The notes under the pieces are model-generated. The model was not told where the DNA came from. It worked only from the letters and a program-made list of their open reading frames with translations, and searched no databases. Shown one piece after another: positions 1 to 64,000 of a DNA stretch of 64,000 bases; positions within the stretch are counted from its first letter, which is position 1; each line of letters starts with the position of its first letter. The DNA is taken from contig NZ_FYED01000005.1 in assembly GCF_900187565.1 (NCBI RefSeq), positions 372,001 to 436,000 on the forward strand. Reading direction: 5' to 3'. The DNA is from Pseudomonas sp. Irchel 3A7. Its GTDB lineage: Bacteria; Pseudomonadota; Gammaproteobacteria; Pseudomonadales; Pseudomonadaceae. The translations under genes were made by a program, and so were the position numbers.

Positions 1-1328
1 CCTTGCAGCACGTGAATGGTCACGGCGCCCTGGTTGTCGTCGGCAGTCGAGAACACTTGCGATTTCTTGGTAGGAATCGTGGTGTTTTTCTCGATCAGCG
101 CAGTCATCACGCCACCCATGGTTTCGATACCCAGGGTCAGCGGGCTGACGTCCAGCAGCAGAACGTCTTTTACGTCGCCGGCCAGAACGGCACCCTGAAT
201 CGCAGCACCCATGGCAACGGCTTCGTCCGGGTTCACGTCTTTACGAGCTTCTTTACCGAAGAACTCGGTCACCAGTTTCTGAACCAGTGGCATACGGGTC
301 TGACCACCGACCAGGATCACGTCGTTGATCGAGCCAACGTCGATACCGGAGTCTTTCAGCGCGATGCGGCAAGGTTCGATGGTGCGTTGAACCAGGTCTT
401 CTACCAGCGCTTCCAGCTTGGCGCGGGAGATCTTCACGTTCAGGTGCTTAGGACCGGTGGCGTCTGCAGTGATGTACGGCAGGTTCACGTCGGTCGACTG
501 AGCGGAAGACAGCTCGATCTTGGCTTTTTCAGCAGCTTCTTTCAGGCGCTGCATCGCCAGCGGGTCACCCTTGAGGTTCATGCCGCTTTCTTTCTTGAAT
601 TCGTCGACGAGGTAGTCGATCAGACGAATGTCGAAGTCTTCACCACCCAGGAAGGTGTCGCCGTTGGTGGCCAACACTTCGAACTGGTGCTCGCCATCGA
701 CTTCGGCGATTTCGATCACGGATACGTCGAAAGTACCGCCACCCAGGTCATAAACGATCACGGTGTGATCGCCCTTGGCCTTGTCCATACCGTACGCCAG
801 AGCAGCCGCGGTTGGTTCGTTGATGATACGTTTAACGTCCAGGCCCGCGATGCGGCCGGCGTCTTTGGTGGCCTGACGCTGGCTGTCGTTGAAGTAGGCC
901 GGAACGGTGATCACCGCTTCGGTCACTGGCTCGCCGAGATAGTCTTCGGCGGTCTTCTTCATTTTCTTCAGGATTTCAGCCGAGATTTGTGGCGGAGCCA
1001 TTTTCTGGCCGTTCACTTCAACCCAGGCGTCGTTGTTGTCAGCCTTGACGATCTTGTAAGGGACCATCTGGATGTCTTTCTGTACGACTTCTTCTTCGAA
1101 GCGACGACCGATCAGACGCTTCACCGCGTACAAGGTGTTGTGCGGATTGGTCACGGCCTGACGCTTGGCGGACTGGCCAACCAGGATTTCGCCATCATTG
1201 GCGTAAGCGATGATCGACGGTGTGGTGCGCGCGCCTTCGGCGTTTTCAATAACTTTGGCTTTGCCGTTTTCCAGCACGGAGACGCAGGAGTTGGTAGTCC
1301 CCAGGTCGATACCGATAATTTTGCCCAT
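1..1328 (-). CDS. dnaK: Molecular chaperone DnaK (Hsp70), 3' end outside window
   Basis: This is the N-terminal ~442 codons of cytosolic Hsp70, the ATP-driven chaperone that works with DnaJ and the exchange factor GrpE. The reading frame from ATG at 1328 begins [18 protein letters not shown] (phosphate-binding loop 1). It contains [13 protein letters not shown] (phosphate 2) and [13 protein letters not shown] (adenosine motif), and it reaches the start of the substrate-binding domain ([17 protein letters not shown]). The frame is open to base 1, so the C-terminal lid lies outside. grpE lies 102 nt upstream on the same strand, the usual grpE-dnaK order, so both probably share the heat-shock promoter in front of grpE. 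Confidence 0.98.
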
Positions 1329-1430
1329 GTTCACTCTCCCGAAACTTTGGATTTGGTTGCCGCAGCGGTTGTTGCCAACTGCGGTAGCACTTAAACGCTT
1401 GACTTCTAAATGGGGGCCTTGCGGCTAATT

Positions 1431-1997
1431 TCAAGCCTGCTCATCAATAGAAGGCGATACTGGCGCCGGAGCCTTGCTGACCACGACCATCGCCGGGCGC
1501 AGCAGGCGTCCGTTGAGCTGGTAGCCCTTCTGGAACACCTTGAGCACGCTGTTCGGCTCGAGGTCGGCGCTTTCCTGCATGGCCATGGCCTGGTGCAGGA
1601 CGGCGTTGAATGGTTCGCCGTGCGGATCGATCGCTTCCAGCTGATAACGCTTCAGGGTGTCCTGGAACATTTTCAGGGTCAGCTCGATACCTTCGCGCAT
1701 TGGACGGATGCTTTCGTCATCCGGGCTGGACAACTCCAGACCGCGCTCCAGGCTGTCAATGATCGGCAGCAGGTCGCCGGCGAATTTTTCCAGCGCGAAT
1801 TTGTGAGCCTTTTCTACATCCTGCTCGGCGCGACGGCGGACGTTCTGCAGATCGGCGGCTACACGCAAAGCCTGATCCTGCGCACCTGCCAGTTGCTCTT
1901 CGAGCACTTGTACACGAGCCGCCAGGTCTTCACCCGAAGCCTCGGGCGCCTGGTTGGCGTCTGGATTTTGCGTATCCACTGTCTGTTCGTCAGCCAT
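1431..1997 (-). CDS. grpE: Nucleotide exchange factor GrpE
   Basis: GrpE (188 aa) releases ADP from DnaK and acts as a thermosensor. The N-terminal third is acidic and predicted coiled coil ([44 protein letters not shown]). The C-terminal beta domain ends with the family signature around [41 protein letters not shown]. The length is typical for Pseudomonas. The ATG at 1997 is preceded by a strong AAGGAG ribosome site. It is the first gene of grpE-dnaK, and a sigma-32-type promoter lies about 55-80 nt upstream. Confidence 0.97.
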
Positions 1998-2050
1998 AGA
2001 ATTCTCCTTTCAATATCGTCTGCGAGCCTGACTCGCGCTTCTGCCCAGCT

Positions 2051-2079
2051 ATATGGGGCCGCAAAATGCAGCTTCAAGG
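2051..2079 (-). promoter_or_regulatory. Sigma-32 (RpoH) heat-shock promoter of grpE-dnaK
   Basis: Read on the minus strand, CCTTGAAG (2079-2072) serves as the -35 and CCCCATAT (2058-2051) as the -10. Taking the -35 core CTTGAA as 2078-2073, the spacer is 14 nt. This closely matches the known sigma-32 pattern CTTGAAA-N13-15-CCCCAT. It sits 54 nt upstream of the grpE start codon, where a heat-shock promoter is expected. Activity is inferred from the match. Confidence 0.85.
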
Positions 2080-2198
2080 GGCATCGATGCATTAACCCTA
2101 CAAAAAACACCTGCATTGTCATTCCAGGACGCACTAAGGATTTCGTCGGATCAAGCGAATCGAGCTAACGAGGGGCATTGTCAGCCTGAAACAAAACA

Positions 2199-2214
2199 CT
2201 GTATAAATAACCAG
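2199..2214 (+). promoter_or_regulatory. LexA (SOS) box upstream of recN
   Basis: CTGTATAAATAACCAG fits the LexA operator rule CTG-N10-CAG with an A/T-rich core and ends 24 nt before the recN start codon. recN is a classic SOS gene in gamma-proteobacteria, so LexA repression is expected. Binding is inferred from sequence only. Confidence 0.8.
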
Positions 2215-2238
2215 ACCTAATGCCTGGGAGCGGCCTTT

Positions 2239-3912
2239 ATGCTGGTGCACCTGTCCGTACACAACTACGCCATCGTTGAACATCTCGATCTCGAACTCGA
2301 TCGCGGGATGAGCGTGATCACAGGCGAAACCGGCGCCGGCAAGTCGATCATGCTCGACGCGCTCGGCCTGACCCTTGGCGATCGCGCAGACAGCGGCGTG
2401 GTTCGACCCGGCGCAGACAAGGCCGACATCCTGGCGACCTTCGACCTGGTCGACATCCCGGAAGCCAGCGCCTGGCTGGCCGAACGCGACCTCGAGAACG
2501 ATGGCCCGTGCATCCTGCGCCGGGTCATTACCGCCGAAGGACGCTCGCGCGGCTATATAAACGGCACCCCCTGTCCCTTGGGCGACCTCAAGGCGCTGGG
2601 CGAACTGCTGATCGATATCCACAGCCAGCACGAACACCAATCCCTGCTCAAGACCGACACCCACCGCCGCCTGCTCGACGAGTACGCCGGTGCGACCGAC
2701 CTTGCCCGCCAGGTACAGCTGGCTGCCCAACGCTGGCGCCAGACCCGCCAGGAACTGGAGCGGCTCTCCAACTCGGGCGACGAACAGCGCGCCCGCCACC
2801 AACTGCTCAGCTATCAGCTCGAAGAGCTGGAAAACCTGGGCCTGGGGGACAACGAACTGGAGCAGCTGGAGCAGGAACACAAGAACCTGACCAATGCCGA
2901 AACCCTTCTGGGCATCTGCCGGCAAGTGGTCGAGCAATGCAGCGAAAGTGATTCCGGCAACGTGCTGAACGCCCTGACCGCCAGCCTCAACCGTCTTTCG
3001 AGCGTGAACAACTCGATCGGCGCGCTGGGTGAGGCCAGCAGCCTGCTGACCAGTGCGCAGATCCAGGTAGAAGAAGCGGTAGGCGAGCTGAATCGCTTCC
3101 TCGACAACTTCGACGCCGATCCATCGCGCCTTCAATATCTGGAGGAGCGCCTCGACTCGATTTACACCCTGGCGCGCAAACATCGCATTCAGCCGACCGA
3201 AGTCGCCGAGATGCAACAAAAGCTGCTGGATGAAATCGAAACCCTGAACGCCAACGACGAATCCATCGAGCGCCTGAGCGACGAGCTGTCGTCCTACGCC
3301 CGCCACTACCAGGAAAAGGCCCGCGAACTGAGCGATTTGCGTCACCAGGCCTCCACCAGCCTGGCCAGCGCAGTGGAACAGGAAATCCAGCGCCTGGGGA
3401 TGCCTGGGGGGCGCTTCACCATCGAACTGCGCCCCAACAGCGGAGACGAACTGCTGCCTAACGGGCTCGAGCAGGTCGAGCTGCTGGTCAGCGCCAACCC
3501 AGGGCAGCCATTGAAGGCCCTGGCGAAAGTCGCATCCGGCGGCGAGCTGTCACGGATCAGCCTGGCCATCCAGGTGATCACCGCACAAACCTCTCGCGTG
3601 CCGACCCTGGTGTTCGACGAAGTGGACGTGGGCATTGGCGGCCCGACGGCCGAGATCGTCGGCCAGTTGTTGCGTCGGCTCGGAGAGCGCGGGCAGGTTC
3701 TGACCGTGACTCACTTGCCACAAGTAGCAGCGCAGGGTCATCAGCACTTGTTTGTGCACAAAGTACGAGGTGAAGATGCCACCCGTACTGCCGTCTCAAA
3801 ACTAAGCAAGAATGACCGTGTCGAAGAGGTGGCTCGGATGCTGGGCGGCATCGATCTCACCAAGGAATCCCTGGCTCACGCCAAAAAAATGGTGGTTGCT
3901 GCAAAAGCCTAA
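2239..3912 (+). CDS. recN: DNA repair protein RecN (SMC-like ATPase)
   Basis: RecN (557 aa) is a cytosolic SMC-family ATPase that holds broken DNA ends together during recombinational repair. The Walker A motif GETGAGKS lies at about residues 30-37. A long glutamine/glutamate-rich coiled-coil arm fills the middle, interrupted near residue 280. The ABC signature ASGGELSR and Walker B TLVFDEVDVGIGG lie near residues 434-470, followed by THLPQVAAQGHQH. The length equals that of the family. The gene stands alone, divergent from grpE, behind a LexA box. The ATG at 2239 has a modest GGGAG ribosome site. Confidence 0.98.
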   Translation: MLVHLSVHNYAIVEHLDLELDRGMSVITGETGAGKSIMLDALGLTLGDRADSGVVRPGADKADILATFDLVDIPEASAWLAERDLENDGPCILRRVITAEGRSRGYINGTPCPLGDLKALGELLIDIHSQHEHQSLLKTDTHRRLLDEYAGATDLARQVQLAAQRWRQTRQELERLSNSGDEQRARHQLLSYQLEELENLGLGDNELEQLEQEHKNLTNAETLLGICRQVVEQCSESDSGNVLNALTASLNRLSSVNNSIGALGEASSLLTSAQIQVEEAVGELNRFLDNFDADPSRLQYLEERLDSIYTLARKHRIQPTEVAEMQQKLLDEIETLNANDESIERLSDELSSYARHYQEKARELSDLRHQASTSLASAVEQEIQRLGMPGGRFTIELRPNSGDELLPNGLEQVELLVSANPGQPLKALAKVASGGELSRISLAIQVITAQTSRVPTLVFDEVDVGIGGPTAEIVGQLLRRLGERGQVLTVTHLPQVAAQGHQHLFVHKVRGEDATRTAVSKLSKNDRVEEVARMLGGIDLTKESLAHAKKMVVAAKA

Positions 3913-3928
3913 GTCGATGCAGAAAGCA

Positions 3929-3954
3929 CGAAGGCGACCCTGGGGTCGCCTTCG
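3929..3954 (+). terminator. Hairpin downstream of recN
   Basis: Arms CGAAGGCGACC (3929-3939) and GGTCGCCTTCG (3944-3954) form an 11-bp stem with a 4-nt loop, 17 nt after the recN stop codon and before the convergent fur gene. The U-tract is poor (TTCGTTTCG), so it may be a weak or bidirectional terminator. Confidence 0.6.
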
Positions 3955-3988
3955 TTCGTTTCGCGAACCTTGCGTTCGCGCGACATGC

Positions 3989-4393
3989 TTACTTTTTCTT
4001 GCGCACGTACAGCACCAGATTGTGATCAACCATCTCGAAGCCATACTTGTCGACGATTGCTTTCTGCAGGCGCTCGATTTCTTCGTCGAAGAATTCGATC
4101 ACTTCACTGGTCTCGACGTTGACCATATGGTCGTGATGCTTGCCGTCGTCCAGCTCGAAGACCGCATGGCCCCCGTCGAAGTTGTGCCGCACCACAAGGC
4201 CAGCTGCCTCGAACTGAGTCAGTACACGGTAAACCGTGGCCAGACCGACGTCCTCGCCAGCCTCCATCAGTGCCTTGTAGACATCCTCGGCACTCATGTG
4301 GCGTTGCTCGGCGGAATCGAGCATTTGCAGAATCTTGACCCGTGGCAGGGTCACTTTGAGGCCGGCTTTGCGTAGTTCGCTATTTTCAACCAT
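3989..4393 (-). CDS. fur: Ferric uptake regulator Fur
   Basis: Fur (134 aa) is the Fe(II)-dependent repressor of iron-acquisition genes. The N-terminal winged helix spans roughly residues 1-83 (recognition region SAEDVYKALMEAGEDVGLATVYRVLTQFEAAGLV). The metal-binding dimerisation domain follows, with HHDHMVNVETSEVIEFFDEEIE carrying the His/Glu ligands. The protein ends in the KKK tail seen in Pseudomonas Fur and lacks the C-terminal cysteine cluster of E. coli Fur. It is divergent from bamE (97 nt between starts), the arrangement known in P. aeruginosa where fur and omlA share a promoter region. Confidence 0.98.
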   Translation of the reverse strand: MVENSELRKAGLKVTLPRVKILQMLDSAEQRHMSAEDVYKALMEAGEDVGLATVYRVLTQFEAAGLVVRHNFDGGHAVFELDDGKHHDHMVNVETSEVIEFFDEEIERLQKAIVDKYGFEMVDHNLVLYVRKKK

Positions 4394-4490
4394 GGTCAGC
4401 TTTCTCGCGATGCTGCTTCGCAGCTTCTCTTAATGCGGGTATGATCGGCGTTTACGTTGTCCCAGCCAAGATAGTGGAAGTCGCCCACCG

Positions 4491-5018
4491 ATGCAAAACA
4501 CCAAGCTCTTGCTAACCAGTTTCACCTTTGTGGGACTGCTCGCACTCGCCGGTTGTTCATTCCCCGGGGTTTACAAAATCGACATCCAGCAGGGCAATGT
4601 CGTCACGCAGGACATGATAGACCAGTTACGCCCGGGAATGACCCGTAAGCAAGTAAGGTTTATCATGGGCAACCCTCTGTTGACCGACACGTTCCATGCC
4701 GATCGCTGGGATTACCTGTACAGCCTGCAACCAGGGGGCGGTGAACGCCAACAGGAACGCATTAGCGTTATCTTCAACCCAAATGATCAACTTGTCAGCC
4801 TCTCTGGTGATTTCATGCCAGGCGTGAGCCGTGACGAGGCCATTCTCGGCAAGGACAGTGGCACTACCGTGACCGCGCCAGCTGAAAACGTCGAGAAGCC
4901 GAAACCGGAAAAACCGGTCAAGCCAGGTTCGTTGCTGGATCAGATCCAGAAGGAAGTGGACGGTGTAGAAACTGTTCCGGTTCCAACTCCAGAACCACTG
5001 GACACCTCGCCGCAATAA
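4491..5018 (+). CDS. bamE: Outer-membrane assembly lipoprotein BamE (OmlA/SmpA)
   Basis: BamE (175 aa) is the small lipoprotein of the BAM complex that inserts beta-barrel proteins in the outer membrane. A signal peptide ends in the lipobox LALAGC, giving lipidation at Cys22. The SmpA/OmlA fold follows: [43 protein letters not shown]. The C-terminal ~50 residues are a low-complexity Pro/Glu/Lys tail typical of pseudomonad OmlA. A bidirectional terminator follows the stop codon. Confidence 0.96.
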
Positions 5019-5031
5019 TTTGCGACGCAAT

Positions 5032-5058
5032 AAAAAACCCGGCATGTCCGGGTTTTTT
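5032..5058. terminator. Bidirectional rho-independent terminator between bamE and ratB
   Basis: A-tract plus CCCGG, a 5-nt loop (CATGT), then CCGGG plus T-tract give a perfect 11-bp inverted repeat with A6 on one side and T6 on the other. It can therefore end transcripts from both convergent genes. Confidence 0.93.
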
Positions 5059-5076
5059 ATTGTCTGGCCGTAACAC

Positions 5077-5391
5077 TCACTGATTCCGGGCCTTGGCTTC
5101 GGCCGCTTTGGCTGCACGCAACCGACGAACTTCCTTCGGATCCGCCAGCAAAGGCCGGTAAATCTCGATTCGATCCCCAGACTGGACGGGACGGTTGCCG
5201 GGATCGACGATCACCTTGCCGAAGATCCCAACGGGACATGTGGCCAAATCCAGCTCCGGAAACGATTGGCCAATCCCGGATTGCAGCAACGCCGCCCGAA
5301 TGCTTGTTCCTGGCGGTACCTTCACCGACAAAAGCACCTGCCGATCAACAGCGGCATAGACCACTTCGACCTCGATCACTGCCTCAACCAT
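5077..5391 (-). CDS. ratB: RnfH/RatB family ubiquitin-fold protein
   Basis: This 104-aa protein belongs to the RnfH (UPF0125, RatB/YfjF) family with a beta-grasp fold. The start MVEAVIEVEVVYAA at 5391 and the pattern VPPGTSIRAALLQSGI...DPGNRPVQSGDRIEIYRPLLADPKEVRRLRA are family hallmarks. The molecular role is not established. It follows ratA with an 8-nt overlap (ratA stop at 5384), so the two are translationally coupled as in many proteobacteria. An upstream start in the same frame (5493) would overlap ratA heavily and is rejected. Confidence 0.9.
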   Translation of the reverse strand: MVEAVIEVEVVYAAVDRQVLLSVKVPPGTSIRAALLQSGIGQSFPELDLATCPVGIFGKVIVDPGNRPVQSGDRIEIYRPLLADPKEVRRLRAAKAAEAKARNQ

Positions 5392-5818
5392 GTATTTGCT
5401 TGGCCCGCTGACAGAACGCATCCACCAACGTGTTGGCCGCCTGATTGAACAACGGCCCCAAGGTCGCGCGAACAATGGGACCGGCGTAATCAAACGACAG
5501 GTCCAGGCTGATCTTGCAGGCCTTTTCAGTCAAAGCCTTGAATACCCAAATGCCATGCAGCTGAGTGAACGGGCCTTCTTCGAGGTTCATCTCGATCGAC
5601 TTCCCGGGAACCAGGGTATTACGCGTCACGAAATGCTGGCTGAGCCCTCCCTTCGCCACACCGACGCTGGCTCGCATATGCTCGGGCGAGCTTTCCAGCA
5701 CTTCGGCAGATGAACACCACGGCAGGAACTCAGGGTATCGCGCCACGTCGTTGACCAGGTCAAATAGGGCTTGCGCCGGGTACGGCAACAAAGCCGAACG
5801 TGAAATGTGTGTCGTCAT
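5384..5818 (-). CDS. ratA: RatA family START/polyketide-cyclase-like protein
   Basis: This 144-aa protein is homologous to E. coli RatA (YfjG) and mitochondrial Coq10, with the START-like lipid-binding fold. Visible signature: SALLPYPAQALFDLVNDVARYPEFLPWCSSAEVL, ending with GPIVRATLGPLFNQAANTLVDAFCQRAKQIHG. RatA was described in E. coli as blocking 70S ribosome association, while the Coq10 relation suggests ubiquinone chaperoning. Which role applies here is unresolved. The start MTTHISRS (5818) matches the family; the next in-frame upstream start (5848) adds 10 unrelated residues. Confidence 0.9.
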   Translation of the reverse strand: MTTHISRSALLPYPAQALFDLVNDVARYPEFLPWCSSAEVLESSPEHMRASVGVAKGGLSQHFVTRNTLVPGKSIEMNLEEGPFTQLHGIWVFKALTEKACKISLDLSFDYAGPIVRATLGPLFNQAANTLVDAFCQRAKQIHG

Positions 5819-5825
5819 GTCAGCG

Positions 5826-7229
5826 TCATTTCCACAGCTGGGCGGCAAACACTACAAGAATGCCGATGGGCGCCACATAGCGCATCAAGAACAAAGACAG
5901 GGCGAACAACGCAGGGTTGCGGATCGACAATTCGTCGCGCACCACCTCCCGGTTCATCACCCAGCCCGCGAACACCACGAAACACAAACCACCGAGTGGC
6001 AACATGATCCGCGAAGTGAAGAAATCGATCACACCGAAGAAATCCAGGCCGCTCGCCGCTCCCCATTGGTAGAGGTGGAACGAACCGCCTTCGTTCACGA
6101 AAAACTTGGCCTGCTTCCAGATATTGAACGAAAACACCGTGCCCAGGCCGACAAACCAGCAGGTGAATGCCAGCCAGAAGGTCACCCAGGCGCGGCTGAT
6201 TTTTGTCCGTTCGACCAGGTACGCCACCATCGGCTCGAGCAACGAGATCGCCGAACTCCAGGCCGCAATCGCCACCAACACAAAGAACACTACGCCCATC
6301 AACTGACCGAACGCTACGTTACCGAAGGCAAACGGCAGGCTGACAAACATCAGCCCGGGACCTTCGCTCGGGTTCAGACCCGCGGCGAACACGATCGGGA
6401 ACAGTGCCAGGCCGGCCACCAGGGAAACAAAAGTGTCGAGCAGCGCCACGCCAACGATTGTCCCGGAAATAGACGAACTCTTCGGCATGTAAGCGCCGTA
6501 GATCATGATCGAACCAACGCCCACGCTCAGGGAAAAGAACGCGTGCCCCATGGCCGGCAACAGACCGTCAAGGACTTTTTCCGGATGGAAGTCGAACATG
6601 AAATGCACGCCCTCCATGAAATGCCCGGTGGTCATGCTGTACCCCAGCAACACAATCACCATCACAAACAGCAACGGCATCATGATGCGCAAGCTGCGCT
6701 CCAGCCCGGCAACCACGCCCCTGGCGATCACAACCGCCGACAGCAGCATGAAAATCGTGTGCCAAAGTGTCAGGCGCCACGGGTCGGCAATGACATTACC
6801 AAAGTACGCACCCACCTGATCGGGTGTCGCCCCCTGAAAGTCGCCACGCCCCATGTCGATGATGTAATCGAGCGACCAGCCGCCAACCACACTGTAGAAA
6901 GACAGGATCAGCAACGCCGTGATCATCCCGGCGAAGGCCCCCCAGGACCATTTCGCCGAATGCCCCGCTTCCAGCGCCAGCACCTTCAAGGCGTTGGCCG
7001 GACTTTGCCGCGCCCGCCGACCGATCAGGGTTTCTGCCAACATGACCGGGATACCGATCAGCGCGATACAGGCCAGGAACATCAACACGAAGGCGCCGCC
7101 ACCATAGACGCCGACCATGTACGGAAATTTCCAGATGCTGCCCAGTCCCACGGCAGAACCGGTCGCGGCGAGTATGAAAACCCAGCGGCTAGCCCAACTG
7201 CCGTGGACAGAAACCTTGTCTGTCGACAT
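5826..7229 (-). CDS. Sodium:neurotransmitter symporter (SNF) family transporter
   Basis: This 467-aa inner-membrane protein belongs to the NSS/SNF family (LeuT fold, Na+-coupled uptake of amino acids or related compounds). The first helix carries the Na+/substrate signature [38 protein letters not shown]. About 11-12 hydrophobic segments follow, in line with bacterial members. The ATG at 7229 is preferred over an adjacent TTG codon at 7232. Its stop lies only 7 nt from the ratA start, so it may be cotranscribed with ratAB. The substrate cannot be read from the sequence. Confidence 0.9.
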
Positions 7230-7348
7230 CAATATTACGACCGAGCGTTCAAAAAAAGAGCGCGCATTGTCCGGGATTCAATCAACCTGCTCAAGCACGC
7301 AGCATCACCGTAGCCGACTCGCTTGCAACTCCCTATAATGCCGCCCCT

Positions 7349-7831
7349 ATGGCTAAACAGAAGAAACACCCCACAGGGACCATCGCGCAAAATAAAAAGG
7401 CGCGACACGATTACTTCATCGAACATCGGTTCGAGGCTGGTCTGGTCCTGGCCGGCTGGGAAGTAAAAAGTTTGCGGGCAAGCAAGCTGCAACTGGTTGA
7501 CAGTTACGTACTGCTCAAGGACGGCGAAGCCTGGCTGCTCGGCAGCCACATCACGCCGCTGACGACCGCCAGCACCCACGTCATTGCCGATCCGACCCGC
7601 ACCCGTAAATTGCTGCTCAACCGCCGCGAGCTGGATAAGCTGTCCGCAGCCGTACAGCAAAAAGGTTACGCCTGCGTGTGCCTGTCCTGGTACTGGAGCA
7701 AGCACATGGTCAAGTGCGAAATCGCTCTGGGCAAGGGCAAGAAGGAATACGACAAGCGTGATACCGAGCGCGAACGCGATGCCGGTCGCGAGCTGCAGCG
7801 TGCGGTGCGGAACAAGGGTAAGGAAGACTGA
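7349..7831 (+). CDS. smpB: SsrA-binding protein SmpB
   Basis: SmpB (160 aa) binds the tRNA-like end of tmRNA and delivers it to stalled ribosomes for trans-translation. The oligonucleotide-binding barrel carries the signature [32 protein letters not shown], and the basic C-terminal tail ([29 protein letters not shown]) enters the ribosomal decoding centre. Its RNA partner ssrA lies 9.4 kb downstream at 17248. The lactate locus sits between the two, as around P. aeruginosa PA4768-PA4772. Confidence 0.98.
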
Positions 7832-7860
7832 TATTCGATCTTCTGGCCTGACCGCGACTA

Positions 7861-7995
7861 CTGTGGCGAGGGAGCTTGCTCCCGCTCGGCTGCGAAGCAG
7901 CCGCAATCTGGCAAATACGCTCTGTATCTAGAAGTGTAGTGGCTGGTAAAAGGGGCCGCTCCGCGCCCCAGCGGGAGCAAGCTCCCTCGCCACAG
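7861..7995. repeat. REP doublet (REPIN), GAGGGAGC subgroup
   Basis: Two REP units in inverted orientation, CTGTGGCGAGGGAGC (from 7861) and GCTCCCTCGCCACAG (to 7995), flank a variable centre containing further short palindromes. It lies in the smpB-lldR gap. The same subgroup recurs at 50186-50297. Confidence 0.9.
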
Positions 7996-8002
7996 AATAC
8001 CT

Positions 8003-8770
8003 CTACATCCCCTTGCGCCGCTCCGCCCGGGCCACGCGCTGCACTTCCTGACGCACTTCTTCCAGCACTTCCTGCACATACAGAATGTGGCGACTGGAGA
8101 CTTCCCGCGCGTACTCCGCCCTGCCTTCGATAATCGCCAGATACAATTCCCGGTGCTGCGTGATCAGCATGTCGCGGGTTTCAGTGCGCTGTTTGTACAT
8201 GCCGCCAATGTTGGTGACCACGTTGCGCTTGAGCAGGTCGAACAAGCCGCGAATGGTGTGCAGCAGCACCGCGTTGTGGCTCGCCTCGGCAATCGCCAGA
8301 TGGAATTTTGCATCCGCCGCGCCTTCTTCCGCCCGACTGACCTCATCGTGCCGCGAATAACAGTCCTGCAACTCATTGAATGCCGCAGTCAGTCGCTCGC
8401 GATCAACATCCGTGGCACGTAAGGCGGCGTAGTAAGCGCAGGACGCTTCCAGCGTATGGCGAAATTCCAACAGATCACGCTGAGCCTCGGGATTGCTTTC
8501 CAGCAATTGCAGCAGTGGATCACTGAAGGTCGTGCCCAGGGACTCCACCACATAGTTGCCGCCACCCTGGCGACTGACCAGCAAACCCTTGGCGACCAGT
8601 TTCTGAATGGCTTCGCGCAACGAAGGGCGTGACACACCGAACTGCTCGGCCAATGCCCGTTCGGCCGGCAGACGCTCTCCGGCCTTCAGCGTGCCTTCGA
8701 GGATCATGCCCTCCAGCTGCTCGACAATATCGTCAGACAAACGGCGCTGACGAATCTGATCAAACCCCAT
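8003..8770 (-). CDS. lldR: GntR/FadR-family lactate repressor LldR
   Basis: LldR (255 aa) is a FadR-subfamily regulator that represses lactate genes and is released by lactate. The N-terminal winged helix runs from residue 1 to about 75 (RLPAERALAEQFGVSRPSLREAIQKLVAKGLLVSRQGGGNYV). The C-terminal FCD domain shows the metal/ligand pattern RHTLEASCAYYAA, DAKFHLAIAEASHN and QHRELYLAIIEG. The start MGFDQIRQRRLSD at 8770 matches the family; a longer frame to 8839 adds unrelated residues. It is divergent from lldP, with its likely operator between them. Confidence 0.94.
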   Translation of the reverse strand: MGFDQIRQRRLSDDIVEQLEGMILEGTLKAGERLPAERALAEQFGVSRPSLREAIQKLVAKGLLVSRQGGGNYVVESLGTTFSDPLLQLLESNPEAQRDLLEFRHTLEASCAYYAALRATDVDRERLTAAFNELQDCYSRHDEVSRAEEGAADAKFHLAIAEASHNAVLLHTIRGLFDLLKRNVVTNIGGMYKQRTETRDMLITQHRELYLAIIEGRAEYAREVSSRHILYVQEVLEEVRQEVQRVARAERRKGM

Positions 8771-8916
8771 AACTCGATTTCTCCACGACCCGACGGCTCG
8801 CCGGGCCTCTATTCTGGCCCATTCGCGCCGTGTCGGCACCTGTTGCCAAGCATTTAACCCTCAGGCCCGAACGCCCTGATGGATCACGCATTCGACAAAA
8901 GTTTTAGGGCGGCAAA

Positions 8917-8946
8917 TTGACACACCGCCTACAAGGCTTTTACCCT
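8917..8946 (+). promoter_or_regulatory. Candidate sigma-70 promoter of lldP
   Basis: TTGACA (8917-8922) and TACCCT (8941-8946) are separated by 18 nt. This places transcription start near 8953, just ahead of the LldR operator. The -35 is perfect and the -10 weak. The call is from sequence match only. Confidence 0.55.
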
Positions 8947-8963
8947 AGCCAACAGCGATTGTA

Positions 8964-8980
8964 AATTGGTCTTACCAATT
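8964..8980. promoter_or_regulatory. LldR operator
   Basis: AATTGGTCTTACCAATT is a perfect inverted repeat (7-bp arms AATTGGT/ACCAATT, CTT centre). It fits the FadR-family core TNGTNNNACNA and the known LldR site pattern of pseudomonads. It lies between the divergent lldR and lldP genes, just after the candidate lldP promoter, where a bound repressor would block transcription. Confidence 0.88.
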
Positions 8981-9032
8981 ATCCAAGAACGCTGATCAGT
9001 GCCTGACCAACAACAATTAGGGGCCACCCCAT

Positions 9033-10727
9033 ATGCAAACTTGGCAACAGCTCTACAGCCCACTCGGCAGCCTCGGTTTATCCGCGCTCGCAGCCGTCAT
9101 CCCCATCGTGTTTTTCTTTCTGGCCCTGGCCGTGTTCCGCCTCAAAGGGCACGTGGCCGGCAGCATCACCCTGGCCTTGTCGATTTTGGTGGCAATCTTT
9201 GCCTTCCAGATGCCGGTCGACATGGCATTCGCCGCCGCGGGATATGGCTTCGCTTACGGTCTGTGGCCGATCGCCTGGATCATCGTCGCCGCCGTATTCC
9301 TCTACAAACTGACGGTCAAGAGCGGCCAGTTCGAAGTGATCCGCAGCTCGGTGCTGTCGATTACCGACGACCAACGTCTGCAAGTGCTGCTGATCGGCTT
9401 TTGCTTCGGCGCCTTCCTCGAAGGTGCAGCCGGTTTCGGCGCGCCGGTAGCGATTACCGCCGCGTTGCTGGTAGGGCTGGGCTTCAACCCGCTGTACGCC
9501 GCAGGCCTGTGCCTGATCGCGAACACCGCGCCGGTGGCCTTCGGCGCCCTGGGCATTCCGATCATCGTTGCCGGGCAAGTGACAGGCATCGACGCGTTCA
9601 AGATCGGCGCCATGACCGGCCGTCAACTGCCGCTGCTGTCGTTGTTCGTGCCGTTCTGGCTGGTGTTCATGATGGATGGCCTGCGTGGCGTGCGCGAAAC
9701 CTGGCCTGCTGCATTGGTCGCCGGTTTGAGCTTTGCCGTGACCCAGTACTTCACCTCGAACTTCATCGGCCCGGAACTGCCGGACATTACTTCGGCCCTG
9801 GCCAGCCTGGTTTCCCTGACACTGTTCCTGAAAGTCTGGCAGCCGAAACGCGCCGCCGGCCAACACATCGTCGGCGCCGTATCCGCCTCTGTGGTGAGCG
9901 CCAGTACCGGTGGTTTCGGCCAGAAGCGCACGACCGTGGCTTCGCCTTACAGCCTGGGGGAAATCATCAAGGCCTGGTCGCCGTTCCTGATCCTCACCGT
10001 ATTGGTCACCATCTGGACCCTGAAGCCGTTCAAGGCCATGTTTGCCGCCGGCGGCTCCATGTACAGCTGGGTGTTCAACTTCGCCATTCCGCACCTGGAC
10101 CAGATGGTGATCAAAGTCGCACCGATCGTGGCCAATCCGACCGCCATCCCGGCCGTGTTCAAGCTTGACCCGATTTCCGCGACCGGTACGGCGATTTTCT
10201 TCTCGGCATTGATTTCGATGCTGGTTCTGAAGATCAACCTCAGAACTGGTCTGACCACTTTGAAAGAGACCTTCTACGAACTGCGCTGGCCGATTCTGTC
10301 CATCGGCATGGTGTTGGCTTTCGCCTTCGTCACCAACTTCTCGGGCATGTCGTCGACCATGGCCCTGGTGTTGGCCGGCACTGGCGCAGCCTTCCCGTTC
10401 TTCTCGCCGTTCCTTGGCTGGCTGGGCGTGTTCCTGACCGGTTCCGACACCTCGTCCAACGCACTGTTCGGCTCGTTGCAAGCGACCACTGCACATCAGA
10501 TCGGTGTCAACGACACCTTGCTGGTGGCGGCTAACACCAGCGGCGGCGTGACCGGCAAGATGATCTCGCCACAATCGATCGCCGTGGCCTGCGCCGCGAC
10601 CGGCCTGGTGGGCAAGGAATCGGATCTGTTCCGCTTCACGCTCAAGCACAGCCTGTTCTTTGCAACCATCGTCGGCCTGATCACCCTGGCTCAGGCCTAC
10701 TGGTTCACCGGCATGCTGGTGCACTGA
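9033..10727 (+). CDS. lldP: L-lactate permease LldP
   Basis: LldP (564 aa) is an inner-membrane lactate:H+ symporter (LctP family) with about 12-14 hydrophobic segments. Family signatures visible are [59 protein letters not shown] and [22 protein letters not shown]. The length matches E. coli LldP (551 aa). It is the first plus-strand gene of the lactate locus, with hairpins between it and lldE that may lower expression of the downstream enzymes relative to the permease or stabilise the message. Confidence 0.97.
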
Positions 10728-10753
10728 GTACTACCCGCCGCATAGAAAAAACC

Positions 10754-10778
10754 GACGCCGGACCACGACTCCGGCGTC
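10754..10778. terminator. Hairpin after lldP
   Basis: Arms GACGCCGG (10754-10761) and CCGGCGTC (10771-10778) form an 8-bp stem with a 9-nt loop, 26 nt after lldP. The A-rich run (GAAAAAACC) lies 5' of the stem, so a T-tract exists only on the minus strand. On the plus strand it is more a stability or pausing hairpin than a full terminator. Confidence 0.55.
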
Positions 10779-10801
10779 AGCTATTCACAACCCGGTCTGT
10801 A

Positions 10802-10839
10802 AGGCTGCTGAAAGCATCTTTCTCTATATTCAGCAGCCT
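10802..10839. repeat. 11-bp inverted repeat in the lldP-lldE gap
   Basis: AGGCTGCTGAA (10802-10812) and TTCAGCAGCCT (10829-10839) are perfect complements with a 16-nt spacer, ending 35 nt before the lldE start codon. It could be an mRNA hairpin controlling relative expression, or a protein-binding site. Confidence 0.7.
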
Positions 10840-10873
10840 CAGCGGACGGATAACCGGCCGAGAGACACGCCTG

Positions 10874-11698
10874 ATGAGCGAGCTTTTTTACAACGCTGTG
10901 CCGAATGCGACCCGTGTCGCCCCGCCACTGCCCGAGCCTCGGCAATACCCCAGCGAGAAACCGCAACGGGTGTACCTGTTCGGGACCTGCGTAGTGGACT
11001 TGTTCTACCCGGAAGCTGGTATGGATGCGATCCACTTGCTCGAGCGCGAAGGCATCCGTGTCGAGTACCCGCAAGGGCAAAGCTGCTGCGGTCAGCCGGC
11101 CTACACCTCGGGTTACACCGAGCAGGCCAGGACCGTCGCGCGCTCGCAACTGGCGCTGTTCGCCGGGGACTATCCGGTGGTGGTGCCGTCCGGTTCCTGC
11201 GCCGGCATGTTGCGTGAGCACTATGCCGACCTGTTCAAGGACGAGCCGCAAACGTTGAAACAGGTTCAGGCATTGGCAGCCAGAACCTATGAACTGGCCG
11301 AGTTCCTGCTGTTTGTCTGCAAGGTGCAGCTCAAGGACAGCGGCACGCCTGTGAAAGTGGCGTTGCACACCTCGTGTTCGGCACGTCGCGAAATGAACAC
11401 TCATTTGCATGGCCGCGAATTGCTGGCGCAATTGAGCAATGTAGAACGAGTCAACCATAGCCATGAAAGCGAATGCTGTGGCTTCGGTGGGACTTTCAGC
11501 GTCCGTATGCCAGATATCTCCGGGGCGATGGTGGCTGACAAGACCCGGTCGTTGAAGGAATCCGGCGCACACAAGGTACTCAGTGCCGACTGCGGTTGCC
11601 TGATGAACATCAATGGCTCGCTGGAGAAACAGCAAGAAGCGTTGCGTGGCCAACACCTGGCCAGTTTCCTCTGGCAGCGAACCGGAGGCGCACAATGA
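10874..11698 (+). CDS. lldE: L-lactate dehydrogenase complex subunit LldE (LutA family)
   Basis: LldE (274 aa) is the CCG-domain subunit of the three-part, non-FMN L-lactate dehydrogenase first characterised in Shewanella (LldEFG) and Bacillus (LutABC). Two cysteine-rich CCG domains are visible: GTCVVDLFYPEAG...SCCGQPAYTSGY at residues ~37-80 and HTSCSARREM...ECCGFGGTFSV at ~163-208. Such domains ligate Fe-S clusters. The stop codon overlaps the lldF start (ATGA), giving tight coupling. An extra N-terminal ~25 residues precede the usual family start, and a start at a later codon is possible. Confidence 0.92.
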   Translation: MSELFYNAVPNATRVAPPLPEPRQYPSEKPQRVYLFGTCVVDLFYPEAGMDAIHLLEREGIRVEYPQGQSCCGQPAYTSGYTEQARTVARSQLALFAGDYPVVVPSGSCAGMLREHYADLFKDEPQTLKQVQALAARTYELAEFLLFVCKVQLKDSGTPVKVALHTSCSARREMNTHLHGRELLAQLSNVERVNHSHESECCGFGGTFSVRMPDISGAMVADKTRSLKESGAHKVLSADCGCLMNINGSLEKQQEALRGQHLASFLWQRTGGAQ

Positions 11699-13149
11699 AC
11701 GCTTCCGCGATTATTCCTACGGTCGCCGTAGAAGAAGATTTCCGCACCCGGGCTCACGACGCACTGGGTGATGCGCAATTGCGAAACAACTTTCGCAAGG
11801 CGATGGATTCACTGATGACAAAACGGGCAACGGCTTTCAGCGATGCCCATGAAAGAGAACACCTGCGAGCGCTGGGCAATGCGGTCCGCGCCCGCGCTTT
11901 ATCGAAGTTGCCCGACCTGCTCGAGCAACTTGAACAGAACCTGACCCGCAACGGTGTGACAGTGCACTGGGCGGAAACGGTGGACGAGGCCAATGGCATC
12001 GTCCTCTCGATCATCCGCGCTCACGAGGGGCGGCAAGTGATCAAGGGCAAATCGATGGTCAGCGAAGAGATGGAGATGAACCATGTCCTCGCTGAACAGG
12101 GCATTGAATGCCTGGAATCGGACATGGGCGAGTACATCGTCCAGCTCGACCACGAGAAGCCTTCACACATAATCATGCCGGCAATCCACAAGAACGCCGG
12201 CCAGGTCGCGTCCTTGTTCCACGACAAACTTGGCGTGGAATACACCAAGGACGTTGACCAACTCATTCAGATCGGTCGCAGGGTCCTGCGGCAGAAATTC
12301 TTCGAAGCGGACATCGGCGTCTCCGGCGTCAACTTCGCCGTGGCCGAAACCGGCACCTTGCTGCTGGTTGAGAACGAAGGCAACGGTCGCATGACGACCA
12401 CGGTGCCACCGGTGCACATCGCCGTCACCGGTATCGAAAAAGTCGTGGAAAACCTGCGCGACGTGGTGCCGCTGTTGTCGCTGCTGACCCGTTCAGCACT
12501 CGGCATTCCGATCACCACCTACGTCAACATGATCTCCGGCCCGCGCAAGGAACATGAACTGGACGGCCCACAGGAAGTGCACCTGGTCCTGCTGGATAAC
12601 GGTCGCAGCCAGGCGTTTGCCGACAGCGAATTGCGCCAGACCCTGAACTGCATCCGCTGCGGCGCCTGTATGAATCATTGCCCGGTCTATACCCGAATCG
12701 GTGGCCATGCCTACGGTGAGGTTTACCCCGGCCCTATCGGAAAAATCATCACCCCGCACATGGTCGGCCTGGCGAAAGTCCCGGACCACCCCAGCGCCTC
12801 TTCGTTGTGCGGAGCTTGCGGTGAGGTGTGCCCGGTCAAGATTCCGATCCCGTCCTTGTTGCGGCGTCTGCGCGAAGAGAATGTCAAAGCGCCCGATAGC
12901 CCGCATCAAGCGATGCGCGGCCAGGGCAGCAAATACTCGCGCAAGGAACGGTTCATCTGGAACGCCTGGGCCAGGCTCAACAGCTCACCGACGCTGTATC
13001 GCCTGTTCGGTTTCTTCGCCACGCGGCTGCGTGCACTCACGCCGAGCAATGTCGGCCCGTGGACGCAGAATCATAGCGCACCGAAACCCGCTGCCCGTTC
13101 ACTGCATGACATGGCTCGCGAACATCTGGCCAAACAGGGAGATCGTTGA
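11695..13149 (+). CDS. lldF: L-lactate dehydrogenase complex Fe-S subunit LldF (LutB family)
   Basis: LldF (484 aa) is the iron-sulfur electron-transfer subunit of the LldEFG complex. The N-terminal ~300 residues form the LUD domain (QVIKGKSMVSEEMEMNHVL...GVSGVNFAVAETGTLLLVENEGNGRM). Two 4Fe-4S motifs follow: CIRCGACMNHCPVYT from residue ~319 and CGACGEVCPVKIPIP from ~372. The C-terminal DUF3390-like tail is present. The start at 11695 overlaps the lldE stop by 4 nt; longer upstream readings of the frame lie inside lldE and are rejected. Confidence 0.94.
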   Translation: MNASAIIPTVAVEEDFRTRAHDALGDAQLRNNFRKAMDSLMTKRATAFSDAHEREHLRALGNAVRARALSKLPDLLEQLEQNLTRNGVTVHWAETVDEANGIVLSIIRAHEGRQVIKGKSMVSEEMEMNHVLAEQGIECLESDMGEYIVQLDHEKPSHIIMPAIHKNAGQVASLFHDKLGVEYTKDVDQLIQIGRRVLRQKFFEADIGVSGVNFAVAETGTLLLVENEGNGRMTTTVPPVHIAVTGIEKVVENLRDVVPLLSLLTRSALGIPITTYVNMISGPRKEHELDGPQEVHLVLLDNGRSQAFADSELRQTLNCIRCGACMNHCPVYTRIGGHAYGEVYPGPIGKIITPHMVGLAKVPDHPSASSLCGACGEVCPVKIPIPSLLRRLREENVKAPDSPHQAMRGQGSKYSRKERFIWNAWARLNSSPTLYRLFGFFATRLRALTPSNVGPWTQNHSAPKPAARSLHDMAREHLAKQGDR

Positions 13150-13820
13150 TGAGCGCCAAGCAAAATATCCTGGGCAAACTGCGCAAAAGTCTGACAGGCA
13201 CCACACCCGTGGCTGACAACTTCAATGTCGGTTTGGTGACAGAGCCTTACACCTACACCCCGGAGCAACGCATCCCGCAACTGCGCAAACTGATGGAAGC
13301 GGTGCACACGGAAATCCATCTGACCTCGGGTGAAGACTGGCCCGCCTTGCTGGCGAAGTTGCTGCTGGATCGTCAGCTGCCGAGCCTGTTGATCTCGCCG
13401 ACCACAACTCACGGCCAACGTGTCACCGAGCACTGGGAGAAAAATCCGCAGCTGCCGACACTCAAGGCCTACGACCGTCCTGTGGAAGAATGGAAAGCCG
13501 AACTGTTCAACGACACCCCGGCGAGCCTGACCGGCACCTTGGGCGCAATCGCGGCGACAGGTAGCCTGATCCTTTGGCCCACGCGGGAAGAACCGCGCTT
13601 GATGAGCCTGGCGCCACCGGTGCATTTCGCCCTGCTCAAGGCCAGCGAGATCCGTGATAACTTCTATCAGGTGCAGCAGGAATTCGAGTGGGCTCAAGGC
13701 ATGCCGACCAATGCGCTGCTGGTGTCCGGCCCATCGAAGACCGCCGATATCGAGCAGGTCCTGGCCTACGGTGCCCACGGTCCGAAGGACCTGGTGGTGT
13801 TGATCCTGGAGGACCAATGA
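13149..13820 (+). CDS. lldG: L-lactate dehydrogenase complex subunit LldG (LutC family)
   Basis: LldG (223 aa) is the single-LUD-domain third subunit of LldEFG. It begins MSAKQNILGKLRKSL and carries the LUD pattern GTLGAIAATGSLILWPTREEPRLMSLAPPVHFALLKAS and ALLVSGPSKTADIEQVLAYGAHGPKDLVVLILE. It has no cysteine clusters, as in the family. The start ATG at 13149 shares one base with the lldF stop codon (TGATG), and the stop overlaps the next gene by 4 nt, so lldEFG and the D-lactate dehydrogenase form one tightly coupled operon. Confidence 0.92.
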   Translation: MSAKQNILGKLRKSLTGTTPVADNFNVGLVTEPYTYTPEQRIPQLRKLMEAVHTEIHLTSGEDWPALLAKLLLDRQLPSLLISPTTTHGQRVTEHWEKNPQLPTLKAYDRPVEEWKAELFNDTPASLTGTLGAIAATGSLILWPTREEPRLMSLAPPVHFALLKASEIRDNFYQVQQEFEWAQGMPTNALLVSGPSKTADIEQVLAYGAHGPKDLVVLILEDQ

Positions 13821-16627
13821 GTCTACCGGCCGCTTTCCTGCGCGATGCGCAGCAATTGATTCCCCATGAACGGCGCTTCGACGATCCGCTGTCGACCCTG
13901 GCGTTCGGCACTGACGCCAGTTTCTATCGGCTGATTCCGCAACTGGTAATTCGCGTCGAGTCTGAAGATGAAGTGGTAGCGCTGCTGCAACTGGCTCAGC
14001 GCGATCAGGTTCCGGTGACCTTCCGCGCCGCCGGCACCAGTCTGTCCGGCCAGGCCATCAGTGATTCGGTGTTGATCGTCCTTGGGGATAACTGGAACGG
14101 TCGCGAGATCCGTGGCCAGGGCACGCAAATTCGCCTGCAGCCCGGCGTAATCGGCGCTCAGGCCAATGCCTGGCTGGCACCGTTCGGACGCAAGATCGGC
14201 CCGGACCCGGCGTCGATCAATGCCTGCAAAATCGGCGGCATCGTCGCCAACAATGCCAGCGGCATGTGCTGCGGTACCGCGCAAAACACCTATCACACCC
14301 TGGCCGGCATTCGCCTGGTATTGGCCGATGGCAGCCGTCTCGACACCGAAGATGCCGCCAGCGTGGCTGCGTTTCGTCAAAGCCATGCAACATTGCTGGA
14401 GCACCTGGCAACCTTGGGTCGCGAGACCCGCGCCAACACCGAACTCGCGGCAAAAATCCGCCACAAATACCGTCTGAAAAATACCACCGGCCTGTCACTC
14501 AACGCCCTGGTGGATTACGACGAGCCTGTCGATATCTTGAGCCACCTGCTGGTGGGTTCCGAAGGCACCCTGGGCTTCATCAGCGCGGTGACCTACGACA
14601 CCGTGATCGACCACCCGAACAAGGCCTCGGCGCTGATCGTCTTCCCGAACGTGGAAACCTGCTGCAATGCGGTCACCGTGCTGAAAAGCCAACCGGTGTC
14701 AGCTGTGGAACTGCTGGACCGGCGCAGCCTGCGTTCGGTGCAGAACAAACCCGGCATGCCCGCTTTCGTACAGCACCTGTCGAATAATGCTTGCGCCTTG
14801 CTGATCGAATCCCGCGCGGCATCGTCCACCTTGCTGCAAGAGCAACTGGCACAGATCATGACGTCATTGGCGTCGTTCCCGGTGGAGAAGCAAGTCGACT
14901 TCACCGAAGATCCGCTGGAAAACGCCCGCCTCTGGGCGATCCGCAAGGACACCTTCCCCGCCGTCGGCGCGGTGCGCAAAACCGGTACCACGGTGATCAT
15001 CGAGGACGTGACCTTCCCGGTGGAACAACTGGCGATCGGCGTGAACCGCCTGATCGAATTGTTCGACAAACATCATTACGACGAAGCGATCCTTTTCGGA
15101 CACGCACTGGAAGGCAATCTGCACTTCGTCTTCACCCAAGGCTTCAACAACCCGGAAGAAGTCGCACGCTACCAGGCGTTCATGGATGACGTGGCGCAGT
15201 TGGTCGCGGTGGAGTTTGGCGGCTCGCTCAAGGCTGAACACGGCACCGGGCGCAACATGGCGCCGTTTGTCGAACTGGAATGGGGCAGCGATGCCTACCA
15301 GCTGATGTGGCAACTCAAACGCCTGCTCGATCCCAATGGCATTCTCAACCCGGACGTGGTGCTCAGCGACGATCCGCAGATCCACCTCAAGCATCTCAAG
15401 CCATTGCCGGCCGCCGACGAGATCGTGGACAAGTGCATCGAGTGCGGCTTCTGTGAACCCGTCTGCCCCTCGAAAGGCCTGACCCTGAGCCCGCGCCAGC
15501 GCATTGTGATCTGGCGTGACATCCAGGCGAAGAAGCGAGCCGGGGTCGATACCCGGGAACTCGAAGCAGCCTATGAATACCAGGGTATCGATACCTGTGC
15601 CGCCACCGGCCTTTGCGCGCAACGCTGCCCGGTAGGCATCAATACCGGCGAGCTGGTGAAAAAGCTTCGCGGCCAGCACGCCACCCATACGAAAACTGCC
15701 AACTGGCTTGAAGGAAATTTCGCCACGGCGTTGCAAGGCGCACGTTTCACCCTCCACGTGGCCAACGGTGCGCGGATGTTGCTGGGCGCACCGCGACTGG
15801 CCAAACTTTCCGCAGCGGTGACCCGCCTGTCCAAAGGGCAAATCCCGCAGTGGACCAACGCCATGCCGCAGCCTGAACGGGCGATCCGCTTCAGCCCGGC
15901 ACTGACGGACGAGCGCCCGCGCGTGGTGTACCTGGCTGCGTGCGTTTCACGCGCCATGGGTCCGTCAGCCGGGGACAAGGAACAAATGTCGCTGTACGAC
16001 AAAACCCGCGGTCTGCTGGAAAAAGCCGGGTATCAGGTGGTCTTTCCAGACAATCTGGACAATCTCTGCTGCGGCCAGCCGTTTGCCTCAAAGGGTTACG
16101 CCGAACAGGCCGAACACAAACGCCAGGAACTGATCGGCGCCCTGCTCCACGCCAGCCGTGGCGGGCTCGATCCGATCTACTGCGACACCAGCCCCTGCAC
16201 CTTGCGCCTGACCCAGGACCTCGGCGATGTGCGCCTGGACCTGTACGACCCGGTGCGTTTCATTCGCACGCACCTGATGGATCGCCTGGACTTCACGCCA
16301 CAGGACACACCCATCGCGGTGCACGTCACCTGCAGCACCCAGCACCTGGGGGAAAGCCAGGCGTTGATCGATCTGGCGCGCAAGTGCAGTAAAAACGTGG
16401 TCATCCCCGAAGGCATTCACTGCTGCGGGTTTGCCGGCGACAAGGGGTTCACCACGCCGGAGCTGAACGCCCATTCGCTGCGCACCTTGAAAGACGCGGT
16501 GCAGTACTGCAGTGAAGGCATTTCCACCAGCCGAACCTGTGAAATCGGCCTCAGCCAGCATGGCGGGATCGATTATCACGGGCTGGTCTATCTGGTGGAT
16601 CGCGTGACGCAAGCGCGCACTGCGTAA
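13817..16627 (+). CDS. dld-II: FAD/Fe-S D-lactate dehydrogenase (Dld-II type)
   Basis: This 936-aa oxidoreductase joins a GlcD-like flavoprotein to Fe-S modules. An FAD_binding_4 domain lies at residues ~35-180 (VTFRAAGTSLSGQAIS; GGIVANNASGMCCG), and the FAD-oxidase C-terminal domain at ~210-470 (HALEGNLHFVFTQGF; EHGTGRNMAPFVE). Two 4Fe-4S motifs follow (CIECGFCEPVCPSKG from ~540; CAATGLCAQRCPVGINTG from ~594), then two CCG domains (CCGQPFASKG ~750; CCGFAGDKGF ~868). Homologues oxidise D-lactate and feed electrons to quinone in Shewanella and P. aeruginosa. It is the last gene of the operon, overlapping lldG by 4 nt. Confidence 0.92.
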   Translation: MSLPAAFLRDAQQLIPHERRFDDPLSTLAFGTDASFYRLIPQLVIRVESEDEVVALLQLAQRDQVPVTFRAAGTSLSGQAISDSVLIVLGDNWNGREIRGQGTQIRLQPGVIGAQANAWLAPFGRKIGPDPASINACKIGGIVANNASGMCCGTAQNTYHTLAGIRLVLADGSRLDTEDAASVAAFRQSHATLLEHLATLGRETRANTELAAKIRHKYRLKNTTGLSLNALVDYDEPVDILSHLLVGSEGTLGFISAVTYDTVIDHPNKASALIVFPNVETCCNAVTVLKSQPVSAVELLDRRSLRSVQNKPGMPAFVQHLSNNACALLIESRAASSTLLQEQLAQIMTSLASFPVEKQVDFTEDPLENARLWAIRKDTFPAVGAVRKTGTTVIIEDVTFPVEQLAIGVNRLIELFDKHHYDEAILFGHALEGNLHFVFTQGFNNPEEVARYQAFMDDVAQLVAVEFGGSLKAEHGTGRNMAPFVELEWGSDAYQLMWQLKRLLDPNGILNPDVVLSDDPQIHLKHLKPLPAADEIVDKCIECGFCEPVCPSKGLTLSPRQRIVIWRDIQAKKRAGVDTRELEAAYEYQGIDTCAATGLCAQRCPVGINTGELVKKLRGQHATHTKTANWLEGNFATALQGARFTLHVANGARMLLGAPRLAKLSAAVTRLSKGQIPQWTNAMPQPERAIRFSPALTDERPRVVYLAACVSRAMGPSAGDKEQMSLYDKTRGLLEKAGYQVVFPDNLDNLCCGQPFASKGYAEQAEHKRQELIGALLHASRGGLDPIYCDTSPCTLRLTQDLGDVRLDLYDPVRFIRTHLMDRLDFTPQDTPIAVHVTCSTQHLGESQALIDLARKCSKNVVIPEGIHCCGFAGDKGFTTPELNAHSLRTLKDAVQYCSEGISTSRTCEIGLSQHGGIDYHGLVYLVDRVTQARTA

Positions 16628-16630
16628 AAA

Positions 16631-16730
16631 CTGTGGAGCGAGCTTGCTCGCGATGGAAGTCAACGATAACGCGTGCTTTCTGAATAAACGCGTCGCTCTT
16701 GAATCCTTCGCGAGCAAGCTCGCTCCTACA
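16631..16730. repeat. REP doublet (REPIN) after the lactate operon
   Basis: Inverted REP units with cores GAGCGAGCTTGCTCGCG and CGCGAGCAAGCTCGCTC flank a short variable centre, starting 4 nt after the dehydrogenase stop codon. The nearest relatives are at 20166-20275. Confidence 0.88.
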
Positions 16731-16875
16731 ACCCCTTGCGCTGCTGCAAAAAAAAACCGAATTCCTGCGCGCGGCTATAGTCATTTGATTAGGCCCTGCG
16801 AACGGGCTTATAACCCCCTCGGCCAGCGGCCCCATTCACCGGCAGCACCGAGCCCTCATGCGCAAGGAGATACCC

Positions 16876-17151
16876 ATGAAGCACTCTGCAATTGCTGGAT
16901 TGTTTATCACTGCGGCACTGCTGGCATCGCCCGTATTCGCGGCAGACAAGGATCTTTGTGCGGCGAACATTCAACAAATAAGCGACTTCGTGGACAGCGC
17001 ACCGTCCATACCTGAAACCTCCCTGAACACCGTCAAAGATGCGCTGGAAAAATCCAAGGCGGCCCAGGCGGCCGGTAACGACAAGGATTGCATCGAAATC
17101 ACCTCCGGCATGATCACCAAAATGCAGATCCGAAACCCTACCCGGAACTGA
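16876..17151 (+). CDS. Small exported protein of unknown function
   Basis: This 91-aa protein begins with a clear Sec signal peptide (MKHSAIAGLFITAALLASPVFA, cleavage after AxA near residue 22). The mature part is about 69 residues, helical in character, with two cysteines (DLCAANIQQI and KDCIEITSG) that could form a periplasmic disulfide. The ATG at 16876 has an excellent AAGGAG site 8 nt upstream, better than the ATG at 16858. It stands alone between a REPIN and ssrA and ends before a UUCG hairpin. I do not recognise the family. Confidence 0.8.
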   Translation: MKHSAIAGLFITAALLASPVFAADKDLCAANIQQISDFVDSAPSIPETSLNTVKDALEKSKAAQAAGNDKDCIEITSGMITKMQIRNPTRN

Positions 17152-17159
17152 TGCGAGAC

Positions 17160-17183
17160 AAGGCCAACCTTCGGGTTGGCCTT
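17160..17183 (+). terminator. UUCG-capped hairpin downstream of the small exported gene
   Basis: AAGGCCAACC, a TTCG tetraloop, and GGTTGGCCTT make a perfect 10-bp stem capped by the very stable UUCG loop, 8 nt after the stop codon. There is no long U-tract, so termination or 3'-end protection are both possible. Confidence 0.7.
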
Positions 17184-17247
17184 CCGGGCCACATTGACGT
17201 AGACTGTACAGGCTTGTTGCTCACCATGATTTGCGAGCAATGAGTTC

Positions 17248-17644
17248 GGGGCCGTTTAGGATTCGACGCCGGTTGCGAAACTTTAGGTGCATGCCGAGTT
17301 GGTAACAGAACTCGTAAATCCACTGTTGCAACTACTTATAGTTGCCAATGACGAAAACTACGGCCAGGAATTCGCTCTCGCTGCGTAAGCAGCCTTAGCC
17401 CTGAGCTTCTGGTACCTTCGGGTCCAGCAATCACCAGGGGATGTCTGTAAACCCAAAGTGATTGTCATATAGAACAGAATCGCCGTGCAGTACGTTGTGG
17501 ACGAAGCGGCTAAAACTTACACAACTCGCCCAAAGCACCCTGCCCGTCGGGTCGCTGAGGGTTAACTTAATAGACACGGCTACGCATGTAGTACCGACAG
17601 CGGAGTACTGGCGGACGGGGGTTCAAATCCCCCCGGCTCCACCA
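17248..17644 (+). ncRNA. ssrA: Transfer-messenger RNA (tmRNA)
   Basis: This 397-nt tmRNA gene starts GGGGCCGTTTAGGATTCGAC and ends CGGCTCCACCA, whose 5' and 3' ends pair as the acceptor stem. The T-arm GGGGGTTCAAATCCCCCC is visible near the end. The internal reading frame resumes at GCC 17344 and ends TAA 17386-17388. It encodes the proteolysis tag ANDENYGQEFALAA, with the ALAA C-terminus recognised by ClpXP and ClpAP. With SmpB (7349) it rescues stalled ribosomes. The CCA end is encoded. A strong terminator follows at once. Confidence 0.98.
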
Positions 17645-17651
17645 ACTCAAC

Positions 17652-17680
17652 AAAAAAGACGTCCACGGACGTCTTTTTTT
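17652..17680 (+). terminator. Rho-independent terminator of ssrA
   Basis: An A-rich flank and GACGTC, a 4-nt loop (CACG), then GACGTC followed by seven T give a strong hairpin 8 nt after the tmRNA 3' end. Confidence 0.92.
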
Positions 17681-17765
17681 GTGCCTGGAATTCAGTGAAA
17701 TCAAGTTTTCAGCGACCGACAGGGCAACCACCAGCCGGCATCAAGCGCCTGCACACCCCTCCCGG

Positions 17766-18923
17766 TCAGGCCGTGCCGTATGCAGCACTCACCATCGGAT
17801 AGGCAGGAAAGTCCGTGTAACCCACCTCACCACGTCGGGTGTAATACGTTGATCGGTCCGCTTCGGCCAGCGGCCAGCCGTGCTTGAGACGCGCAGCCAG
17901 ATCCGGGTTGGCGATATAGGGTCTGCCGAAGGCGATCAGGTCCACTAAGCCGGTGTCGAGTGCGTCCTGGGCGCTCTGGCGACCAGTAAAGCCACCGCAC
18001 CAGATGATTGCACCTGCAAACGCCGCTCGCACCTTGGCCAGCAGCGTGTGGTCGAGGTGGTGTGATTTGAACTCGGCAATTTCCATGTTCGCCTCAGGCA
18101 TCAGCTCGTAGACCAGGTGCAGATAGGCGACGCCGAGACGCCCCAGACGCTCGGCAACGTACAGCAGGGTTTCCTCGGTCAGCGGGTCTGCCGCAATACC
18201 GTTGAACTTGCCGAACGGAGACAGGCGGACACCCACACGCCCGGGACCCAGTTCACGCACCGCCGCTTCAACGACTTCCATCAGGAACCGTGTACGGTTT
18301 TCTACGCTGCCTCCCCCATAGCAATCGGTGCGCGTATTGAGCACCGAGTTCATGAACTGCTCGAACAGGTAACCGTTGGCGCCGTGGATTTCGACACCAT
18401 CAAATCCAGCCTCCCGAGCATTGACGCAGTTCCGGGAAAAAGTGCTGACCAACGCCATCACTTCCTCCGTCCTCAGGCGTCTCGGTTTACCGGCGGCGAT
18501 AAAGTCCAACTTGCCATCCGGGCCGTGGGCAAACACCTGCGACTCGGACCTTTCCTCGGTCACTCCCCATGGCGCTTCGCCGTTCGGCATGAGCGATGGA
18601 TGGGCCATCCGGCCGACGTGCCAGAGTTGCAAAAATATTGTGCCGCCATTGCGGTGAACCTGATCGGTCACCAAACGCCAGCCCTGCTGCTGGGCTTGCG
18701 TGTAGATGCCGGGTGTCAGTGCGTAGCCGTTACTGGACGGTGCAACATCGGTCGCCTCGGCGACGATCAGGCCGGCACTGGCCCGTTGCCCGTAATAGGT
18801 GGCCATCAATTCATTCGGGATGTCACCCTCGGACGTCCGCGTGCGTGTCATGGGGGCCATGACAATGCGGTTCTTCAGCACAACGGTGCCGCCAAGCAAC
18901 CGAGATTCAAACAGGTCTATCAT
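17766..18923 (-). CDS. Old Yellow Enzyme family alkene reductase
   Basis: This 385-aa FMN-dependent NAD(P)H oxidoreductase (NemA/XenB/OPR group) reduces activated C=C bonds or nitro groups. The TIM-barrel signatures are LKNRIVMAPMTRTRTSEGDIPNELMATYYGQRAS at the N-terminus, FLQLWHVGRMAHP, the substrate-binding pair HxxN in EIHGANGYLFEQF, and FMN-phosphate-binding GGFTGRQSAQDAL with FGRPYIANPDLAARL. The length is typical. It is divergent from an HxlR regulator gene, a common arrangement for electrophile-induced reductases. The natural substrate is not readable from the sequence. Confidence 0.92.
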   Translation of the reverse strand: MIDLFESRLLGGTVVLKNRIVMAPMTRTRTSEGDIPNELMATYYGQRASAGLIVAEATDVAPSSNGYALTPGIYTQAQQQGWRLVTDQVHRNGGTIFLQLWHVGRMAHPSLMPNGEAPWGVTEERSESQVFAHGPDGKLDFIAAGKPRRLRTEEVMALVSTFSRNCVNAREAGFDGVEIHGANGYLFEQFMNSVLNTRTDCYGGGSVENRTRFLMEVVEAAVRELGPGRVGVRLSPFGKFNGIAADPLTEETLLYVAERLGRLGVAYLHLVYELMPEANMEIAEFKSHHLDHTLLAKVRAAFAGAIIWCGGFTGRQSAQDALDTGLVDLIAFGRPYIANPDLAARLKHGWPLAEADRSTYYTRRGEVGYTDFPAYPMVSAAYGTA

Positions 18924-19013
18924 GGGACTTCCTTCGGATCGGTTTTGATCGGAAGGAAAGCGTACTTTTCGTCAGTCGCGCCCATCTACACACCGTTTTG
19001 TCAGTGGTGGCAA

Positions 19014-19391
19014 ATGAAGACAATCAATAGACTGCCGGGCTTGCCGGTCGAGCGCACCCTGGCTGTCCTCTCCGGGCGCTGGAAGGCGGTCATCCTTCAT
19101 GTGCTGCTGGACGGCCCGCATCGCACCTGCGATCTGGAGAAGCGCATTGCAGGCATTTCACAGAAAGTGTTGATCGAGCAACTGCGAGCGCTCGAGGAAC
19201 ATGGAATGGTGAGCCGGCAACCCAGCGCCAAGGATCGTCAGGGGATCGAATACCTGCTTACCCCGCTTGGCGAAAGCCTGCGCCCCCTCCTGGAGTCGCT
19301 GATTGAATGGGGAATCCATCACGCCAGGGAACTCGACGAGGTCCATAGGCTGGTGCCCTGCGATGCCGTGGTTCGAGATCGCAACAACTGA
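19014..19391 (+). CDS. HxlR-family transcriptional regulator
   Basis: This 125-aa winged-helix protein carries the HxlR/MarR-like pattern LSGRWKAVILHVLLDGPHRTCDLEKRIAGISQKVLIEQLRALEEHGMVSRQ, followed by YLLTPLGESLRPLLESLIEWG. Family members often sense electrophiles, aldehydes or oxidants and control a neighbouring reductase. It is divergent from the Old Yellow Enzyme gene with 90 nt between the starts, so that gene is the likely target. It lacks the single N-terminal cysteine used by thiol-sensing members such as YodB, so its signal is unclear. Confidence 0.88.
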   Translation: MKTINRLPGLPVERTLAVLSGRWKAVILHVLLDGPHRTCDLEKRIAGISQKVLIEQLRALEEHGMVSRQPSAKDRQGIEYLLTPLGESLRPLLESLIEWGIHHARELDEVHRLVPCDAVVRDRNN

Positions 19392-19422
19392 CGCCCATTC
19401 AGCCTTGGCCAACCAAAGCACC

Positions 19423-20142
19423 TCAACTCAGGCGAAAGTCACTCAAGTCTATCGACACCATCAAGCGTTCACGCATGGGCTGCAAATCCGCGCCCCGCAG
19501 GTAGGCTCTACGCCGGGTCGGAAAACGAAAGCCTTGGGCTTCAACGTAATCGCTCACGTATTGAGCGGCAGCAAACCCACCCGCCACGTCGACGTGATAG
19601 TCGTGACGGCGCAGCAGAAAATCGTCATCGAAGTAAAAGTCCTGATAGCGACTGTGACTGGCAATGTCTTGCGCAAACTCCACTCGCAATCCACGCCAGC
19701 GCTCCTGGCCTTCCTGCCAGGGCGTAATTTCATTGACGCTGAAGCCCGGCATCGCCATGAAGAACGGTGTCGTCAGGTACGTCCACATGGCGTATCCGCT
19801 GAAGTACGCGCGATGCAACGGGTCCCAGGGGGTGTCCATGACATGCCCGGCGAATGCCTCGCGCGGGTTCGAACGCTCGCGGACGATTTCACCCTGGGTG
19901 GTTTCGATGGAGATGTAGTCGGCCCTGAATACCGTGCGCCAGTCGGGTTTGCCGAACGGTGTCACCGAGGCGCGTTGCTGGTGCAGGCTGACGGTCATTT
20001 CCCGGGGCACGGTGTCTTGTGACACGCTCTTGATCCCCCACAACTCGCCCCCCGTCACGATGGTGGCGTTGAGTGTGGTGAAACGGCTCCAGCGCTCCAG
20101 ACCGCCATGGGCATCGAGCACCTTTTGCAGCAATTCGATCAT
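19423..20142 (-). CDS. Conserved hypothetical protein (~27 kDa)
   Basis: This 239-aa soluble protein starts MIELLQKVLDAHGGLERWSRFTTLNATIVTGGELWGIK and is rich in aromatic and charged residues (GYAMWTYLTTPFFMAMPGF; RYQDFYFDDDFLLRRHDYHVD). There is no signal peptide or membrane segment. The pattern suggests a beta-rich lipid- or lipoprotein-carrier-like fold, but that is only an impression. The ATG at 20142 fits the start of the ordered region; the frame extends to 20223 without a better start. It is followed on the other side by the convergent HxlR gene, and a REPIN separates it from the crotonase gene. Confidence 0.75.
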   Translation of the reverse strand: MIELLQKVLDAHGGLERWSRFTTLNATIVTGGELWGIKSVSQDTVPREMTVSLHQQRASVTPFGKPDWRTVFRADYISIETTQGEIVRERSNPREAFAGHVMDTPWDPLHRAYFSGYAMWTYLTTPFFMAMPGFSVNEITPWQEGQERWRGLRVEFAQDIASHSRYQDFYFDDDFLLRRHDYHVDVAGGFAAAQYVSDYVEAQGFRFPTRRRAYLRGADLQPMRERLMVSIDLSDFRLS

Positions 20143-20165
20143 CGTTCGTACTCCGCAATGCTTTG

Positions 20166-20275
20166 TGTAGGAGCGAGTTCGCTCGCGAAAAACCTGAGGG
20201 CGCCGTTGGGTGTCTGGTTTCACGCGTTATCGTTCACGACCATCGCGAGCCAGCTCGCTCCTACAGGGGCCGACC
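20166..20275. repeat. REP doublet (REPIN)
   Basis: TGTAGGAGCGAGTTCGCTCGCG and its approximate inverse CGCGAGCCAGCTCGCTCCTACA bracket a ~65-nt centre. It lies between two same-strand genes and could separate their transcripts. Confidence 0.88.
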
Positions 20276-20278
20276 ACC

Positions 20279-21229
20279 TTACTTCGACGGCTCGCCCAGC
20301 ATACCGGTGTAGTGGGCCAGGCGTTTCTCGACATCCGCTTTCTTCTGCAGGCCAAGCTCCATCAACTGCTTGATCCGCGCCTGCGCCGCCGGCCGTTGCA
20401 CCGAGCCGATGAAGCCTTCCCACTCGCTGGCGATGGCTTCGTTGGGCGGCAGGCTGGCGGCATCGACCAGGCGCTTGATGTCGGCAATCGATTGTTTGTC
20501 GAAGCGGGCGATGCGTCGGGCCATGGTGTCGACGAACTTGTCGAGTTCGGCGTCGGGCAGCGCGCGGTTGACGTAACCATAACGCTCGGCGAGTTCGCCA
20601 TTGATGTCGTTGCCGGTCAGCAACACTTCCAGCGCCCGCCCGCGTCCCATCAGCCGTGGCAGGCGAGCCATGGGGCCGCCTCCCGGTACCAGCGCGGCGC
20701 CGATTTCCCATTGTGACAGGATGGCTTTCTCGCGGCTGGCAAAACGCATGTCGCTGGCCAGGGCCAGTTCGCTGCCGACGCCGGTGGCGCGTCCGCGAAT
20801 CGACACGATCGAGACCACCGGCGCCTTGCTCAGCCGCACCAGCATGTCGGGCAGCGGCGGCAGGCCGGTCGGGCCGTTGGGCAGGCTGGTGGTATCGGTC
20901 AGCGGCGGCACGAAGTCATAGTGGGTCAAAAAGAAGTCCGGCACATCGCTGTCGAATACCACGACCACCAGTTTCGGATCGGACTCGATGGCCGTGACCA
21001 CTTCGTTCAACTGCGGCATGGTTTCCGGGCCATAGATGTTGTACGGCGGATTGTGGAACGTCACCCGCCAGTACTCGGGCGTGACCCGCGTGAGCTTGAT
21101 TTCCTGTTTGACCGCGCTGGTGGAGGATGCCTTGTCGGCGGATGAAGGGGCTGTCTGGCCTGCGAGCGCTGTGTCCGTCATCGCTGTGCTGGCGAAAATC
21201 AATGCAGCCGTGAGCAACTGAAATCTCAT
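20279..21229 (-). CDS. Enoyl-CoA hydratase/isomerase-fold protein with signal peptide
   Basis: This 316-aa crotonase-fold protein starts with a typical Sec signal peptide (MRFQLLTAALIFASTAMTDTALA, cleavage near residue 23-24). A Ser/Ala linker follows, then the crotonase core YWRVTFHNPPYNIYGPETMPQLNEVV...VVSIVSIRGRATGVGSELALASDMRFASREKAILSQWEIGAALVPGGGPMARLPRLMGRGRALEVLLTGNDI. The oxyanion-hole glycines (RGRATGVG; AALVPGGG) are kept. The usual acidic catalytic residues are not obvious. Crotonases normally act on cytosolic CoA thioesters, so export is surprising. Similar exported annotations exist, but the function is unknown. Confidence 0.82.
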   Translation of the reverse strand: MRFQLLTAALIFASTAMTDTALAGQTAPSSADKASSTSAVKQEIKLTRVTPEYWRVTFHNPPYNIYGPETMPQLNEVVTAIESDPKLVVVVFDSDVPDFFLTHYDFVPPLTDTTSLPNGPTGLPPLPDMLVRLSKAPVVSIVSIRGRATGVGSELALASDMRFASREKAILSQWEIGAALVPGGGPMARLPRLMGRGRALEVLLTGNDINGELAERYGYVNRALPDAELDKFVDTMARRIARFDKQSIADIKRLVDAASLPPNEAIASEWEGFIGSVQRPAAQARIKQLMELGLQKKADVEKRLAHYTGMLGEPSK

Positions 21230-21568
21230 GGGAACTTCTCCAGAGGATTGCCTGGTGGCATGTGGATTCCCGTTGAGCAGTCATTGCGGCCTGCCTGCTG
21301 CGCGGAGCGTGAAGACTCACGCGCCGTGCTCGGTCCCTTTGCGGGTCAACACATCGTTAGTGTGTGCAGCGCCGCAAAGCGGTCGGGCACGGTCGGAGGC
21401 ATCGGCTGGGGTCAACATAAGCGGGAGGCCCGGAACACGTCGTCTTCGGCGCCAGCTCCGACGGTTCAAGCGTAGCAGCGCAAATTGGGCTGACATGACC
21501 TGTCATCGGATGAGATCACACCTGACATGTAAAGGCGCCGGCGAAGGTCGCCAGCGCCTTGTGGGTGT
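21230..21568. other. 339-nt intergenic region between pelG and the exported crotonase gene
   Basis: No convincing gene is seen. A 13-bp hairpin with one mismatch (21532-21544 with 21548-21560) lies directly after the pelG stop codon and probably marks the end of the pel transcript on the minus strand, although its T-tract is short. The rest holds the upstream region of the minus-strand crotonase gene. Confidence 0.6.
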
Positions 21569-22939
21569 TTAGCGTGACAACATGAAGGTGTCGTACTCGA
21601 GGTCTTCCAGTGCCGTGGACAACCGATGCAATCCCAGCAGTACGCAAACCAGCAGCGAAAGAGTGAAGCCGTAGCCGAAGAAGCTCGGCCCCAGGTGCAT
21701 GCTGAGCAACGTCAACCCGGCGTTCAACACCGCGAAAATCACACACAGCTCCAGCACCACGGCACGCTTGTCGAGGTAGAAAAACACGTTGAGCAGTGCC
21801 ATGAACACCACCTGGATGCTCACCCCGATCAAGTCGATGTAGAACAGCGGCAGGTAGTAACTGGAGATCCCCAGCCAGTCCAGCAAGCGCGGGGCGAACA
21901 GAAACAGCAGCACCACGGTCAGCCCCTGCACCTTGCAGATTTCCAGCAGGCCCTGACGGATCGACAGGGTCATTTCGGTTTTCAGCGAACTGATGTGCTG
22001 CAGGGTTTCACCTTCGCGGATGGCCCGGAACAGTCGGTCATACCACTCGGCAAAATCGGTTTCGATGCGCACCAGGAACACCGCCATCCCGGGAATGATC
22101 GCCAGGTACGCGAGGAAAATCGGCAAGTCATACAGAATCGACGCACGCAGCGGACCGATGACGATGTTCGAGGTACCCGGGTTGAACCAGAACAGGAACT
22201 TGTCGATCCAGATACCCAGGTTATAGAAGAGCCCGGTGGCCAGCAGGCTGAGGAACACCTGGCGGCGCTGGAGGAAGTCGAAGGCGATCAGTTTCTCGGC
22301 GCGGTATTCGCGCAAAATGTCATAGAGAAACAGGAACAGCAGCGTGCTGTGCCCGATCAACAACGCCAGCAGCAGGCCCGCGATGCCCAGGAAGGCCAGC
22401 AGATACGCACTGACAACCATCAGCGTGTAGCCCACCAGCATCACCAGCAGGATACGGTTATAGGCCTTCATCCCCGAGAGGAAGATGATCACCATCCACA
22501 GGTTGCACAGCACCACGAAATTCGACAGCACCAGTAATCGGTAGATCAACGACTGATCGAACAAGGTCGTCAACACGACGATTCCCAGCACACCGGCACC
22601 GATGGTGACCAGCAACAGCACGCCCAGCAGGTTGGGCAGGATCTGTTCGTATTTGTGCTCGAACAAACGGTCGGAAACGAATCGGGTGAAGAACAGTTGC
22701 AAGCCGCCTGTGAGGATCAGCGAACTGGCCATCAGATACGTCACGGTCACCAGAAACTGCCCGACCAGGGTGTTCGGCACCACCAGGCCCAGGCTGATGA
22801 TCCCCACCAGCATTACGCTGATGATCGACAACACCCAGGGACCGGAGCTGATCAGCCCGGCATACACATAAGCGTGCAAGGTCGCGGTGTAGGAATCGCG
22901 CGACAGGATCTTGCGAAGTTCGAAGCCAATCCCGGCCAT
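21569..22939 (-). CDS. pelG: Pel polysaccharide membrane transporter PelG
   Basis: PelG (456 aa) is the polytopic inner-membrane protein (about 12 hydrophobic segments, PST/MATE-like) that with PelD, PelE and PelF forms the synthase-transport complex moving Pel polysaccharide across the inner membrane. The N-terminal MAGIGFELRKILSRDSYTATLHAYVYAGLISSGPWVLSI is characteristic of the family. It is the last pel gene; its ATG directly abuts the pelF stop codon. Confidence 0.95.
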   Translation of the reverse strand: MAGIGFELRKILSRDSYTATLHAYVYAGLISSGPWVLSIISVMLVGIISLGLVVPNTLVGQFLVTVTYLMASSLILTGGLQLFFTRFVSDRLFEHKYEQILPNLLGVLLLVTIGAGVLGIVVLTTLFDQSLIYRLLVLSNFVVLCNLWMVIIFLSGMKAYNRILLVMLVGYTLMVVSAYLLAFLGIAGLLLALLIGHSTLLFLFLYDILREYRAEKLIAFDFLQRRQVFLSLLATGLFYNLGIWIDKFLFWFNPGTSNIVIGPLRASILYDLPIFLAYLAIIPGMAVFLVRIETDFAEWYDRLFRAIREGETLQHISSLKTEMTLSIRQGLLEICKVQGLTVVLLFLFAPRLLDWLGISSYYLPLFYIDLIGVSIQVVFMALLNVFFYLDKRAVVLELCVIFAVLNAGLTLLSMHLGPSFFGYGFTLSLLVCVLLGLHRLSTALEDLEYDTFMLSR

Positions 22940-24454
22940 TTAACTGTTCTCCATGGCGGCTTGATACAAGTCGCGATAACGCTGCAGCATCAAGGCTTCG
23001 GTGTAGTAACGGGTGACCCGCAGCAAGCCGCTGGCCTGAGCGGCCTGCCAACGTTGCGGGCTGCGCAGCAGTTCGAGGATCGCCACGCTGGTGGCTTGTG
23101 GATCGGCGATCGCCACGACTTTGCCGGCCAGGCCGAGGTCGCGATCTTCAGCGCTGCCGCCTTCGATCAACTCGCGGCACGACCCCACGTCACTGCTGAC
23201 CACCGGCGTACCGGCGGCCCAGGCTTCGAGGATCACCAGCGGCTGTGCCTCGCTGATCGAAGTCAGCACCATCAGGCCCAGTTTGGGCAGGATTTCCTGG
23301 ATACGCTGGAAGCCAAGGAAATGCACCTTGCCCTCCAGCCCCAGGCTGGCCATCAGGCTGCGGCATTCGCTGACGTATTCGGGGTCTTCCTCTTCCGGGC
23401 CGACGATCCAGCCTTCAACCTGGGGCATGGTGCTGATCACGCCGCGCATCGCCCGCAGGAAAGTCTTCACATCCTTGATCGGCACCACACGCCCGATCAA
23501 CCCCACCACCGGCGCAATGCCGGGCGCGCGGGATTCGAGTGCCGCAGTCCATTGCGGCAGGTCGATGCCGTTGGGAATGACCCGGGTACGCACCGGATCT
23601 GCGCCGTCCTTGATTTGCCGCTGACGGTTGCCGTCATACAGCGAGATGATGCTGTCGGCGCTGTTGTAGGTCAGCTGGCCGATGCGTTCGAAGAAGCGCA
23701 CCCACAAGGTTCGGATGTAACCCGAGCCGGCGTCGAGACTGCGGTTCAGTGCCTGTCCGGAACTCTCGGCAATCCAGGTGGCCTGGGCCAGGTCGATCTT
23801 GCGTTCCTTGGTGTAGATTCCGTGCTCGCTGAGCAGATAGGTGCAGTTCCAGCGTTGCTTGAGGATGCAGCCCAACAGCCCGGCGTAGCCGGTGGAGATC
23901 GAATGCAGCACCCGCGCCCGAGGCATGCGGCGCGACGACTCGGCGAGCATCAGCAACGGCGACTGCATCGAGCGCAGGGTCCAGAAATAGTTGATGAACG
24001 ACGGGTCGGCGCAATGCAGGCGATAACCTTCGCTCAACGCCTCCCAACTGGCGCGGCTGCGCAGCACGTCGTCGAGGGTCAGACGACCCTGGACGATGTT
24101 GTCGAGCAGGCTTTCGCCCAGCGCAGGTTCCGGCGCGTCCGGGTGGTGCAGGAAGCGATACAAATCCTGCAACTGCTGCAGGTCGGCTTCCCGTGGCGTG
24201 CCCCGGATGTCGGTCGGATGGGTCGCGTCTTCGAGGAAGACCTCTTCGATATGCAGCACATTGGGCGGCACCTGGTAGCGACGCTCCCCATAGGCCGAGC
24301 GCTGCCCGCCGATGAACATGACCGAGAACGTCAGTTCCGGCAGGCCGAGGATCATCTGGTGAATCCAGCTCGACACACCGCCGCGCACGTAAGGCCAGGT
24401 GCCTTCGAGCAGCAGGCAGATGTCGGCCATTGGCGCCTCTTCCTTGCGACTCAT
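22940..24454 (-). CDS. pelF: Pel glycosyltransferase PelF (GT4)
   Basis: PelF (504 aa) is the cytosolic family-4 glycosyltransferase that polymerises the GalNAc-rich Pel chain. N-terminal ADICLLLEGTWPYVRGGVSSWIHQMILGLPELTFSVMFIGG matches PelF proteins. The GT-B C-terminal domain shows GLIGRVVPIKDVKTFLRA and the nucleotide-sugar motif EAQPLVILEAWAAGTPVVSSDVGSCRELIEGG with the EX7E spacing. The ATG at 24454 overlaps the pelE stop codon by 4 nt; a second start (the Met before ADIC) would shorten it by 8 residues. Confidence 0.95.
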   Translation of the reverse strand: MSRKEEAPMADICLLLEGTWPYVRGGVSSWIHQMILGLPELTFSVMFIGGQRSAYGERRYQVPPNVLHIEEVFLEDATHPTDIRGTPREADLQQLQDLYRFLHHPDAPEPALGESLLDNIVQGRLTLDDVLRSRASWEALSEGYRLHCADPSFINYFWTLRSMQSPLLMLAESSRRMPRARVLHSISTGYAGLLGCILKQRWNCTYLLSEHGIYTKERKIDLAQATWIAESSGQALNRSLDAGSGYIRTLWVRFFERIGQLTYNSADSIISLYDGNRQRQIKDGADPVRTRVIPNGIDLPQWTAALESRAPGIAPVVGLIGRVVPIKDVKTFLRAMRGVISTMPQVEGWIVGPEEEDPEYVSECRSLMASLGLEGKVHFLGFQRIQEILPKLGLMVLTSISEAQPLVILEAWAAGTPVVSSDVGSCRELIEGGSAEDRDLGLAGKVVAIADPQATSVAILELLRSPQRWQAAQASGLLRVTRYYTEALMLQRYRDLYQAAMENS

Positions 24455-25440
24455 GTCCAACTCCTCACCAGATCAGCGAAGGGTGGTCGCTGACGGGTTT
24501 TTTCCGGAAGGCTGGCGAGCAATCCGGGAATTTCGTGATAACGACCGGCCTCGAACGCCAGCTCGGCGTGGAACGGCAGAATCTGCGCCGCGCCCATGCC
24601 GTTTTCCTGGGCCTTGGTCAGCAGGACTTCGGCGCGATCGATATCCCCGCGCTCCAGGGCGATACGCCCCGCCAGCAGAAACAGTTCACCGCCCTCGCCT
24701 GCGGCCAGGCCTTGCTCGGCATGTTCGCTGGCCTGATTGAGCACGTGTTCCAGCACGCTGCCCTGGGCCAGGCCCAGATACGCCAGCTCCCAATACCAGC
24801 GCGCCAGCGTGCCATGCAATACACCGGCGGCCTTGGCCGTGGCACCGTGCAATTGGCCGAGGGCAATCTGGATGCGCAGGTTGATGTCGCTTTCCTGCTT
24901 GTCGAGCATCGAGTACGCCAACAGCCGCACGTCATCGCTCGGATCGCCCAGTGCCAGCTTGAGGATCGGCACCGCCTCCTTGCCGGGCATGCGTTTGGTA
25001 GCCAGCAACGCCGCCAGGCGCTGATCTGGATCGGAGGCATGACGCAGCACGTCCTGCAATCCGCCATCGGCAAAAATCGGCGTGCGCGATTGCAGTTGGG
25101 CCCGGTACGGCAGACTCGGAATCCCGACCGCTTGCCAGGCCTGCTTGTCGCGTTTGCGTGGCAGGTACAGGGCCGGGAAGATCGCCGCGACCACCCCCAC
25201 CGCACCGAGCGCCGGCACAAAAAACGCCAGGCTGAATATGAACAGCGGGCTCCACGGCAGCGGCGAGCGATAACGCGCCGGCAACAGCAGCCATACCGCG
25301 CCGCACAACATCGCGCAGGCCAGGCCATGACTGAAGGTGAACACCCACAATTGGTGCGCCTCGGGCACGTCGACCCATAGACTGGTCCAACTGCCTGCCT
25401 CTAGCAAAAAGGCTCCGCTAAACAGCCACTTGCTGATCAT
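24451..25440 (-). CDS. pelE: Pel biosynthesis membrane protein PelE
   Basis: PelE (329 aa) is an inner-membrane protein with hydrophobic segments in the first ~100 residues (SHGLACAMLCGAVWLLLPA; FIFSLAFFVPALGAVGVVAAIFPALYL). A cytoplasmic helical-repeat (TPR-like) region follows (DQRLAALLATKRMPGKEAVPILKLALGDPSDDVRLLAYSML...LLAGRIALERGDIDRAEVLLTKAQENG). It bridges PelD, PelF and PelG in the inner-membrane complex. The start overlaps the pelD 3' end by 23 nt, indicating translational coupling. Confidence 0.92.
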   Translation of the reverse strand: MISKWLFSGAFLLEAGSWTSLWVDVPEAHQLWVFTFSHGLACAMLCGAVWLLLPARYRSPLPWSPLFIFSLAFFVPALGAVGVVAAIFPALYLPRKRDKQAWQAVGIPSLPYRAQLQSRTPIFADGGLQDVLRHASDPDQRLAALLATKRMPGKEAVPILKLALGDPSDDVRLLAYSMLDKQESDINLRIQIALGQLHGATAKAAGVLHGTLARWYWELAYLGLAQGSVLEHVLNQASEHAEQGLAAGEGGELFLLAGRIALERGDIDRAEVLLTKAQENGMGAAQILPFHAELAFEAGRYHEIPGLLASLPEKTRQRPPFADLVRSWT

Positions 25441-26782
25441 TCAGACCACACTCGTTGAACAGGAAATTACGCAGCCCGTTGTGTTCACCAGGCTCCAGGT
25501 TGAAAGGCATGACCCGCACGCCGAGGCTGTCCATATCACTTTCAATGCCAAAGTGTTCGTGCAACAACAGGTTGATCCTCGCCAGGTAACCTTCAGTGCC
25601 TTGCGGGCTGGTCAATGGCAACAGCACCAGCAACAACTGATGGTCACGGTTGTTGCGCAGCGGCAAGTGCAGGTCCAGACCGCGCTGACTGCGTTCCAGC
25701 AAGCGCGTCAGTTCTTCATTGGCGCGGGTCATTTCGAAGGCGAACAGGCCGGCTGACAACTTGTGTTGCTCGACGTCCACCAGTGAACGCTTGAGTTGCA
25801 GCGTAAAGTGCTGGGCATCGGCATCGGCCAGTTGCAGCACTTGCGTATCGCGCAACAGCAGGTCGGCAATGTGCCCGGCCAGCAACGCGAGCAGGCTCAA
25901 GGTACGATCCTGGAAGGCAAAGAACGGCATCTGTCGCACCGCCAGTATCGCCAGGAGACGCCCCTCGGCATCGATCAACGGAATGCACGCCTGCAACGAG
26001 GAAAATTGCGCCGCGGCGCCGGCTTCGAGCAGCTCCTGACGCACGCTCACCAGCTCACCGCGCTCCAGACAGAGCTTGACCAGACCGTCCTCGGTGTCCA
26101 GGGAGCCCATGACACCGACGGTGGCCAGCGGCGTGGGCAACACCCGCTCACCGCGATCGTCGACCCGGTAAAGGCCGGCCACCCGCAGTGCGCCATACTG
26201 CCCCAACACTGCTACGATCGGGTCGGCCAATGCACCCAGCGCATCGCCTTCGTCCGGCATCACCCGCAGTTTTTCACGCAAGCCCAGCAACGAACTGCGC
26301 AAGCTTTGGTCGCTGCCTGCCACGCGCTGCTCCAGCAGGTCGTGGGAGACCCGCAGGATCTGATGGGCGCGGGTGAATTCATCGAGACGATACTGGCGAT
26401 AATCGTTGGCCATCTGCAGACGCTCCAGGCGTCGTTCCCACAGATCGCGAACCTCGCCCACCAACATCCCGCACACCAGCACGCCGACAATCCACGACGG
26501 CTCAAGCTGGGCGTACCCGGCATGGCCGCTGTAGCGCAGGGCGAACACTGCCATCACCAACAACGCAGCGCTGAGCAGCCCGCGGACAAATCCGTAACGC
26601 ACACCCAACAGCAGCGGCGCCAGAATCGGCCAGGGGAAACCGCCGTGCATCTGCATCGGGTCTTCCGGGGTCAGCCACAGGCCCAGGCCAATGGCCAGGC
26701 CGGTCACCAGGAACGTTTCCAGCCAAGACACCGGGCCGCTGGCGCGAGGCGCCAGGCTGTAATCCATGTGTGGAGAATTCAT
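25418..26782 (-). CDS. pelD: c-di-GMP receptor PelD
   Basis: PelD (454 aa) is the inner-membrane c-di-GMP receptor that switches on Pel synthesis after translation. Four hydrophobic segments lie at residues ~20-110, then a coiled-coil stretch, a GAF domain (~170-315) and a degenerate GGDEF-like domain lacking the catalytic GGDEF. The allosteric I-site RGLD is present at residues 367-370 counted from the ATG at 26782, the same numbers as the known R367/D370 of P. aeruginosa PelD, which supports this start. An upstream GTG (26791) overlapping the pelC stop is the alternative. Confidence 0.95.
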   Translation of the reverse strand: MNSPHMDYSLAPRASGPVSWLETFLVTGLAIGLGLWLTPEDPMQMHGGFPWPILAPLLLGVRYGFVRGLLSAALLVMAVFALRYSGHAGYAQLEPSWIVGVLVCGMLVGEVRDLWERRLERLQMANDYRQYRLDEFTRAHQILRVSHDLLEQRVAGSDQSLRSSLLGLREKLRVMPDEGDALGALADPIVAVLGQYGALRVAGLYRVDDRGERVLPTPLATVGVMGSLDTEDGLVKLCLERGELVSVRQELLEAGAAAQFSSLQACIPLIDAEGRLLAILAVRQMPFFAFQDRTLSLLALLAGHIADLLLRDTQVLQLADADAQHFTLQLKRSLVDVEQHKLSAGLFAFEMTRANEELTRLLERSQRGLDLHLPLRNNRDHQLLLVLLPLTSPQGTEGYLARINLLLHEHFGIESDMDSLGVRVMPFNLEPGEHNGLRNFLFNECGLNDQQVAV

Positions 26783-26787
26783 TGCAA

Positions 26788-27306
26788 TCACTCGAACCGA
26801 AGGGCGCCAACAAGTGTGTCGAGCACTTTTTGCGCAGTGCCCGCCAGGCTTTCACGGGACCAACCGGCACGCGCACCGCTTTTGCTCCACAGCACACGAC
26901 CGCTGTCGGCATCGAGTACGCGCAGGCTGATGCCCACCGCTGGCTCGCCGTCCAGACCGTTCTTGTACTGCCATTCTTCGACGCTGCCGGCGACCACGTA
27001 ATCGAGTTTCTGCTCACGGGCCCAATCAAGGGCACCGGCCAGACGCTCGTTGTCGTCCATCAACGCTTGCTCACCACGGGTGCTGGCTGGGTAAACCCGT
27101 GGTTGCAGGCCGTGGCTGCTGAGCACGCTGAGCAGGATTTGCTCGCTGCGCTCACCGGCCTGCGGCGTTTGCGAATAGTTGACCATCGGCACGATGCCCC
27201 ACTGCGCATTGCGCGGCAGGGTCGGGCTGGCATCGTCGGTGAAGCTGGCGCAACCGGCGACGAACAGGACCGCCAGCGCCAGGCTCAGATTACGAATTGC
27301 TTGCAT
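26788..27306 (-). CDS. pelC: Pel outer-membrane lipoprotein PelC
   Basis: PelC (172 aa) is a lipoprotein that forms a dodecameric ring on the periplasmic face of the outer membrane and guides Pel to the PelB porin. The signal peptide ends in the lipobox LFVAGC (Cys19). The mature domain shows the YP_ABC-like fold PRNAQWGIVPMVNYSQTPQAGERSEQILLSVLSSHGL and EWQYKNGLDGEPAVGISLRVLDADSGRVLWSKSG. The length equals that of P. aeruginosa PelC. It begins 28 nt after pelB. Confidence 0.95.
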   Translation of the reverse strand: MQAIRNLSLALAVLFVAGCASFTDDASPTLPRNAQWGIVPMVNYSQTPQAGERSEQILLSVLSSHGLQPRVYPASTRGEQALMDDNERLAGALDWAREQKLDYVVAGSVEEWQYKNGLDGEPAVGISLRVLDADSGRVLWSKSGARAGWSRESLAGTAQKVLDTLVGALRFE

Positions 27307-27334
27307 ACGTTGTTCTCCCGTAGAAATTCCATGA

Positions 27335-30300
27335 TCAGCGTCCGAAACGCACGCCGTAGCTCACACCCAGTGTTCCGCCGGCCTTGCCGTCCCCGCCTTG
27401 TGGCGCGGATTGGTAGCCGAAGGTGAAGGCCAGTTCGTCATCGCCCAGCACTTCAACGCCGATCCCGGTATTGATGCCGTAGTTAAAGGTTGAATCCGTC
27501 CATTGCCAACCTGCCGTCAGGTCCACCAGCCAGGTGTATTGCGGCCTGGTCCGCACCAGCGCGCCGGGCAAGCCACGGCGCCAGGAACTGCCGACATACA
27601 GTTGGCCGTAGCGACTTTGCAGCAAATCGCTGGCCGTCACCGTTTCGATGTCCAGTGGATTGATCGGATCGGGCAAACCGGTATCAGGGTCGAATGTCTG
27701 CACAGGCGCCGCCCTGATGACCGGGCCACCAAAGTTGCTGGACAGATAATCCAGCGTCTTGTCCTTGACCCGGTTCTTCTGGTAATCCACACCGCTACGC
27801 ACGGTCCAGTTGGGACCGGCGAATTCCAGCGTGTGGTTGTACTCCATTTTCAGCGCATGGCCATCGCCCAGGTCGTCACCGGCACGGGTGGAAAACGACC
27901 GCTGAGCCACTTCCCAACTGAGCTGGTCACGGGCGGTCAGGCTATGGCGCCCCCCCAGATACACACGATCCTGCTGACCGAAAGCGCGCATCAAGCCGCT
28001 GTCTTCGTTCTTGCGATGCCAGTCGACGCCGGTTTCCAGTTCATCGCTCACGCCCAACTGCCAGGTCCTGGACAGTCCCAAGCCATTGCGATCGTCGTCC
28101 TTGCGCTGACTGGTGTCGGCGAACAGTTTGTAGCTGCCGTTCTCGACAGCGCGTTGCAAGGTCAGGGCCGCGTTACGCTCTTCGCCGATTTTCGAGGACT
28201 CGATGTCATCGCCGTGGTAGTCGCCCTGCTCCAATTGGAGGTCGGCGTACCACTGATCGCCCAGGTTGTGTGCAATCTCCAGGCGCGGCGCGTTGAACTC
28301 AAGGCCGCCGAAGTCTTGCTCATGCCACGACAACTGCGCCCCTTGCGGCGTGCGCTCGTGGATCTCCACCGCCTGACGGCGCAATTGCTCGCGCACCGCT
28401 TCCGGCTGATCGTCGCCGAGCGCGGTCAGGCTGGTATCCAGGGCTTCGTTCAGGCGCCCCAAGCGACTGAGGGCTTGTGCACGCTGGGCCGGGTTCAGGT
28501 CGCTACTGGCCAGCAGCGTTTCGACCTGAGCCTTGTTACGACTGCGCAAGGCCTGTTGAATCTGCTCATAACGCTCGACTTTCAAGCCCTGACCGCGAGC
28601 CCACTCCAGCCACTGGTCTTTCTGCGACTCCTGGTTGGTCGCGTCCAGACGCGCCAGCAAACGTTCGAACCACAGCTGCAGCATCGCTGGCGAGCCGTCC
28701 TTCCACTTCAACACTTCCTGCTGCGCTTTCTTCGGCGAGTAGCTGCTGGCCATCAGACGCAACCAGATACCGTAGCGCTGGGACGACGGTTGCAGGTTTT
28801 CGCCTTCAGGGCTGCGCAACAACTTCAGGCGCAGGCGCTGGGCCGCATCCTGATAACCGGCGCTGTCCAGGGCATCGGCATAGGCCGCTTGCACCAGCCA
28901 ATCATTCGGACTGGTCTTGAGGTACATGCGATACCAGGCCAGCGCCTCGCTGTCGCGCCCGAGCATCTGGCTGGCACTGGCAAACGGCAGCCAGAGGATC
29001 CGGTCTTCACGCGCCCGGGCCTTCCATTTCGTCAGCAACGGCTTGAGCTCGGCGGTGTTGCCCTGATCGACGTAGAGCCACATCAGGCGTTCGCGGAACA
29101 GGTTGTCATCGTGGAAGCGCGTCAGGCCTTCCTGATACAGGCGCTGCGCTTCGTCGATCCGGCCGTCCTGCACCGCCAGGGCACCACGCACCGCCAGCAC
29201 TTGAGCCTGGCCGTAGGCATCCGGGTACTGCTCGGCGTCCTTGAGCAGTGCTTGCACCTGGGGCCAGTCCTGCAATTCCTGGGCTTGCTGCAAGGCTTCG
29301 ACCAGACGTTGTTGATCATGGCTGCGTTGCCAGCTGCCGATCATCAACTGCAGGGCGCGCTGCGGGTTATTGGTGCGATAAAGCGTGATCAACTGACTCT
29401 CGTCGCCGCTGTTGAGCGAGCCCTTGAGCACCAGCATTTTCTCCAGTGACACCTGCAATTCATCGTCCAGCTCCAGGTCCCAGGCCAGTGCAGCCCTGGA
29501 GCGCCAGTAGTTCGGATCGACGATCTTGCGGTTATCGACCTGCAACACCTGCCATGCCGACGGGTTATCGAACAACTTGAGGTAGGTGTCGACCCAATCG
29601 ACCCGCTCGGTAGTGGTCAGGGCAAAACGTTTCGAATAGTCCTTGTAGACCTTGGCCTTCGCCGCGTACTGCCCGGTGTTTTCCAGGTTTTGCAGCAGGC
29701 GCGTCCAGGCCAGGCGATGCTGGGGGTACTTGCGCAAATACGTGTGCAGCCAGGCTTCGGCCTGTTCCGGCGTGCCTCGGGATTCGTGGCCGTAGATCAA
29801 TGCATCGAGCTCGACATCGGTCAGTGCGCGTTGCTCCATGATCTCGGCGAGCAATGGAATCGAGCGATCGAAGTCGAACTGCTGGCTGGCCAGCCGCCAG
29901 GCGTGCTCGCGGGTCTGCGCGGTTTCATGCAACTTCAGCAGACGAATCCAGTAACCGAGCGCCGCTTCGGTTTCACCGCGCCATTCACCCAGCTGCGCCA
30001 TCTGCTCCAGCAAGGGCAGATCTTCGGGATATTCAGCCAGCAATTGCTGACCGCTTTCCCAGGCACCCGGCAAGTCGCCCAGGGCCAGGCGCATGCTGAA
30101 ATCCTTCTGCAGGATTTGCGGGTCGTCCGGCTGCAAGACGCGCCACTGTTGCAGGAAGCGCTGCGCCAGATCGAAGCGCTTGCTCGCGATCGCCACATCG
30201 ACGCCCTGCTGCACCCAGGCCGTGTCGGTTTGCGGATTGATCAATTGATCGATTTCATCGGCGAGCACTTGCGCAGCCTGGTCACCCTGCCCGGAGGCCA

Positions 30301-30973
30301 ACAGGCTGTTATAGGCCAGCTGCGCGTATTCACGGCGCTCGGCGGCCTGTTCGGTGTCCTTTTTCAGTTCCAGATAGATCTGCGCGGCGCGCGCCGGCTG
30401 CTCGCCCGCCAGGTACCACTTGGCGGCGGACTCGAGCGCATCGCTGCGCTGCTGCGGATCGCGGGCGGCGATTTCTTCATAGACGTTGGCGGCAAAGGCC
30501 GGCGCCTGCAAGGTCAGCGCGAGCCTGGCCAGGTTCTGCAGTTGCGGCAGCGGCAACATACGATGATCGAAGCTTTTCAGACGCTCGACCAAGGCCTGTT
30601 GCGTAATCAGATCGCTGCCCTTGGCCGCTTCCAGCGCATCCAGCTCCAGACGGTAATACGCCTGCAATTGCAGGTTCGGCTCGGGCCAGTTTTCCAGGTG
30701 CTGGCGTGCCTTGGGGTATTCACCCAGGCGGATCAACAGATCGATGAGTTGCAGGCGCAGGTGATCGTCTTCCGGGTGGGCGGTCAGCAGCAACTCGGCG
30801 TAGTTGGCGGAAACCGCATCCGGCTCGCGCCCATCCGGCTGGAACACTTCTTCACGCTGGAAGGTCGCCCACAGCAGACCTCCCACGGCAACCGCGACCA
30901 CCGCCAATGCCCATGGATTGAGCAGGCGAGTGCTTTTAGTGACTGAAGGGTTAGTTGCAGAGGAGCTGACCAT
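27335..30973 (-). CDS. pelB: Pel TPR scaffold and outer-membrane porin PelB
   Basis: PelB (1212 aa) is the large outer-membrane exporter. One transmembrane helix lies near residue 20-37 (LLNPWALAVVAVAVGGLLWATF). About 800 residues of tetratricopeptide repeats follow (repeated blocks like LPLLEQMAQLGEWRGETEAALGYWIRLL) that recruit and stimulate PelA. The last ~320 residues form a beta-barrel with alternating hydrophobic strands, ending SYGVRFGR with an aromatic/Arg terminus. The length is close to P. aeruginosa PelB (1193 aa). The start overlaps pelA by 23 nt. Confidence 0.96.
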   Translation of the reverse strand: MVSSSATNPSVTKSTRLLNPWALAVVAVAVGGLLWATFQREEVFQPDGREPDAVSANYAELLLTAHPEDDHLRLQLIDLLIRLGEYPKARQHLENWPEPNLQLQAYYRLELDALEAAKGSDLITQQALVERLKSFDHRMLPLPQLQNLARLALTLQAPAFAANVYEEIAARDPQQRSDALESAAKWYLAGEQPARAAQIYLELKKDTEQAAERREYAQLAYNSLLASGQGDQAAQVLADEIDQLINPQTDTAWVQQGVDVAIASKRFDLAQRFLQQWRVLQPDDPQILQKDFSMRLALGDLPGAWESGQQLLAEYPEDLPLLEQMAQLGEWRGETEAALGYWIRLLKLHETAQTREHAWRLASQQFDFDRSIPLLAEIMEQRALTDVELDALIYGHESRGTPEQAEAWLHTYLRKYPQHRLAWTRLLQNLENTGQYAAKAKVYKDYSKRFALTTTERVDWVDTYLKLFDNPSAWQVLQVDNRKIVDPNYWRSRAALAWDLELDDELQVSLEKMLVLKGSLNSGDESQLITLYRTNNPQRALQLMIGSWQRSHDQQRLVEALQQAQELQDWPQVQALLKDAEQYPDAYGQAQVLAVRGALAVQDGRIDEAQRLYQEGLTRFHDDNLFRERLMWLYVDQGNTAELKPLLTKWKARAREDRILWLPFASASQMLGRDSEALAWYRMYLKTSPNDWLVQAAYADALDSAGYQDAAQRLRLKLLRSPEGENLQPSSQRYGIWLRLMASSYSPKKAQQEVLKWKDGSPAMLQLWFERLLARLDATNQESQKDQWLEWARGQGLKVERYEQIQQALRSRNKAQVETLLASSDLNPAQRAQALSRLGRLNEALDTSLTALGDDQPEAVREQLRRQAVEIHERTPQGAQLSWHEQDFGGLEFNAPRLEIAHNLGDQWYADLQLEQGDYHGDDIESSKIGEERNAALTLQRAVENGSYKLFADTSQRKDDDRNGLGLSRTWQLGVSDELETGVDWHRKNEDSGLMRAFGQQDRVYLGGRHSLTARDQLSWEVAQRSFSTRAGDDLGDGHALKMEYNHTLEFAGPNWTVRSGVDYQKNRVKDKTLDYLSSNFGGPVIRAAPVQTFDPDTGLPDPINPLDIETVTASDLLQSRYGQLYVGSSWRRGLPGALVRTRPQYTWLVDLTAGWQWTDSTFNYGINTGIGVEVLGDDELAFTFGYQSAPQGGDGKAGGTLGVSYGVRFGR

Positions 30974-33764
30974 GACTCACCTGCTTGATAGGTAATTGAA
31001 AAGTCCACAGACCGCCGGACGCCTTGCCGGCAAAACGCTGCCCATCCACTTCGACCCGGCAAGCGCTCGCCGAGCGCACCGAGAAGCTCAGGTCGATCTG
31101 ACCGGCAAAGGAAAAGCTCACGCGTTTGTCATCCAGATAGCGCCACTCCAGCAACGGCAAATTGGCTTCTTCCAGGGCTGGGCGTGGGTCACGATCCGTG
31201 CGCAACACCAGCAACGCCTGGTCACTGCTCAAGTGCACATAGCGCCCCTGGGGCAATTCACGCACGCCGGCGATACCTTGGGAACGCAGCAGATCCGGCC
31301 AGCCCATTTGCGGGTCCAGGCGCACGGTGCGCAACGCATCCATGCCGCGAATCTGCCAGTTGCCGTCGGCTGTCTTCGCCAGGCTGGCCTGATACAGACC
31401 GTGCAAGCGATCGAGGTAATCGCTCATCCACAACGACATCGGTTGCTGCTCACGCATGTAGCCGTAGATCTCGTTCATCGCCTTGATCGAGGCCTGCTTG
31501 GTGCTCGAATAGAAGTGGTAATAGAGGTGCAGGCCACGCAAGCGGCGCGGGCTGTCGGTCAGTTCGAAGGTCTCGATCACATCACGAAAACCGTAGTACG
31601 GGCCTTTCCACAGGTTGGTGTAGAGGTTCTCGTTGATAATCGGCGCGTAGTACTGCAAACCGCCGGCGGTAGGCCGCATCAACGGGTTCAGGCCGGTCAG
31701 CGACGGGTTGGCCTTGGTCAGCATGGTTTCGGCGCCGTTGACGTTTTTCAGGCCCGCGTCGTAGGCCAGCTTGATTGTGGCCGACGACGGCAAGGCATCG
31801 CCCGGCCAGAAGATCAGCTTCACCGGTTTTTCCGGGGTGGTCAGTTGCTGGTTGATGTAGTCGCGCGAGCCAAACACCTCGCGACGGAAATCCAGTTTGT
31901 CGTAATTCGGAATGGCCATTTTCAGGCCATATTCCGGGTTGAAACCTTCACGCTTTTGCGCCACTTCCGGCTGCATGAAAAACGGGTGACTGAAGGTGTG
32001 CGTGGCGACTTCGACTTTCGGGTTGGCGAACAATTCGCGGGCAATGGGTTCCAGTTCGCGGGCCAGAAACGGAAACATCCCGCGCGGGGAAATCTCACCC
32101 TCGACGATCGACACCGAAGTCAGGAACGGGTTGGGCCGAATGAAATCGTCGAGTACCTGTTTGCCCGCGTAGGGTGTGCCGCGCACTTCGGCGCGGGACG
32201 GGAAACCATCGCCATCGATGTGCACCGTGGCAATGCGCCGACCATTTTCGGTGGTGGTGTCCGGACGCGGTTGCACCGGCAGGCGCAGGCTGGCCTGGAG
32301 GAAAGCGAACGGATCGAGAATCCAGCGGCTGCGTTCATTGTTGGTTTCGAGGATATAAGGCGCCAGGGCCAGGCCGCCCCAACTGGCGACAGCCACCGGG
32401 GCAAACGTTTGGCCACCTTCGCCAGTCAACAACAGCGCAGGTTTAGGGCCGTCGGGTAAAACGGAAACCGCGGTCAGGTCACGGGATCGGGGTTGCACCG
32501 GTGCTTCGAACGCCCCGAGCAGCGCCTTGTCCTGATAGGTGATCGTCAACGGCTGCGTGGCAGGCGGCGCTCCGCGATCGAGCCCCAGGCGCTTGAGTAA
32601 CACTTTGTCTTCGACCGGCAGGCCGGCGAAAAATACCAGCGGCACCTGTTCGTCCAGACGCTTGCCCAGCCAGCGATTGAACGCCGGCGCGTCCTGCGGC
32701 GGGCCGCTGGTCATCCAGGTGACGATGCCGGCGTACAAACCACTGAAGCGGTGCTCCGGCAACGTATCGTCAGCGGCCAGGTAATCGACGCGATAGCCAA
32801 GGTATTCGAGCAGACCACCGAGCAGCGTGTGCCCGGCGTTGCGGATCAGGTCGCCTTCACGCGGGTCATAGACCAGCGCGATTCGACGCGGCTGGACTTC
32901 GATGTTGCTGATGCCCATCGAATCCAGATCGGGCGTGCCGATGTACGGAATGAATCCTTCTTCGCGCAGACGCTTGGCCAGCTTGCGCGCTTCGTCGCGA
33001 CGCTCGGGCGGCAAGTAATCGATTGCCACCAGCGGGATACCTTTGGCGCGCAGGGGTTGCAGCTGGGTTTCCAGCCACTGGCGATCCGCTTCCGGCACCG
33101 GACGATAACGCTTGGCGGACGCATCCCACCCGGCGTGGATGGATTCCACGGCAACCGCGGCGGCCACGCCATCGAGTTCAGGCAGCACTTCGAAACCACG
33201 GTTGAAAAACAGCTTCAGGTTCGGCTGGCTCTTGTGCAATTCGCGCAAGAAACTGGCGAGGGCCAGGCGTTGCTTTTCCCGCTCGCCTTCCGGCATCAGC
33301 TGGAAGCTATCTAGGGTGTCGAGGAACAACCCGGCGTAACCTTCAGCCTCGAACGCCTTGGCGCGGCCGAGCAAATGCTCACGCCAGGCTGGCGAGGCGA
33401 GGTCCATGACCTGGCTGTCCCAGGCGCTGTTGCGCACCGGGCTGACGGCTTTGCCCAGGCCCGCCTTGTCGATGGCCGCCTTGTTGCCGCTGAACTCGCC
33501 AACCGACAGATAAGCGAACGGCTGGCTGCCCAGCTTGCGCAGGGCTTTGACATCGCCCGCCGTCAAATGCCCCGGCTCGACCACTGACCAGTCGAACTGG
33601 GCCAGCTCGGAAATGGGCGGCTCGTCGGCATACCAGAAGGTCACGCTGGAAGGTGGCACCAATGCGGCGGCCTGCACGGCGGGCCCGCTCACGCACAATG
33701 CCAGAGCGGCTAACAGTCGCCTGGCGACCGAGCGGACACGCGTCCTGCGAAAAACGATTTCCAT
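30951..33764 (-). CDS. pelA: Periplasmic Pel deacetylase/hydrolase PelA
   Basis: PelA (937 aa) is the periplasmic multidomain enzyme that partially deacetylates Pel and can hydrolyse it. The signal peptide ends near AVQAAA (residue ~33). The GH166-type hydrolase domain occupies residues ~40-300 (SVGEFSG; FLDTLDSF; AVAVESIHAG, with the Glu as likely catalytic acid). A reductase-like middle domain follows. The carbohydrate-esterase-4-like deacetylase shows IDGDGF near residue 512 and the metal-binding HTFSH near ~585. It lies 60 nt downstream of pelX. Confidence 0.95.
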   Translation of the reverse strand: MEIVFRRTRVRSVARRLLAALALCVSGPAVQAAALVPPSSVTFWYADEPPISELAQFDWSVVEPGHLTAGDVKALRKLGSQPFAYLSVGEFSGNKAAIDKAGLGKAVSPVRNSAWDSQVMDLASPAWREHLLGRAKAFEAEGYAGLFLDTLDSFQLMPEGEREKQRLALASFLRELHKSQPNLKLFFNRGFEVLPELDGVAAAVAVESIHAGWDASAKRYRPVPEADRQWLETQLQPLRAKGIPLVAIDYLPPERRDEARKLAKRLREEGFIPYIGTPDLDSMGISNIEVQPRRIALVYDPREGDLIRNAGHTLLGGLLEYLGYRVDYLAADDTLPEHRFSGLYAGIVTWMTSGPPQDAPAFNRWLGKRLDEQVPLVFFAGLPVEDKVLLKRLGLDRGAPPATQPLTITYQDKALLGAFEAPVQPRSRDLTAVSVLPDGPKPALLLTGEGGQTFAPVAVASWGGLALAPYILETNNERSRWILDPFAFLQASLRLPVQPRPDTTTENGRRIATVHIDGDGFPSRAEVRGTPYAGKQVLDDFIRPNPFLTSVSIVEGEISPRGMFPFLARELEPIARELFANPKVEVATHTFSHPFFMQPEVAQKREGFNPEYGLKMAIPNYDKLDFRREVFGSRDYINQQLTTPEKPVKLIFWPGDALPSSATIKLAYDAGLKNVNGAETMLTKANPSLTGLNPLMRPTAGGLQYYAPIINENLYTNLWKGPYYGFRDVIETFELTDSPRRLRGLHLYYHFYSSTKQASIKAMNEIYGYMREQQPMSLWMSDYLDRLHGLYQASLAKTADGNWQIRGMDALRTVRLDPQMGWPDLLRSQGIAGVRELPQGRYVHLSSDQALLVLRTDRDPRPALEEANLPLLEWRYLDDKRVSFSFAGQIDLSFSVRSASACRVEVDGQRFAGKASGGLWTFQLPIKQVSHGQLLCN

Positions 33765-33824
33765 AACTCACTCTTGAATTGACTGAACCAGTGCCACTGA
33801 ACCCGGAACGATAAACCGACCGGG

Positions 33825-34757
33825 TTACAGACTGCGGATGAGTTGCGCCAGCCCCTTGCCGATGGAAGTCGGTTCGGGGAGATTGAAGCGCTCGAGCAGG
33901 CGGGCGTTGTCGGCGCGCGAGTGGCGTATGTCGCCCTGACGTGGCGCCTGATAATTCACCGTCAACGGGTCGCCGGTGGCACTTCCCAGTTCAGCGATCA
34001 AATCGTTGAGACTGGTGGAGCGGCTGAGGCCGATGTTCACGGCACCGGGACGCGGCTCTTTCGCCGTCACGGCTTGCAGCAGAATGCTTACCAGGTCCTG
34101 GACATAGACGAAGTCACGGGTCTGCTCGCCATCGCCGAAAATCGACACCGGCTGCTTGTTCAGCGCCCGCTCGGTGAAAATGCTGATCACACCGGAGTAC
34201 GGCGACGACGGATCCTGGCGCGGACCAAAGATATTGAAGAAGCGCAGGACCACTGGTTCCAGGCCGTGCTCGCGGCGGTAGAAATCCAGATAATGCTCAC
34301 TGGCCAGTTTGTCGCTGGCATACGGTGTCAGCGGTGCCTTGGGCGTGTCTTCGTCGATGGCCGAACCTTCGCCATTGTTGCCGTAGATGGCAGCACTGGA
34401 GGCGAACACCACGCGCTTGATCCCGGCTTTCAACATGCTTTCACAGACGTTGAGAGTGCCAACGAAGTTGCTTTGATGGGTGCCCACTGGATCATCCACC
34501 GACGCTTGCACCGAGGCCACGGCCGCCAAATGGATGACGGCACTGCAATCGCGCATCGCCTGCATAACGGCGGCACTGTCGGCGACATCACCGATGACCA
34601 GGTTCAGATTGGCATTATCCATCGGCAAATTACTGACTTTGCCTGTGGACAGGTTATCCAGTACGCGAACCTTGTATCCCTTGGCCAGCAACGCTTCTAC
34701 AAGATGCGACCCGATAAATCCCGCCCCGCCAGTGACCAGTACTCGCTCAACGAACAT
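33825..34757 (-). CDS. pelX: UDP-GlcNAc C4-epimerase PelX
   Basis: PelX (310 aa) is a short-chain dehydrogenase/reductase epimerase. In some pseudomonads it heads the pel operon and interconverts UDP-GlcNAc and UDP-GalNAc, supplying the GalNAc precursor of Pel. Seen here: the NAD-binding GGAGFIGSHL at residues ~10-19, the SSAAIYG segment, the active-site YASDK (Tyr-xxx-Lys), and the substrate-binding RFFNIFGPRQDP. P. aeruginosa lacks a pel-linked copy, while P. protegens has one. It is the first gene of the pel transcript, with the regulatory region upstream at 34758-35024. Confidence 0.92.
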   Translation of the reverse strand: MFVERVLVTGGAGFIGSHLVEALLAKGYKVRVLDNLSTGKVSNLPMDNANLNLVIGDVADSAAVMQAMRDCSAVIHLAAVASVQASVDDPVGTHQSNFVGTLNVCESMLKAGIKRVVFASSAAIYGNNGEGSAIDEDTPKAPLTPYASDKLASEHYLDFYRREHGLEPVVLRFFNIFGPRQDPSSPYSGVISIFTERALNKQPVSIFGDGEQTRDFVYVQDLVSILLQAVTAKEPRPGAVNIGLSRSTSLNDLIAELGSATGDPLTVNYQAPRQGDIRHSRADNARLLERFNLPEPTSIGKGLAQLIRSL

Positions 34758-34929
34758 GAAATTTCTTCCTGAAGATTCAAGCGGATACTAGTGTTGGATG
34801 TCCGCTAACGGTGGTGCTGGTTTAATCGTATACGAATGTAAAAAGTGTAAAACCACCCGGTCACAACCGGCAGTTTTATGGCGGTAGGCCATCAAAACGC
34901 GGCCGATAATGGGAGATCGGACGAGCACT

Positions 34930-34943
34930 GTCAATAGGTTGTC
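34930..34943. promoter_or_regulatory. FleQ-box-like site upstream of pelX
   Basis: GTCAATAGGTTGTC agrees at 12 of 14 positions with the FleQ palindrome GTCAATAAATTGAC known from pel promoters of P. aeruginosa (differences at the ninth and thirteenth bases). It lies 173 nt upstream of pelX and 82 nt upstream of the divergent hydrolase gene. Binding is inferred only. Confidence 0.5.
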
Positions 34944-34968
34944 TATTTCGTCGCCGAACGGCGTAGCG

Positions 34969-34995
34969 CGTCAAAATAAAGCCATTTTTTTGACG
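34969..34995. repeat. Inverted repeat CGTCAAAA/TTTTGACG before the isochorismatase-fold gene
   Basis: Perfect 8-bp arms (34969-34976 and 34988-34995) with an A/T-rich 11-nt spacer end 29 nt before the ATG at 35025. This is a position where a repressor site would overlap the promoter. The regulator is unknown; it may also form an mRNA hairpin. Confidence 0.5.
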
Positions 34996-35024
34996 GCATT
35001 AATCGGATCCAACCGGAGTTTCAC

Positions 35025-35486
35025 ATGCGCCAAGCCTTACTCATCATCGACGTACAACCCAGCTTCGCCCCGCCGCAATGGCTCATCGACGGCATTCGTT
35101 CGCTCGTTGGCACACTGCCCAGCGTCGCCACCGTCGAACGCCACGACGAAGTGAAAACGCCGTTCCAGAAACAACTCGGCTGGCACCCCGCCGCGGATGA
35201 CGACAGCCTGATTGAAGCCGACCGTATCTTCATCAAGCACGGCTACGCGCCAACGCCTGAAACGATCGAGTACCTGAAAAGCCTGAACGTGGATCGCGTC
35301 CTGGTGTGCGGCCTGCAAACCGAAACCTGCTGCCTTGCGGCCGGGTTTGCGCTGTTCGATGCGGGGTTGCAGCCGACGCTGATCACCGATTTGACGGTGG
35401 GGTCGTCACTGGATCGGTCGGGGGGATTGGGGGTGCGGCTTTGGGAGCATCATTTTGGGGAGGTGGTGACATCAAACCGGCTTTGA
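35025..35486 (+). CDS. Isochorismatase-fold cysteine hydrolase
   Basis: This 153-aa protein belongs to the isochorismatase-like superfamily (YecD/nicotinamidase-type amidases and related hydrolases). The catalytic triad is visible: Asp9 in LLIIDVQPSF, Lys71 in IFIKHGY and Cys102 in CGLQTETCC. It is shorter than nicotinamidase (~200 aa), typical of stand-alone small members. The substrate is unknown. It is divergent from pelX across a 267-nt gap. Confidence 0.88.
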   Translation: MRQALLIIDVQPSFAPPQWLIDGIRSLVGTLPSVATVERHDEVKTPFQKQLGWHPAADDDSLIEADRIFIKHGYAPTPETIEYLKSLNVDRVLVCGLQTETCCLAAGFALFDAGLQPTLITDLTVGSSLDRSGGLGVRLWEHHFGEVVTSNRL

Positions 35487-35574
35487 TCAGAATTCGGTTG
35501 GATAACTCAAGATAAGTGCAGAGGCAGTGTTCAATGTAGAAGCGTGAGTTGGGCAGTTCCCCTATCTTTTCACG

Positions 35575-36477
35575 TTACATCTTGAAATCTGCACCTGGCA
35601 CACGCTGAACGCCTTTCAATGAGTTCTCGGTAAGCACGAACAACTCTCGTATATGAGCCACTAAAAACGTCCAGAAATCCGGATCATTTACGGTCTGTGT
35701 CACTAACTCACGCGGGAGGAATCGGCTCATTTCCTTTCGAAAGTCGACAACGATTTTCGGATCAGCGTCCAGCAACATGGAACGCTCCTTGAACAGGCTC
35801 AAGAACTCACTCTGGTCGCTGTGGTGATCACCCAGTTTTTTTGTAATCAGTTCAAGTTTCGGCGTGGTCCCTTGTTGACGCAACCAAACCATATCCCAGA
35901 GATCACGATTCTTGATTCTGTTAGGGCGCAACGCAAAAGCCACGATTTTGTCCACGTAGATTTCCTCTCGGGTTTCAGCCTGGAGGATCAGGCCGCTTGT
36001 ACCCATTTCTACCCCATAAGGGTTGAGTAGAAGCATTGGCTGAGGCTGGTAGCTTGGAATTGCACACACATCGATATTGATACGCTGAGGTGGAAGATCT
36101 CTACGACCTGGCCGGGTTTGCACCTTCAGCTTCCAAGTGTCGACATTTCCTGTTTCACGAACAGGTTCGCTGACCTCGACCTCAAGCCCGTATTTGATTT
36201 TCAGTGTGCTGACCAACACATGGGCAAGTTCAGTCAGGTTGTCGCGATTGAAATCCGCGCCACCGGTAAAATCCAGGTCCTCACTCAAACGGTTGGAACC
36301 ATAGCAGGCACGCAAGCAGGTACCGCCAATAAAGGTCAGCCGGGCGAGCATGCCAGCCGAACTCAGCGCCAGCATGATGTCATGGTGCAATAGCTCCTTT
36401 TCCACAACGACTCGCAATGGCGCCAGATCTTGCCTGTTTTTCAGCGCCTCATTCACCAGCTCATCAAACAAGCTCAT
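35575..36477 (-). CDS. AbiEii-type nucleotidyltransferase toxin
   Basis: This 300-aa protein of the AbiEii/nucleotidyltransferase-like toxin family is the toxic half of a type IV toxin-antitoxin, abortive-infection system. The polymerase-beta-type motif GGTCLRACYGSNRLSEDLDF (residues ~51-70) gives the GG-S-DxD metal/NTP site. A second acidic position lies in RINIDVCAIPS, and downstream EEIYVDKIVAFALRPNRIKNRDLWDMVWL is the family's conserved region. The ATG at 36477 overlaps the antitoxin gene by 14 nt. Homologues block growth by modifying tRNA, but the target here is inferred. Confidence 0.86.
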   Translation of the reverse strand: MSLFDELVNEALKNRQDLAPLRVVVEKELLHHDIMLALSSAGMLARLTFIGGTCLRACYGSNRLSEDLDFTGGADFNRDNLTELAHVLVSTLKIKYGLEVEVSEPVRETGNVDTWKLKVQTRPGRRDLPPQRINIDVCAIPSYQPQPMLLLNPYGVEMGTSGLILQAETREEIYVDKIVAFALRPNRIKNRDLWDMVWLRQQGTTPKLELITKKLGDHHSDQSEFLSLFKERSMLLDADPKIVVDFRKEMSRFLPRELVTQTVNDPDFWTFLVAHIRELFVLTENSLKGVQRVPGADFKM

Positions 36478-37033
36478 CGACAACGCTCCAATCGATCAAA
36501 TCCATGTTTCGTTTTGCGATCCTCATGTCTCGCAATGCCTGTTGTGGTGCTGCACGCCACAGTCGACAACGTGCGTCATAGTGGAGCTGTCCGACCAAAT
36601 CCTGGGCTTTCTGGCGAGTGTGTATGAATTCGATCGTGCCCCAGCGACCGCATGAGATGGTGTTGCTACGTCCGGATGACATCAGCGTGATCCAGTTGAT
36701 AGGGATCTGCGAAATAACGCCGCAATCACTCAATGCCGTTTCAAGACTGATGTAGTTGAACTGCATCGCACGTAATCTGGCGGCGGCATGAAAGAGCACC
36801 AATCCGCTGGAGGCTTGCATCCCTTCAAACAGATAAAGACCTCGACACACTCGCGTCAGATATCCTTCGGAAGCTATTCGGCTCAATAAGGTTTTATAGG
36901 CCCCCTCGGACAGATCTGGCACCAATGCCCTGAGATCGTCTGGTGTAAACAGATAGCGTTCGTCGCTGGCCAAATGAGTCAGTTTCCGGAGGAGTCTTCC
37001 CATCGGTTGATTAGACTTTGAGGACCTATGCAT
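36464..37033 (-). CDS. AbiEi-type antitoxin / transcriptional regulator
   Basis: This 189-aa protein has an N-terminal winged-helix region (LFTPDDLRALVPDLSEGAYKTLLSRIASEGYLTRVCRGLYLF) and a C-terminal domain (FNYISLETALSDCGVISQIPINWITLMSSGRSNTISCGRWGTIEFIHTR) typical of AbiEi antitoxins, which repress their own operon. It precedes and overlaps the AbiEii toxin gene, the standard order. The ATG at 37033 is preferred; an in-frame TTG at 37060 and ATG at 37003 are alternatives. Confidence 0.84.
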   Translation of the reverse strand: MHRSSKSNQPMGRLLRKLTHLASDERYLFTPDDLRALVPDLSEGAYKTLLSRIASEGYLTRVCRGLYLFEGMQASSGLVLFHAAARLRAMQFNYISLETALSDCGVISQIPINWITLMSSGRSNTISCGRWGTIEFIHTRQKAQDLVGQLHYDARCRLWRAAPQQALRDMRIAKRNMDLIDWSVVDELV

Positions 37034-37117
37034 GACCAAACACTCAACAGAAGGTTTCAATTAATGTAACTTACTGTTGAGTCAATCGAAAAGCGAACTG
37101 TATTACCGTCCTACTCA

Positions 37118-38242
37118 TCAGCGATCAAGCTCGCCCTTACCGAGCTCTCGAATATGGGACGCCAATCTAGTCTCACTTTTGCTCAAGGAAAGATTCGGAG
37201 AATTGCGCGCCTGACTCAATGACCGTTCAAGGTGTTTTTCGGCCGCCACAGCATTCCCTGCAACGAATTCCCGAAATGCGAGACAGCGGGGCCGAAGTGA
37301 AGGACAACACCAGTCGACTTCATCACTCAACAAATCGTCTCGCAGCTCTCCCGTGCGCCTTAAAAGCATGGCCTTGGAGAAACCCAACTCAATTTGCAAG
37401 ATCGAGATCAACAGTGCCAGTGACCCCAGATTGTGCGACGACGCCTCCAGCAGGGTTTGCAAATCATGGCGCTGCTGTGTGGCAGCATGCCAATCTCCCT
37501 GAATTTGCAGAGCATTCAAGCGGTACCAGATAGCAAGCAATGGTGCAGGCATCGGCTCAGACGTGAGCAACGCGATGTCGTCATCTGGTAACTCTTCACT
37601 GGGTGTCCCGGCAACAGAAAGTGCCAACAACCGCGCATTCGCAAGCATCGGAATCTGCTCCTCCTTGACCAGACACCATGCGATCAGTCCAGCACCGTCA
37701 CTGCTGCCACCCAAGTAAGTAGGAATCAGATTGGAAACCCCCATTGCAATGTTGCTGACACCGAGCGCCAACATGAACATACGCATCGTTTCCTGTGACG
37801 AAAAGCCAACACCGATGCAAAGGCACCCGACGACCAGGTTTGCCAGCGGCCCCATTACAATCATGACGATGAATTGCCGACTCATAGGCAGGCAAGGGTC
37901 AGCCGCGGCCATGATATAGCCACCCAATTTTGATCGTTTCGGCTGAGGCGACCATCGCATACGCCAACCACGCCGTAGCGGGAGCAGTTCTACCGCGGCA
38001 ACACGCACTGCCAGTACAGTCATGTGACTCCACTTCGCCCCCAGATAGTGGCCGCCTTCATGGATGCAAGTACTCAGGATGATCAATACAACGGTCAAGA
38101 CCGTCGCCCAAAGGGGAGCTAAGTCCGAATCGATGCCAATGCCGAGGATGAAGGCAGTCGCCAGCACTCCACTTACGGACACTATCGTCTGCGATAGCGA
38201 AAGCAGTTTAAACAAGCTCATTACCCATTTGTTGCCCATCAT
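37118..38242 (-). CDS. M50-type membrane zinc metalloprotease, unusual C-terminal extension
   Basis: This 374-aa integral membrane protein has a site-2-protease core. Zinc ligands H61 and H65 and catalytic E62 are in the HEGGH motif within a hydrophobic helix. A second motif NLIPTYLGGSSDGAGL provides the third ligand Asp (~residue 182) after hydrophobic segments at ~125-150. No PDZ domain is seen. The last ~180 residues are soluble and helical (tetratricopeptide-like). The ATG at 38242 is preferred to a TTG at 38314. It lies 84 nt upstream of the AbiE pair on the same strand. Target and role are unknown. Confidence 0.78.
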   Translation of the reverse strand: MMGNKWVMSLFKLLSLSQTIVSVSGVLATAFILGIGIDSDLAPLWATVLTVVLIILSTCIHEGGHYLGAKWSHMTVLAVRVAAVELLPLRRGWRMRWSPQPKRSKLGGYIMAAADPCLPMSRQFIVMIVMGPLANLVVGCLCIGVGFSSQETMRMFMLALGVSNIAMGVSNLIPTYLGGSSDGAGLIAWCLVKEEQIPMLANARLLALSVAGTPSEELPDDDIALLTSEPMPAPLLAIWYRLNALQIQGDWHAATQQRHDLQTLLEASSHNLGSLALLISILQIELGFSKAMLLRRTGELRDDLLSDEVDWCCPSLRPRCLAFREFVAGNAVAAEKHLERSLSQARNSPNLSLSKSETRLASHIRELGKGELDR

Positions 38243-38537
38243 TGAATGCTTACCGCAGTGACCGAGATAGGCCTGCGACTTTAGGTGGTGATGACCTCCA
38301 GCCTCAACCGCCAAACTGCGTAGGAACCAGGTAGGAGACGCGAAGGGAAAGTCCTACAGAAAAAACGCGAAGTGTGATGACCCATTGCAAGTACAACTTC
38401 TGGCGCTGGCTGAGTTTCGATTCGCGCGTGTACCTCGCAATGGATTCCCCCCATTGACCAGCACATGAACTTTTCTTCACCCCGCCTTAATGCCACACCC
38501 TGTACATTTCCCTCGCTCATTCAAGAAACTACGGTTT

Positions 38538-38563
38538 GCCCGCCCTCCCGCGGGCTTTTTTTT
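38538..38563 (+). terminator. Strong rho-independent terminator with no annotated upstream gene
   Basis: GCCCGC, a 6-nt loop (CCTCCC) and GCGGGC followed by eight T form a canonical intrinsic terminator on the plus strand, 40 nt before rimJ. The nearest plus-strand gene upstream ends 3 kb away, and the M50 gene next to it runs the other way. The rest of the 360-nt gap (38243-38602) shows no gene. It therefore probably ends a short RNA or an attenuated leader. Confidence 0.88.
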
Positions 38564-38602
38564 GCCTGTAGATTGGTCGTCATTCCCCCACTGGAGCGCC
38601 AG

Positions 38603-39190
38603 ATGACGATCCTCTCCCTGCCCTGCAAACGCGTGACACTGGCGATCCTGAACCCCAGCCAGGCGGCGCTGGAAAGCGATTTCTATCGACGTAACCACGC
38701 GCACCTCGCCCCCTGGTCACCCGTTAGAGCGGACAATTACTACAGCCCGGAAAGAATCCGTTCGCGCCTGGCGCAACAGGCCATGGCCTTCGATGAAGGG
38801 TATGCAGTGCATTTCGCCGTGCTGGATCGCGACAACGGGCAAATGATCGGTGCGTGCAATTTCAGCGGCATCGTTCGCGGGGCGTTTCAGGCGTGCTATC
38901 TGGGTTACCACATTTGCGAGTCCCGACAGGGTCAGGGGTTGATGCGCGAAGCACTCGAAGCGGGCATCGGCTATATGTTCGAAACCATGAACCTGCACCG
39001 GATCATGGCCAACTACATTCCCGGCAATGAACGCAGTGCGCGGTTGCTGGAACGGCTGGGATTCGAGCGTGAAGGGTATGCCAGGGACTATCTGAACATT
39101 GCCGGGCGCTGGCAGGATCATGTGCTGACAGCACTGGTCAGCAGGGTCTGGGAGGATCCGGACCGGCAATGGTCGCGGCAACTGGGTTAG
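38603..39190 (+). CDS. rimJ: GNAT N-acetyltransferase, RimJ-type
   Basis: This 195-aa GCN5-related acetyltransferase is of the RimJ/RimL group (acetylates N-termini such as ribosomal protein S5). Visible: MTILSLPCKRVTLAILNPSQA...ESDFYRRNHAHLAPWSP, acetyl-CoA-binding YHICESRQGQGLMREALEAGIGYMFETMNLHRIMANYIPGNERSARLLERLGFEREGYARDYLNIAGRWQDHVL. The ATG at 38603 has a GGAG site 7 nt before it. A strong terminator lies just upstream, so expression may depend on read-through or a start inside the 40-nt gap. Confidence 0.9.
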   Translation: MTILSLPCKRVTLAILNPSQAALESDFYRRNHAHLAPWSPVRADNYYSPERIRSRLAQQAMAFDEGYAVHFAVLDRDNGQMIGACNFSGIVRGAFQACYLGYHICESRQGQGLMREALEAGIGYMFETMNLHRIMANYIPGNERSARLLERLGFEREGYARDYLNIAGRWQDHVLTALVSRVWEDPDRQWSRQLG

Positions 39191-39281
39191 CGCGTCCTAA
39201 AGGCGATTAAAATGAGAGGAAAGATCCCACAGGTGTTTCAGGTTGTCCGTCGGAAGTCGGGGAAATAGTCTCTGGTGGTCG

Positions 39282-39488
39282 CTGAAAAATTCAGTGACCG
39301 GGTGTGAGATCCCGGCAACTCATAGTCATCCAATGCCAGTATCCGCATAATTGCCGCCAGCTTTTCCGCTGTCCGTAAATGCGTTATGGCGGCTGTGTGC
39401 GGGCAGACTTTATGTCTGGCCGGGTGCCTATGACCGGTTTTCTCACCTCGCACATAGCTGCCACCTTTTGCCGTGTGAGAAACGGCAA
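39282..39488. other. Hairpin-rich element upstream of the DUF6124 gene
   Basis: Five short perfect inverted repeats lie in about 207 nt: CTGAA/TTCAG (39282-39294), CCGGG/CCCGG (39298-39315), GCCGCCA/TGGCGGC (39353-39393), CAGAC/GTCTG (39404-39418) and TTGCCGT/ACGGCAA (39468-39488). GTGTGAGA occurs in or at the loops of the second and fifth, and its partner TCTCAC lies at 39441-39446, so loop-loop pairing is possible. A minus-strand frame (39238-39507, 89 aa) also spans it. The whole behaves like a structured leader or a short repeated element. Confidence 0.5.
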
Positions 39489-39519
39489 GAGATGGCTTCC
39501 ACCGCATAGGAGCATTGCC

Positions 39520-39792
39520 TTGGATAAGTTAATCCCCGATCCCCCCTTCGAAATCGAAAGACCCTACCGCCCAACCACATTTTTCACCGTCCTCCCCGAC
39601 ATAAAAACCGAAAACCTCCTCGCCCACGCCTGCGAGTCATTAGCCTCAGCCAACGTCATGCTCAACGACTTCGCTACCTACCTGAACGGCCCACAGCGCA
39701 ATACGGCGCTGGTCATTGCACAGATCATCATGCTGGCAGAGCTGGCGGTTAACCGTGCGCTGGATAACGTTGATCCGCAAGAGCAAGTCTGA
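39520..39792 (+). CDS. DUF6124-type small protein with TTG start
   Basis: This 90-aa helical protein is of the DUF6124 type found in many copies in Pseudomonas: LDKLIPDPPFEIERPYRPTTFFTVLPDIKTENLLAHACESLASANVMLNDFATYLNGPQRNTALVIAQIIMLAELAVNRALDNVDPQ. The family usually begins with MDKL..PDPP. Here the matching codon is TTG at 39520, preceded by AGGAG 8 nt upstream, so TTG is the likely start. The ATG at 39379 would add 47 unrelated residues read through the hairpin element. The function of the family is unknown. Confidence 0.8.
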   Translation: MDKLIPDPPFEIERPYRPTTFFTVLPDIKTENLLAHACESLASANVMLNDFATYLNGPQRNTALVIAQIIMLAELAVNRALDNVDPQEQV

Positions 39793-39809
39793 TCACCGCG
39801 TTATCGTTC

Positions 39810-39873
39810 TTCGCGAGCAGGCTCGCTCCCACAAGGGATTGCGCTCTTCTGTGGGAGCGAGCCTGCTCGCGAA
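39810..39873. repeat. REP doublet (REPIN)
   Basis: TTCGCGAGCAGGCTCGCTCCCACA and its inverse TGTGGGAGCGAGCCTGCTCGCGAA are separated by 16 nt: a compact REPIN of the CGAGCCTGCTCG subgroup, also seen at 48139, 52292 and 58459. The rest of the 417-nt gap up to the chemoreceptor gene holds only a candidate FliA promoter. Confidence 0.93.
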
Positions 39874-40093
39874 TGCTGTCTATCAGGCAAAACGATTCAA
39901 AACACCGGGCTGGGTCTCATCCACCATCACCGACTCTTCAGCCATCTGCAGCACGGACATCGCCAACCCCATTTGATGCGTCGAGGGTAGAGGCTCGGGC
40001 GTGGGCAGGCAGTGAAACGCTTGTGAAAAAAAGCTTAAAGGCTACGTAAAAGACGCAAAAACCTTGTTACAGAATCTGCCAGACAAAATCCTT

Positions 40094-40119
40094 TCAGCTC
40101 TCGCGGTTGCGGCCGATAC
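40094..40119 (+). promoter_or_regulatory. Candidate sigma-28 (FliA) promoter of the chemoreceptor gene
   Basis: GCCGATAC at 40112-40119 matches the FliA -10 GCCGATAA at 7 of 8 bases. TCAG at 40094-40097, 14 nt upstream, is a partial -35 match. It lies about 90 nt before a chemotaxis receptor gene, the gene class controlled by FliA. Confidence 0.5.
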
Positions 40120-40209
40120 AAACCTTCTACACACCCTGCTGGCACCTAAAAACAACAATCTTCCAGCCAACCGATGATCGAGAAGCACCACGTTCCTGGA
40201 GGAATTTTG

Positions 40210-42129
40210 ATGAATAGCTGGTTCGGCAATATCAGCGTGAACCTGAAACTGGGCCTGGGGTTTGGCCTGGTCCTGGCCCTGACCTGCGTCCTCGCCCTGA
40301 CCGGCTGGACCAGCCTCGGCAGTTTGATTGACCGCAGCAACTGGATGAGCGACATCACCCAGCTCAACGCCGGCCTGACCAAGCTGCGCGTGGTGCGCCT
40401 GCAATACATGCTGACCAACGGCGATGAAACCACCGCTCAGAATGTGCAGACCAGCCTTGAAGCCTTTTCCGCTCAGCAGCAGGCCCTGCTGGTGAAATTC
40501 AAGAGCCCGGAAAACCTCAAGCTGCTCAAGGAGCAAGGTGCCGTCATCGACGCCTACAAGACGTCGCTGAACAAAATGCGGGGGGCCTATCGCGCCGGCA
40601 ACAGTGCACGGGACGTCATGACCGCCAACGCGGAAACCGCCAACACGCTGATCAACGCCTTGAACAGCCGCGTGCAACAACTGCCGCCGAGCGATCAACG
40701 CTTCGAACAGTTCCAGGCCATCACCGCCGCCAAGGAAGCCTTCCTGCTGGCTCGCTACGAAGTGCGCGGCTACACCGCCACCACCAACGCCGAAACCGAA
40801 CAGAAGGCCGTAGCCCAACTGGACACCGCCATCGCCAGCGTGAAGCAGCTCAACGTGCATTTCGCCGACGTGCAACCGGATGCCCTGCCGCAGTTGGAAA
40901 CCGCACTGGGCAACTACCGCAGCGCCCTGCAGGCTTATAAAGCCGCGAGCAACGATGTGGTGCAGTCGCGCAAGGAAATGACCGACCAGGGCGCCGCCAT
41001 CGTCTCCCTGAGCGAGCAGCTGTATCAGATCCAGCTCGACCGCCGCGATGCCGAAAGCGCCAAGGCCCGCACCCTGCAACTGGTCAGCACGCTGCTGGCA
41101 TTGTTGGTGGGCATCATTGCCGCCGTGCTCATCACCCGCCAGATCACTGGCCCTCTGCGCGATACACTGGCCGTGGTCAATCGCATCGCCAGCGGCGACC
41201 TGTCCCAGGACGTCAAAGTCACCCGCCGCGATGAACTCGGCGTGTTGCAGCAAGGCATCGCGCGCATGGGCGTGACCCTGCGTGACTTGATCAGCGGTAT
41301 CCGTGACGGTGTGACCCAGATCGCCAGCGCCGCCGAAGAACTGTCGGCGGTGACCGAGCAAACCAGCGCCGGCGTGAACAGCCAGAAGGTCGAGACCGAT
41401 CAGGTCGCCACGGCCATGCACGAAATGACGGCGACCGTTCAGGAAGTTGCTCGCAATGCCGAACAGGCCTCACAAGCCGCCGCTGCTGCCGACGGCGAGG
41501 CCCGTGAAGGCGACAAAGTGGTCAACGAAGCCATCGCGCAGATTGAGCGCCTGGCCAGCGAGGTGGTGCGCTCCACCGAAGCCATGAGCGTGCTGCAACA
41601 GGAAAGCGACAAGATCGGCAGCGTCATGGACGTGATCAAGGCCGTGGCCGAACAGACCAACCTGCTGGCACTGAACGCCGCCATCGAAGCGGCCCGTGCC
41701 GGTGAGGCCGGTCGTGGTTTTGCCGTGGTGGCCGATGAGGTGCGCGGCCTGGCCCAGCGCACGCAGAAATCCACCGAAGAAATCGAAGGCCTGGTCGCCG
41801 GCCTGCAAAACGGCACGCAACAAGTGTCGGCGGTGATGAACAACAGCCGCGTACTCACCGACAGCAGCGTGGCCCTGACCCGCAAAGCCGGCGAGTCACT
41901 GGAAAGCATCACCCGCACGGTGTCCAACATCCAGTCGATGAACCAGCAAATCGCCGCTGCCGCCGAGCAGCAAAGCGCGGTGGCCGAAGAGATCAGCCGC
42001 AGCATCATCAACGTGCGCGACGTGTCGGAACAGACCGCCGCGGCCAGCGACGAGACGGCCAAGTCCAGTGTTGAACTGGCGCGGTTGGGGAATCAGTTGC
42101 AGATGATGGTCAGCCACTTCCGGGTCTGA
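40210..42129 (+). CDS. Methyl-accepting chemotaxis protein with large helical sensor domain
   Basis: This 639-aa transmembrane chemoreceptor has a first membrane helix at ~10-35 ([22 protein letters not shown]). A ~250-residue all-helical periplasmic sensor follows, whose size fits the helical bimodular (HBM) type known from McpS-like receptors. The second helix lies at ~290-312 ([15 protein letters not shown]), HAMP at ~313-365, and the signalling hairpin with the conserved tip [38 protein letters not shown]. No C-terminal CheR-docking pentapeptide is present. The start has a GGAGGA site. The ligand cannot be read from the sequence. Confidence 0.93.
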
Positions 42130-42158
42130 CATTCAGCCAGCGGTATATCACCAATCCA

Positions 42159-42222
42159 ATCGCGGGCAAGCCCGCTCCCACAGGTTCAGTGAACATCCTG
42201 TGGGAGCGGGCTTGCCCGCGAT
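42159..42222. repeat. REP doublet (REPIN), GGGCAAGCCC subgroup
   Basis: ATCGCGGGCAAGCCCGCTCCCACAGG and the inverse CCTGTGGGAGCGGGCTTGCCCGCGAT are separated by 12 nt, between the chemoreceptor and VOC genes. It is the only member of this core subgroup in the window. Confidence 0.92.
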
Positions 42223-42248
42223 GGCGATGTATCTGTCACCAAAGAAAT

Positions 42249-42617
42249 TCAGACACTGATCGCATTGGTAAACACCAACCGGTTACCAAACGGATCGCTG
42301 ATGGTCATGTCCTGGCTGCCCCATGGCATCGCCTGGATATGCGGGCGGGAGAATGGATAGTCCTTGGCCAGCAGTTGCTGTTGGAAGGCTTCCAGTTCAT
42401 CGGTCTCGATGCGCAAGGCCGAGCCCGGTGTCGCATCGCCGTGGTGTTCGGACAGGTGCAACACGCACTCGCCCCGAGACACTTGCAGGTACAACGGGAA
42501 GTTGGCTTCGAAACGGTGCTGCCAGTCGATCTTGAATCCAAGGAAGTCGACGTAGAATTCAACAGCCTTGATTTCATCGAAGATCCGCAGGATCGGGGTG
42601 GTTTTGCCGAAGCTCAT
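42249..42617 (-). CDS. Glyoxalase/bleomycin-resistance (VOC) family protein
   Basis: This 122-aa single-module vicinal-oxygen-chelate protein contains TPILRIFDEIKAVEFYVDFLGFKIDWQHRFEANFPLYLQVSRGECVLHLSEHHGDATPGSALRIETDELEAFQQQLLAKDYPF...DMTISDPFGNRLVF. It most resembles bleomycin-binding-type members, which bind ligands as dimers without catalysis, but substrate or ligand cannot be assigned. The gene is alone between a REPIN and the D-aminoacylase operon. Confidence 0.86.
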   Translation of the reverse strand: MSFGKTTPILRIFDEIKAVEFYVDFLGFKIDWQHRFEANFPLYLQVSRGECVLHLSEHHGDATPGSALRIETDELEAFQQQLLAKDYPFSRPHIQAMPWGSQDMTISDPFGNRLVFTNAISV

Positions 42618-42736
42618 CGAGTTGCTCCCAGACAGAAATAGCCCACAGTGTAGCCGGGCTGTACGTCAGCAATTCGGCTTGCTGGCAGCATTCTTTAATC
42701 TCAATATGCCATCACTGTGACGCACAACCCAAAACG

Positions 42737-44194
42737 TCATTGAAACCCGTCACGCAAATCCCCCTCCCGCGCCAGAAACCGCCCTTCCCTGCGCCCGTTC
42801 GCCTGACCGTCGCGGTAGCTCAGCACACCATTGACCCACACCCCTTCGATGCCTTCGGCCGCCCGTTGCGGATCATTGAAGTCCGCAACATCGCGAATGG
42901 TCGCCGGGTTGAACAACACCAGATCCGCCCAATGCCCTTCACGAATCTCGCCGCGTTCCTTCAAACCGAATCGCGACGCCGACAGCCCGGTCATTTTGTG
43001 CACGGCGGTGTGCAGCGCAAACAGGCCCACGTCTCGGCTGAAATGTCCGAGTACTCGTGGGAAGGCGCCCCACAGCCGTGGATGTGGAAACGGGTCTTCC
43101 GGCAAGCCATCGGAACCGACCATCGACAGTGGATGCGCGAGGATTCGTCGCACATCGGCCTCGTCCATCCCGTAATACACCGCGCCGGCCGGTTGCAGCT
43201 GGCGGGCCGCGTCGAGCAACGACAGGTTCCACTCGGCGGCGATGTCCATCAAGTCGCGGCCGCCCATTTCCGGGTGCGGCGTGGACCAGGTGATGGTGAT
43301 GCGATGGGCATCGGTGACTTGCTTGAGGTCCAGGGTCGACGAGCTCGCGGCATACGGATAGCAGTCGCAGCCCACCGGATGGGTTTTCGCCGCCTGTTCC
43401 AAGGATGCCAGCAGTTGCGGACTGCGTCCCCAGTTACCGGCGCCGGCACATTTGAGGTGGGAAATGATCACCGGGGATTTCGCATGGCGACCGATCTGGA
43501 ACGCCTCGTCCATGGCCTCCAGCACCGGTTCGAATTCGCTGCGCAAATGGGTGGTGTAGACCGCGCCGAAGGCCGTCAGCTCTTCGGTCAGTTGCATGAC
43601 TTCGTCGGTGGATGCCGAGAACGCGCTGGCATAGGCAAGTCCGGTGGACAAGCCCAGCGCACCAGCCTCCAGGCTCTCGCGCAGTTGCTCGCGCATCGCC
43701 GCTGTTTCATCGGGGGTCGCCGTGCGAAACAGGTCATCGAGGTGGTTGCTGCGCAACGCGGTATGGCCCACCAGAGCGGCCACGTTCAGTGTGGTATTCG
43801 CCGCTTCGACCGCGGCGCGGTAATCGCTGAATTTAGGGTAAACAAAGGCAGCGCAGGTGCCGAGCAGGTTCATCGGGTCCGGTGGATCGCCGCGCAAACT
43901 CACCGGTGAGGCGCTGATCCCGCAGTTGCCGACGATCACCGTGGTCACGCCCTGACTGAGCTTGGGCAGCATCTGCGGCTGGCGGATCACCACCGTGTCA
44001 TCATGGGTGTGCACGTCGATGAAACCCGGCGCCAGCACGTGACCCTGCGCGTCGATTTCTTCAGCGGCGCGGGCGTCGTGCAAGTCGCCGATGCGCTCGA
44101 TGCGACCGTTGAGAATCGCCACGTCACCCGGATAACCGGGGCTGTTGCTGCCATCAATGATCAAGGCGTTGCGGATCAGCGTGTCGTACATCAT
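42737..44194 (-). CDS. N-acyl-D-amino-acid deacylase (D-aminoacylase)
   Basis: This 485-aa amidohydrolase-superfamily enzyme hydrolyses N-acyl-D-amino acids to D-amino acids. The metal site HTHDD occurs in APGFIDVHTHDDTVV, with further ligands in VIVGNCGIS (Cys ligand), TTHLRSE and VIISHLKCAGAGNWG, and the catalytic Asp region HPLSMVGSDGLPEDPFPHPRLWG. The length is as in Alcaligenes D-aminoacylases (~480 aa). The start 44194 lies one nt after the stop of the RpiR gene (ATGATG, second Met at 44191 possible). It is the last gene of a gntP-rpiR-deacylase operon. Confidence 0.92.
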   Translation of the reverse strand: MMYDTLIRNALIIDGSNSPGYPGDVAILNGRIERIGDLHDARAAEEIDAQGHVLAPGFIDVHTHDDTVVIRQPQMLPKLSQGVTTVIVGNCGISASPVSLRGDPPDPMNLLGTCAAFVYPKFSDYRAAVEAANTTLNVAALVGHTALRSNHLDDLFRTATPDETAAMREQLRESLEAGALGLSTGLAYASAFSASTDEVMQLTEELTAFGAVYTTHLRSEFEPVLEAMDEAFQIGRHAKSPVIISHLKCAGAGNWGRSPQLLASLEQAAKTHPVGCDCYPYAASSSTLDLKQVTDAHRITITWSTPHPEMGGRDLMDIAAEWNLSLLDAARQLQPAGAVYYGMDEADVRRILAHPLSMVGSDGLPEDPFPHPRLWGAFPRVLGHFSRDVGLFALHTAVHKMTGLSASRFGLKERGEIREGHWADLVLFNPATIRDVADFNDPQRAAEGIEGVWVNGVLSYRDGQANGRREGRFLAREGDLRDGFQ

Positions 44195-44195
44195 G

Positions 44196-45056
44196 TCAGT
44201 CTCCCAGCGGCAAGTGATCGTCGCCGCCGCGGTAATCGTCCAGGGCGAGTTTGATCCGCCGCAGACGCTCTTGATTGTCTTGAGGATTGGCCAGTGCCAG
44301 CTCGGTGGCAAGCACATCGATGGCGAGCAACATGCCGTAACGTGCCGCCGTCGGTTTGTAGATGAAGGAGGTTTCGGCGCTTTGCAGCGGCAGCACGATG
44401 TCGGCCAATTGCGCCAACGGAGAGTCGCTGCGGGTAATGGCCAGAATCCGTGCGCCGTAGCTGCGGGCCAGCTCCACCGTTTCAATCAGCTCCGGAGTGA
44501 TGCCGGTCAGCGAACAGACGATAACCACGTGTTCGGCGCTGAGACTGGAGGCCGTGATGCGCATCATCACCGCGTCGTGGCACACCGCGATCGGGTAGCC
44601 GAGTCGCACCAGGCGCACCTGCAACTCATCACTGCACAAGGTCGAGCAGCCCCCCATGCCAAAGGCGTGGATCATCCGCGCCTTGCCCAGCAGTTTTACT
44701 GCATCGCTGAAGCGCGACTCGTCGAAGGCCGCCAGATGCTGGCGCAGGGTCGACTCGATATCACCCACGATCTGCCCGTAGAACGCTGATTGCTCAGGCG
44801 TGCCCGCCGGGTCGAGAAAGCGGCTGCCGACACCGCTGGCCTGGGCCAGTTGCAGGCGCAGGTCACGCAAGTCGCGGCAGCCGACCGTGCGGGCGAAACG
44901 CGACAGCGTCGCCGTACTCACTTCCGCCCGCTGCGCCAGCTCATCGAGGCTGGCGGACGCGGCAAACCCTACGTCGTCGAGCATCAGGCGGGCGATGCGT
45001 CCTTCACCGGCGCTGAAAGAATCCTGGCGGGCGCGAATCTGGTAAAGGATGTCCAT
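44196..45056 (-). CDS. RpiR-family transcriptional regulator
   Basis: This 286-aa regulator has an N-terminal HTH_6 domain (ARLMLDDVGFAASASLDELAQRAEVSTATLSRFARTVGCRDLRDLRLQL) and a C-terminal SIS domain (MIHAFGMGGCSTLCSDELQVRLVRLGYPIAV; VVIVCSLTGITPELIETVELARSYGARILAITRSDSPLAQLADIVLPL). SIS domains of this family bind phosphosugars or related small molecules. It sits between the permease and deacylase genes on the same strand, so it probably controls this operon. An in-operon position suggests autoregulation. Confidence 0.92.
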   Translation of the reverse strand: MDILYQIRARQDSFSAGEGRIARLMLDDVGFAASASLDELAQRAEVSTATLSRFARTVGCRDLRDLRLQLAQASGVGSRFLDPAGTPEQSAFYGQIVGDIESTLRQHLAAFDESRFSDAVKLLGKARMIHAFGMGGCSTLCSDELQVRLVRLGYPIAVCHDAVMMRITASSLSAEHVVIVCSLTGITPELIETVELARSYGARILAITRSDSPLAQLADIVLPLQSAETSFIYKPTAARYGMLLAIDVLATELALANPQDNQERLRRIKLALDDYRGGDDHLPLGD

Positions 45057-45071
45057 GGCGGGCGGCTCCGG

Positions 45072-46421
45072 TTAAATCAGGTAAGAAAGGCCGATGGTCA
45101 GGCCGAAGGCAACCACCGAAATGATGGTCTCCAGCACGGTCCAGGTCTTGAAGGTCTGGGTGACCGTCATGTTGAAGTATTCCTTGATCAACCAGAAGCC
45201 GCCGTCGTTGACGTGGGAAAAAATCACCGAGCCGGCGCCGGTCGCCAGCACCAGCAATTCCGGGTGCGGATAACCCAGGCCAATCGCCACTGGCGCGACC
45301 ACGCCGGACGCGGTGGTCATGGCTACGGTGGCCGAGCCGGTGGCGATGCGCATCAACGCGGCGAACAGCCAGCCCATCAACAGCGGCGACAGGTGGAATT
45401 CGTGAGCCAGGCTGACGATCTGGTCGGTGACGCCGGCGTCCACCAGAATCCGGTTCAGGCCACCACCGGCGCCTACCAGCAAGGTGATGCTGGCAGTCGG
45501 CGCCAGGCACTCGTTGGTGAACTTGAGGATCGACTCGCGGTTGAAGCCCTGGGCCAGACCGAGGGTCCAGAAGCTCAGCAAAGTCGCCAGCAGCAGTGCG
45601 ATCACCGAGTTACCGATGAACAACAGGAACTGGTTGAAACCGGTGCCCGGCGTGGAAATCAGATTGGCCCAGCCGCCGATCAGCATCAGCACCACCGGCA
45701 ACAGAATGGTCGCCATGGTGATGCCGAAGCCCGGCAGGCTGTCGCGCGGTTCACGTTCGAGGAACTGCCGTTCCAGCGGGTTTTCCGCCGGCAGCTGAAT
45801 GCGCGGCACGATGTATTTGGCATAGATGGGACCGGCGATGATCGCCGTGGGAATGCCGATCGCAATCGCATAGAGCAAGGTCTGCCCCACCGACGCCTGA
45901 TACACCTGCACTGCCAACATTGCCGCCGGATGTGGCGGCACCAGCGCATGCACCACCGAAAGCCCGGCAACCATCGGCAAGCCGACCATCAGGATCGACA
46001 CGCCGACCCGCCGCGCCACCGTGAAGGCAATCGGCACCAGCAACACGAAACCGACCTCGAAAAACAGCGGCAGGCCCACCAGGAAGGCAATGCAAACCAT
46101 CGCCCAATGCGCGTTCTTTTCACCGAAACGGTCGATCAACGTCCGCGCCACCTGCTCGGCACCGCCGGACTCGGCCATCATCTTGCCGAGCATCGTGCCC
46201 AGCGCCACCACCAGCGCGATATGCCCCAGGGTCTTGCCGACCCCGGCCTCATAAGCCCCGACCACTCCGGACGGCGGCATCCCCGCGACCAACGCCAGAC
46301 CGATGGAAATCAGGGTGATGACAATGAAGGGGTTGAGCCGGTAACGGGCGATCAGAACGATCAGGGCAATGATGGCGATGGCGGCATACACCAGCAGCCA
46401 ATAGCCGAAGGACAGGGTCAT
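45072..46421 (-). CDS. GntP-family permease
   Basis: This 449-aa inner-membrane transporter of the GntP family (gluconate and related organic acids, H+ symport) has about 12 hydrophobic segments. Signatures: RYRLNPFIVITLISIGLALVAGMPPSGVV, ALGTMLGKMMAESGGAEQVA, GLSVVHALVPPHPAAMLAV and LLVGAGGGLNRILVDAGV. Because the operon also encodes a D-aminoacylase, uptake of N-acyl-D-amino acids or D-amino-acid-derived acids is a plausible job, but this is inference. The ATG at 46421 fits the family N-terminus; an upstream in-frame start at 46493 is unlikely. Confidence 0.9.
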   Translation of the reverse strand: MTLSFGYWLLVYAAIAIIALIVLIARYRLNPFIVITLISIGLALVAGMPPSGVVGAYEAGVGKTLGHIALVVALGTMLGKMMAESGGAEQVARTLIDRFGEKNAHWAMVCIAFLVGLPLFFEVGFVLLVPIAFTVARRVGVSILMVGLPMVAGLSVVHALVPPHPAAMLAVQVYQASVGQTLLYAIAIGIPTAIIAGPIYAKYIVPRIQLPAENPLERQFLEREPRDSLPGFGITMATILLPVVLMLIGGWANLISTPGTGFNQFLLFIGNSVIALLLATLLSFWTLGLAQGFNRESILKFTNECLAPTASITLLVGAGGGLNRILVDAGVTDQIVSLAHEFHLSPLLMGWLFAALMRIATGSATVAMTTASGVVAPVAIGLGYPHPELLVLATGAGSVIFSHVNDGGFWLIKEYFNMTVTQTFKTWTVLETIISVVAFGLTIGLSYLI

Positions 46422-46500
46422 GCGGTACTCCTCGAGAGGGTCACGTCGAAAGTTTTGTGAAACTCTTAAAACATTTCGAGGCGCGATTATCAAACGAGGT

Positions 46501-46513
46501 GAAAGTAATTTTC
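46501..46513. promoter_or_regulatory. Possible RpiR-type operator upstream of gntP
   Basis: GAAAGTAATTTTC has complementary ends GAAA/TTTC around an A/T centre, 80 nt before the permease start. RpiR-family operators are often A/T-rich palindromes of this size. The call is weak and rests on position and symmetry. Confidence 0.3.
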
Positions 46514-46607
46514 GTAGAGAGGTAAGGGATGTCGCTGACGGATATGCGATGTCGCGATTAATGAAAATCGGACCGGCGAATTTTCATCGCCGGAAACGAT
46601 CGTCCAG

Positions 46608-48053
46608 TCAGTCGTGATTCACGCTTGCACGCTTGAGCAGCTTTTTGCAGCGCTCGGACAAATGCAGTACCCGCAAGTGTTTGCCGGCTCTGTCGTAGCG
46701 CTCGCGCAGGGTCTTGAGCGCGGCAATGGCGGAGTAGTCGACGAAGCTCAAATGACGACAGTCGATGGTCACTACCGACGGGTCGTTGGCGGGATCGAAC
46801 TGATTGAGGAACGGTGTCGTCGAGGCGAAGAACAGCGTGCCATGCAGGAGATAGAGCTTGCTGCCGTCGGCCTCAAGGTGACTGTCTGCGTAGAGTTCAC
46901 GGGCCTGTTGCCAGGCGAAATTCAACGCCGCAATGATGATCCCGCAAAGCACCGCAGTGGCCAGGTCGGTGAACACCGTGATCACCGTCACCGCGATGAT
47001 CACCAGCACATCATTGAGCGGCACCTTGTTGACCACCCGCAGCGAGGCCCAGGCAAAAGTCTGCTGCGACACCACGAACATCACCCCGACCAGCGCCGCC
47101 AACGGAATACGCTCGATCAGCGGCGACAGAAACAGGATGAACAGCAGAATCGACACCCCGGCCACCACGCCGGAGACGCGCCCACGTCCGCCAGAGCTGA
47201 GGTTGATCATGGTCTGGCCGATCATCGCGCAGCCCCCCATGCCGCCGAATACGCCGGACACCATGTTCGCGGCCCCGAGCGCTACGCACTCGCGATCCGG
47301 GTAGCCGCGGCTCTCGGTGATTTCGTCGGTGAGGTTCAGGGTCAACAGGGTTTCCAGCAGGCCGACCATGGCCATCAGGATCGCGTAGGGCGCGATGATG
47401 CGCAGGGTTTCAAGGTTCCACGCAATATTCGGCAAGGCAAACGTCGGCAACCCACCGGCAATGTGCGCCATGTCACCCAGGGTGCGGGTTGGCAGGCCCA
47501 GTAGATACACCGCCAGCCCCACACTCAGGATCGCCACCAGTGCCGGTGGCACGGCGCGGGTCAGCCGCGGCATCAGATAGACGATGGCCATCGTCAGCAG
47601 CACCAACCCGACCATCATGTACAGCGGCGTACCGCTCAGCCAGGTTTCGCCGCTCTTGAAATGCTCCAGTTGCGCCAGGGCAATGACGATCGCCAGACCG
47701 TTGACGAAGCCGAGCATCACCGGGTGCGGGACCATGCGCACCAGCTTGCCGAGCTTGAGCAAGCCGAACGCCGACATGATCAACCCGCCCAGCAACACAG
47801 TGGCCAGCAAATACTGCACACCGTGCTGCACCACCAATGCGACGATCACGACGGCCATCGACCCGGCGGCCCCGGACACCATGCCCGGGCGACCACCGAA
47901 CAGCGCGGTGAGAGTGCAAATGATGAACGCGCCATACAGCCCCATCAGCGGATTGAGATGGGCCACCAGCGCGAAGGCGATGCACTCGGGCAGCAGGGCA
48001 AAGGACGTAGTGAGACCGGCCAGGGCATCGGCACGCAGGTTTTTTGGTTTCAT
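46608..48053 (-). CDS. SulP-family anion transporter with STAS domain
   Basis: This 481-aa inner-membrane SLC26/SulP transporter carries sulfate, bicarbonate or other anions. The membrane domain (residues ~1-370) shows LAGLTTSFALLPECIAFALVAHLNPLMGLYGAFI, GAAGSMAVVIVALV and GCAMIGQTMINLSSGGRGRVSGVV. The cytosolic STAS domain occupies ~385-481 (GTLFFASTTPFLNQFDPANDPSVVTIDCRHLSFVDYSAIAALKTL). It is closer in length and sequence style to BicA-like bicarbonate carriers than to long SulP proteins, but the substrate is not certain. It is a single gene. Confidence 0.9.
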   Translation of the reverse strand: MKPKNLRADALAGLTTSFALLPECIAFALVAHLNPLMGLYGAFIICTLTALFGGRPGMVSGAAGSMAVVIVALVVQHGVQYLLATVLLGGLIMSAFGLLKLGKLVRMVPHPVMLGFVNGLAIVIALAQLEHFKSGETWLSGTPLYMMVGLVLLTMAIVYLMPRLTRAVPPALVAILSVGLAVYLLGLPTRTLGDMAHIAGGLPTFALPNIAWNLETLRIIAPYAILMAMVGLLETLLTLNLTDEITESRGYPDRECVALGAANMVSGVFGGMGGCAMIGQTMINLSSGGRGRVSGVVAGVSILLFILFLSPLIERIPLAALVGVMFVVSQQTFAWASLRVVNKVPLNDVLVIIAVTVITVFTDLATAVLCGIIIAALNFAWQQARELYADSHLEADGSKLYLLHGTLFFASTTPFLNQFDPANDPSVVTIDCRHLSFVDYSAIAALKTLRERYDRAGKHLRVLHLSERCKKLLKRASVNHD

Positions 48054-48138
48054 GGAGGACCGCAGGGAGTAGCGAGAAAGAATGTGCGGATGTTACGGAA
48101 TCGAGGGCAGCCCGGCCAGCTTATGCGCCATCAGAAAT

Positions 48139-48225
48139 GCCTTCGCGAGCAGGCTCGCTCCCACATTAGACCGCGGACGTCCGAGCAACGCGGTCAACTG
48201 TGGGAGCGAGCCTGCTCGCGAAGGC
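48139..48225. repeat. REP doublet (REPIN)
   Basis: GCCTTCGCGAGCAGGCTCGCTCCCACA and its inverse TGTGGGAGCGAGCCTGCTCGCGAAGGC bracket a centre of about 33 nt between the SulP and epimerase genes. It belongs to the same subgroup as 39810, 52292 and 58459. Confidence 0.93.
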
Positions 48226-48247
48226 AACAACTCGGTCTAAAGCGAAC

Positions 48248-49141
48248 TCACACCATTTCTTTAAGAATCCACTCCACCACCGAAGTCCGCTTCGGCACCC
48301 ACCCCAACAATTCCCGCGCATGCTTGCCGCGCACCCGGCTGTTGGAACCCAAACCATAGTTGGCCATTTCATAGCCCCACTCGGCTTCGGCCTCTTTCAG
48401 CGGCCAGTCTTGCGGCTCACCCAGGTTCAGCGCCTGCGTCATGGCCGTGGTCATGTCGATGAACGACGCTTCGCCGCTTTCGACGAAGTAAAACGTGCCC
48501 GGGATGTTCCTGGTCAGCGCCAGCAGATACAGCGACACCACGTCCTCGATATGCACGTTGGACCAGATGTTCCGGCCGGTGCCAACATGACGCACCACGC
48601 CACTCTTGCGCGCCTGTTTCAGCAAGCGCGGCAATTGCACGCTGTCGCGGTTCACACCCAGGCTGTGGCCGTAGATCAGGGTGTTGCAGATGACCGCCGA
48701 GTTCACGCCGTCCTTCGCTGCGTCGAGGATCAGGTTGTCGATGGCCACGCGCGCGGCCTTGTCGACGGTCGGCTCCGGCAGGTTGTCTTCGTAGTAGATG
48801 ACATCACTGGATTTACCGCCCGAGGCATCGCCGACGATGCTCGAACCGCTGGTGTGCAGGAATACTTTGTTGGAGCCGCGCATGGCATTGAGCAGGGCCT
48901 CTACCGCACCACGATGGTCGCTGCTGGCGGCATTGATCACGGCGTCGGCGGCACCGGCCTGCTGGGTGAGTAGTGCGCTGTCGTCCAGCGTGCCGATCAC
49001 TGGCGTGATGCCCAGTGCTTTCAGCTCATCCGCTTGCTCGGTGTTGCGCACCAGGCCGGTGACGCTGTGACCGGCCTTGATCAGGCCCGTGGCGATGGAG
49101 CCGCCGATAAAACCGGCAGCGCCGGTAACGAATACGTTCAT
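48248..49141 (-). CDS. NAD-dependent epimerase/dehydratase family protein
   Basis: This 297-aa extended short-chain dehydrogenase has the Rossmann motif VTGAAGFIGGSIATGL at residues 4-19. It keeps a LHTSGSSIVGD segment, but the canonical YxxxK active site is not evident around VIYYEDN. It therefore resembles the atypical SDR/NmrA-like reductases often annotated as nucleoside-diphosphate-sugar epimerases. The ATG at 49141 begins MNVFVTGAAG; the frame upstream lacks family similarity. A LysR gene lies upstream on the same strand. Confidence 0.84.
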   Translation of the reverse strand: MNVFVTGAAGFIGGSIATGLIKAGHSVTGLVRNTEQADELKALGITPVIGTLDDSALLTQQAGAADAVINAASSDHRGAVEALLNAMRGSNKVFLHTSGSSIVGDASGGKSSDVIYYEDNLPEPTVDKAARVAIDNLILDAAKDGVNSAVICNTLIYGHSLGVNRDSVQLPRLLKQARKSGVVRHVGTGRNIWSNVHIEDVVSLYLLALTRNIPGTFYFVESGEASFIDMTTAMTQALNLGEPQDWPLKEAEAEWGYEMANYGLGSNSRVRGKHARELLGWVPKRTSVVEWILKEMV

Positions 49142-49244
49142 GGAGTAACTCCCTGCGTGAGTAAGTGATGCAACGAGTATCAGGGAGAGATCCCCGGTGA
49201 AAAATGCCCGCCGACCCAATTCACTCTTGCCCTGGGATCACGAA

Positions 49245-50156
49245 TCAGTCCTTGAAGTCCGAGCTCGCATAAAGCGCCAACTTGCCCTGGATGAAATCCA
49301 GGAAACACTGGATCCGCAGGGCCAACTGCGAGTTACGGTAGTACACCGCGTTGATGGGCTGGCGATAACCGCTGTTGAACTCGGACAGCAATATTTTCAA
49401 GCGCCCGGCACGAATGTCCTCGATGGTCATGTAGTGCGACAGGCTGGCGATGCCCTGGCCTTCCAGCGCCAGGTGGCGGATGGTCTCGCCGCTGGAGGCG
49501 CTGAGCGACGCCTGTATCGGCCAGCGATCGCCATGCACGTAGCGCAACGGCCATTGGTTGAGCCCTTCGTTCTGGGTGAAGCCCAGCAGCGTATGCTCGG
49601 CCAGATCGGCCACGGCGGTCGGCGTACCGTGTTTTTCCAGGTAGGCCGGGCTGGCGACGATGTGTATCGGACTGCAACCCAGGGAACGGGCGTGCAGGGT
49701 CGAATCGGCGAGCGTGCCGATACGGATGGCGATGTCGGTGCTTTGCTCAAGTAGATCGATGATCAGGTCATTGCTGTTGAGTTCGAGCTGGATATCGGGA
49801 TAGAGCCGCCGAAACTCATCGATGTAGGGCACGATGGCGTGCAGCATGAACGGTGAGGCAGCGTTGATGCGCAAGCGCCCGGACGGCGTTTGCTGACGGG
49901 AGGACAAGCGCTCTTCGAGCTCGTCCATCTGATCGAGAATCAGCTTGGCGTGCTCGAAGAAATACTTGCCCTCCTCGGTGAGATCCATGCGCCGAGTGGT
50001 GCGGTTGATCAACGTCGTATCGAGCTTGGCCTCCAGCCGCGACAGTGTCCGGCTGACCGCCGACGGCGTTTGACCGACCTGCTCGGCCGCCGCGGAAATC
50101 GATCCGCACTCAATCACGCAGACGAAGATCTGCAACTCATCGGATCTGGCTTTCAC
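49245..50156 (-). CDS. LysR-family transcriptional regulator (GTG start)
   Basis: This 303-aa LysR regulator has an N-terminal HTH (ELQIFVCVIECGSISAAAEQVGQTPSAVSRTLSRLEAKLDTTLINRTTRRMDLTEEG) and an effector domain (GRLRINAASPFMLHAIVPYIDEFRRLYPDIQLELNSND; DIAIRIGTLADSTLHARSL), as in the CrgA/DmlR-like group. The start is a GTG at 50156 preceded by GGGA; no ATG lies at the family start and the next upstream ATG is far too long. Its 103-nt distance to the downstream epimerase gene on the same strand suggests that gene as a target; mdaB upstream is an alternative. Confidence 0.9.
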   Translation of the reverse strand: MKARSDELQIFVCVIECGSISAAAEQVGQTPSAVSRTLSRLEAKLDTTLINRTTRRMDLTEEGKYFFEHAKLILDQMDELEERLSSRQQTPSGRLRINAASPFMLHAIVPYIDEFRRLYPDIQLELNSNDLIIDLLEQSTDIAIRIGTLADSTLHARSLGCSPIHIVASPAYLEKHGTPTAVADLAEHTLLGFTQNEGLNQWPLRYVHGDRWPIQASLSASSGETIRHLALEGQGIASLSHYMTIEDIRAGRLKILLSEFNSGYRQPINAVYYRNSQLALRIQCFLDFIQGKLALYASSDFKD

Positions 50157-50185
50157 GTGTGTCCCTTTATCGAATGCATGCTTAT

Positions 50186-50297
50186 TGTGGCGAGGGAGCT
50201 CGCTCCCGCTGGACCGCGAAGCGGTCCCAATATCAGCCAACTGGTGCATCAGGCAAACCGCATGCGCAGCCGAGCGGGAGCAAGCTCCCTCGCCACA
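50186..50297. repeat. REP doublet (REPIN), GAGGGAGC subgroup
   Basis: TGTGGCGAGGGAGCTCGCTCCCGCT and the inverse AGCGGGAGCAAGCTCCCTCGCCACA flank a centre holding a smaller palindrome. It is the second member of the subgroup seen at 7861, in the mdaB-LysR gap. Confidence 0.9.
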
Positions 50298-50337
50298 GAA
50301 ACGGCGCCAGACCCAGATAATCGATAGTAGCCGAGCG

Positions 50338-50928
50338 TTACACCTTAAGGCCAAACACCTCAGTCAAATGCTGCTCATAACGCACCACATCGCCTTCGAT
50401 GTTCGGGCTCTTCATCACATCCACACAGAGGAATGTCGGCAAGCCCGTCATGCCAAGGAACTCGTTGGCCTTATGGAACGGGAAGTACACCGCGTCCACG
50501 CCCTTGGCTTCGAAGAAGTCGGCCGGGTCATCGAAGGCTTGCTGCGGTGCGTTCCAGGTCAGCGACAACATGTACTGCTTGCCCTGAATCAGGCCGCCGC
50601 TGCCGTACTTCTGCGACGCATCGGAACGGGTGCGGCCATCGCTGGCGTAGAGACTGCCGTGACCCTCGGTGAACACTTCGTCGATGTACTTCTTGACGGT
50701 CCACGGCGCGCCCATCCACCAGCCTGGCATCTGGTAAATGATCACGTCGGCCCAGAGGAATTTGGCGACTTCTTCAGCGACGTCGTAGCCCTCGTCGATG
50801 AAGGTGGTTTTGATATCCATGCCGCCACGATCCAGCACGCTCAATGCCGCTTCGTGCAGGGTGGCGTTGTAGCGACCGTCGGAGTGAGCGAATTTTTTGC
50901 CGCCATTGAGCAACAGAACTTTTTTCAT
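50338..50928 (-). CDS. mdaB: NADPH:quinone reductase MdaB
   Basis: MdaB (196 aa) is a flavodoxin-fold FAD enzyme that reduces quinones by two electrons with NADPH, protecting against oxidative stress. Signatures: KKVLLLNGGKKFAHSDGRYNATLHEAAL (cofactor phosphate loop), ADVIIYQMPGWWMGAPWTVKKYIDEVFTEGHGSLYASDGRTRSD, and LTWNAPQQAFDDPADFFEAKGVDAVYFPFHKANEFLGM. The length matches E. coli MdaB (193 aa). It is divergent from a YgiN-like monooxygenase gene, echoing the mdaB-ygiN pair of E. coli. Confidence 0.95.
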   Translation of the reverse strand: MKKVLLLNGGKKFAHSDGRYNATLHEAALSVLDRGGMDIKTTFIDEGYDVAEEVAKFLWADVIIYQMPGWWMGAPWTVKKYIDEVFTEGHGSLYASDGRTRSDASQKYGSGGLIQGKQYMLSLTWNAPQQAFDDPADFFEAKGVDAVYFPFHKANEFLGMTGLPTFLCVDVMKSPNIEGDVVRYEQHLTEVFGLKV

Positions 50929-51091
50929 GGGTGGGTCTCGGGAAGGTCAGAAATTGATGGCGGCAGAATAGCGACGGGCTTCGCGCGGAATAAGCGCGCC
51001 TTTCGCAAAATTCATTTGACCTAGACGCACGAATCGCCAGTCGATTGTTGCCTTAGACTTGGCGCCAGTTCTGTCCCGAGGAGACAATTTC

Positions 51092-51406
51092 ATGAGTGAA
51101 ATGCAAGGTTTCATCCTGCACGCCAAGACCCGTCCGGAAAAATCCGATGCTTTCGAAGCTTTTTTCAGCCGCCATGTGGAAGCGAGCCGTGCCGAACCCG
51201 GCTGCATCGAGTACCACATGCTGCGCGACAAACAGGACCCGAGCCTGTTTATCTTCTACGAGATCTGGCAGTCCCAGGCCCACCTGGATGTGCACTCGAA
51301 CCTGCCACACATGAAGCAGTTTCTTGATCAGCGCGATGAGTACCTGGAACGGGATTTCGAGATCCGCGCCATCGAAATGATCAGCCCCCCATCCAATAGC
51401 CGCTAG
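51092..51406 (+). CDS. ygiN: YgiN-like antibiotic-biosynthesis-monooxygenase (ABM) domain protein
   Basis: This 104-aa ferredoxin-like dimeric ABM protein contains GFILHAKTRPEKSDAFEAFFSRHVEASRAEPGCIEYHMLRDKQDPSLFIFYEIWQSQAHLDVHSNLPHMKQFLDQRDEYLERDFEIRAIEMI. E. coli YgiN is a quinol monooxygenase proposed to cycle quinones with MdaB. Here mdaB is the divergent neighbour (163 nt between starts). A GAGGAGA ribosome site precedes the ATG. The stop TAG is the first unit of a 7-bp tandem repeat. Confidence 0.87.
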   Translation: MSEMQGFILHAKTRPEKSDAFEAFFSRHVEASRAEPGCIEYHMLRDKQDPSLFIFYEIWQSQAHLDVHSNLPHMKQFLDQRDEYLERDFEIRAIEMISPPSNSR

Positions 51407-51431
51407 CTGCTAGCTGCTAGCTGCTAGCTGC
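51404..51431. repeat. TAGCTGC tandem repeat (4 x 7 bp) holding the stops of two convergent genes
   Basis: Four exact copies of TAGCTGC run from 51404 to 51431. The first TAG is the stop of the YgiN-like gene. CTA at 51424-51426 is the stop (TAG on the minus strand) of the convergent TauE/SafE gene. Because the unit is 7 bp, successive copies place TAG in every frame on both strands. Confidence 0.95.
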
Positions 51432-52188
51432 TGATCAGCAAATGGCCGCCGAGTAATCCCAGGCCAACGAAGAACACACGTTTGAACAACAGGGCGCTGA
51501 TCCGCTGGCGCAGCCACTGCCCCAGCCACATGCCGAGCACCGCCGGGATCAGCGCCAGCAGCGATGCACTCAACTCGCCACCGCCGAGGGCGCCGCGCCA
51601 TAACAGTCCGCCAGCCAGGGCCAGGGTCGAGACGGTGAATGACAGGCCCAGCGCCTGCACCAGCTCATCCTTGCTCAAACCCAGCGCTTGCAGATACGGC
51701 ACGGCCGGAATCACGAACACGCCGGTGGCCGAGGTGATCACGCCCGTCAGCCCCCCGCACAACGGACCGAGCCAAGGTTCGCTGCGTCCGCCGACGCGCA
51801 GGGCAGGCAGGAACAACCCACTCAACGCATAGAGCAACAAGGCCGCGCCCAGACCTCGCACCACCCAATGCCCGCCGGCCATGCCGATCCACAGCGTGCC
51901 CGCCCCCGTGCCGATGAAGATCGCCAGCAACATCGGCCACAGCCGTTTGATCAACCCGAGCAGATGCCCACCAAATGCCAGTTGCCAGACGTTGGTCAGC
52001 GTCGCCGGGATGATCAGCAATGCGGCAGCCTGCGACGGCGCCATAGCCAGACCGAGCAAGCCCATGGCGATGGTCGGCAACCCCAAGCCGATCACCCCCT
52101 TGATCATGCCGGCCAGCAAGAAGGTGGCGATGACCAGCAGTGAAAGGGCAAGGCCGAGATTTTGGTAGAACGAGGCGAGTGTATTCAT
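51424..52188 (-). CDS. TauE/SafE family sulfite exporter-type membrane protein
   Basis: This 254-aa inner-membrane protein has about 8 hydrophobic segments in two repeats, each with the family pattern: LLAGMIKGVIGLGLPTIAMGLLGLAMAPSQAAALLIIPATLTNVWQL in the first and GPLCGGLTGVITSATGVFVIPAVPYLQALGLSKDELVQALGLSFTVSTLAL in the second. Family members export sulfoacetate, sulfite or other organic anions. The substrate is unknown here. It is divergent from a LysR gene (202 nt between starts, containing a REPIN), which probably controls it. Confidence 0.9.
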   Translation of the reverse strand: MNTLASFYQNLGLALSLLVIATFLLAGMIKGVIGLGLPTIAMGLLGLAMAPSQAAALLIIPATLTNVWQLAFGGHLLGLIKRLWPMLLAIFIGTGAGTLWIGMAGGHWVVRGLGAALLLYALSGLFLPALRVGGRSEPWLGPLCGGLTGVITSATGVFVIPAVPYLQALGLSKDELVQALGLSFTVSTLALAGGLLWRGALGGGELSASLLALIPAVLGMWLGQWLRQRISALLFKRVFFVGLGLLGGHLLISS

Positions 52189-52291
52189 GGGGCTATCGTG
52201 AGCCCGGATTGGCCGGTTGGAAATCTGCCATATACTGAGGGTGCCTCTTCCCCAGCAAGAGGCTGAAGTGTGGGTGGAGGCTACTGACACC

Positions 52292-52356
52292 TTCGCGAGC
52301 CTGCTCGCTCCCACATTTGAAATGCGTTCCCCTGTGGGAGCGAGCCTGCTCGCGAA
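52292..52356. repeat. REP doublet (REPIN)
   Basis: TTCGCGAGCCTGCTCGCTCCCACA and its inverse TGTGGGAGCGAGCCTGCTCGCGAA are separated by about 17 nt. It lies 35 nt before the LysR start codon, unusually close to a promoter region. Confidence 0.93.
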
Positions 52357-52390
52357 TATCGCCCACACAAGACATCTCCAAGGGCTGCCA

Positions 52391-53293
52391 ATGCACTTTG
52401 ACCTCACCGACCTGCGCCTCTACCTGAACATCCTCGACACCGGCAACATCACCGCCGGCGCCGCCCGTAGTCATTTGTCCCTGGCAGCCGCCAGCGCACG
52501 CATCCGCGCGATGGAGGCCTCGTCTAGCATTGATTTTCTGGAGCGCGGCCGCCGCGGGGTGACCCCCACACCTGCGGGAAAAGCCCTGGCACAACACGCC
52601 CGCACCCTGCTGCAACACGCCGAGCGCATGCAGCAGGACCTGGCCGAATACGCCAACGGCGTCAAAGGCCAGGTGCGATTGCTGTGCAACACCACGGCGA
52701 TCACCGAATACCTGCCGGAGTTGCTCGCCGACTTCCTGCGTGATCACCCCAACCTCGACATCGACTTGCAGGAACTGCCCAGTACACGCATCACCCACGC
52801 CCTGCGCCAAGGCGCTGCAGACCTGGGAATCGTCTCCGATGCGGTGGACACCCACACCCTCGACACCCTGCCCTTTCGTGACGATCCGCTGGTGCTGATC
52901 ATGCCGCCCGGGCATCCCTTGGCGGGTAGCGAACCACCGAGTTTCAGCGACACGTTGCGGCACCACTACGTCGGTCTGACCGCCAACAGCGCCTTGGCGG
53001 TGTATCTGGAGGAGCAGGCTTTGCACACAGGGATGCGCATGCAAATCCGCATCCGCGCCGAAGGCTTCGACGCGGTGATGCGCATGGTCGCGCACGGTGC
53101 CGGACTGGGGATTGTGCCGCTGGCGGCCCTCCAGCGCCGGACCGTGGCTCAACGGCTGAAAAGCTTCGCGCTGAAGGAGCCATGGGCGCAGCGAAAACTG
53201 CTGCTGTGCGCACGCTCATTCGAGCATTTGCCCGGCTATGCCAGAGCCTTGTTCGAAGTGTTGCGTAGCGCAAATCGCCGTGAAAATCCTTGA
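52391..53293 (+). CDS. LysR-family transcriptional regulator
   Basis: This 300-aa LysR regulator has the HTH MHFDLTDLRLYLNILDTGNITAGAARSHLSLAAASARIRAMEASSSIDFLERGRRGVTPTPAGKALAQHA and effector domain GQVRLLCNTTAITEYLPELLADFLRDHPNLDIDLQELPSTRITHALRQGAADLGIVSDAVDT. It is divergent from the TauE/SafE exporter gene, so control of that gene is the first guess. The ATG at 52391 gives the standard N-terminus; the open frame upstream crosses the REPIN and is not coding. Confidence 0.91.
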   Translation: MHFDLTDLRLYLNILDTGNITAGAARSHLSLAAASARIRAMEASSSIDFLERGRRGVTPTPAGKALAQHARTLLQHAERMQQDLAEYANGVKGQVRLLCNTTAITEYLPELLADFLRDHPNLDIDLQELPSTRITHALRQGAADLGIVSDAVDTHTLDTLPFRDDPLVLIMPPGHPLAGSEPPSFSDTLRHHYVGLTANSALAVYLEEQALHTGMRMQIRIRAEGFDAVMRMVAHGAGLGIVPLAALQRRTVAQRLKSFALKEPWAQRKLLLCARSFEHLPGYARALFEVLRSANRRENP

Positions 53294-53398
53294 AAATCAC
53301 CGTTTGGCCCTACGCATGGCTGTATAACGAAGAGGTGACCCGGAGTAATATTCGCCCTTTGAAATCAGGCCTGGCCACAACAACCAGAAGGGAACCAG

Positions 53399-54802
53399 AT
53401 GGCGGATGAAATCTTGCAACAGGGGACGCTCAAGCGGGGGCTGAAAAATCGTCATATTCAGCTGATCGCCTTGGGTGGAGCCATTGGTACAGGACTGTTC
53501 CTGGGCTCGGCCGGGGTGCTCAAGTCCGCTGGACCGTCGATGATCCTCGGCTACGCGATTGCCGGGTTTATCGCGTTCCTGATCATGCGCCAGCTCGGTG
53601 AAATGATTGTCGAAGAGCCGGTGGCCGGCTCCTTCAGTCACTTTGCCCACAACTACTGGGGCGGTTTCGCCGGTTTCCTGTCCGGCTGGAACTACTGGGT
53701 GCTCTATGTGCTGGTGGGCATGGCCGAGCTGACCGCCGTCGGCAAGTACGTACAGTTCTGGTGGCCGGAGGTGCCGACCTGGGTCAGCGCCGCGGTGTTC
53801 TTCGTGCTGGTCAACCTGATCAATACGCTGAACGTCAAAGTCTTCGGTGAAATGGAGTTCTGGTTCGCGATCATCAAAGTCGTGGCCATCATCGGCATGA
53901 TCGTCCTGGGTTGCTACCTGCTGATCAGCGGCACCGGCGGCCCGCAAGCCTCGGTGAGCAACCTGTGGGACCACGGCGGATTCTTCCCCAATGGCTACAG
54001 CGGTCTGCTGATGGCGATGGCGTTCATCATGTTCTCCTTCGGTGGCCTGGAGCTGGTCGGCATCACCGCCGCTGAAGCCAGCGAGCCGCGCAAGGTCATT
54101 CCCAAAGCCATCAACCAAGTGGTTTACCGGGTGCTGATCTTTTACGTCGGCGCGCTGACCGTGCTGCTGTCGCTGTATCCATGGGACCAACTGCTGCAGA
54201 CACTGGGCGCGTCGGGCGATGCCTACAGCGGCAGCCCGTTCGTGCAGATTTTCGCCCTGATCGGCAGCGACACGGCCGCACAAATCCTCAACTTCGTGGT
54301 GCTCACCGCGGCGCTGTCGGTCTACAACAGCGGCGTCTACTGCAACAGCCGCATGCTCTACGGCCTGGCCGAGCAAGGCGATGCACCCAAGGTATTGATG
54401 AAACTGAACAAGCAGGGCGTGCCGTTGCTGGCACTGGGCGTATCGGCGCTGATCACCATGCTGGCCGTGCTGGTCAACTACGTCGCGCCGCAGGAAGCGT
54501 TAGAGCTGCTGTTCGCCCTGGTAGTCGCGTCCCTGATGATCAACTGGGCGCTGATCAGCCTGACGCACCTGAGGTTCCGCAAGGCCATGGGTCAACGCGG
54601 CATCGTGCCAGGCTTCAAGGCCTTCTGGTCGCCGTACACCAACTACCTGTGCCTGGCGTTCATGGCCGTGATCATCTGCGTCATCTGGATGATTCCGCCA
54701 GTACGCGCCTCGGTGTACGCGATGCCGGTGTGGGTGTTGGTGATCTACGGTTGCTACCGGTTGCGCATGGCCAGACATCGAAACCTGCCAGTGGCTCAGT
54801 AA
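53399..54802 (+). CDS. Amino-acid permease, AroP/ProY-like (APC family)
   Basis: This 467-aa inner-membrane H+-coupled amino-acid transporter has 12 hydrophobic segments. APC signatures: LKRGLKNRHIQLIALGGAIGTGLFLGSAGVLKSAGPSMILGYAIAG, the consensus amphipathic MRQLGEMIVEEPVAGSFSHFAHNYWGGFAGFLSGWNYW, and SVYNSGVYCNSRMLYGLAEQGDAPKVLMKLNKQGVP. The sequence style fits the aromatic amino acid/proline/histidine branch; the exact substrate is not certain. The start ATG at 53399 follows a purine-rich site (AGAAGGGAACC). A strong terminator follows the gene. Confidence 0.92.
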   Translation: MADEILQQGTLKRGLKNRHIQLIALGGAIGTGLFLGSAGVLKSAGPSMILGYAIAGFIAFLIMRQLGEMIVEEPVAGSFSHFAHNYWGGFAGFLSGWNYWVLYVLVGMAELTAVGKYVQFWWPEVPTWVSAAVFFVLVNLINTLNVKVFGEMEFWFAIIKVVAIIGMIVLGCYLLISGTGGPQASVSNLWDHGGFFPNGYSGLLMAMAFIMFSFGGLELVGITAAEASEPRKVIPKAINQVVYRVLIFYVGALTVLLSLYPWDQLLQTLGASGDAYSGSPFVQIFALIGSDTAAQILNFVVLTAALSVYNSGVYCNSRMLYGLAEQGDAPKVLMKLNKQGVPLLALGVSALITMLAVLVNYVAPQEALELLFALVVASLMINWALISLTHLRFRKAMGQRGIVPGFKAFWSPYTNYLCLAFMAVIICVIWMIPPVRASVYAMPVWVLVIYGCYRLRMARHRNLPVAQ

Positions 54803-54813
54803 CCCCGCCCAAT

Positions 54814-54844
54814 AAAACGCCCCGGCATTTGCCGGGGCGTTTTT
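54814..54844 (+). terminator. Rho-independent terminator after the permease gene
   Basis: AAAA then CGCCCCGGC, a 4-nt loop (ATTT), GCCGGGGCG and five T give a strong hairpin 15 nt after the stop. Confidence 0.94.
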
Positions 54845-54962
54845 CATGGGGTACACAGATCACCGAGCGCTTCTGGATACCTCAATGTCGAGCACAGACA
54901 ACTCGGACTGCGCCAAGCCCGTCAGGATGCGCCTTCAGTTCTCTCCAACGCCCGGAGTCATC

Positions 54963-55313
54963 ATGACCGCTAACGCACCGATTACCGTACTTCGCGACAC
55001 CCACCCGCTGCCCGTACTCGACGCCTGCAAATGGGAGAAACTCGAAGGCGACCCGCACACCGTCAACCTCAACGCCTACACCAGCGAAGACGGCAGCAAG
55101 ATCATGGGCACCTGGATCTGCACGCCGGGCAAGTGGTACGTGGAATACGTGAAGTGGGAATACTGCGATTTCCGCGAGGGGTACTGCATCATCACCCCTG
55201 AGGGCAAGGAACCGATCCATCTGCGTGCCGGCGATATTTTCGTCATCGAACCAGGGATGAAAGGCACCTGGGAAGTGGTGGAAACCGTGCGCAAGTACTT
55301 TGTGTTTGCCTGA
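54963..55313 (+). CDS. Cupin-domain protein (DUF861 type)
   Basis: This 116-aa single-cupin protein contains MGTWICTPGKWYVEYVKWEYCDFREGYCIITPEGKEPIHLRAGDIFVIEPGMKGTWEVVETVRKYFVFA. It resembles (S)-ureidoglycine aminohydrolase-like/DUF861 small cupins. The usual metal-binding histidines of motif 1 are mostly replaced (EYCDFREGYCII), so catalysis is doubtful and a binding or sensing role is possible. The ATG at 54963 has a GGAGTC site; the frame upstream lies in the terminator region. It is probably monocistronic. Confidence 0.85.
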   Translation: MTANAPITVLRDTHPLPVLDACKWEKLEGDPHTVNLNAYTSEDGSKIMGTWICTPGKWYVEYVKWEYCDFREGYCIITPEGKEPIHLRAGDIFVIEPGMKGTWEVVETVRKYFVFA

Positions 55314-55352
55314 TCCTTGCGCAAAACGACACTCGGTTACAAAAGCGACACC

Positions 55353-55388
55353 CGCAACGAGTCGTTACCCAAGTAACGACTCGTTGCG
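55353..55388. promoter_or_regulatory. Perfect 16-bp inverted repeat made of two AACGA-N-TCGTT palindromes
   Basis: CGCAACGAGTCGTTAC (55353-55368) and GTAACGACTCGTTGCG (55373-55388) are exact complements separated by CCAA. Each arm is itself a small palindrome, AACGA-G-TCGTT (55356-55366) and AACGA-C-TCGTT (55375-55385), with centres 19 bp apart. This looks like a double operator for a dimeric repressor or activator rather than a terminator, as no T-tract follows. Confidence 0.75.
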
Positions 55389-55785
55389 TAATACGCCCTC
55401 CCTAAACGCACTTACATCCCCTCCCGAACACTCCCTCCACGCTCGAAACACCCGTTCTATACGCTTCGCCGCTGCATCGACAGAACGCTCGAAAAAACAC
55501 GGTGATTGCTTTTTGCCACTCTGTGACCCGTTGGTATTCATAACGAACGCAAAGCTTGCCCGTGTCGATTTCAGACACCGAGGTGGCGCAATCAGGAAAC
55601 TGGATTGTCGGACAAGCCGGGTAAGGTGGCGCTGCTTTTCACCGATATAACCACATCGCGATGATGGGTTTGACCAAAACGGCAGCGTCTGGAGGGCGCA
55701 GCGTTCAGAAAGGGCATCCGGCAACCGTGACAATCACTGCCCCCCATCAGCACGCTCAAATGTCGTTCACCAGAGAAAAAAAATA
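55389..55785. other. 397-nt region upstream of the GABA-type permease gene
   Basis: No convincing gene is seen. Open frames on both strands (for example minus 55365-55733) lack ribosome sites and recognisable composition. The stretch likely holds the promoter and activator sites for the permease; its start codon is preceded only by a weak AGAGA purine run and an A8 tract. Confidence 0.5.
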
Positions 55786-57186
55786 ATGATTAGCCCGACC
55801 TCCAAGGATTCCAGTGGCCAATTGGCGCAGGGCTTCAAGCCTCGTCACGTCACCATGTTGTCTATCGCCGGGATTATCGGCGCCGGTTTGTTCGTAGGTT
55901 CGGGGCATGCCATTGCGGCCGCTGGCCCCGCCGTATTGCTGGCCTATCTGTTCTCGGGCCTGCTGGTCGTTCTGGTCATGCGCATGCTCGGTGAAATGGC
56001 GGTGGCCAATCCCGACACAGGTTCGTTCTCCACCTATGCCGACCAGGCCATCGGCCGCTGGGCGGGATTCACTATCGGTTGGCTCTATTGGTGGTTCTGG
56101 GTGCTGGTGATCCCTATCGAAGCGCTGGCCGCAGGCCATGTGCTGAACCAGTGGTTTCCCCAGCTCGATGCATGGCTGTTCGCCCTGCTATCGATCATTG
56201 CGTTGGTGATCACCAACCTGTTCAGTGTCTCCAAGTACGGCGAATTCGAATTCTGGTTCGCCATGGCCAAGGTCGTGGCAATCATTGGTTTCATCAGCGT
56301 GGGTTTCGCGGTGCTGATGGGCTGGATTCCCGATCGGGAAGTCAGTGGCTTGAGCGGCCTGATGGCCGAACACGGCGGGTTCGCGCCCAATGGCCTGTCG
56401 GCGGTCGTGGGCGCCTTCATCACCATCATGTTCAGCTTCATCGGTACCGAGGCGGTGACCATCGCCGCCGCCGAATCCGACAACCCGTCGCAGAACATTG
56501 CCAAGGCCACGCGTTCGGTGATCTGGCGCATCGGCGTGTTTTATCTGTTGTCGATTTTCGTGGTCATCTCCGTGGTGCCCTGGAACGATCCGCTGCTGGC
56601 CTCGGTCGGTTCCTACCAGCGAGCGCTGGAAATCATGAACATCCCCCACGCCAAGTTCATGGTGGACGTGGTCGTGCTGATCGCGGTGGCCAGCTGCATG
56701 AACTCTTCGATCTATATCGCCTCGCGCATGCTGTACTCACTGGGGCGTCGTGGCGATGCGCCGAAAGCGCTGAAGGCGACCTCCTCCGAAGGCGTGCCAC
56801 GGGCGGCGGTCATCGCCAGTACGGTGTTGGGGGCGGCGATTACCGTCTGGAGCTACTTCATGCCCGCCGGGTTGTTTGAATTCCTGCTGGCCAGCTCCGG
56901 CGCGATTGCCTTGCTGGTGTACCTGGCCATCGCGGTATCGCAGTTGCGCATGCGCCGGATGCTGCGTCGACAGAACGTCGAACTGGCCTTTCGCATGTGG
57001 TTGTTTCCATGGCTGACGTGGCTGGTGATCGCGTTCATTTGCGCTGCGCTGGCCGTGATGATGATCTCCCCGCAACACCGTACCGAAGTGTCGACGACCA
57101 TTGGCCTGGCACTGGCGATTTCCTTTATCGGCCTGGTCACGTCGCGTCACCCTGCACAGCCTGCAAGGGCGACATCCGTGGGATAA
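55786..57186 (+). CDS. Amino-acid permease, GABA permease-like (APC family)
   Basis: This 466-aa inner-membrane transporter has 12 hydrophobic segments and is closest in style to GabP: QGFKPRHVTMLSIAGIIGAGLFVGSGHAIAAAGPAVLLAYLFSGLLVVLVMRMLGEMAVANPDTGSFSTYADQAIGRWAGFTIGWLYWWFWVLVIPIEALAAG. The IPIEAL segment in helix 3 and MNSSIYIASRMLYSLGRRGDAPKAL are typical of the GabP branch. It differs clearly from the permease at 53399. A GlxA-type AraC regulator follows 94 nt downstream on the same strand and may control it. Confidence 0.91.
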   Translation: MISPTSKDSSGQLAQGFKPRHVTMLSIAGIIGAGLFVGSGHAIAAAGPAVLLAYLFSGLLVVLVMRMLGEMAVANPDTGSFSTYADQAIGRWAGFTIGWLYWWFWVLVIPIEALAAGHVLNQWFPQLDAWLFALLSIIALVITNLFSVSKYGEFEFWFAMAKVVAIIGFISVGFAVLMGWIPDREVSGLSGLMAEHGGFAPNGLSAVVGAFITIMFSFIGTEAVTIAAAESDNPSQNIAKATRSVIWRIGVFYLLSIFVVISVVPWNDPLLASVGSYQRALEIMNIPHAKFMVDVVVLIAVASCMNSSIYIASRMLYSLGRRGDAPKALKATSSEGVPRAAVIASTVLGAAITVWSYFMPAGLFEFLLASSGAIALLVYLAIAVSQLRMRRMLRRQNVELAFRMWLFPWLTWLVIAFICAALAVMMISPQHRTEVSTTIGLALAISFIGLVTSRHPAQPARATSVG

Positions 57187-57280
57187 CGCAAGAGAGAAAC
57201 CGGTTGCGCACACCAGGGTCACGGCGCTCGACGCTACCGTGCCTCTGGCCGTCATCGCTCTTCGTGAGGACACGACCACG

Positions 57281-58384
57281 ATGTCATCAAGGTCCCCCCT
57301 GCTGGACGGCAAACCGACCCGATGCGTCGGTTTTCTGCTCCTGGATCAATTCACCCTGATTTCCCTGTCCTGCGCCGTGGAGCCATTGCGCATGGCCAAT
57401 CAGTTGTCGGGGCAGGAGCTATATCGCTGGCATACATTCAGCCCCGGTGGTCACCCCGTCTGGGCGAGTGACGGCGTGCCGATCACCCCGGATGCTTCCT
57501 GGGACGAGCCCTGGGTGGCAGACACTGTGATCGTCTGCGGTGGCGTAGGCATCCAGAGCGTGGTCACCCGCGAGCACATCACCTGGCTCAAAGCCCTGGC
57601 GCGCCAATCCCGGCGCCTGGGGGGTATATGCACCGGTAGTTGGGCACTGGCCAAAGCCGGCCTGCTCGACGGATACGAGTGCAGTGTGCATTGGGAATTT
57701 CTGGCGGCCATGCAGGAAGCTTTTCCGCGGGTCAGCATGAGCGCGAGCCTGTTTACCCTCGACCGCAACCGGTTCACCAGCTCCGGTGGGACGGCACCCA
57801 TGGACATGATGCTGCATCTGATCGGTCGCGATCATGGCCGAGCGTTGTCGGCGGCCATTTCGGAGATGTTTGTCTACGAGCGCATACGCAACGAGCGGGA
57901 CCATCAACGCATACCGCTCAAGCACGTGTTGGGCACGCATCAGCCCAAGCTGCAAGAAATCGTCGCGTTGATGGAGGCCAACCTCGAGGAACCGATCGAC
58001 CTGGATAACCTGGCCGATTATGTGGATCTGTCACGTCGACAGTTGGAGCGGCTATTCCAGAAATACCTGAACTGCACGCCATCACGTTACTACCTCAGAT
58101 TGCGTCTGATCCGGGCTCGGCAACTGCTCAAGCAAACGTCGATGTCGCTCATTGAACTGGCGACGGTCTGCGGTTTCGTGTCCACGCCGCATTTTTCCAA
58201 ATGCTATCGCGAATACTTCGGCGTTCCACCGAGCGATGAGCGTGCCGGCTTGGAAATGAGTCGCAAGCCGGCAACGCTTGTGGTTGCTCAACAGCCTTTG
58301 CCCAGGCCAGTGACAGTGCTCGACCAGGCGCGAAACGAGTCGACATTTGCCAGCGTGCGGATGCCTGATCGAACCCGACCGTGA
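57281..58384 (+). CDS. GlxA-family AraC-type regulator with amidotransferase-like sensor
   Basis: This 367-aa protein has an N-terminal DJ-1/PfpI-like domain (CVGFLLLDQFTLISLSCAVEPLRMANQLSG...VIVCGGVGIQSV; GGICTGSWALAKAGLLDGYECSVHWE) and a C-terminal AraC double HTH (LDNLADYVDLSRRQLERLFQKYLNCTPSRYYLRLRLIRARQLLKQTSMSLIELATVCGFVSTPHFSKCYREYFGVPPSDERA). This architecture is shared with GbdR, CdhR and ArgR of Pseudomonas, activators of amine and amino-acid catabolism. The adjacent GABA-type permease suggests an amino-acid or amine inducer. The ATG at 57281 fits the family start. Confidence 0.91.
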   Translation: MSSRSPLLDGKPTRCVGFLLLDQFTLISLSCAVEPLRMANQLSGQELYRWHTFSPGGHPVWASDGVPITPDASWDEPWVADTVIVCGGVGIQSVVTREHITWLKALARQSRRLGGICTGSWALAKAGLLDGYECSVHWEFLAAMQEAFPRVSMSASLFTLDRNRFTSSGGTAPMDMMLHLIGRDHGRALSAAISEMFVYERIRNERDHQRIPLKHVLGTHQPKLQEIVALMEANLEEPIDLDNLADYVDLSRRQLERLFQKYLNCTPSRYYLRLRLIRARQLLKQTSMSLIELATVCGFVSTPHFSKCYREYFGVPPSDERAGLEMSRKPATLVVAQQPLPRPVTVLDQARNESTFASVRMPDRTRP

Positions 58385-58458
58385 TCTTTCAGGCATAAAA
58401 AGCCGGGAGATCACCCGACGTGATGTCCCGGTAAATGTCGATGCGCACATACCGCACC

Positions 58459-58549
58459 CTGTGGGAGCGAGCCTGCTCGCGAAGGCGCCGGCACACCCAA
58501 CATCAATGTGGCTGACAGACCGCTTTCGCGAGCAGGCTCGCTCCCACAG
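58459..58549. repeat. REP doublet (REPIN)
   Basis: CTGTGGGAGCGAGCCTGCTCGCG and its inverse CGCGAGCAGGCTCGCTCCCACAG flank a ~45-nt centre between convergent genes (AraC regulator and mmsB). Confidence 0.93.
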
Positions 58550-58585
58550 ATTTCTAACTCAAACCCAACTTGTCGCAGCCGCCCG

Positions 58586-59473
58586 TTACTGCGGTTTGCG
58601 ATAGCTGTTGATGATCGCCGAGAAGTCGTTACCCCCTTCCCCACGCAAACTCATCGCCTGATACAACTGCTGGGCCACCGCACCCAGCACCACCGGCTGG
58701 TGCGCCTGACGCGCCGCTTCCGTGGCCAGCCCCAGATCCTTGAGCATCAATTCCGCACCGAAGCCGCCGGTATAGCCACGCGAGGCTGGCGCCGTTTCGA
58801 CGATGCCAGGCCATGGGTTGTACATCTCCGAACTCCAGCAACGCCCGGTGGAGCTGTTGATGATGCCGGCCAGCACTTTGGTGTCGATACCCAATGCGTC
58901 GCCCAGGGCCATGGCCTCGCTGACGCCGACCATGGAAATCCCCAGCAACAGGTTGTTGCAGATCTTCGCGATCTGCCCGGTGCCGACTTCACCGCAGTGG
59001 ACGATGTTGCGCCCCATCTGCGCCAGCACCGGTTGCAGGGTGGCGAACAAATCCGCCGTCCCGCCGACCATGAAGGTCAGCGTCCCGGCCGCCGCACCAG
59101 CGGTGCCACCGGAAACCGGCGCATCGGCCATGGCCACACCCTGCTTGGCCGCAGCAGCGGCCACGTCACGGGCGGTCTGCGGGTCGATGGTGCTGCAATC
59201 CACCGCCGGCACACCCTTGCCGATACCGGCGAGTACACCATCCTCACCGAGCCAGACACTGCGCACATGCACGGCAGCCGGCAGCATGGTGATCACCAGT
59301 TCCGCACCCTGTGCCGCTTCCCGGGCCGACGCACTGATGCTGCCACCCAGTTGTTCCAGCTCTGCCAACACGGCTTTGTTCAGATCGACCAGACGCAATG
59401 AATGGCCAGCCTTGATCAGGTTGCGCGCCATCGGCGCCCCCATGTTGCCGAGACCGATAAAAGCGATTTTCAT
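58586..59473 (-). CDS. mmsB: 3-hydroxyisobutyrate dehydrogenase MmsB
   Basis: MmsB (295 aa) oxidises 3-hydroxyisobutyrate to methylmalonate semialdehyde with NAD+ in valine catabolism. The dinucleotide motif FIGLGNMGAPMARNLIKAGH lies at residues 5-24, the substrate loop DAPVSGGTAGAAAGTLTFMVGG at ~118-139, and the catalytic Lys in GEVGTGQIAKICNNLLLG (~residue 171). Length and sequence match P. aeruginosa MmsB (298 aa). It follows mmsA by 10 nt, in the order of the P. aeruginosa mmsAB operon. Confidence 0.97.
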   Translation of the reverse strand: MKIAFIGLGNMGAPMARNLIKAGHSLRLVDLNKAVLAELEQLGGSISASAREAAQGAELVITMLPAAVHVRSVWLGEDGVLAGIGKGVPAVDCSTIDPQTARDVAAAAAKQGVAMADAPVSGGTAGAAAGTLTFMVGGTADLFATLQPVLAQMGRNIVHCGEVGTGQIAKICNNLLLGISMVGVSEAMALGDALGIDTKVLAGIINSSTGRCWSSEMYNPWPGIVETAPASRGYTGGFGAELMLKDLGLATEAARQAHQPVVLGAVAQQLYQAMSLRGEGGNDFSAIINSYRKPQ

Positions 59474-59483
59474 GTCCGGCTCC

Positions 59484-61010
59484 TTAACGCAAGTTGATGG
59501 TGGTGTTCACACCGTCGTTGACGCTGTCATCGTCAAACCAGCGGCTGGTGACGGTCTTGGTCTGAGTGTAGAACTGCACCACTTGCTTGCCATACGGGCC
59601 GAGGTCGCCGAGTTTGGAACCACGGGAACCGGTGAAGCTGAAGAACGGAACCGGTACTGGAATCGGAATGTTGATGCCGACCTGGCCAACGTCGATCTCG
59701 GTCTGGAACTTGCGCGCCGCTGCACCGCTCTGGGTGAACAGGCCCGTGCCGTTGCCGAACGGGTTGGCGTTGACCAGGGCAATGGCCTCGTCGAGGGTGG
59801 CGACTTCCAGCACCACCAGCACCGGACCGAAGATTTCCTGGGTGTAGATCTGCATGTCGGTGGTCACGCCGGAGAACAGAGTCGGGCCGACAAAGTTGCC
59901 CTTCTCGTAACCAGGTACCGAGATTTCGCGACCATCCAGTTCCAGCTTGGCGCCTTCCTTGATGCCGCTTTCGATCAGATCGAGAATCCGCGCCTTGGCT
60001 TTTTTCGAGATCACCGGCCCCACATCGGTACCCGGCTCGCTGCCGGCATTGACCTTGAGTTTCTGCGCCAGCGCCTTCAGGTCCGGCAGCCACTGCTTGG
60101 CCGCGCCCACCAACACCACCACAGACGTGGCCATGCAGCGCTGCCCGGCCGCGCCGAAACCGGCACCCACCAGCGCATTCAGCGCCTGTTCGCGATTGGC
60201 ATCCGGCAGCACCACGGCGTGGTTCTTGGCGCCCATCATCGATTGCACGCGCTTGCCGTGCTTGCCGGCCAGGTCGTAGACGTGAGTACCGACCGCGGTC
60301 GAGCCGACGAAGGAAACAGCCTTGATGTCTTTGTGGGTGCAGAGCCCGTCCACCACGTCCTTGCCGCCATGCACGACGTTGAGCACACCGGCCGGAATGC
60401 CGGCTTCGATGGCGAGTTCCACCAACAGCATGGTCGACATCGGGTCTTGTTCGGACGGTTTGAGTACGAAGGTATTGCCGCAAGCGATGGCCATCGGGAA
60501 CATCCACAGCGGGATCATCGCCGGGAAGTTGAACGGGGTGATGCCGGCGCACACACCGATCGGCTGACGCAGGGTGTAAGTGTCGACACCACCGGCGACG
60601 TTTTCAGCGAACTCGCCCATTTGCAGGCTGCCGATGGAGCAAGCGTGTTCGACCACTTCCAGACCACGGAAAATGTCGCCTTCCGCGTCGGCAATGGTTT
60701 TGCCCTGCTCTGCGCTCAGGACCGCGGCGATACGTTTGGAGTGTTCGCGAATCAGCGCCTGGAGCTTGAGCATGATGCGCATCCGCGCGCCGATCGGGGT
60801 CAGCTTCCAGGTCTGGAAGGCGCGATGGGCCGCACTGATCGCTGCATCCACTTCTTCAGCGGTGGCGAATGGCACTTTGGCCAGCACTTGCTGGGTCGCC
60901 GGGTTGATGATGTCGTGCCATTCGGTGGTCTTGGATTCGACCCACTCACCGTCAATCAATAGCTTGACCTTTTGTACGGTCGTTTCGTTAGGCGTAAGCG
61001 ATGCGTTCAT
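59484..61010 (-). CDS. mmsA: CoA-acylating methylmalonate-semialdehyde dehydrogenase MmsA
   Basis: MmsA (508 aa) converts methylmalonate semialdehyde plus CoA and NAD+ to propionyl-CoA in valine and inositol breakdown. Aldehyde-dehydrogenase signatures: [68 protein letters not shown], and the catalytic Cys in [16 protein letters not shown]. It ends in the SRWFDDDS region typical of the family. The ATG at 61010 follows a GGAG site (minus strand); the frame extending to 61154 is outside the family N-terminus. Confidence 0.97.
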
Positions 61011-61171
61011 GTGGGTCTCCTGGACGTTATTCTTGTTGAAGAGAGCTATCAGGGGAGCCAAGGCGAGAGAGTCGCCTTGTGGAGGCGTATGCCGCGAATT
61101 GGTTGTCGGGCTGTTTTTGGAGTATAGATGTGCAAACTTCTGATAAGAACGCACATAAAAGCCGGTCCAAC

Positions 61172-62119
61172 ATGCAAAAAAACATCACATCGTTAGGCTC
61201 GTTGAACTGGGATGACCTCAAGTTTTTCCTCGAAGTCGCCCGGACCCGCAAGGCCAGCACCGCTGCCAAGCGCCTGGCGGTCGACTACACCACCGTGTCG
61301 CGACGCATCAGCTCGCTGGAAGCGTCATTGGGCACGTTGTTGTTCGAGAAATCCCGGACCAGCGGTTTTGTTCTGACCGCCGAAGGCCAGCGACTGCTGG
61401 GTTACGCCGAATCGATCGAAAGTACGCTGCACATGGCCTGCGAGCAGGTCTCGGGGTCCGGTGTGGCGCTGTCCGGTCATGTGCGCATGGGCTGTACCGA
61501 AGGGTTCGGCAGCTTCTTCATCACCCCGCAGTTGAGCCACTTCGTCGACGCCTACCCGGCGATCTCGGTGGACATCCTGCCCCTGCCGCACTTCATCAGC
61601 CTGTCCAAGCGCGAGGCGGACATCGTCATCGCCCTGGAACGCCCGGAGCACGGACCGTACGTCTGCTGCAAACTCTGCGATTACCGCTTGCAGCTGTACG
61701 CGACCCAGGAATACCTGGACAAACACCCGGCCATCCGCCGCCCGGCCGATCTGGGTAAGCATTCATTCATCAGTTATGTCGATGATCTGGCGTTCAGCTC
61801 GGAGCTGCTGTACCTGGCCAACGTTTTGCCCAGCGCCAGCGCCAATTTGCGCAGTACCAGCGTGATTGCCCAGTTCGTGGCGGCGCAGCAAGGGCGATCC
61901 CTGGCGATCCTGCCCTGCTTCCTCGCCGCCCAGGATCCGCGTTTGCTGCCGGTGTTGCCGGAAGAAATCAACATCACGCGGCAGTTCTGGATGTACTGCC
62001 GCGAAGACCTGCGCAAGCTCAAGCGGATCACCCTGTTGTGGGATTACATCAGGGAGGTGACGGAGCTCAATGGCCCGTTGCTGCTGGGGCAGACGCGGGA
62101 GTTGCGGTTTACGGACTGA
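61172..62119 (+). CDS. LysR-family regulator divergent from mmsAB
   Basis: This 315-aa LysR regulator has the [65 protein letters not shown] and an effector domain ([59 protein letters not shown]). It is divergent from mmsA (161 nt between starts) and so the likely regulator of valine catabolism here. In P. aeruginosa the mms regulator MmsR is an AraC-type protein. The start Met at 61172 gives the standard LysR N-terminus; an upstream in-frame start (61079) is less likely. Confidence 0.9.
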
Positions 62120-62142
62120 AGCTGTGGGGGCGTCTGGCGAGG

Positions 62143-62853
62143 TCAGCCAGGCAGTACACGACAACCTTTGCGGCTTACTTCCAGTTGCTGGTAGTTCGCA
62201 AGATTATCGTGACGAGCATCCATCAGTTGAGGCAATGCAGTCTCGGGTTCGTCCAGGCGCAGGGTCAGAAGAAAATCGACATTACATTCCCACCACTTAC
62301 TGCTCAACAACTGCGAGGCGAGTTCCGGAGGGTGACGGTACTTGATCACTTTCGCCGGAAACCCAGCGACGATGGCATAGGGCGGAACATCGTGAAGTAC
62401 CACGGCACGCGTGGCGATAATGGCTCCCGTGCCCACCGTGACCCCTTCCATGATCATCGCGTCATGCCCGATCCACACATCATCGCCAATGGTTACATCA
62501 ACGATTTCCGGCTCGAAGGTTAACGATGTCTTTGTAAACTGAAAGGGATGCGAACTCACCCAATCCGAAGGATGGGTGTTCTTATCCTGGCCGATGTAGC
62601 AGTTGCTGCCGATGGAACAGAATCGTCCTATTGAAGAAACAGCCGATAGCACACAATCACTTCGAATGTACGTGTGTGCGCCAATACTCAGCTGTTTGGC
62701 ATTGATGACTACATTGCCGAGCGCTACATGCTCTTCGAGTATCAGTGTGGTTTTTGCGCCAAGGGACGACACACCACCTGCCATCTTGCATTTGTGCTTG
62801 CGAAGCCATTTTTTCCAGAAATGGTTTCGAAGAAATTTTATTATTTTTTTCAT
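62143..62853 (-). CDS. CatB-like hexapeptide-repeat O-acetyltransferase
   Basis: This 236-aa left-handed beta-helix acetyltransferase has hexapeptide turns that run from ~30 to ~165 (LILEEHVALGNVVINAKQLSIGAHTYIRSDCVLSAVSSIGRFCSIGSNCYIG; EIVDVTIGDDVWIGHDAMIMEGVTVGTGAIIATRAVVLHDVPPYAIVAGFPAKVIKYR). The His in VWIGHDAMI is the likely catalytic base. The family includes polysaccharide and xenobiotic O-acetyltransferases. A basic N-terminal helix (KKIIKFLRNHFWKKWLRKHK) may contact the membrane. The gene is visibly lower in GC than its neighbours, especially at the 5' end, suggesting transfer. Confidence 0.88.
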   Translation of the reverse strand: MKKIIKFLRNHFWKKWLRKHKCKMAGGVSSLGAKTTLILEEHVALGNVVINAKQLSIGAHTYIRSDCVLSAVSSIGRFCSIGSNCYIGQDKNTHPSDWVSSHPFQFTKTSLTFEPEIVDVTIGDDVWIGHDAMIMEGVTVGTGAIIATRAVVLHDVPPYAIVAGFPAKVIKYRHPPELASQLLSSKWWECNVDFLLTLRLDEPETALPQLMDARHDNLANYQQLEVSRKGCRVLPG

Positions 62854-62936
62854 CTGGAAAATGGTCGCCTTCCGCGTATCTGCAATGGCGCGTACGCCCG
62901 AAACTTGAAATGGTTAATACGAACTGACATTCCGGA

Positions 62937-63446
62937 TCAGTCGGCGCTCACGACGATCGAGACCCGGCGGTTTTCGGTGCGCCCGGAAGCCGTGTCGTTG
63001 GAGGCCACGGGCTCGTTGCTACCAAGCCCCCGCAATTGGATATTTTCTTGTTTCATCCCGGCAGCGGCCAGAACGCTGCCGACGCTTTTTGCCCGGCGCA
63101 GGGAAAGTTGTTCGTTGTAGGACCCTTTACCCGATGCATCGGTGTGGCCATCGACCCTCACTCGCTCGATCCCGACGCCCAGCAACGACTTGCCGATGCG
63201 CTCGACAATTTCGGTGCTTTGCACATTCAAGCTATCCACGTCACTGCCAAACAGTACTTTCCCGGACAGACCAAATGCCCAGCCCTCATCGGTCAACTCG
63301 AAACCTTGCTGCTTCAGCACGGCGATTTGCGCTGGAGTCAGGCCTTTTTGCGGCACCGACTGGCAACCGGACAGGGCCAACACAGCCATCATCAGGGTGA
63401 TCGTGACAAATCGCAGGGAACGCTGGATGAGTGAGGACACGGACAT
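62937..63446 (-). CDS. yfiB: OmpA-domain lipoprotein YfiB
   Basis: YfiB (169 aa) is an outer-membrane lipoprotein that sequesters periplasmic YfiR and so releases the diguanylate cyclase YfiN. The signal peptide ends in lipobox LALSGC (Cys28). A linker with an activation-associated region (QGFELTDEGWAFGLSGKVLFGSDVDSL) follows, then the peptidoglycan-binding OmpA C-terminal domain (VDGHTDASGKGSYNEQLSLRRAKSVGSVLAAAGM; TASGRTENRRVSIVVSAD). Its start overlaps the yfiN stop codon by 1 nt, as expected for the yfiRNB operon. Confidence 0.93.
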   Translation of the reverse strand: MSVSSLIQRSLRFVTITLMMAVLALSGCQSVPQKGLTPAQIAVLKQQGFELTDEGWAFGLSGKVLFGSDVDSLNVQSTEIVERIGKSLLGVGIERVRVDGHTDASGKGSYNEQLSLRRAKSVGSVLAAAGMKQENIQLRGLGSNEPVASNDTASGRTENRRVSIVVSAD

Positions 63447-64000
63447 TAGCTCCTGAGCTGAACATCGGCGACAGGGTGCTCCGACCCTGCCGTGTGTTGC
63501 GCGCCTCGGGACAGGCGCTTGGCTTGATACATGGCCCCATCGGCAGCATCGAGCAGCGTACCCGGCGTGGCCCCATGATCGGGGTACACGGCGATGCCGA
63601 TACTGAGAGAGGTCAGCACCTCGTTAGTGCCTGGCAACTCAATGGGCTCTTCCATGCTGGCGATGATTTTGTCGGCGATGCGTTCGGCATCTTCGGTTTT
63701 GTGCAGCGGTGTCAGCAGTACGGCAAACTCATCACCGCCCAACCGAGCCACCAGATCCTCTTCACGCAATTGGGCTCGAACCCGATTGGCCACAGCCACC
63801 AACACTGCATCACCGGCTGCATGCCCGAAGCTATCGTTGATTTCCTTGAACCGGTCGCTGTCGAGGAACAGCACGGCCACTCGCTCATTCTGTTTGTTGG
63901 CGTTGCGCAACGCACGCAGCAGGCGATTTTCGAACAATGCCCGATTCGGCAACCCCGTCAGGCTGTCATGGCTGGCCTGATGGGCGAGGGTTTCGTTTTC
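63446..64000 (-). CDS. yfiN: Membrane diguanylate cyclase YfiN, 5' part outside window
   Basis: This is the C-terminal 184 codons of YfiN (TpbB), an inner-membrane enzyme making c-di-GMP from two GTP. The frame is open to the window edge. The GGDEF domain shows ASHDSLTGLPNRALFENRL, VLFLDSDRFKEINDSFGHAAGDAVL and the active-site loop RLGGDEFAVLL. The I-site Arg-Glu-Glu-Asp lies five residues before GGDEF. A C-terminal tail follows. The HAMP and periplasmic PAS-like parts and yfiR should lie just beyond 64000. Identity as YfiN rests largely on the overlapping yfiB. Confidence 0.9.
   Translation of the reverse strand, partial: ENETLAHQASHDSLTGLPNRALFENRLLRALRNANKQNERVAVLFLDSDRFKEINDSFGHAAGDAVLVAVANRVRAQLREEDLVARLGGDEFAVLLTPLHKTEDAERIADKIIASMEEPIELPGTNEVLTSLSIGIAVYPDHGATPGTLLDAADGAMYQAKRLSRGAQHTAGSEHPVADVQLRS

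Follow-up and report, generated by a model that had tools for sequence, protein, structure and literature searches.

A probable C4-type antisense switch, built like phage P1 immI, in front of a DUF6124 gene of Pseudomonas

Short inverted repeats with matching loops lie directly in front of a small TTG-start gene in the window (the whole 64,000-nt stretch of Pseudomonas DNA analyzed here), which raises the question of what such an array might control. An earlier note had read it as a structured leader RNA or cis-regulator of DUF6124 genes, or as a short mobile repeat with a frame of its own on the minus strand; this interpretation is partly supported. The inverted repeats are present, as are both GTGTGAGA copies (39302-39309 and 39473-39480) and the complementary TCTCAC (39441-39446) on which the note had remarked, and the gene behind the hairpins is indeed a DUF6124 gene. 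Overlooked at the time was that the array, judged by sequence, belongs to a family that already has a name, the C4 antisense RNAs known from the immunity of phages P1/P7. The matching loops can thus be read as antisense and target. In our view, the locus is probably an antisense switch of the C4 type that has the build of phage P1 immI and holds a small DUF6124 protein in the off state.

Elements of the control region and their assignment to C4 RNA

The ordered control region before the DUF6124 gene occupies 39191-39522. It comprises an a1/b1 element, the C4 RNA, and a2/b2 sites that extend into the ribosome-binding site; the downstream limit of the a1/b1-C4-a2/b2 unit is at about 39522. The features are listed below, with segment names following P1 usage.

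39243..39271, + strand: possible promoter, TTGTCC - 17 nt - TAGTCT (by eye; aligned in orthologs)
39265..39318, + strand: c4-a1b1 target element, RF03163 (Rfam sensitive scan, 46.1 bits, cut-off 46.7, E 2.9e-10)
39302..39309, + strand: a1 target GTGTGAGA in a hairpin loop, complementary to a'
39320..39325, + strand: b1 target TCATAG, complementary to b'
39382..39468, + strand: C4 antisense RNA, RF01695 (Rfam 67 bits, cut-off 45; stem covariation over 65 C4 RNAs)
39424..39433, + strand: antisense segment b' GTGCCTATGA, loop of the second C4 hairpin, predicted to pair with b2 and the Shine-Dalgarno sequence
39438..39447, + strand: antisense segment a' TTTTCTCACC, predicted to pair with a1 and a2
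39470..39486, + strand: a2 target hairpin GCCGT-GTGAGAA-ACGGC, with GTGTGAGA at 39473-39480
39505..39513, + strand: b2 target CATAGGAGC, including the Shine-Dalgarno sequence AGGAG (39508-39512), predicted to pair with b'
39520..39792, + strand: DUF6124 gene, 90 aa, TTG start (PF19619, 86.8 bits, cut-off 27)
39520..39639, + strand: C-rich, G-poor gene start (C 0.40, G 0.13 by base composition), proposed Rho-loading region

The match to RF01695 scores above the curated cut-off (67 bits vs 45), and the stems of the family covary, the test that the earlier note had proposed. A MAFFT alignment was made of 65 C4 RNAs drawn from four genomes, with all 18 of the home genome and, among 93 others, every second one; in it, 21 of the 27 stem pairs carry two-sided changes, with 189 such cells vs 48.2 in shuffles; covariation over the Rfam structure reached 0.430, compared with 0.220 after shuffling and at most 0.146 for slid partners. 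The second inner C4 hairpin was paired in only 59.1% of cells of this alignment, in part because its variable loop is visibly misaligned. The score of the window for RF03163 (46.1 bits) falls just below the cut-off of 46.7; among 11 aligned orthologs, seven are above it (L186, L187, L188, L189, L191, L193, and L194) and the element is not listed in L183, L184, L190, and L192. The antisense segments are complementary to a2 and b2, and b2 lies in the ribosome-binding site: b' GTGCCTATGA matches TCATAG of b1 upstream as well as CATAGG within CATAGGAGC of b2 downstream, and TCTCAC (39441-39446) is part of a'. Taken by sequence, the a1/b1-C4-a2/b2 architecture and its pairing are well supported. 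The leader is also unusually stable in prediction, since 39278-39530 (253 nt) folds at -105.5 kcal/mol vs a mean of -79.3 (sd 5.1) in 200 dinucleotide shuffles (z -5.1), none of which was as low. The possible promoter at 39243..39271 is absent from the list of a consensus scan, which was stricter than reading by eye.

C4 is a proven antisense RNA in P1/P7 (PMC12197685, excerpt), where its function is also treated in PMC8198154. Weinberg et al., 2010 (PMC2864571) list both C4 and c4-a1b1, assigning them to Proteobacteria or gamma-Proteobacteria and to phages. The P1 record has the order promoters, a1, b1, C4 (48343-48419), a2 (48423-48429), b2 (48452-48459), and icd start (48470). P1/P7 immI (RF01695, RF03163) and the window thus have in common the RNA family, the a1/b1 - C4 - a2/b2 order, the spacing (in P1, C4 ends 51 nt before the start of icd; in the window, the equivalent CCACC end at 39465 lies 55 nt before the start codon), and, for P1, the location of b2 at the ribosome-binding site. 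They differ in what follows: icd/ant comes after C4 in P1, whereas the window has DUF6124 there and no icd/ant. Moreover, unlike P1/P7 immI, the type described here is chromosomal, with 18 copies in the home genome and mostly private pairing codes.

The minus-strand frame 39238-39507, raised earlier as the possible frame of a mobile repeat, is open in the window; it was rejected as a conserved gene, as in-frame stops occur in each of the 11 orthologous regions that were aligned. In 9 of these the net change in length would shift the frame, not being a multiple of three. Pfam gave no match for the frame, and in ten of the 11 orthologs substitution rates by its codon position (0.195, 0.146, and 0.212) show no clear third-position excess. 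L194 is the most diverged of the 11, and by eye its a' segment and its a sites alike depart from those of the others. Directly after the DUF6124 stop lies a long inverted repeat (39812-39871, GCGAGCAGGCTCGCTCCCACA...), which we take to resemble a Pseudomonas REP/REPIN element; similar pieces occur in L302 and L303.

Pairing within and between cassettes

Duplex energies were computed for the antisense segments of each C4 against the targets of every cassette, with 111 cassettes from four genomes (18, 41, 30, and 22), a set that leaves out two second members of tandem C4 pairs. Within a genome, the summed a2+b2 energy was lowest (ties allowed) for the cassette's own targets in 17/18, 33/41, 25/30, and 17/22 cases, 92/111 in all, and none of 5000 permutations was as low in any genome. 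The remaining 19 cassettes pair better with the downstream targets of another cassette. Own-best pairing was less frequent for the upstream a1/b1 targets (12/18, 24/41, 18/30, and 11/22, altogether 65/111; 0/5000 permutations), and own downstream targets were best in 60 of the 111 when cassettes were pooled across genomes. The tighter pairing segments used here were picked after the result with wider segments had been seen; with the latter, a2+b2 was own-best in 13/18, 12/41, 9/30, and 8/22, at 0/10000 permutations except for a1 in two genomes (14 and 1 of 10000), and a still earlier version of the pairing gave 15/18 for the home genome. Since, within a genome, the majority of cassettes carry a pairing code of their own, they would be largely insulated from one another.

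A script found an ORF start (of at least 35 aa) beside the downstream duplex in 97 of the 111 cassettes, and in 79 of these the duplex covers at least 3 bases of a Shine-Dalgarno-like motif. The starts in L013, L133, and L134 are doubtful, and the other 14 cassettes were inspected singly in part. L013 (home genome, C7:295410-295495, - strand) is a C4 RNA without downstream a2/b2 and with a DUF6124 start 20 nt away, possibly an escaped cassette.

Pairing loops diverge faster than the coding sequence. In 48 paralog pairs (at least 75% protein identity), coding identity averaged 0.84, while the loop that pairs with the Shine-Dalgarno sequence had an identity of 0.56, against 0.50 for random loops; own duplexes were at -13.3 kcal/mol vs -7.6 for crossed ones. 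Identity was 0.82 for the a' segment and 0.78 for the C4 scaffold. Because the scaffold differs as well, exchange of whole leaders is possible besides fast change. One pair (L103/L113) has kept the same loop, and the paralogs L111/L112 and L097/L123 still cross-pair.

Distribution of the cassettes and their target proteins

The window cassette is one of many. In the home genome, C4 was matched 18 times, each time above cut-off, and DUF6124 15 times, ten of these within 600 nt downstream of a C4. Of 99 genomes of the genus, 92 contain C4 (in 91 of them above cut-off), and 58 have at least 10 matches, with up to 39 candidates scored per genome. Six genomes chosen for re-scoring as single-contig, four of them rich in C4, have 41, 30, 24, 25, 10, and 9 matches. 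A DUF6124/DUF3077 match lies at most 600 nt downstream on the same strand for 97 of these 139 C4 matches, one of which is below cut-off (per genome 36/41, 18/30, 8/24, 24/25, 3/10, and 8/9); when placement was random, 1000 trials gave 0.16 such links on average and never more than 2. Conversely, C4 lies upstream of 99 of the 122 DUF6124/DUF3077 genes in the six genomes, which shows that the suggestion of a structured leader or cis-regulator of DUF6124 genes had been right in kind. A similar region before other DUF6124 genes, for which the earlier note had asked, was also found on named Pseudomonas contigs: a C4 scoring above cut-off precedes 76 of 80 DUF6124 loci, which are the best 80 of 497 confirmed and were in part seeded with the PxPP motif. 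L197, L204, and L243 retain a1/b1 and the Shine-Dalgarno sequence without C4, and L224 lacks the entire RNA part. Tandem C4 pairs, 64 and 80 nt apart, were seen at G061:C1:868644-868881 and 1136623-1136875.

In the order, DUF6124 was found in 5 of 293 genomes, all five of the same genus, and C4 in 62 of 398 genomes of the phylum under stricter filters. This is a known RNA family in a new setting, that of chromosome-amplified, largely insulated phage-type antisense switches with DUF6124/DUF3077 targets. Our literature search, which lay mostly within open papers and was judged from listings, found no paper on a spread of C4 through Pseudomonas chromosomes with such targets; likewise it found none on DUF6124 in mostly open papers and none on C4 RNA together with putida. 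The sole paper found on DUF3077 concerns, in the part available, a furfural-tolerance mutation.

The 18 cassettes of the home genome precede genes for DUF6124 (10), DUF3077 (2), proteins without a significant Pfam match (4: L007, L008, L017, and L018), a Bro-N antirepressor-type protein (L001), and another small protein (L006). DUF6124 and DUF3077 models match the same places in several cases. A common ancestry of DUF6124, DUF3077, and the no-Pfam class was considered; profile comparisons were weak (nominal E 0.014, 0.065, and 0.0058; probabilities 3.2, 0.8, and 6.3%). In two DUF3077 cassettes (L003 and L156), a short extra ORF occupies the C4-controlled start and DUF3077 comes second, a layout that recalls orf45-anrP of Gifsy-1.

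The structural model of the window DUF6124 protein (mean pLDDT 78.5) has a disordered, low-confidence N-terminal third (1-29) and a two-helix hairpin (30-52 and 58-84), and is predicted to be soluble. NCBIfam, PHROGs, and PADLOC gave no match for the protein, a sequence search of solved structures gave one match only (E 0.59), and the viral fold library gave none for the model at E <=0.001. Fold matches in the PDB were helical hairpins of many kinds, the best being ferritin-like EncB (Z 9.7, rmsd 1.3, 61 aligned); as the model is helical, these are not informative. Since such cassettes are also found on contigs of prophage-like kind, some of them next to repressor or tail genes (see below), we guess that DUF6124 might be an antirepressor-like or other interaction protein of phage origin.

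The gene start, the proposed switch, and competing explanations

We propose a single transcript that would begin ahead of the a1/b1 hairpins, include C4, and continue into the DUF6124 gene. C4 would fold into its covarying structure and be released as a small RNA, by analogy with P1, for which this is known. Its a' and b' segments would then pair with a2 (the hairpin loop) and b2 (the Shine-Dalgarno sequence) and so block the start of translation, and on the untranslated, C-rich and G-poor gene start Rho would stop transcription. Copies of a1/b1, whether acting in cis or, as a short RNA, in trans, may bind C4 and relieve repression, in the manner reported for IsrK. P1 C4 acts through Rho-dependent polarity, a subject on which our literature search found no paper.

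The proposed Rho step draws on the composition of the gene starts. The first 120 nt of 93 cassette ORFs average C 0.401 and G 0.178, vs 0.290 and 0.278 in the controls, for which 44 long ORFs were taken from the window (p 6.7e-18, Mann-Whitney), and the fraction of 120-nt control windows that reached the cassette mean skew was 0.000. The shift reaches synonymous codons. Among C- or G-ending codons of 90 genes (L013, L133, L134, and proteins below 70 aa left out), 364/1498 end in G in codons 2-41 vs 1395/2829 in the rest, while control genes shift little (0.454 in their starts, 304/669, vs 0.480). A repeat set of 49 C4-linked DUF6124 genes gave 138/804 vs 788/1441. Relatives without C4 (23 of 24 listed genes, one having been missed by the script) are intermediate, with 111/348 vs 365/730; these DUF6124/DUF3077 genes keep part of the G avoidance, and hence the bias is not tied to C4 alone. 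Synonymous avoidance of G in the first 40 codons suggests a Rho trap that would load Rho when C4 blocks translation, a prediction that is testable within this short stretch.

The same skew could instead arise at the protein level, through a PxPP motif, or from the ordinary low structure near start codons, an account that we consider plausible, if somewhat the less probable one. PxPP is present in 57 of the 93 cassette ORFs and in 1 of 20 C4-less genes, and the milder bias of the C4-less relatives fits this account too. Against it, the 36 ORFs without the motif are also biased (C 0.381, G 0.199), synonymous codons shift where those of control genes hardly do, and P1 icd has a skew of the same sign (C 0.29, G 0.16; top 3.8% of windows in a 30-kb stretch). 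The start motif of the window protein, MxKxxPxPP (39520-39546), recurs in DUF6124 proteins and in the otherwise different L018, L155, and one Bro-N protein, L169; it may be a by-product of C-rich codons.

A second question is whether a separate antisense RNA exists at all, or whether pairing takes place within one mRNA only, as in an ordinary cis-acting leader of the riboswitch or attenuator kind. In the predicted fold of the full leader of the window, a1/b1 does pair with C4, and the silent structure of IsrK in Salmonella prophage Gifsy-1 is of the same kind (PMC4825925, excerpt). A purely cis-acting leader nevertheless seems unlikely to us, given that the window matches C4, which in P1/P7 is proven to act as an antisense RNA (PMC12197685, excerpt), and does so with both target pairs, and given that the scan of the window found no terminator or attenuator before C4. 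According to the accessible text of PMC4825925, IsrK is a short terminated leader RNA that activates translation of its own read-through mRNA, and its authors liken it to the CI RNA of phage P4. IsrK-orf45-anrP (RF01394; PMC4825925, excerpt) resembles the cassettes in having a leader RNA before a C4-like segment. The IsrK model indeed has 48 matches in seven genomes, 47 of them directly before C4, with only two above cut-off, and it passes the cut-off also in L236 and L250. The window, by contrast, scores 24.6 bits vs a cut-off of 50 and has no terminator before C4, so that it does not qualify as IsrK. A terminator-like site before C4 is found in 15/111 cassettes vs 16/555 shuffles, with the site of L009 further upstream than the other 14. 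The low IsrK score and the scarcity of terminators also weigh against the proposed switch, as do the a1/b1 score of the window just below cut-off, the 19 cassettes that pair better elsewhere, the lower own-best count for upstream targets, the lost downstream targets of L013, and the G avoidance that C4-less genes retain in part. P4 CI RNA with seqA/seqC is alike in being an antisense RNA processed from the transcript it controls, with sites on both sides (PMC4825925, excerpt); it differs in acting by transcription termination of replication genes, and the likeness drawn here is one of published description.

Cassettes of the antisense type might also be prophage remnants, what is left of phage immunity regions that integration has scattered and that have lost their function. 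Relatives of the target genes occur on IMG/VR contigs (DUF6124 on 17, DUF3077 on 42), and a sense C4 lies upstream in 18 of 20 scanned contigs (14 of the 17 with DUF6124 and 6 of the 42 with DUF3077), the exceptions being L308, with C4 on the other strand only, and L325, without C4. Some cassettes adjoin phage genes: in L312 the cassette has genes for Abi_C and a tail assembly chaperone nearby, and in L339 genes for an XRE-type repressor and Ogr/Delta come after it. Among 50,697 records of named phages, DUF6124 was found once and DUF3077 and the no-Pfam class not at all, and DUF6124 was in none of 72,556 plasmid records.

The site in the window is lineage-specific. Its cassette is flanked by GNAT and chemotaxis-receptor genes, which eight relatives have in the same order, 1.8-3.4 kb apart; reading 1.5-kb flanks on each side, we found no DUF6124 between them in any of the eight, the middle 0.3-0.4 kb being outside these flanks in five. 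Similarity to the relatives stops where the GNAT gene ends and picks up again near 39971. Another DUF6124 match lies upstream of the GNAT gene in 3/8 relatives and downstream of the receptor gene in 1/8. The absence at this site in 8/8 relatives and the many dispersed copies are compatible with horizontal exchange. The frame that the earlier note had given to a short mobile repeat is broken in 11/11 orthologs, and no mobility gene or terminal repeat was seen at the cassette in an informal inspection.

Lineage specificity, the prophage-type contigs, and some losses and fragments of C4 or target are what inert remnants would leave behind. Yet pairing has been kept despite sequence divergence, the stems covary, the synonymous codon bias is present, and frames are mostly open (no internal stops in 98 matches); we therefore find it rather improbable that the cassettes are mere debris. 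Equally improbable is a type I toxin-antitoxin-like unit with DUF6124 as toxin and C4 as RNA antitoxin, for which the recurrence of an antisense RNA before a small multicopy gene, and the inhibition of cell division by P1 icd in the same position (PMC8198154, excerpt), would speak, and against which stand the lack of a PADLOC match and the predicted soluble two-helix hairpin.

For the C4-type antisense switch itself, we can offer one wider reading, to which we give little credence at present. Up to about forty insulated antisense switches per Pseudomonas chromosome, each with its own code and with specificities kept apart by selection after each duplication, might form a host-owned sensor array made from phage parts; a phage that disturbs shared weak points, or brings a matching decoy, would release the small helical proteins. 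Were this so, the weak points would be C4 processing, Rho, and decoy a1/b1 RNAs, and an invading phage would release one or many such proteins. With the proposed switch, the DUF6124/DUF3077 proteins would gain a defined control, and dozens of parallel antisense pairs per cell offer a model for how RNA specificities stay apart after gene duplication.

Elsewhere in the window, a tmRNA gene lies at 17248-17644 (+ strand, Rfam 204.8 bits), and an AbiEi-type antitoxin gene (36464-37060, - strand, PADLOC 216 bits) adjoins a peptidase M50-type gene (37118-38314, - strand, Pfam 32.9 bits).
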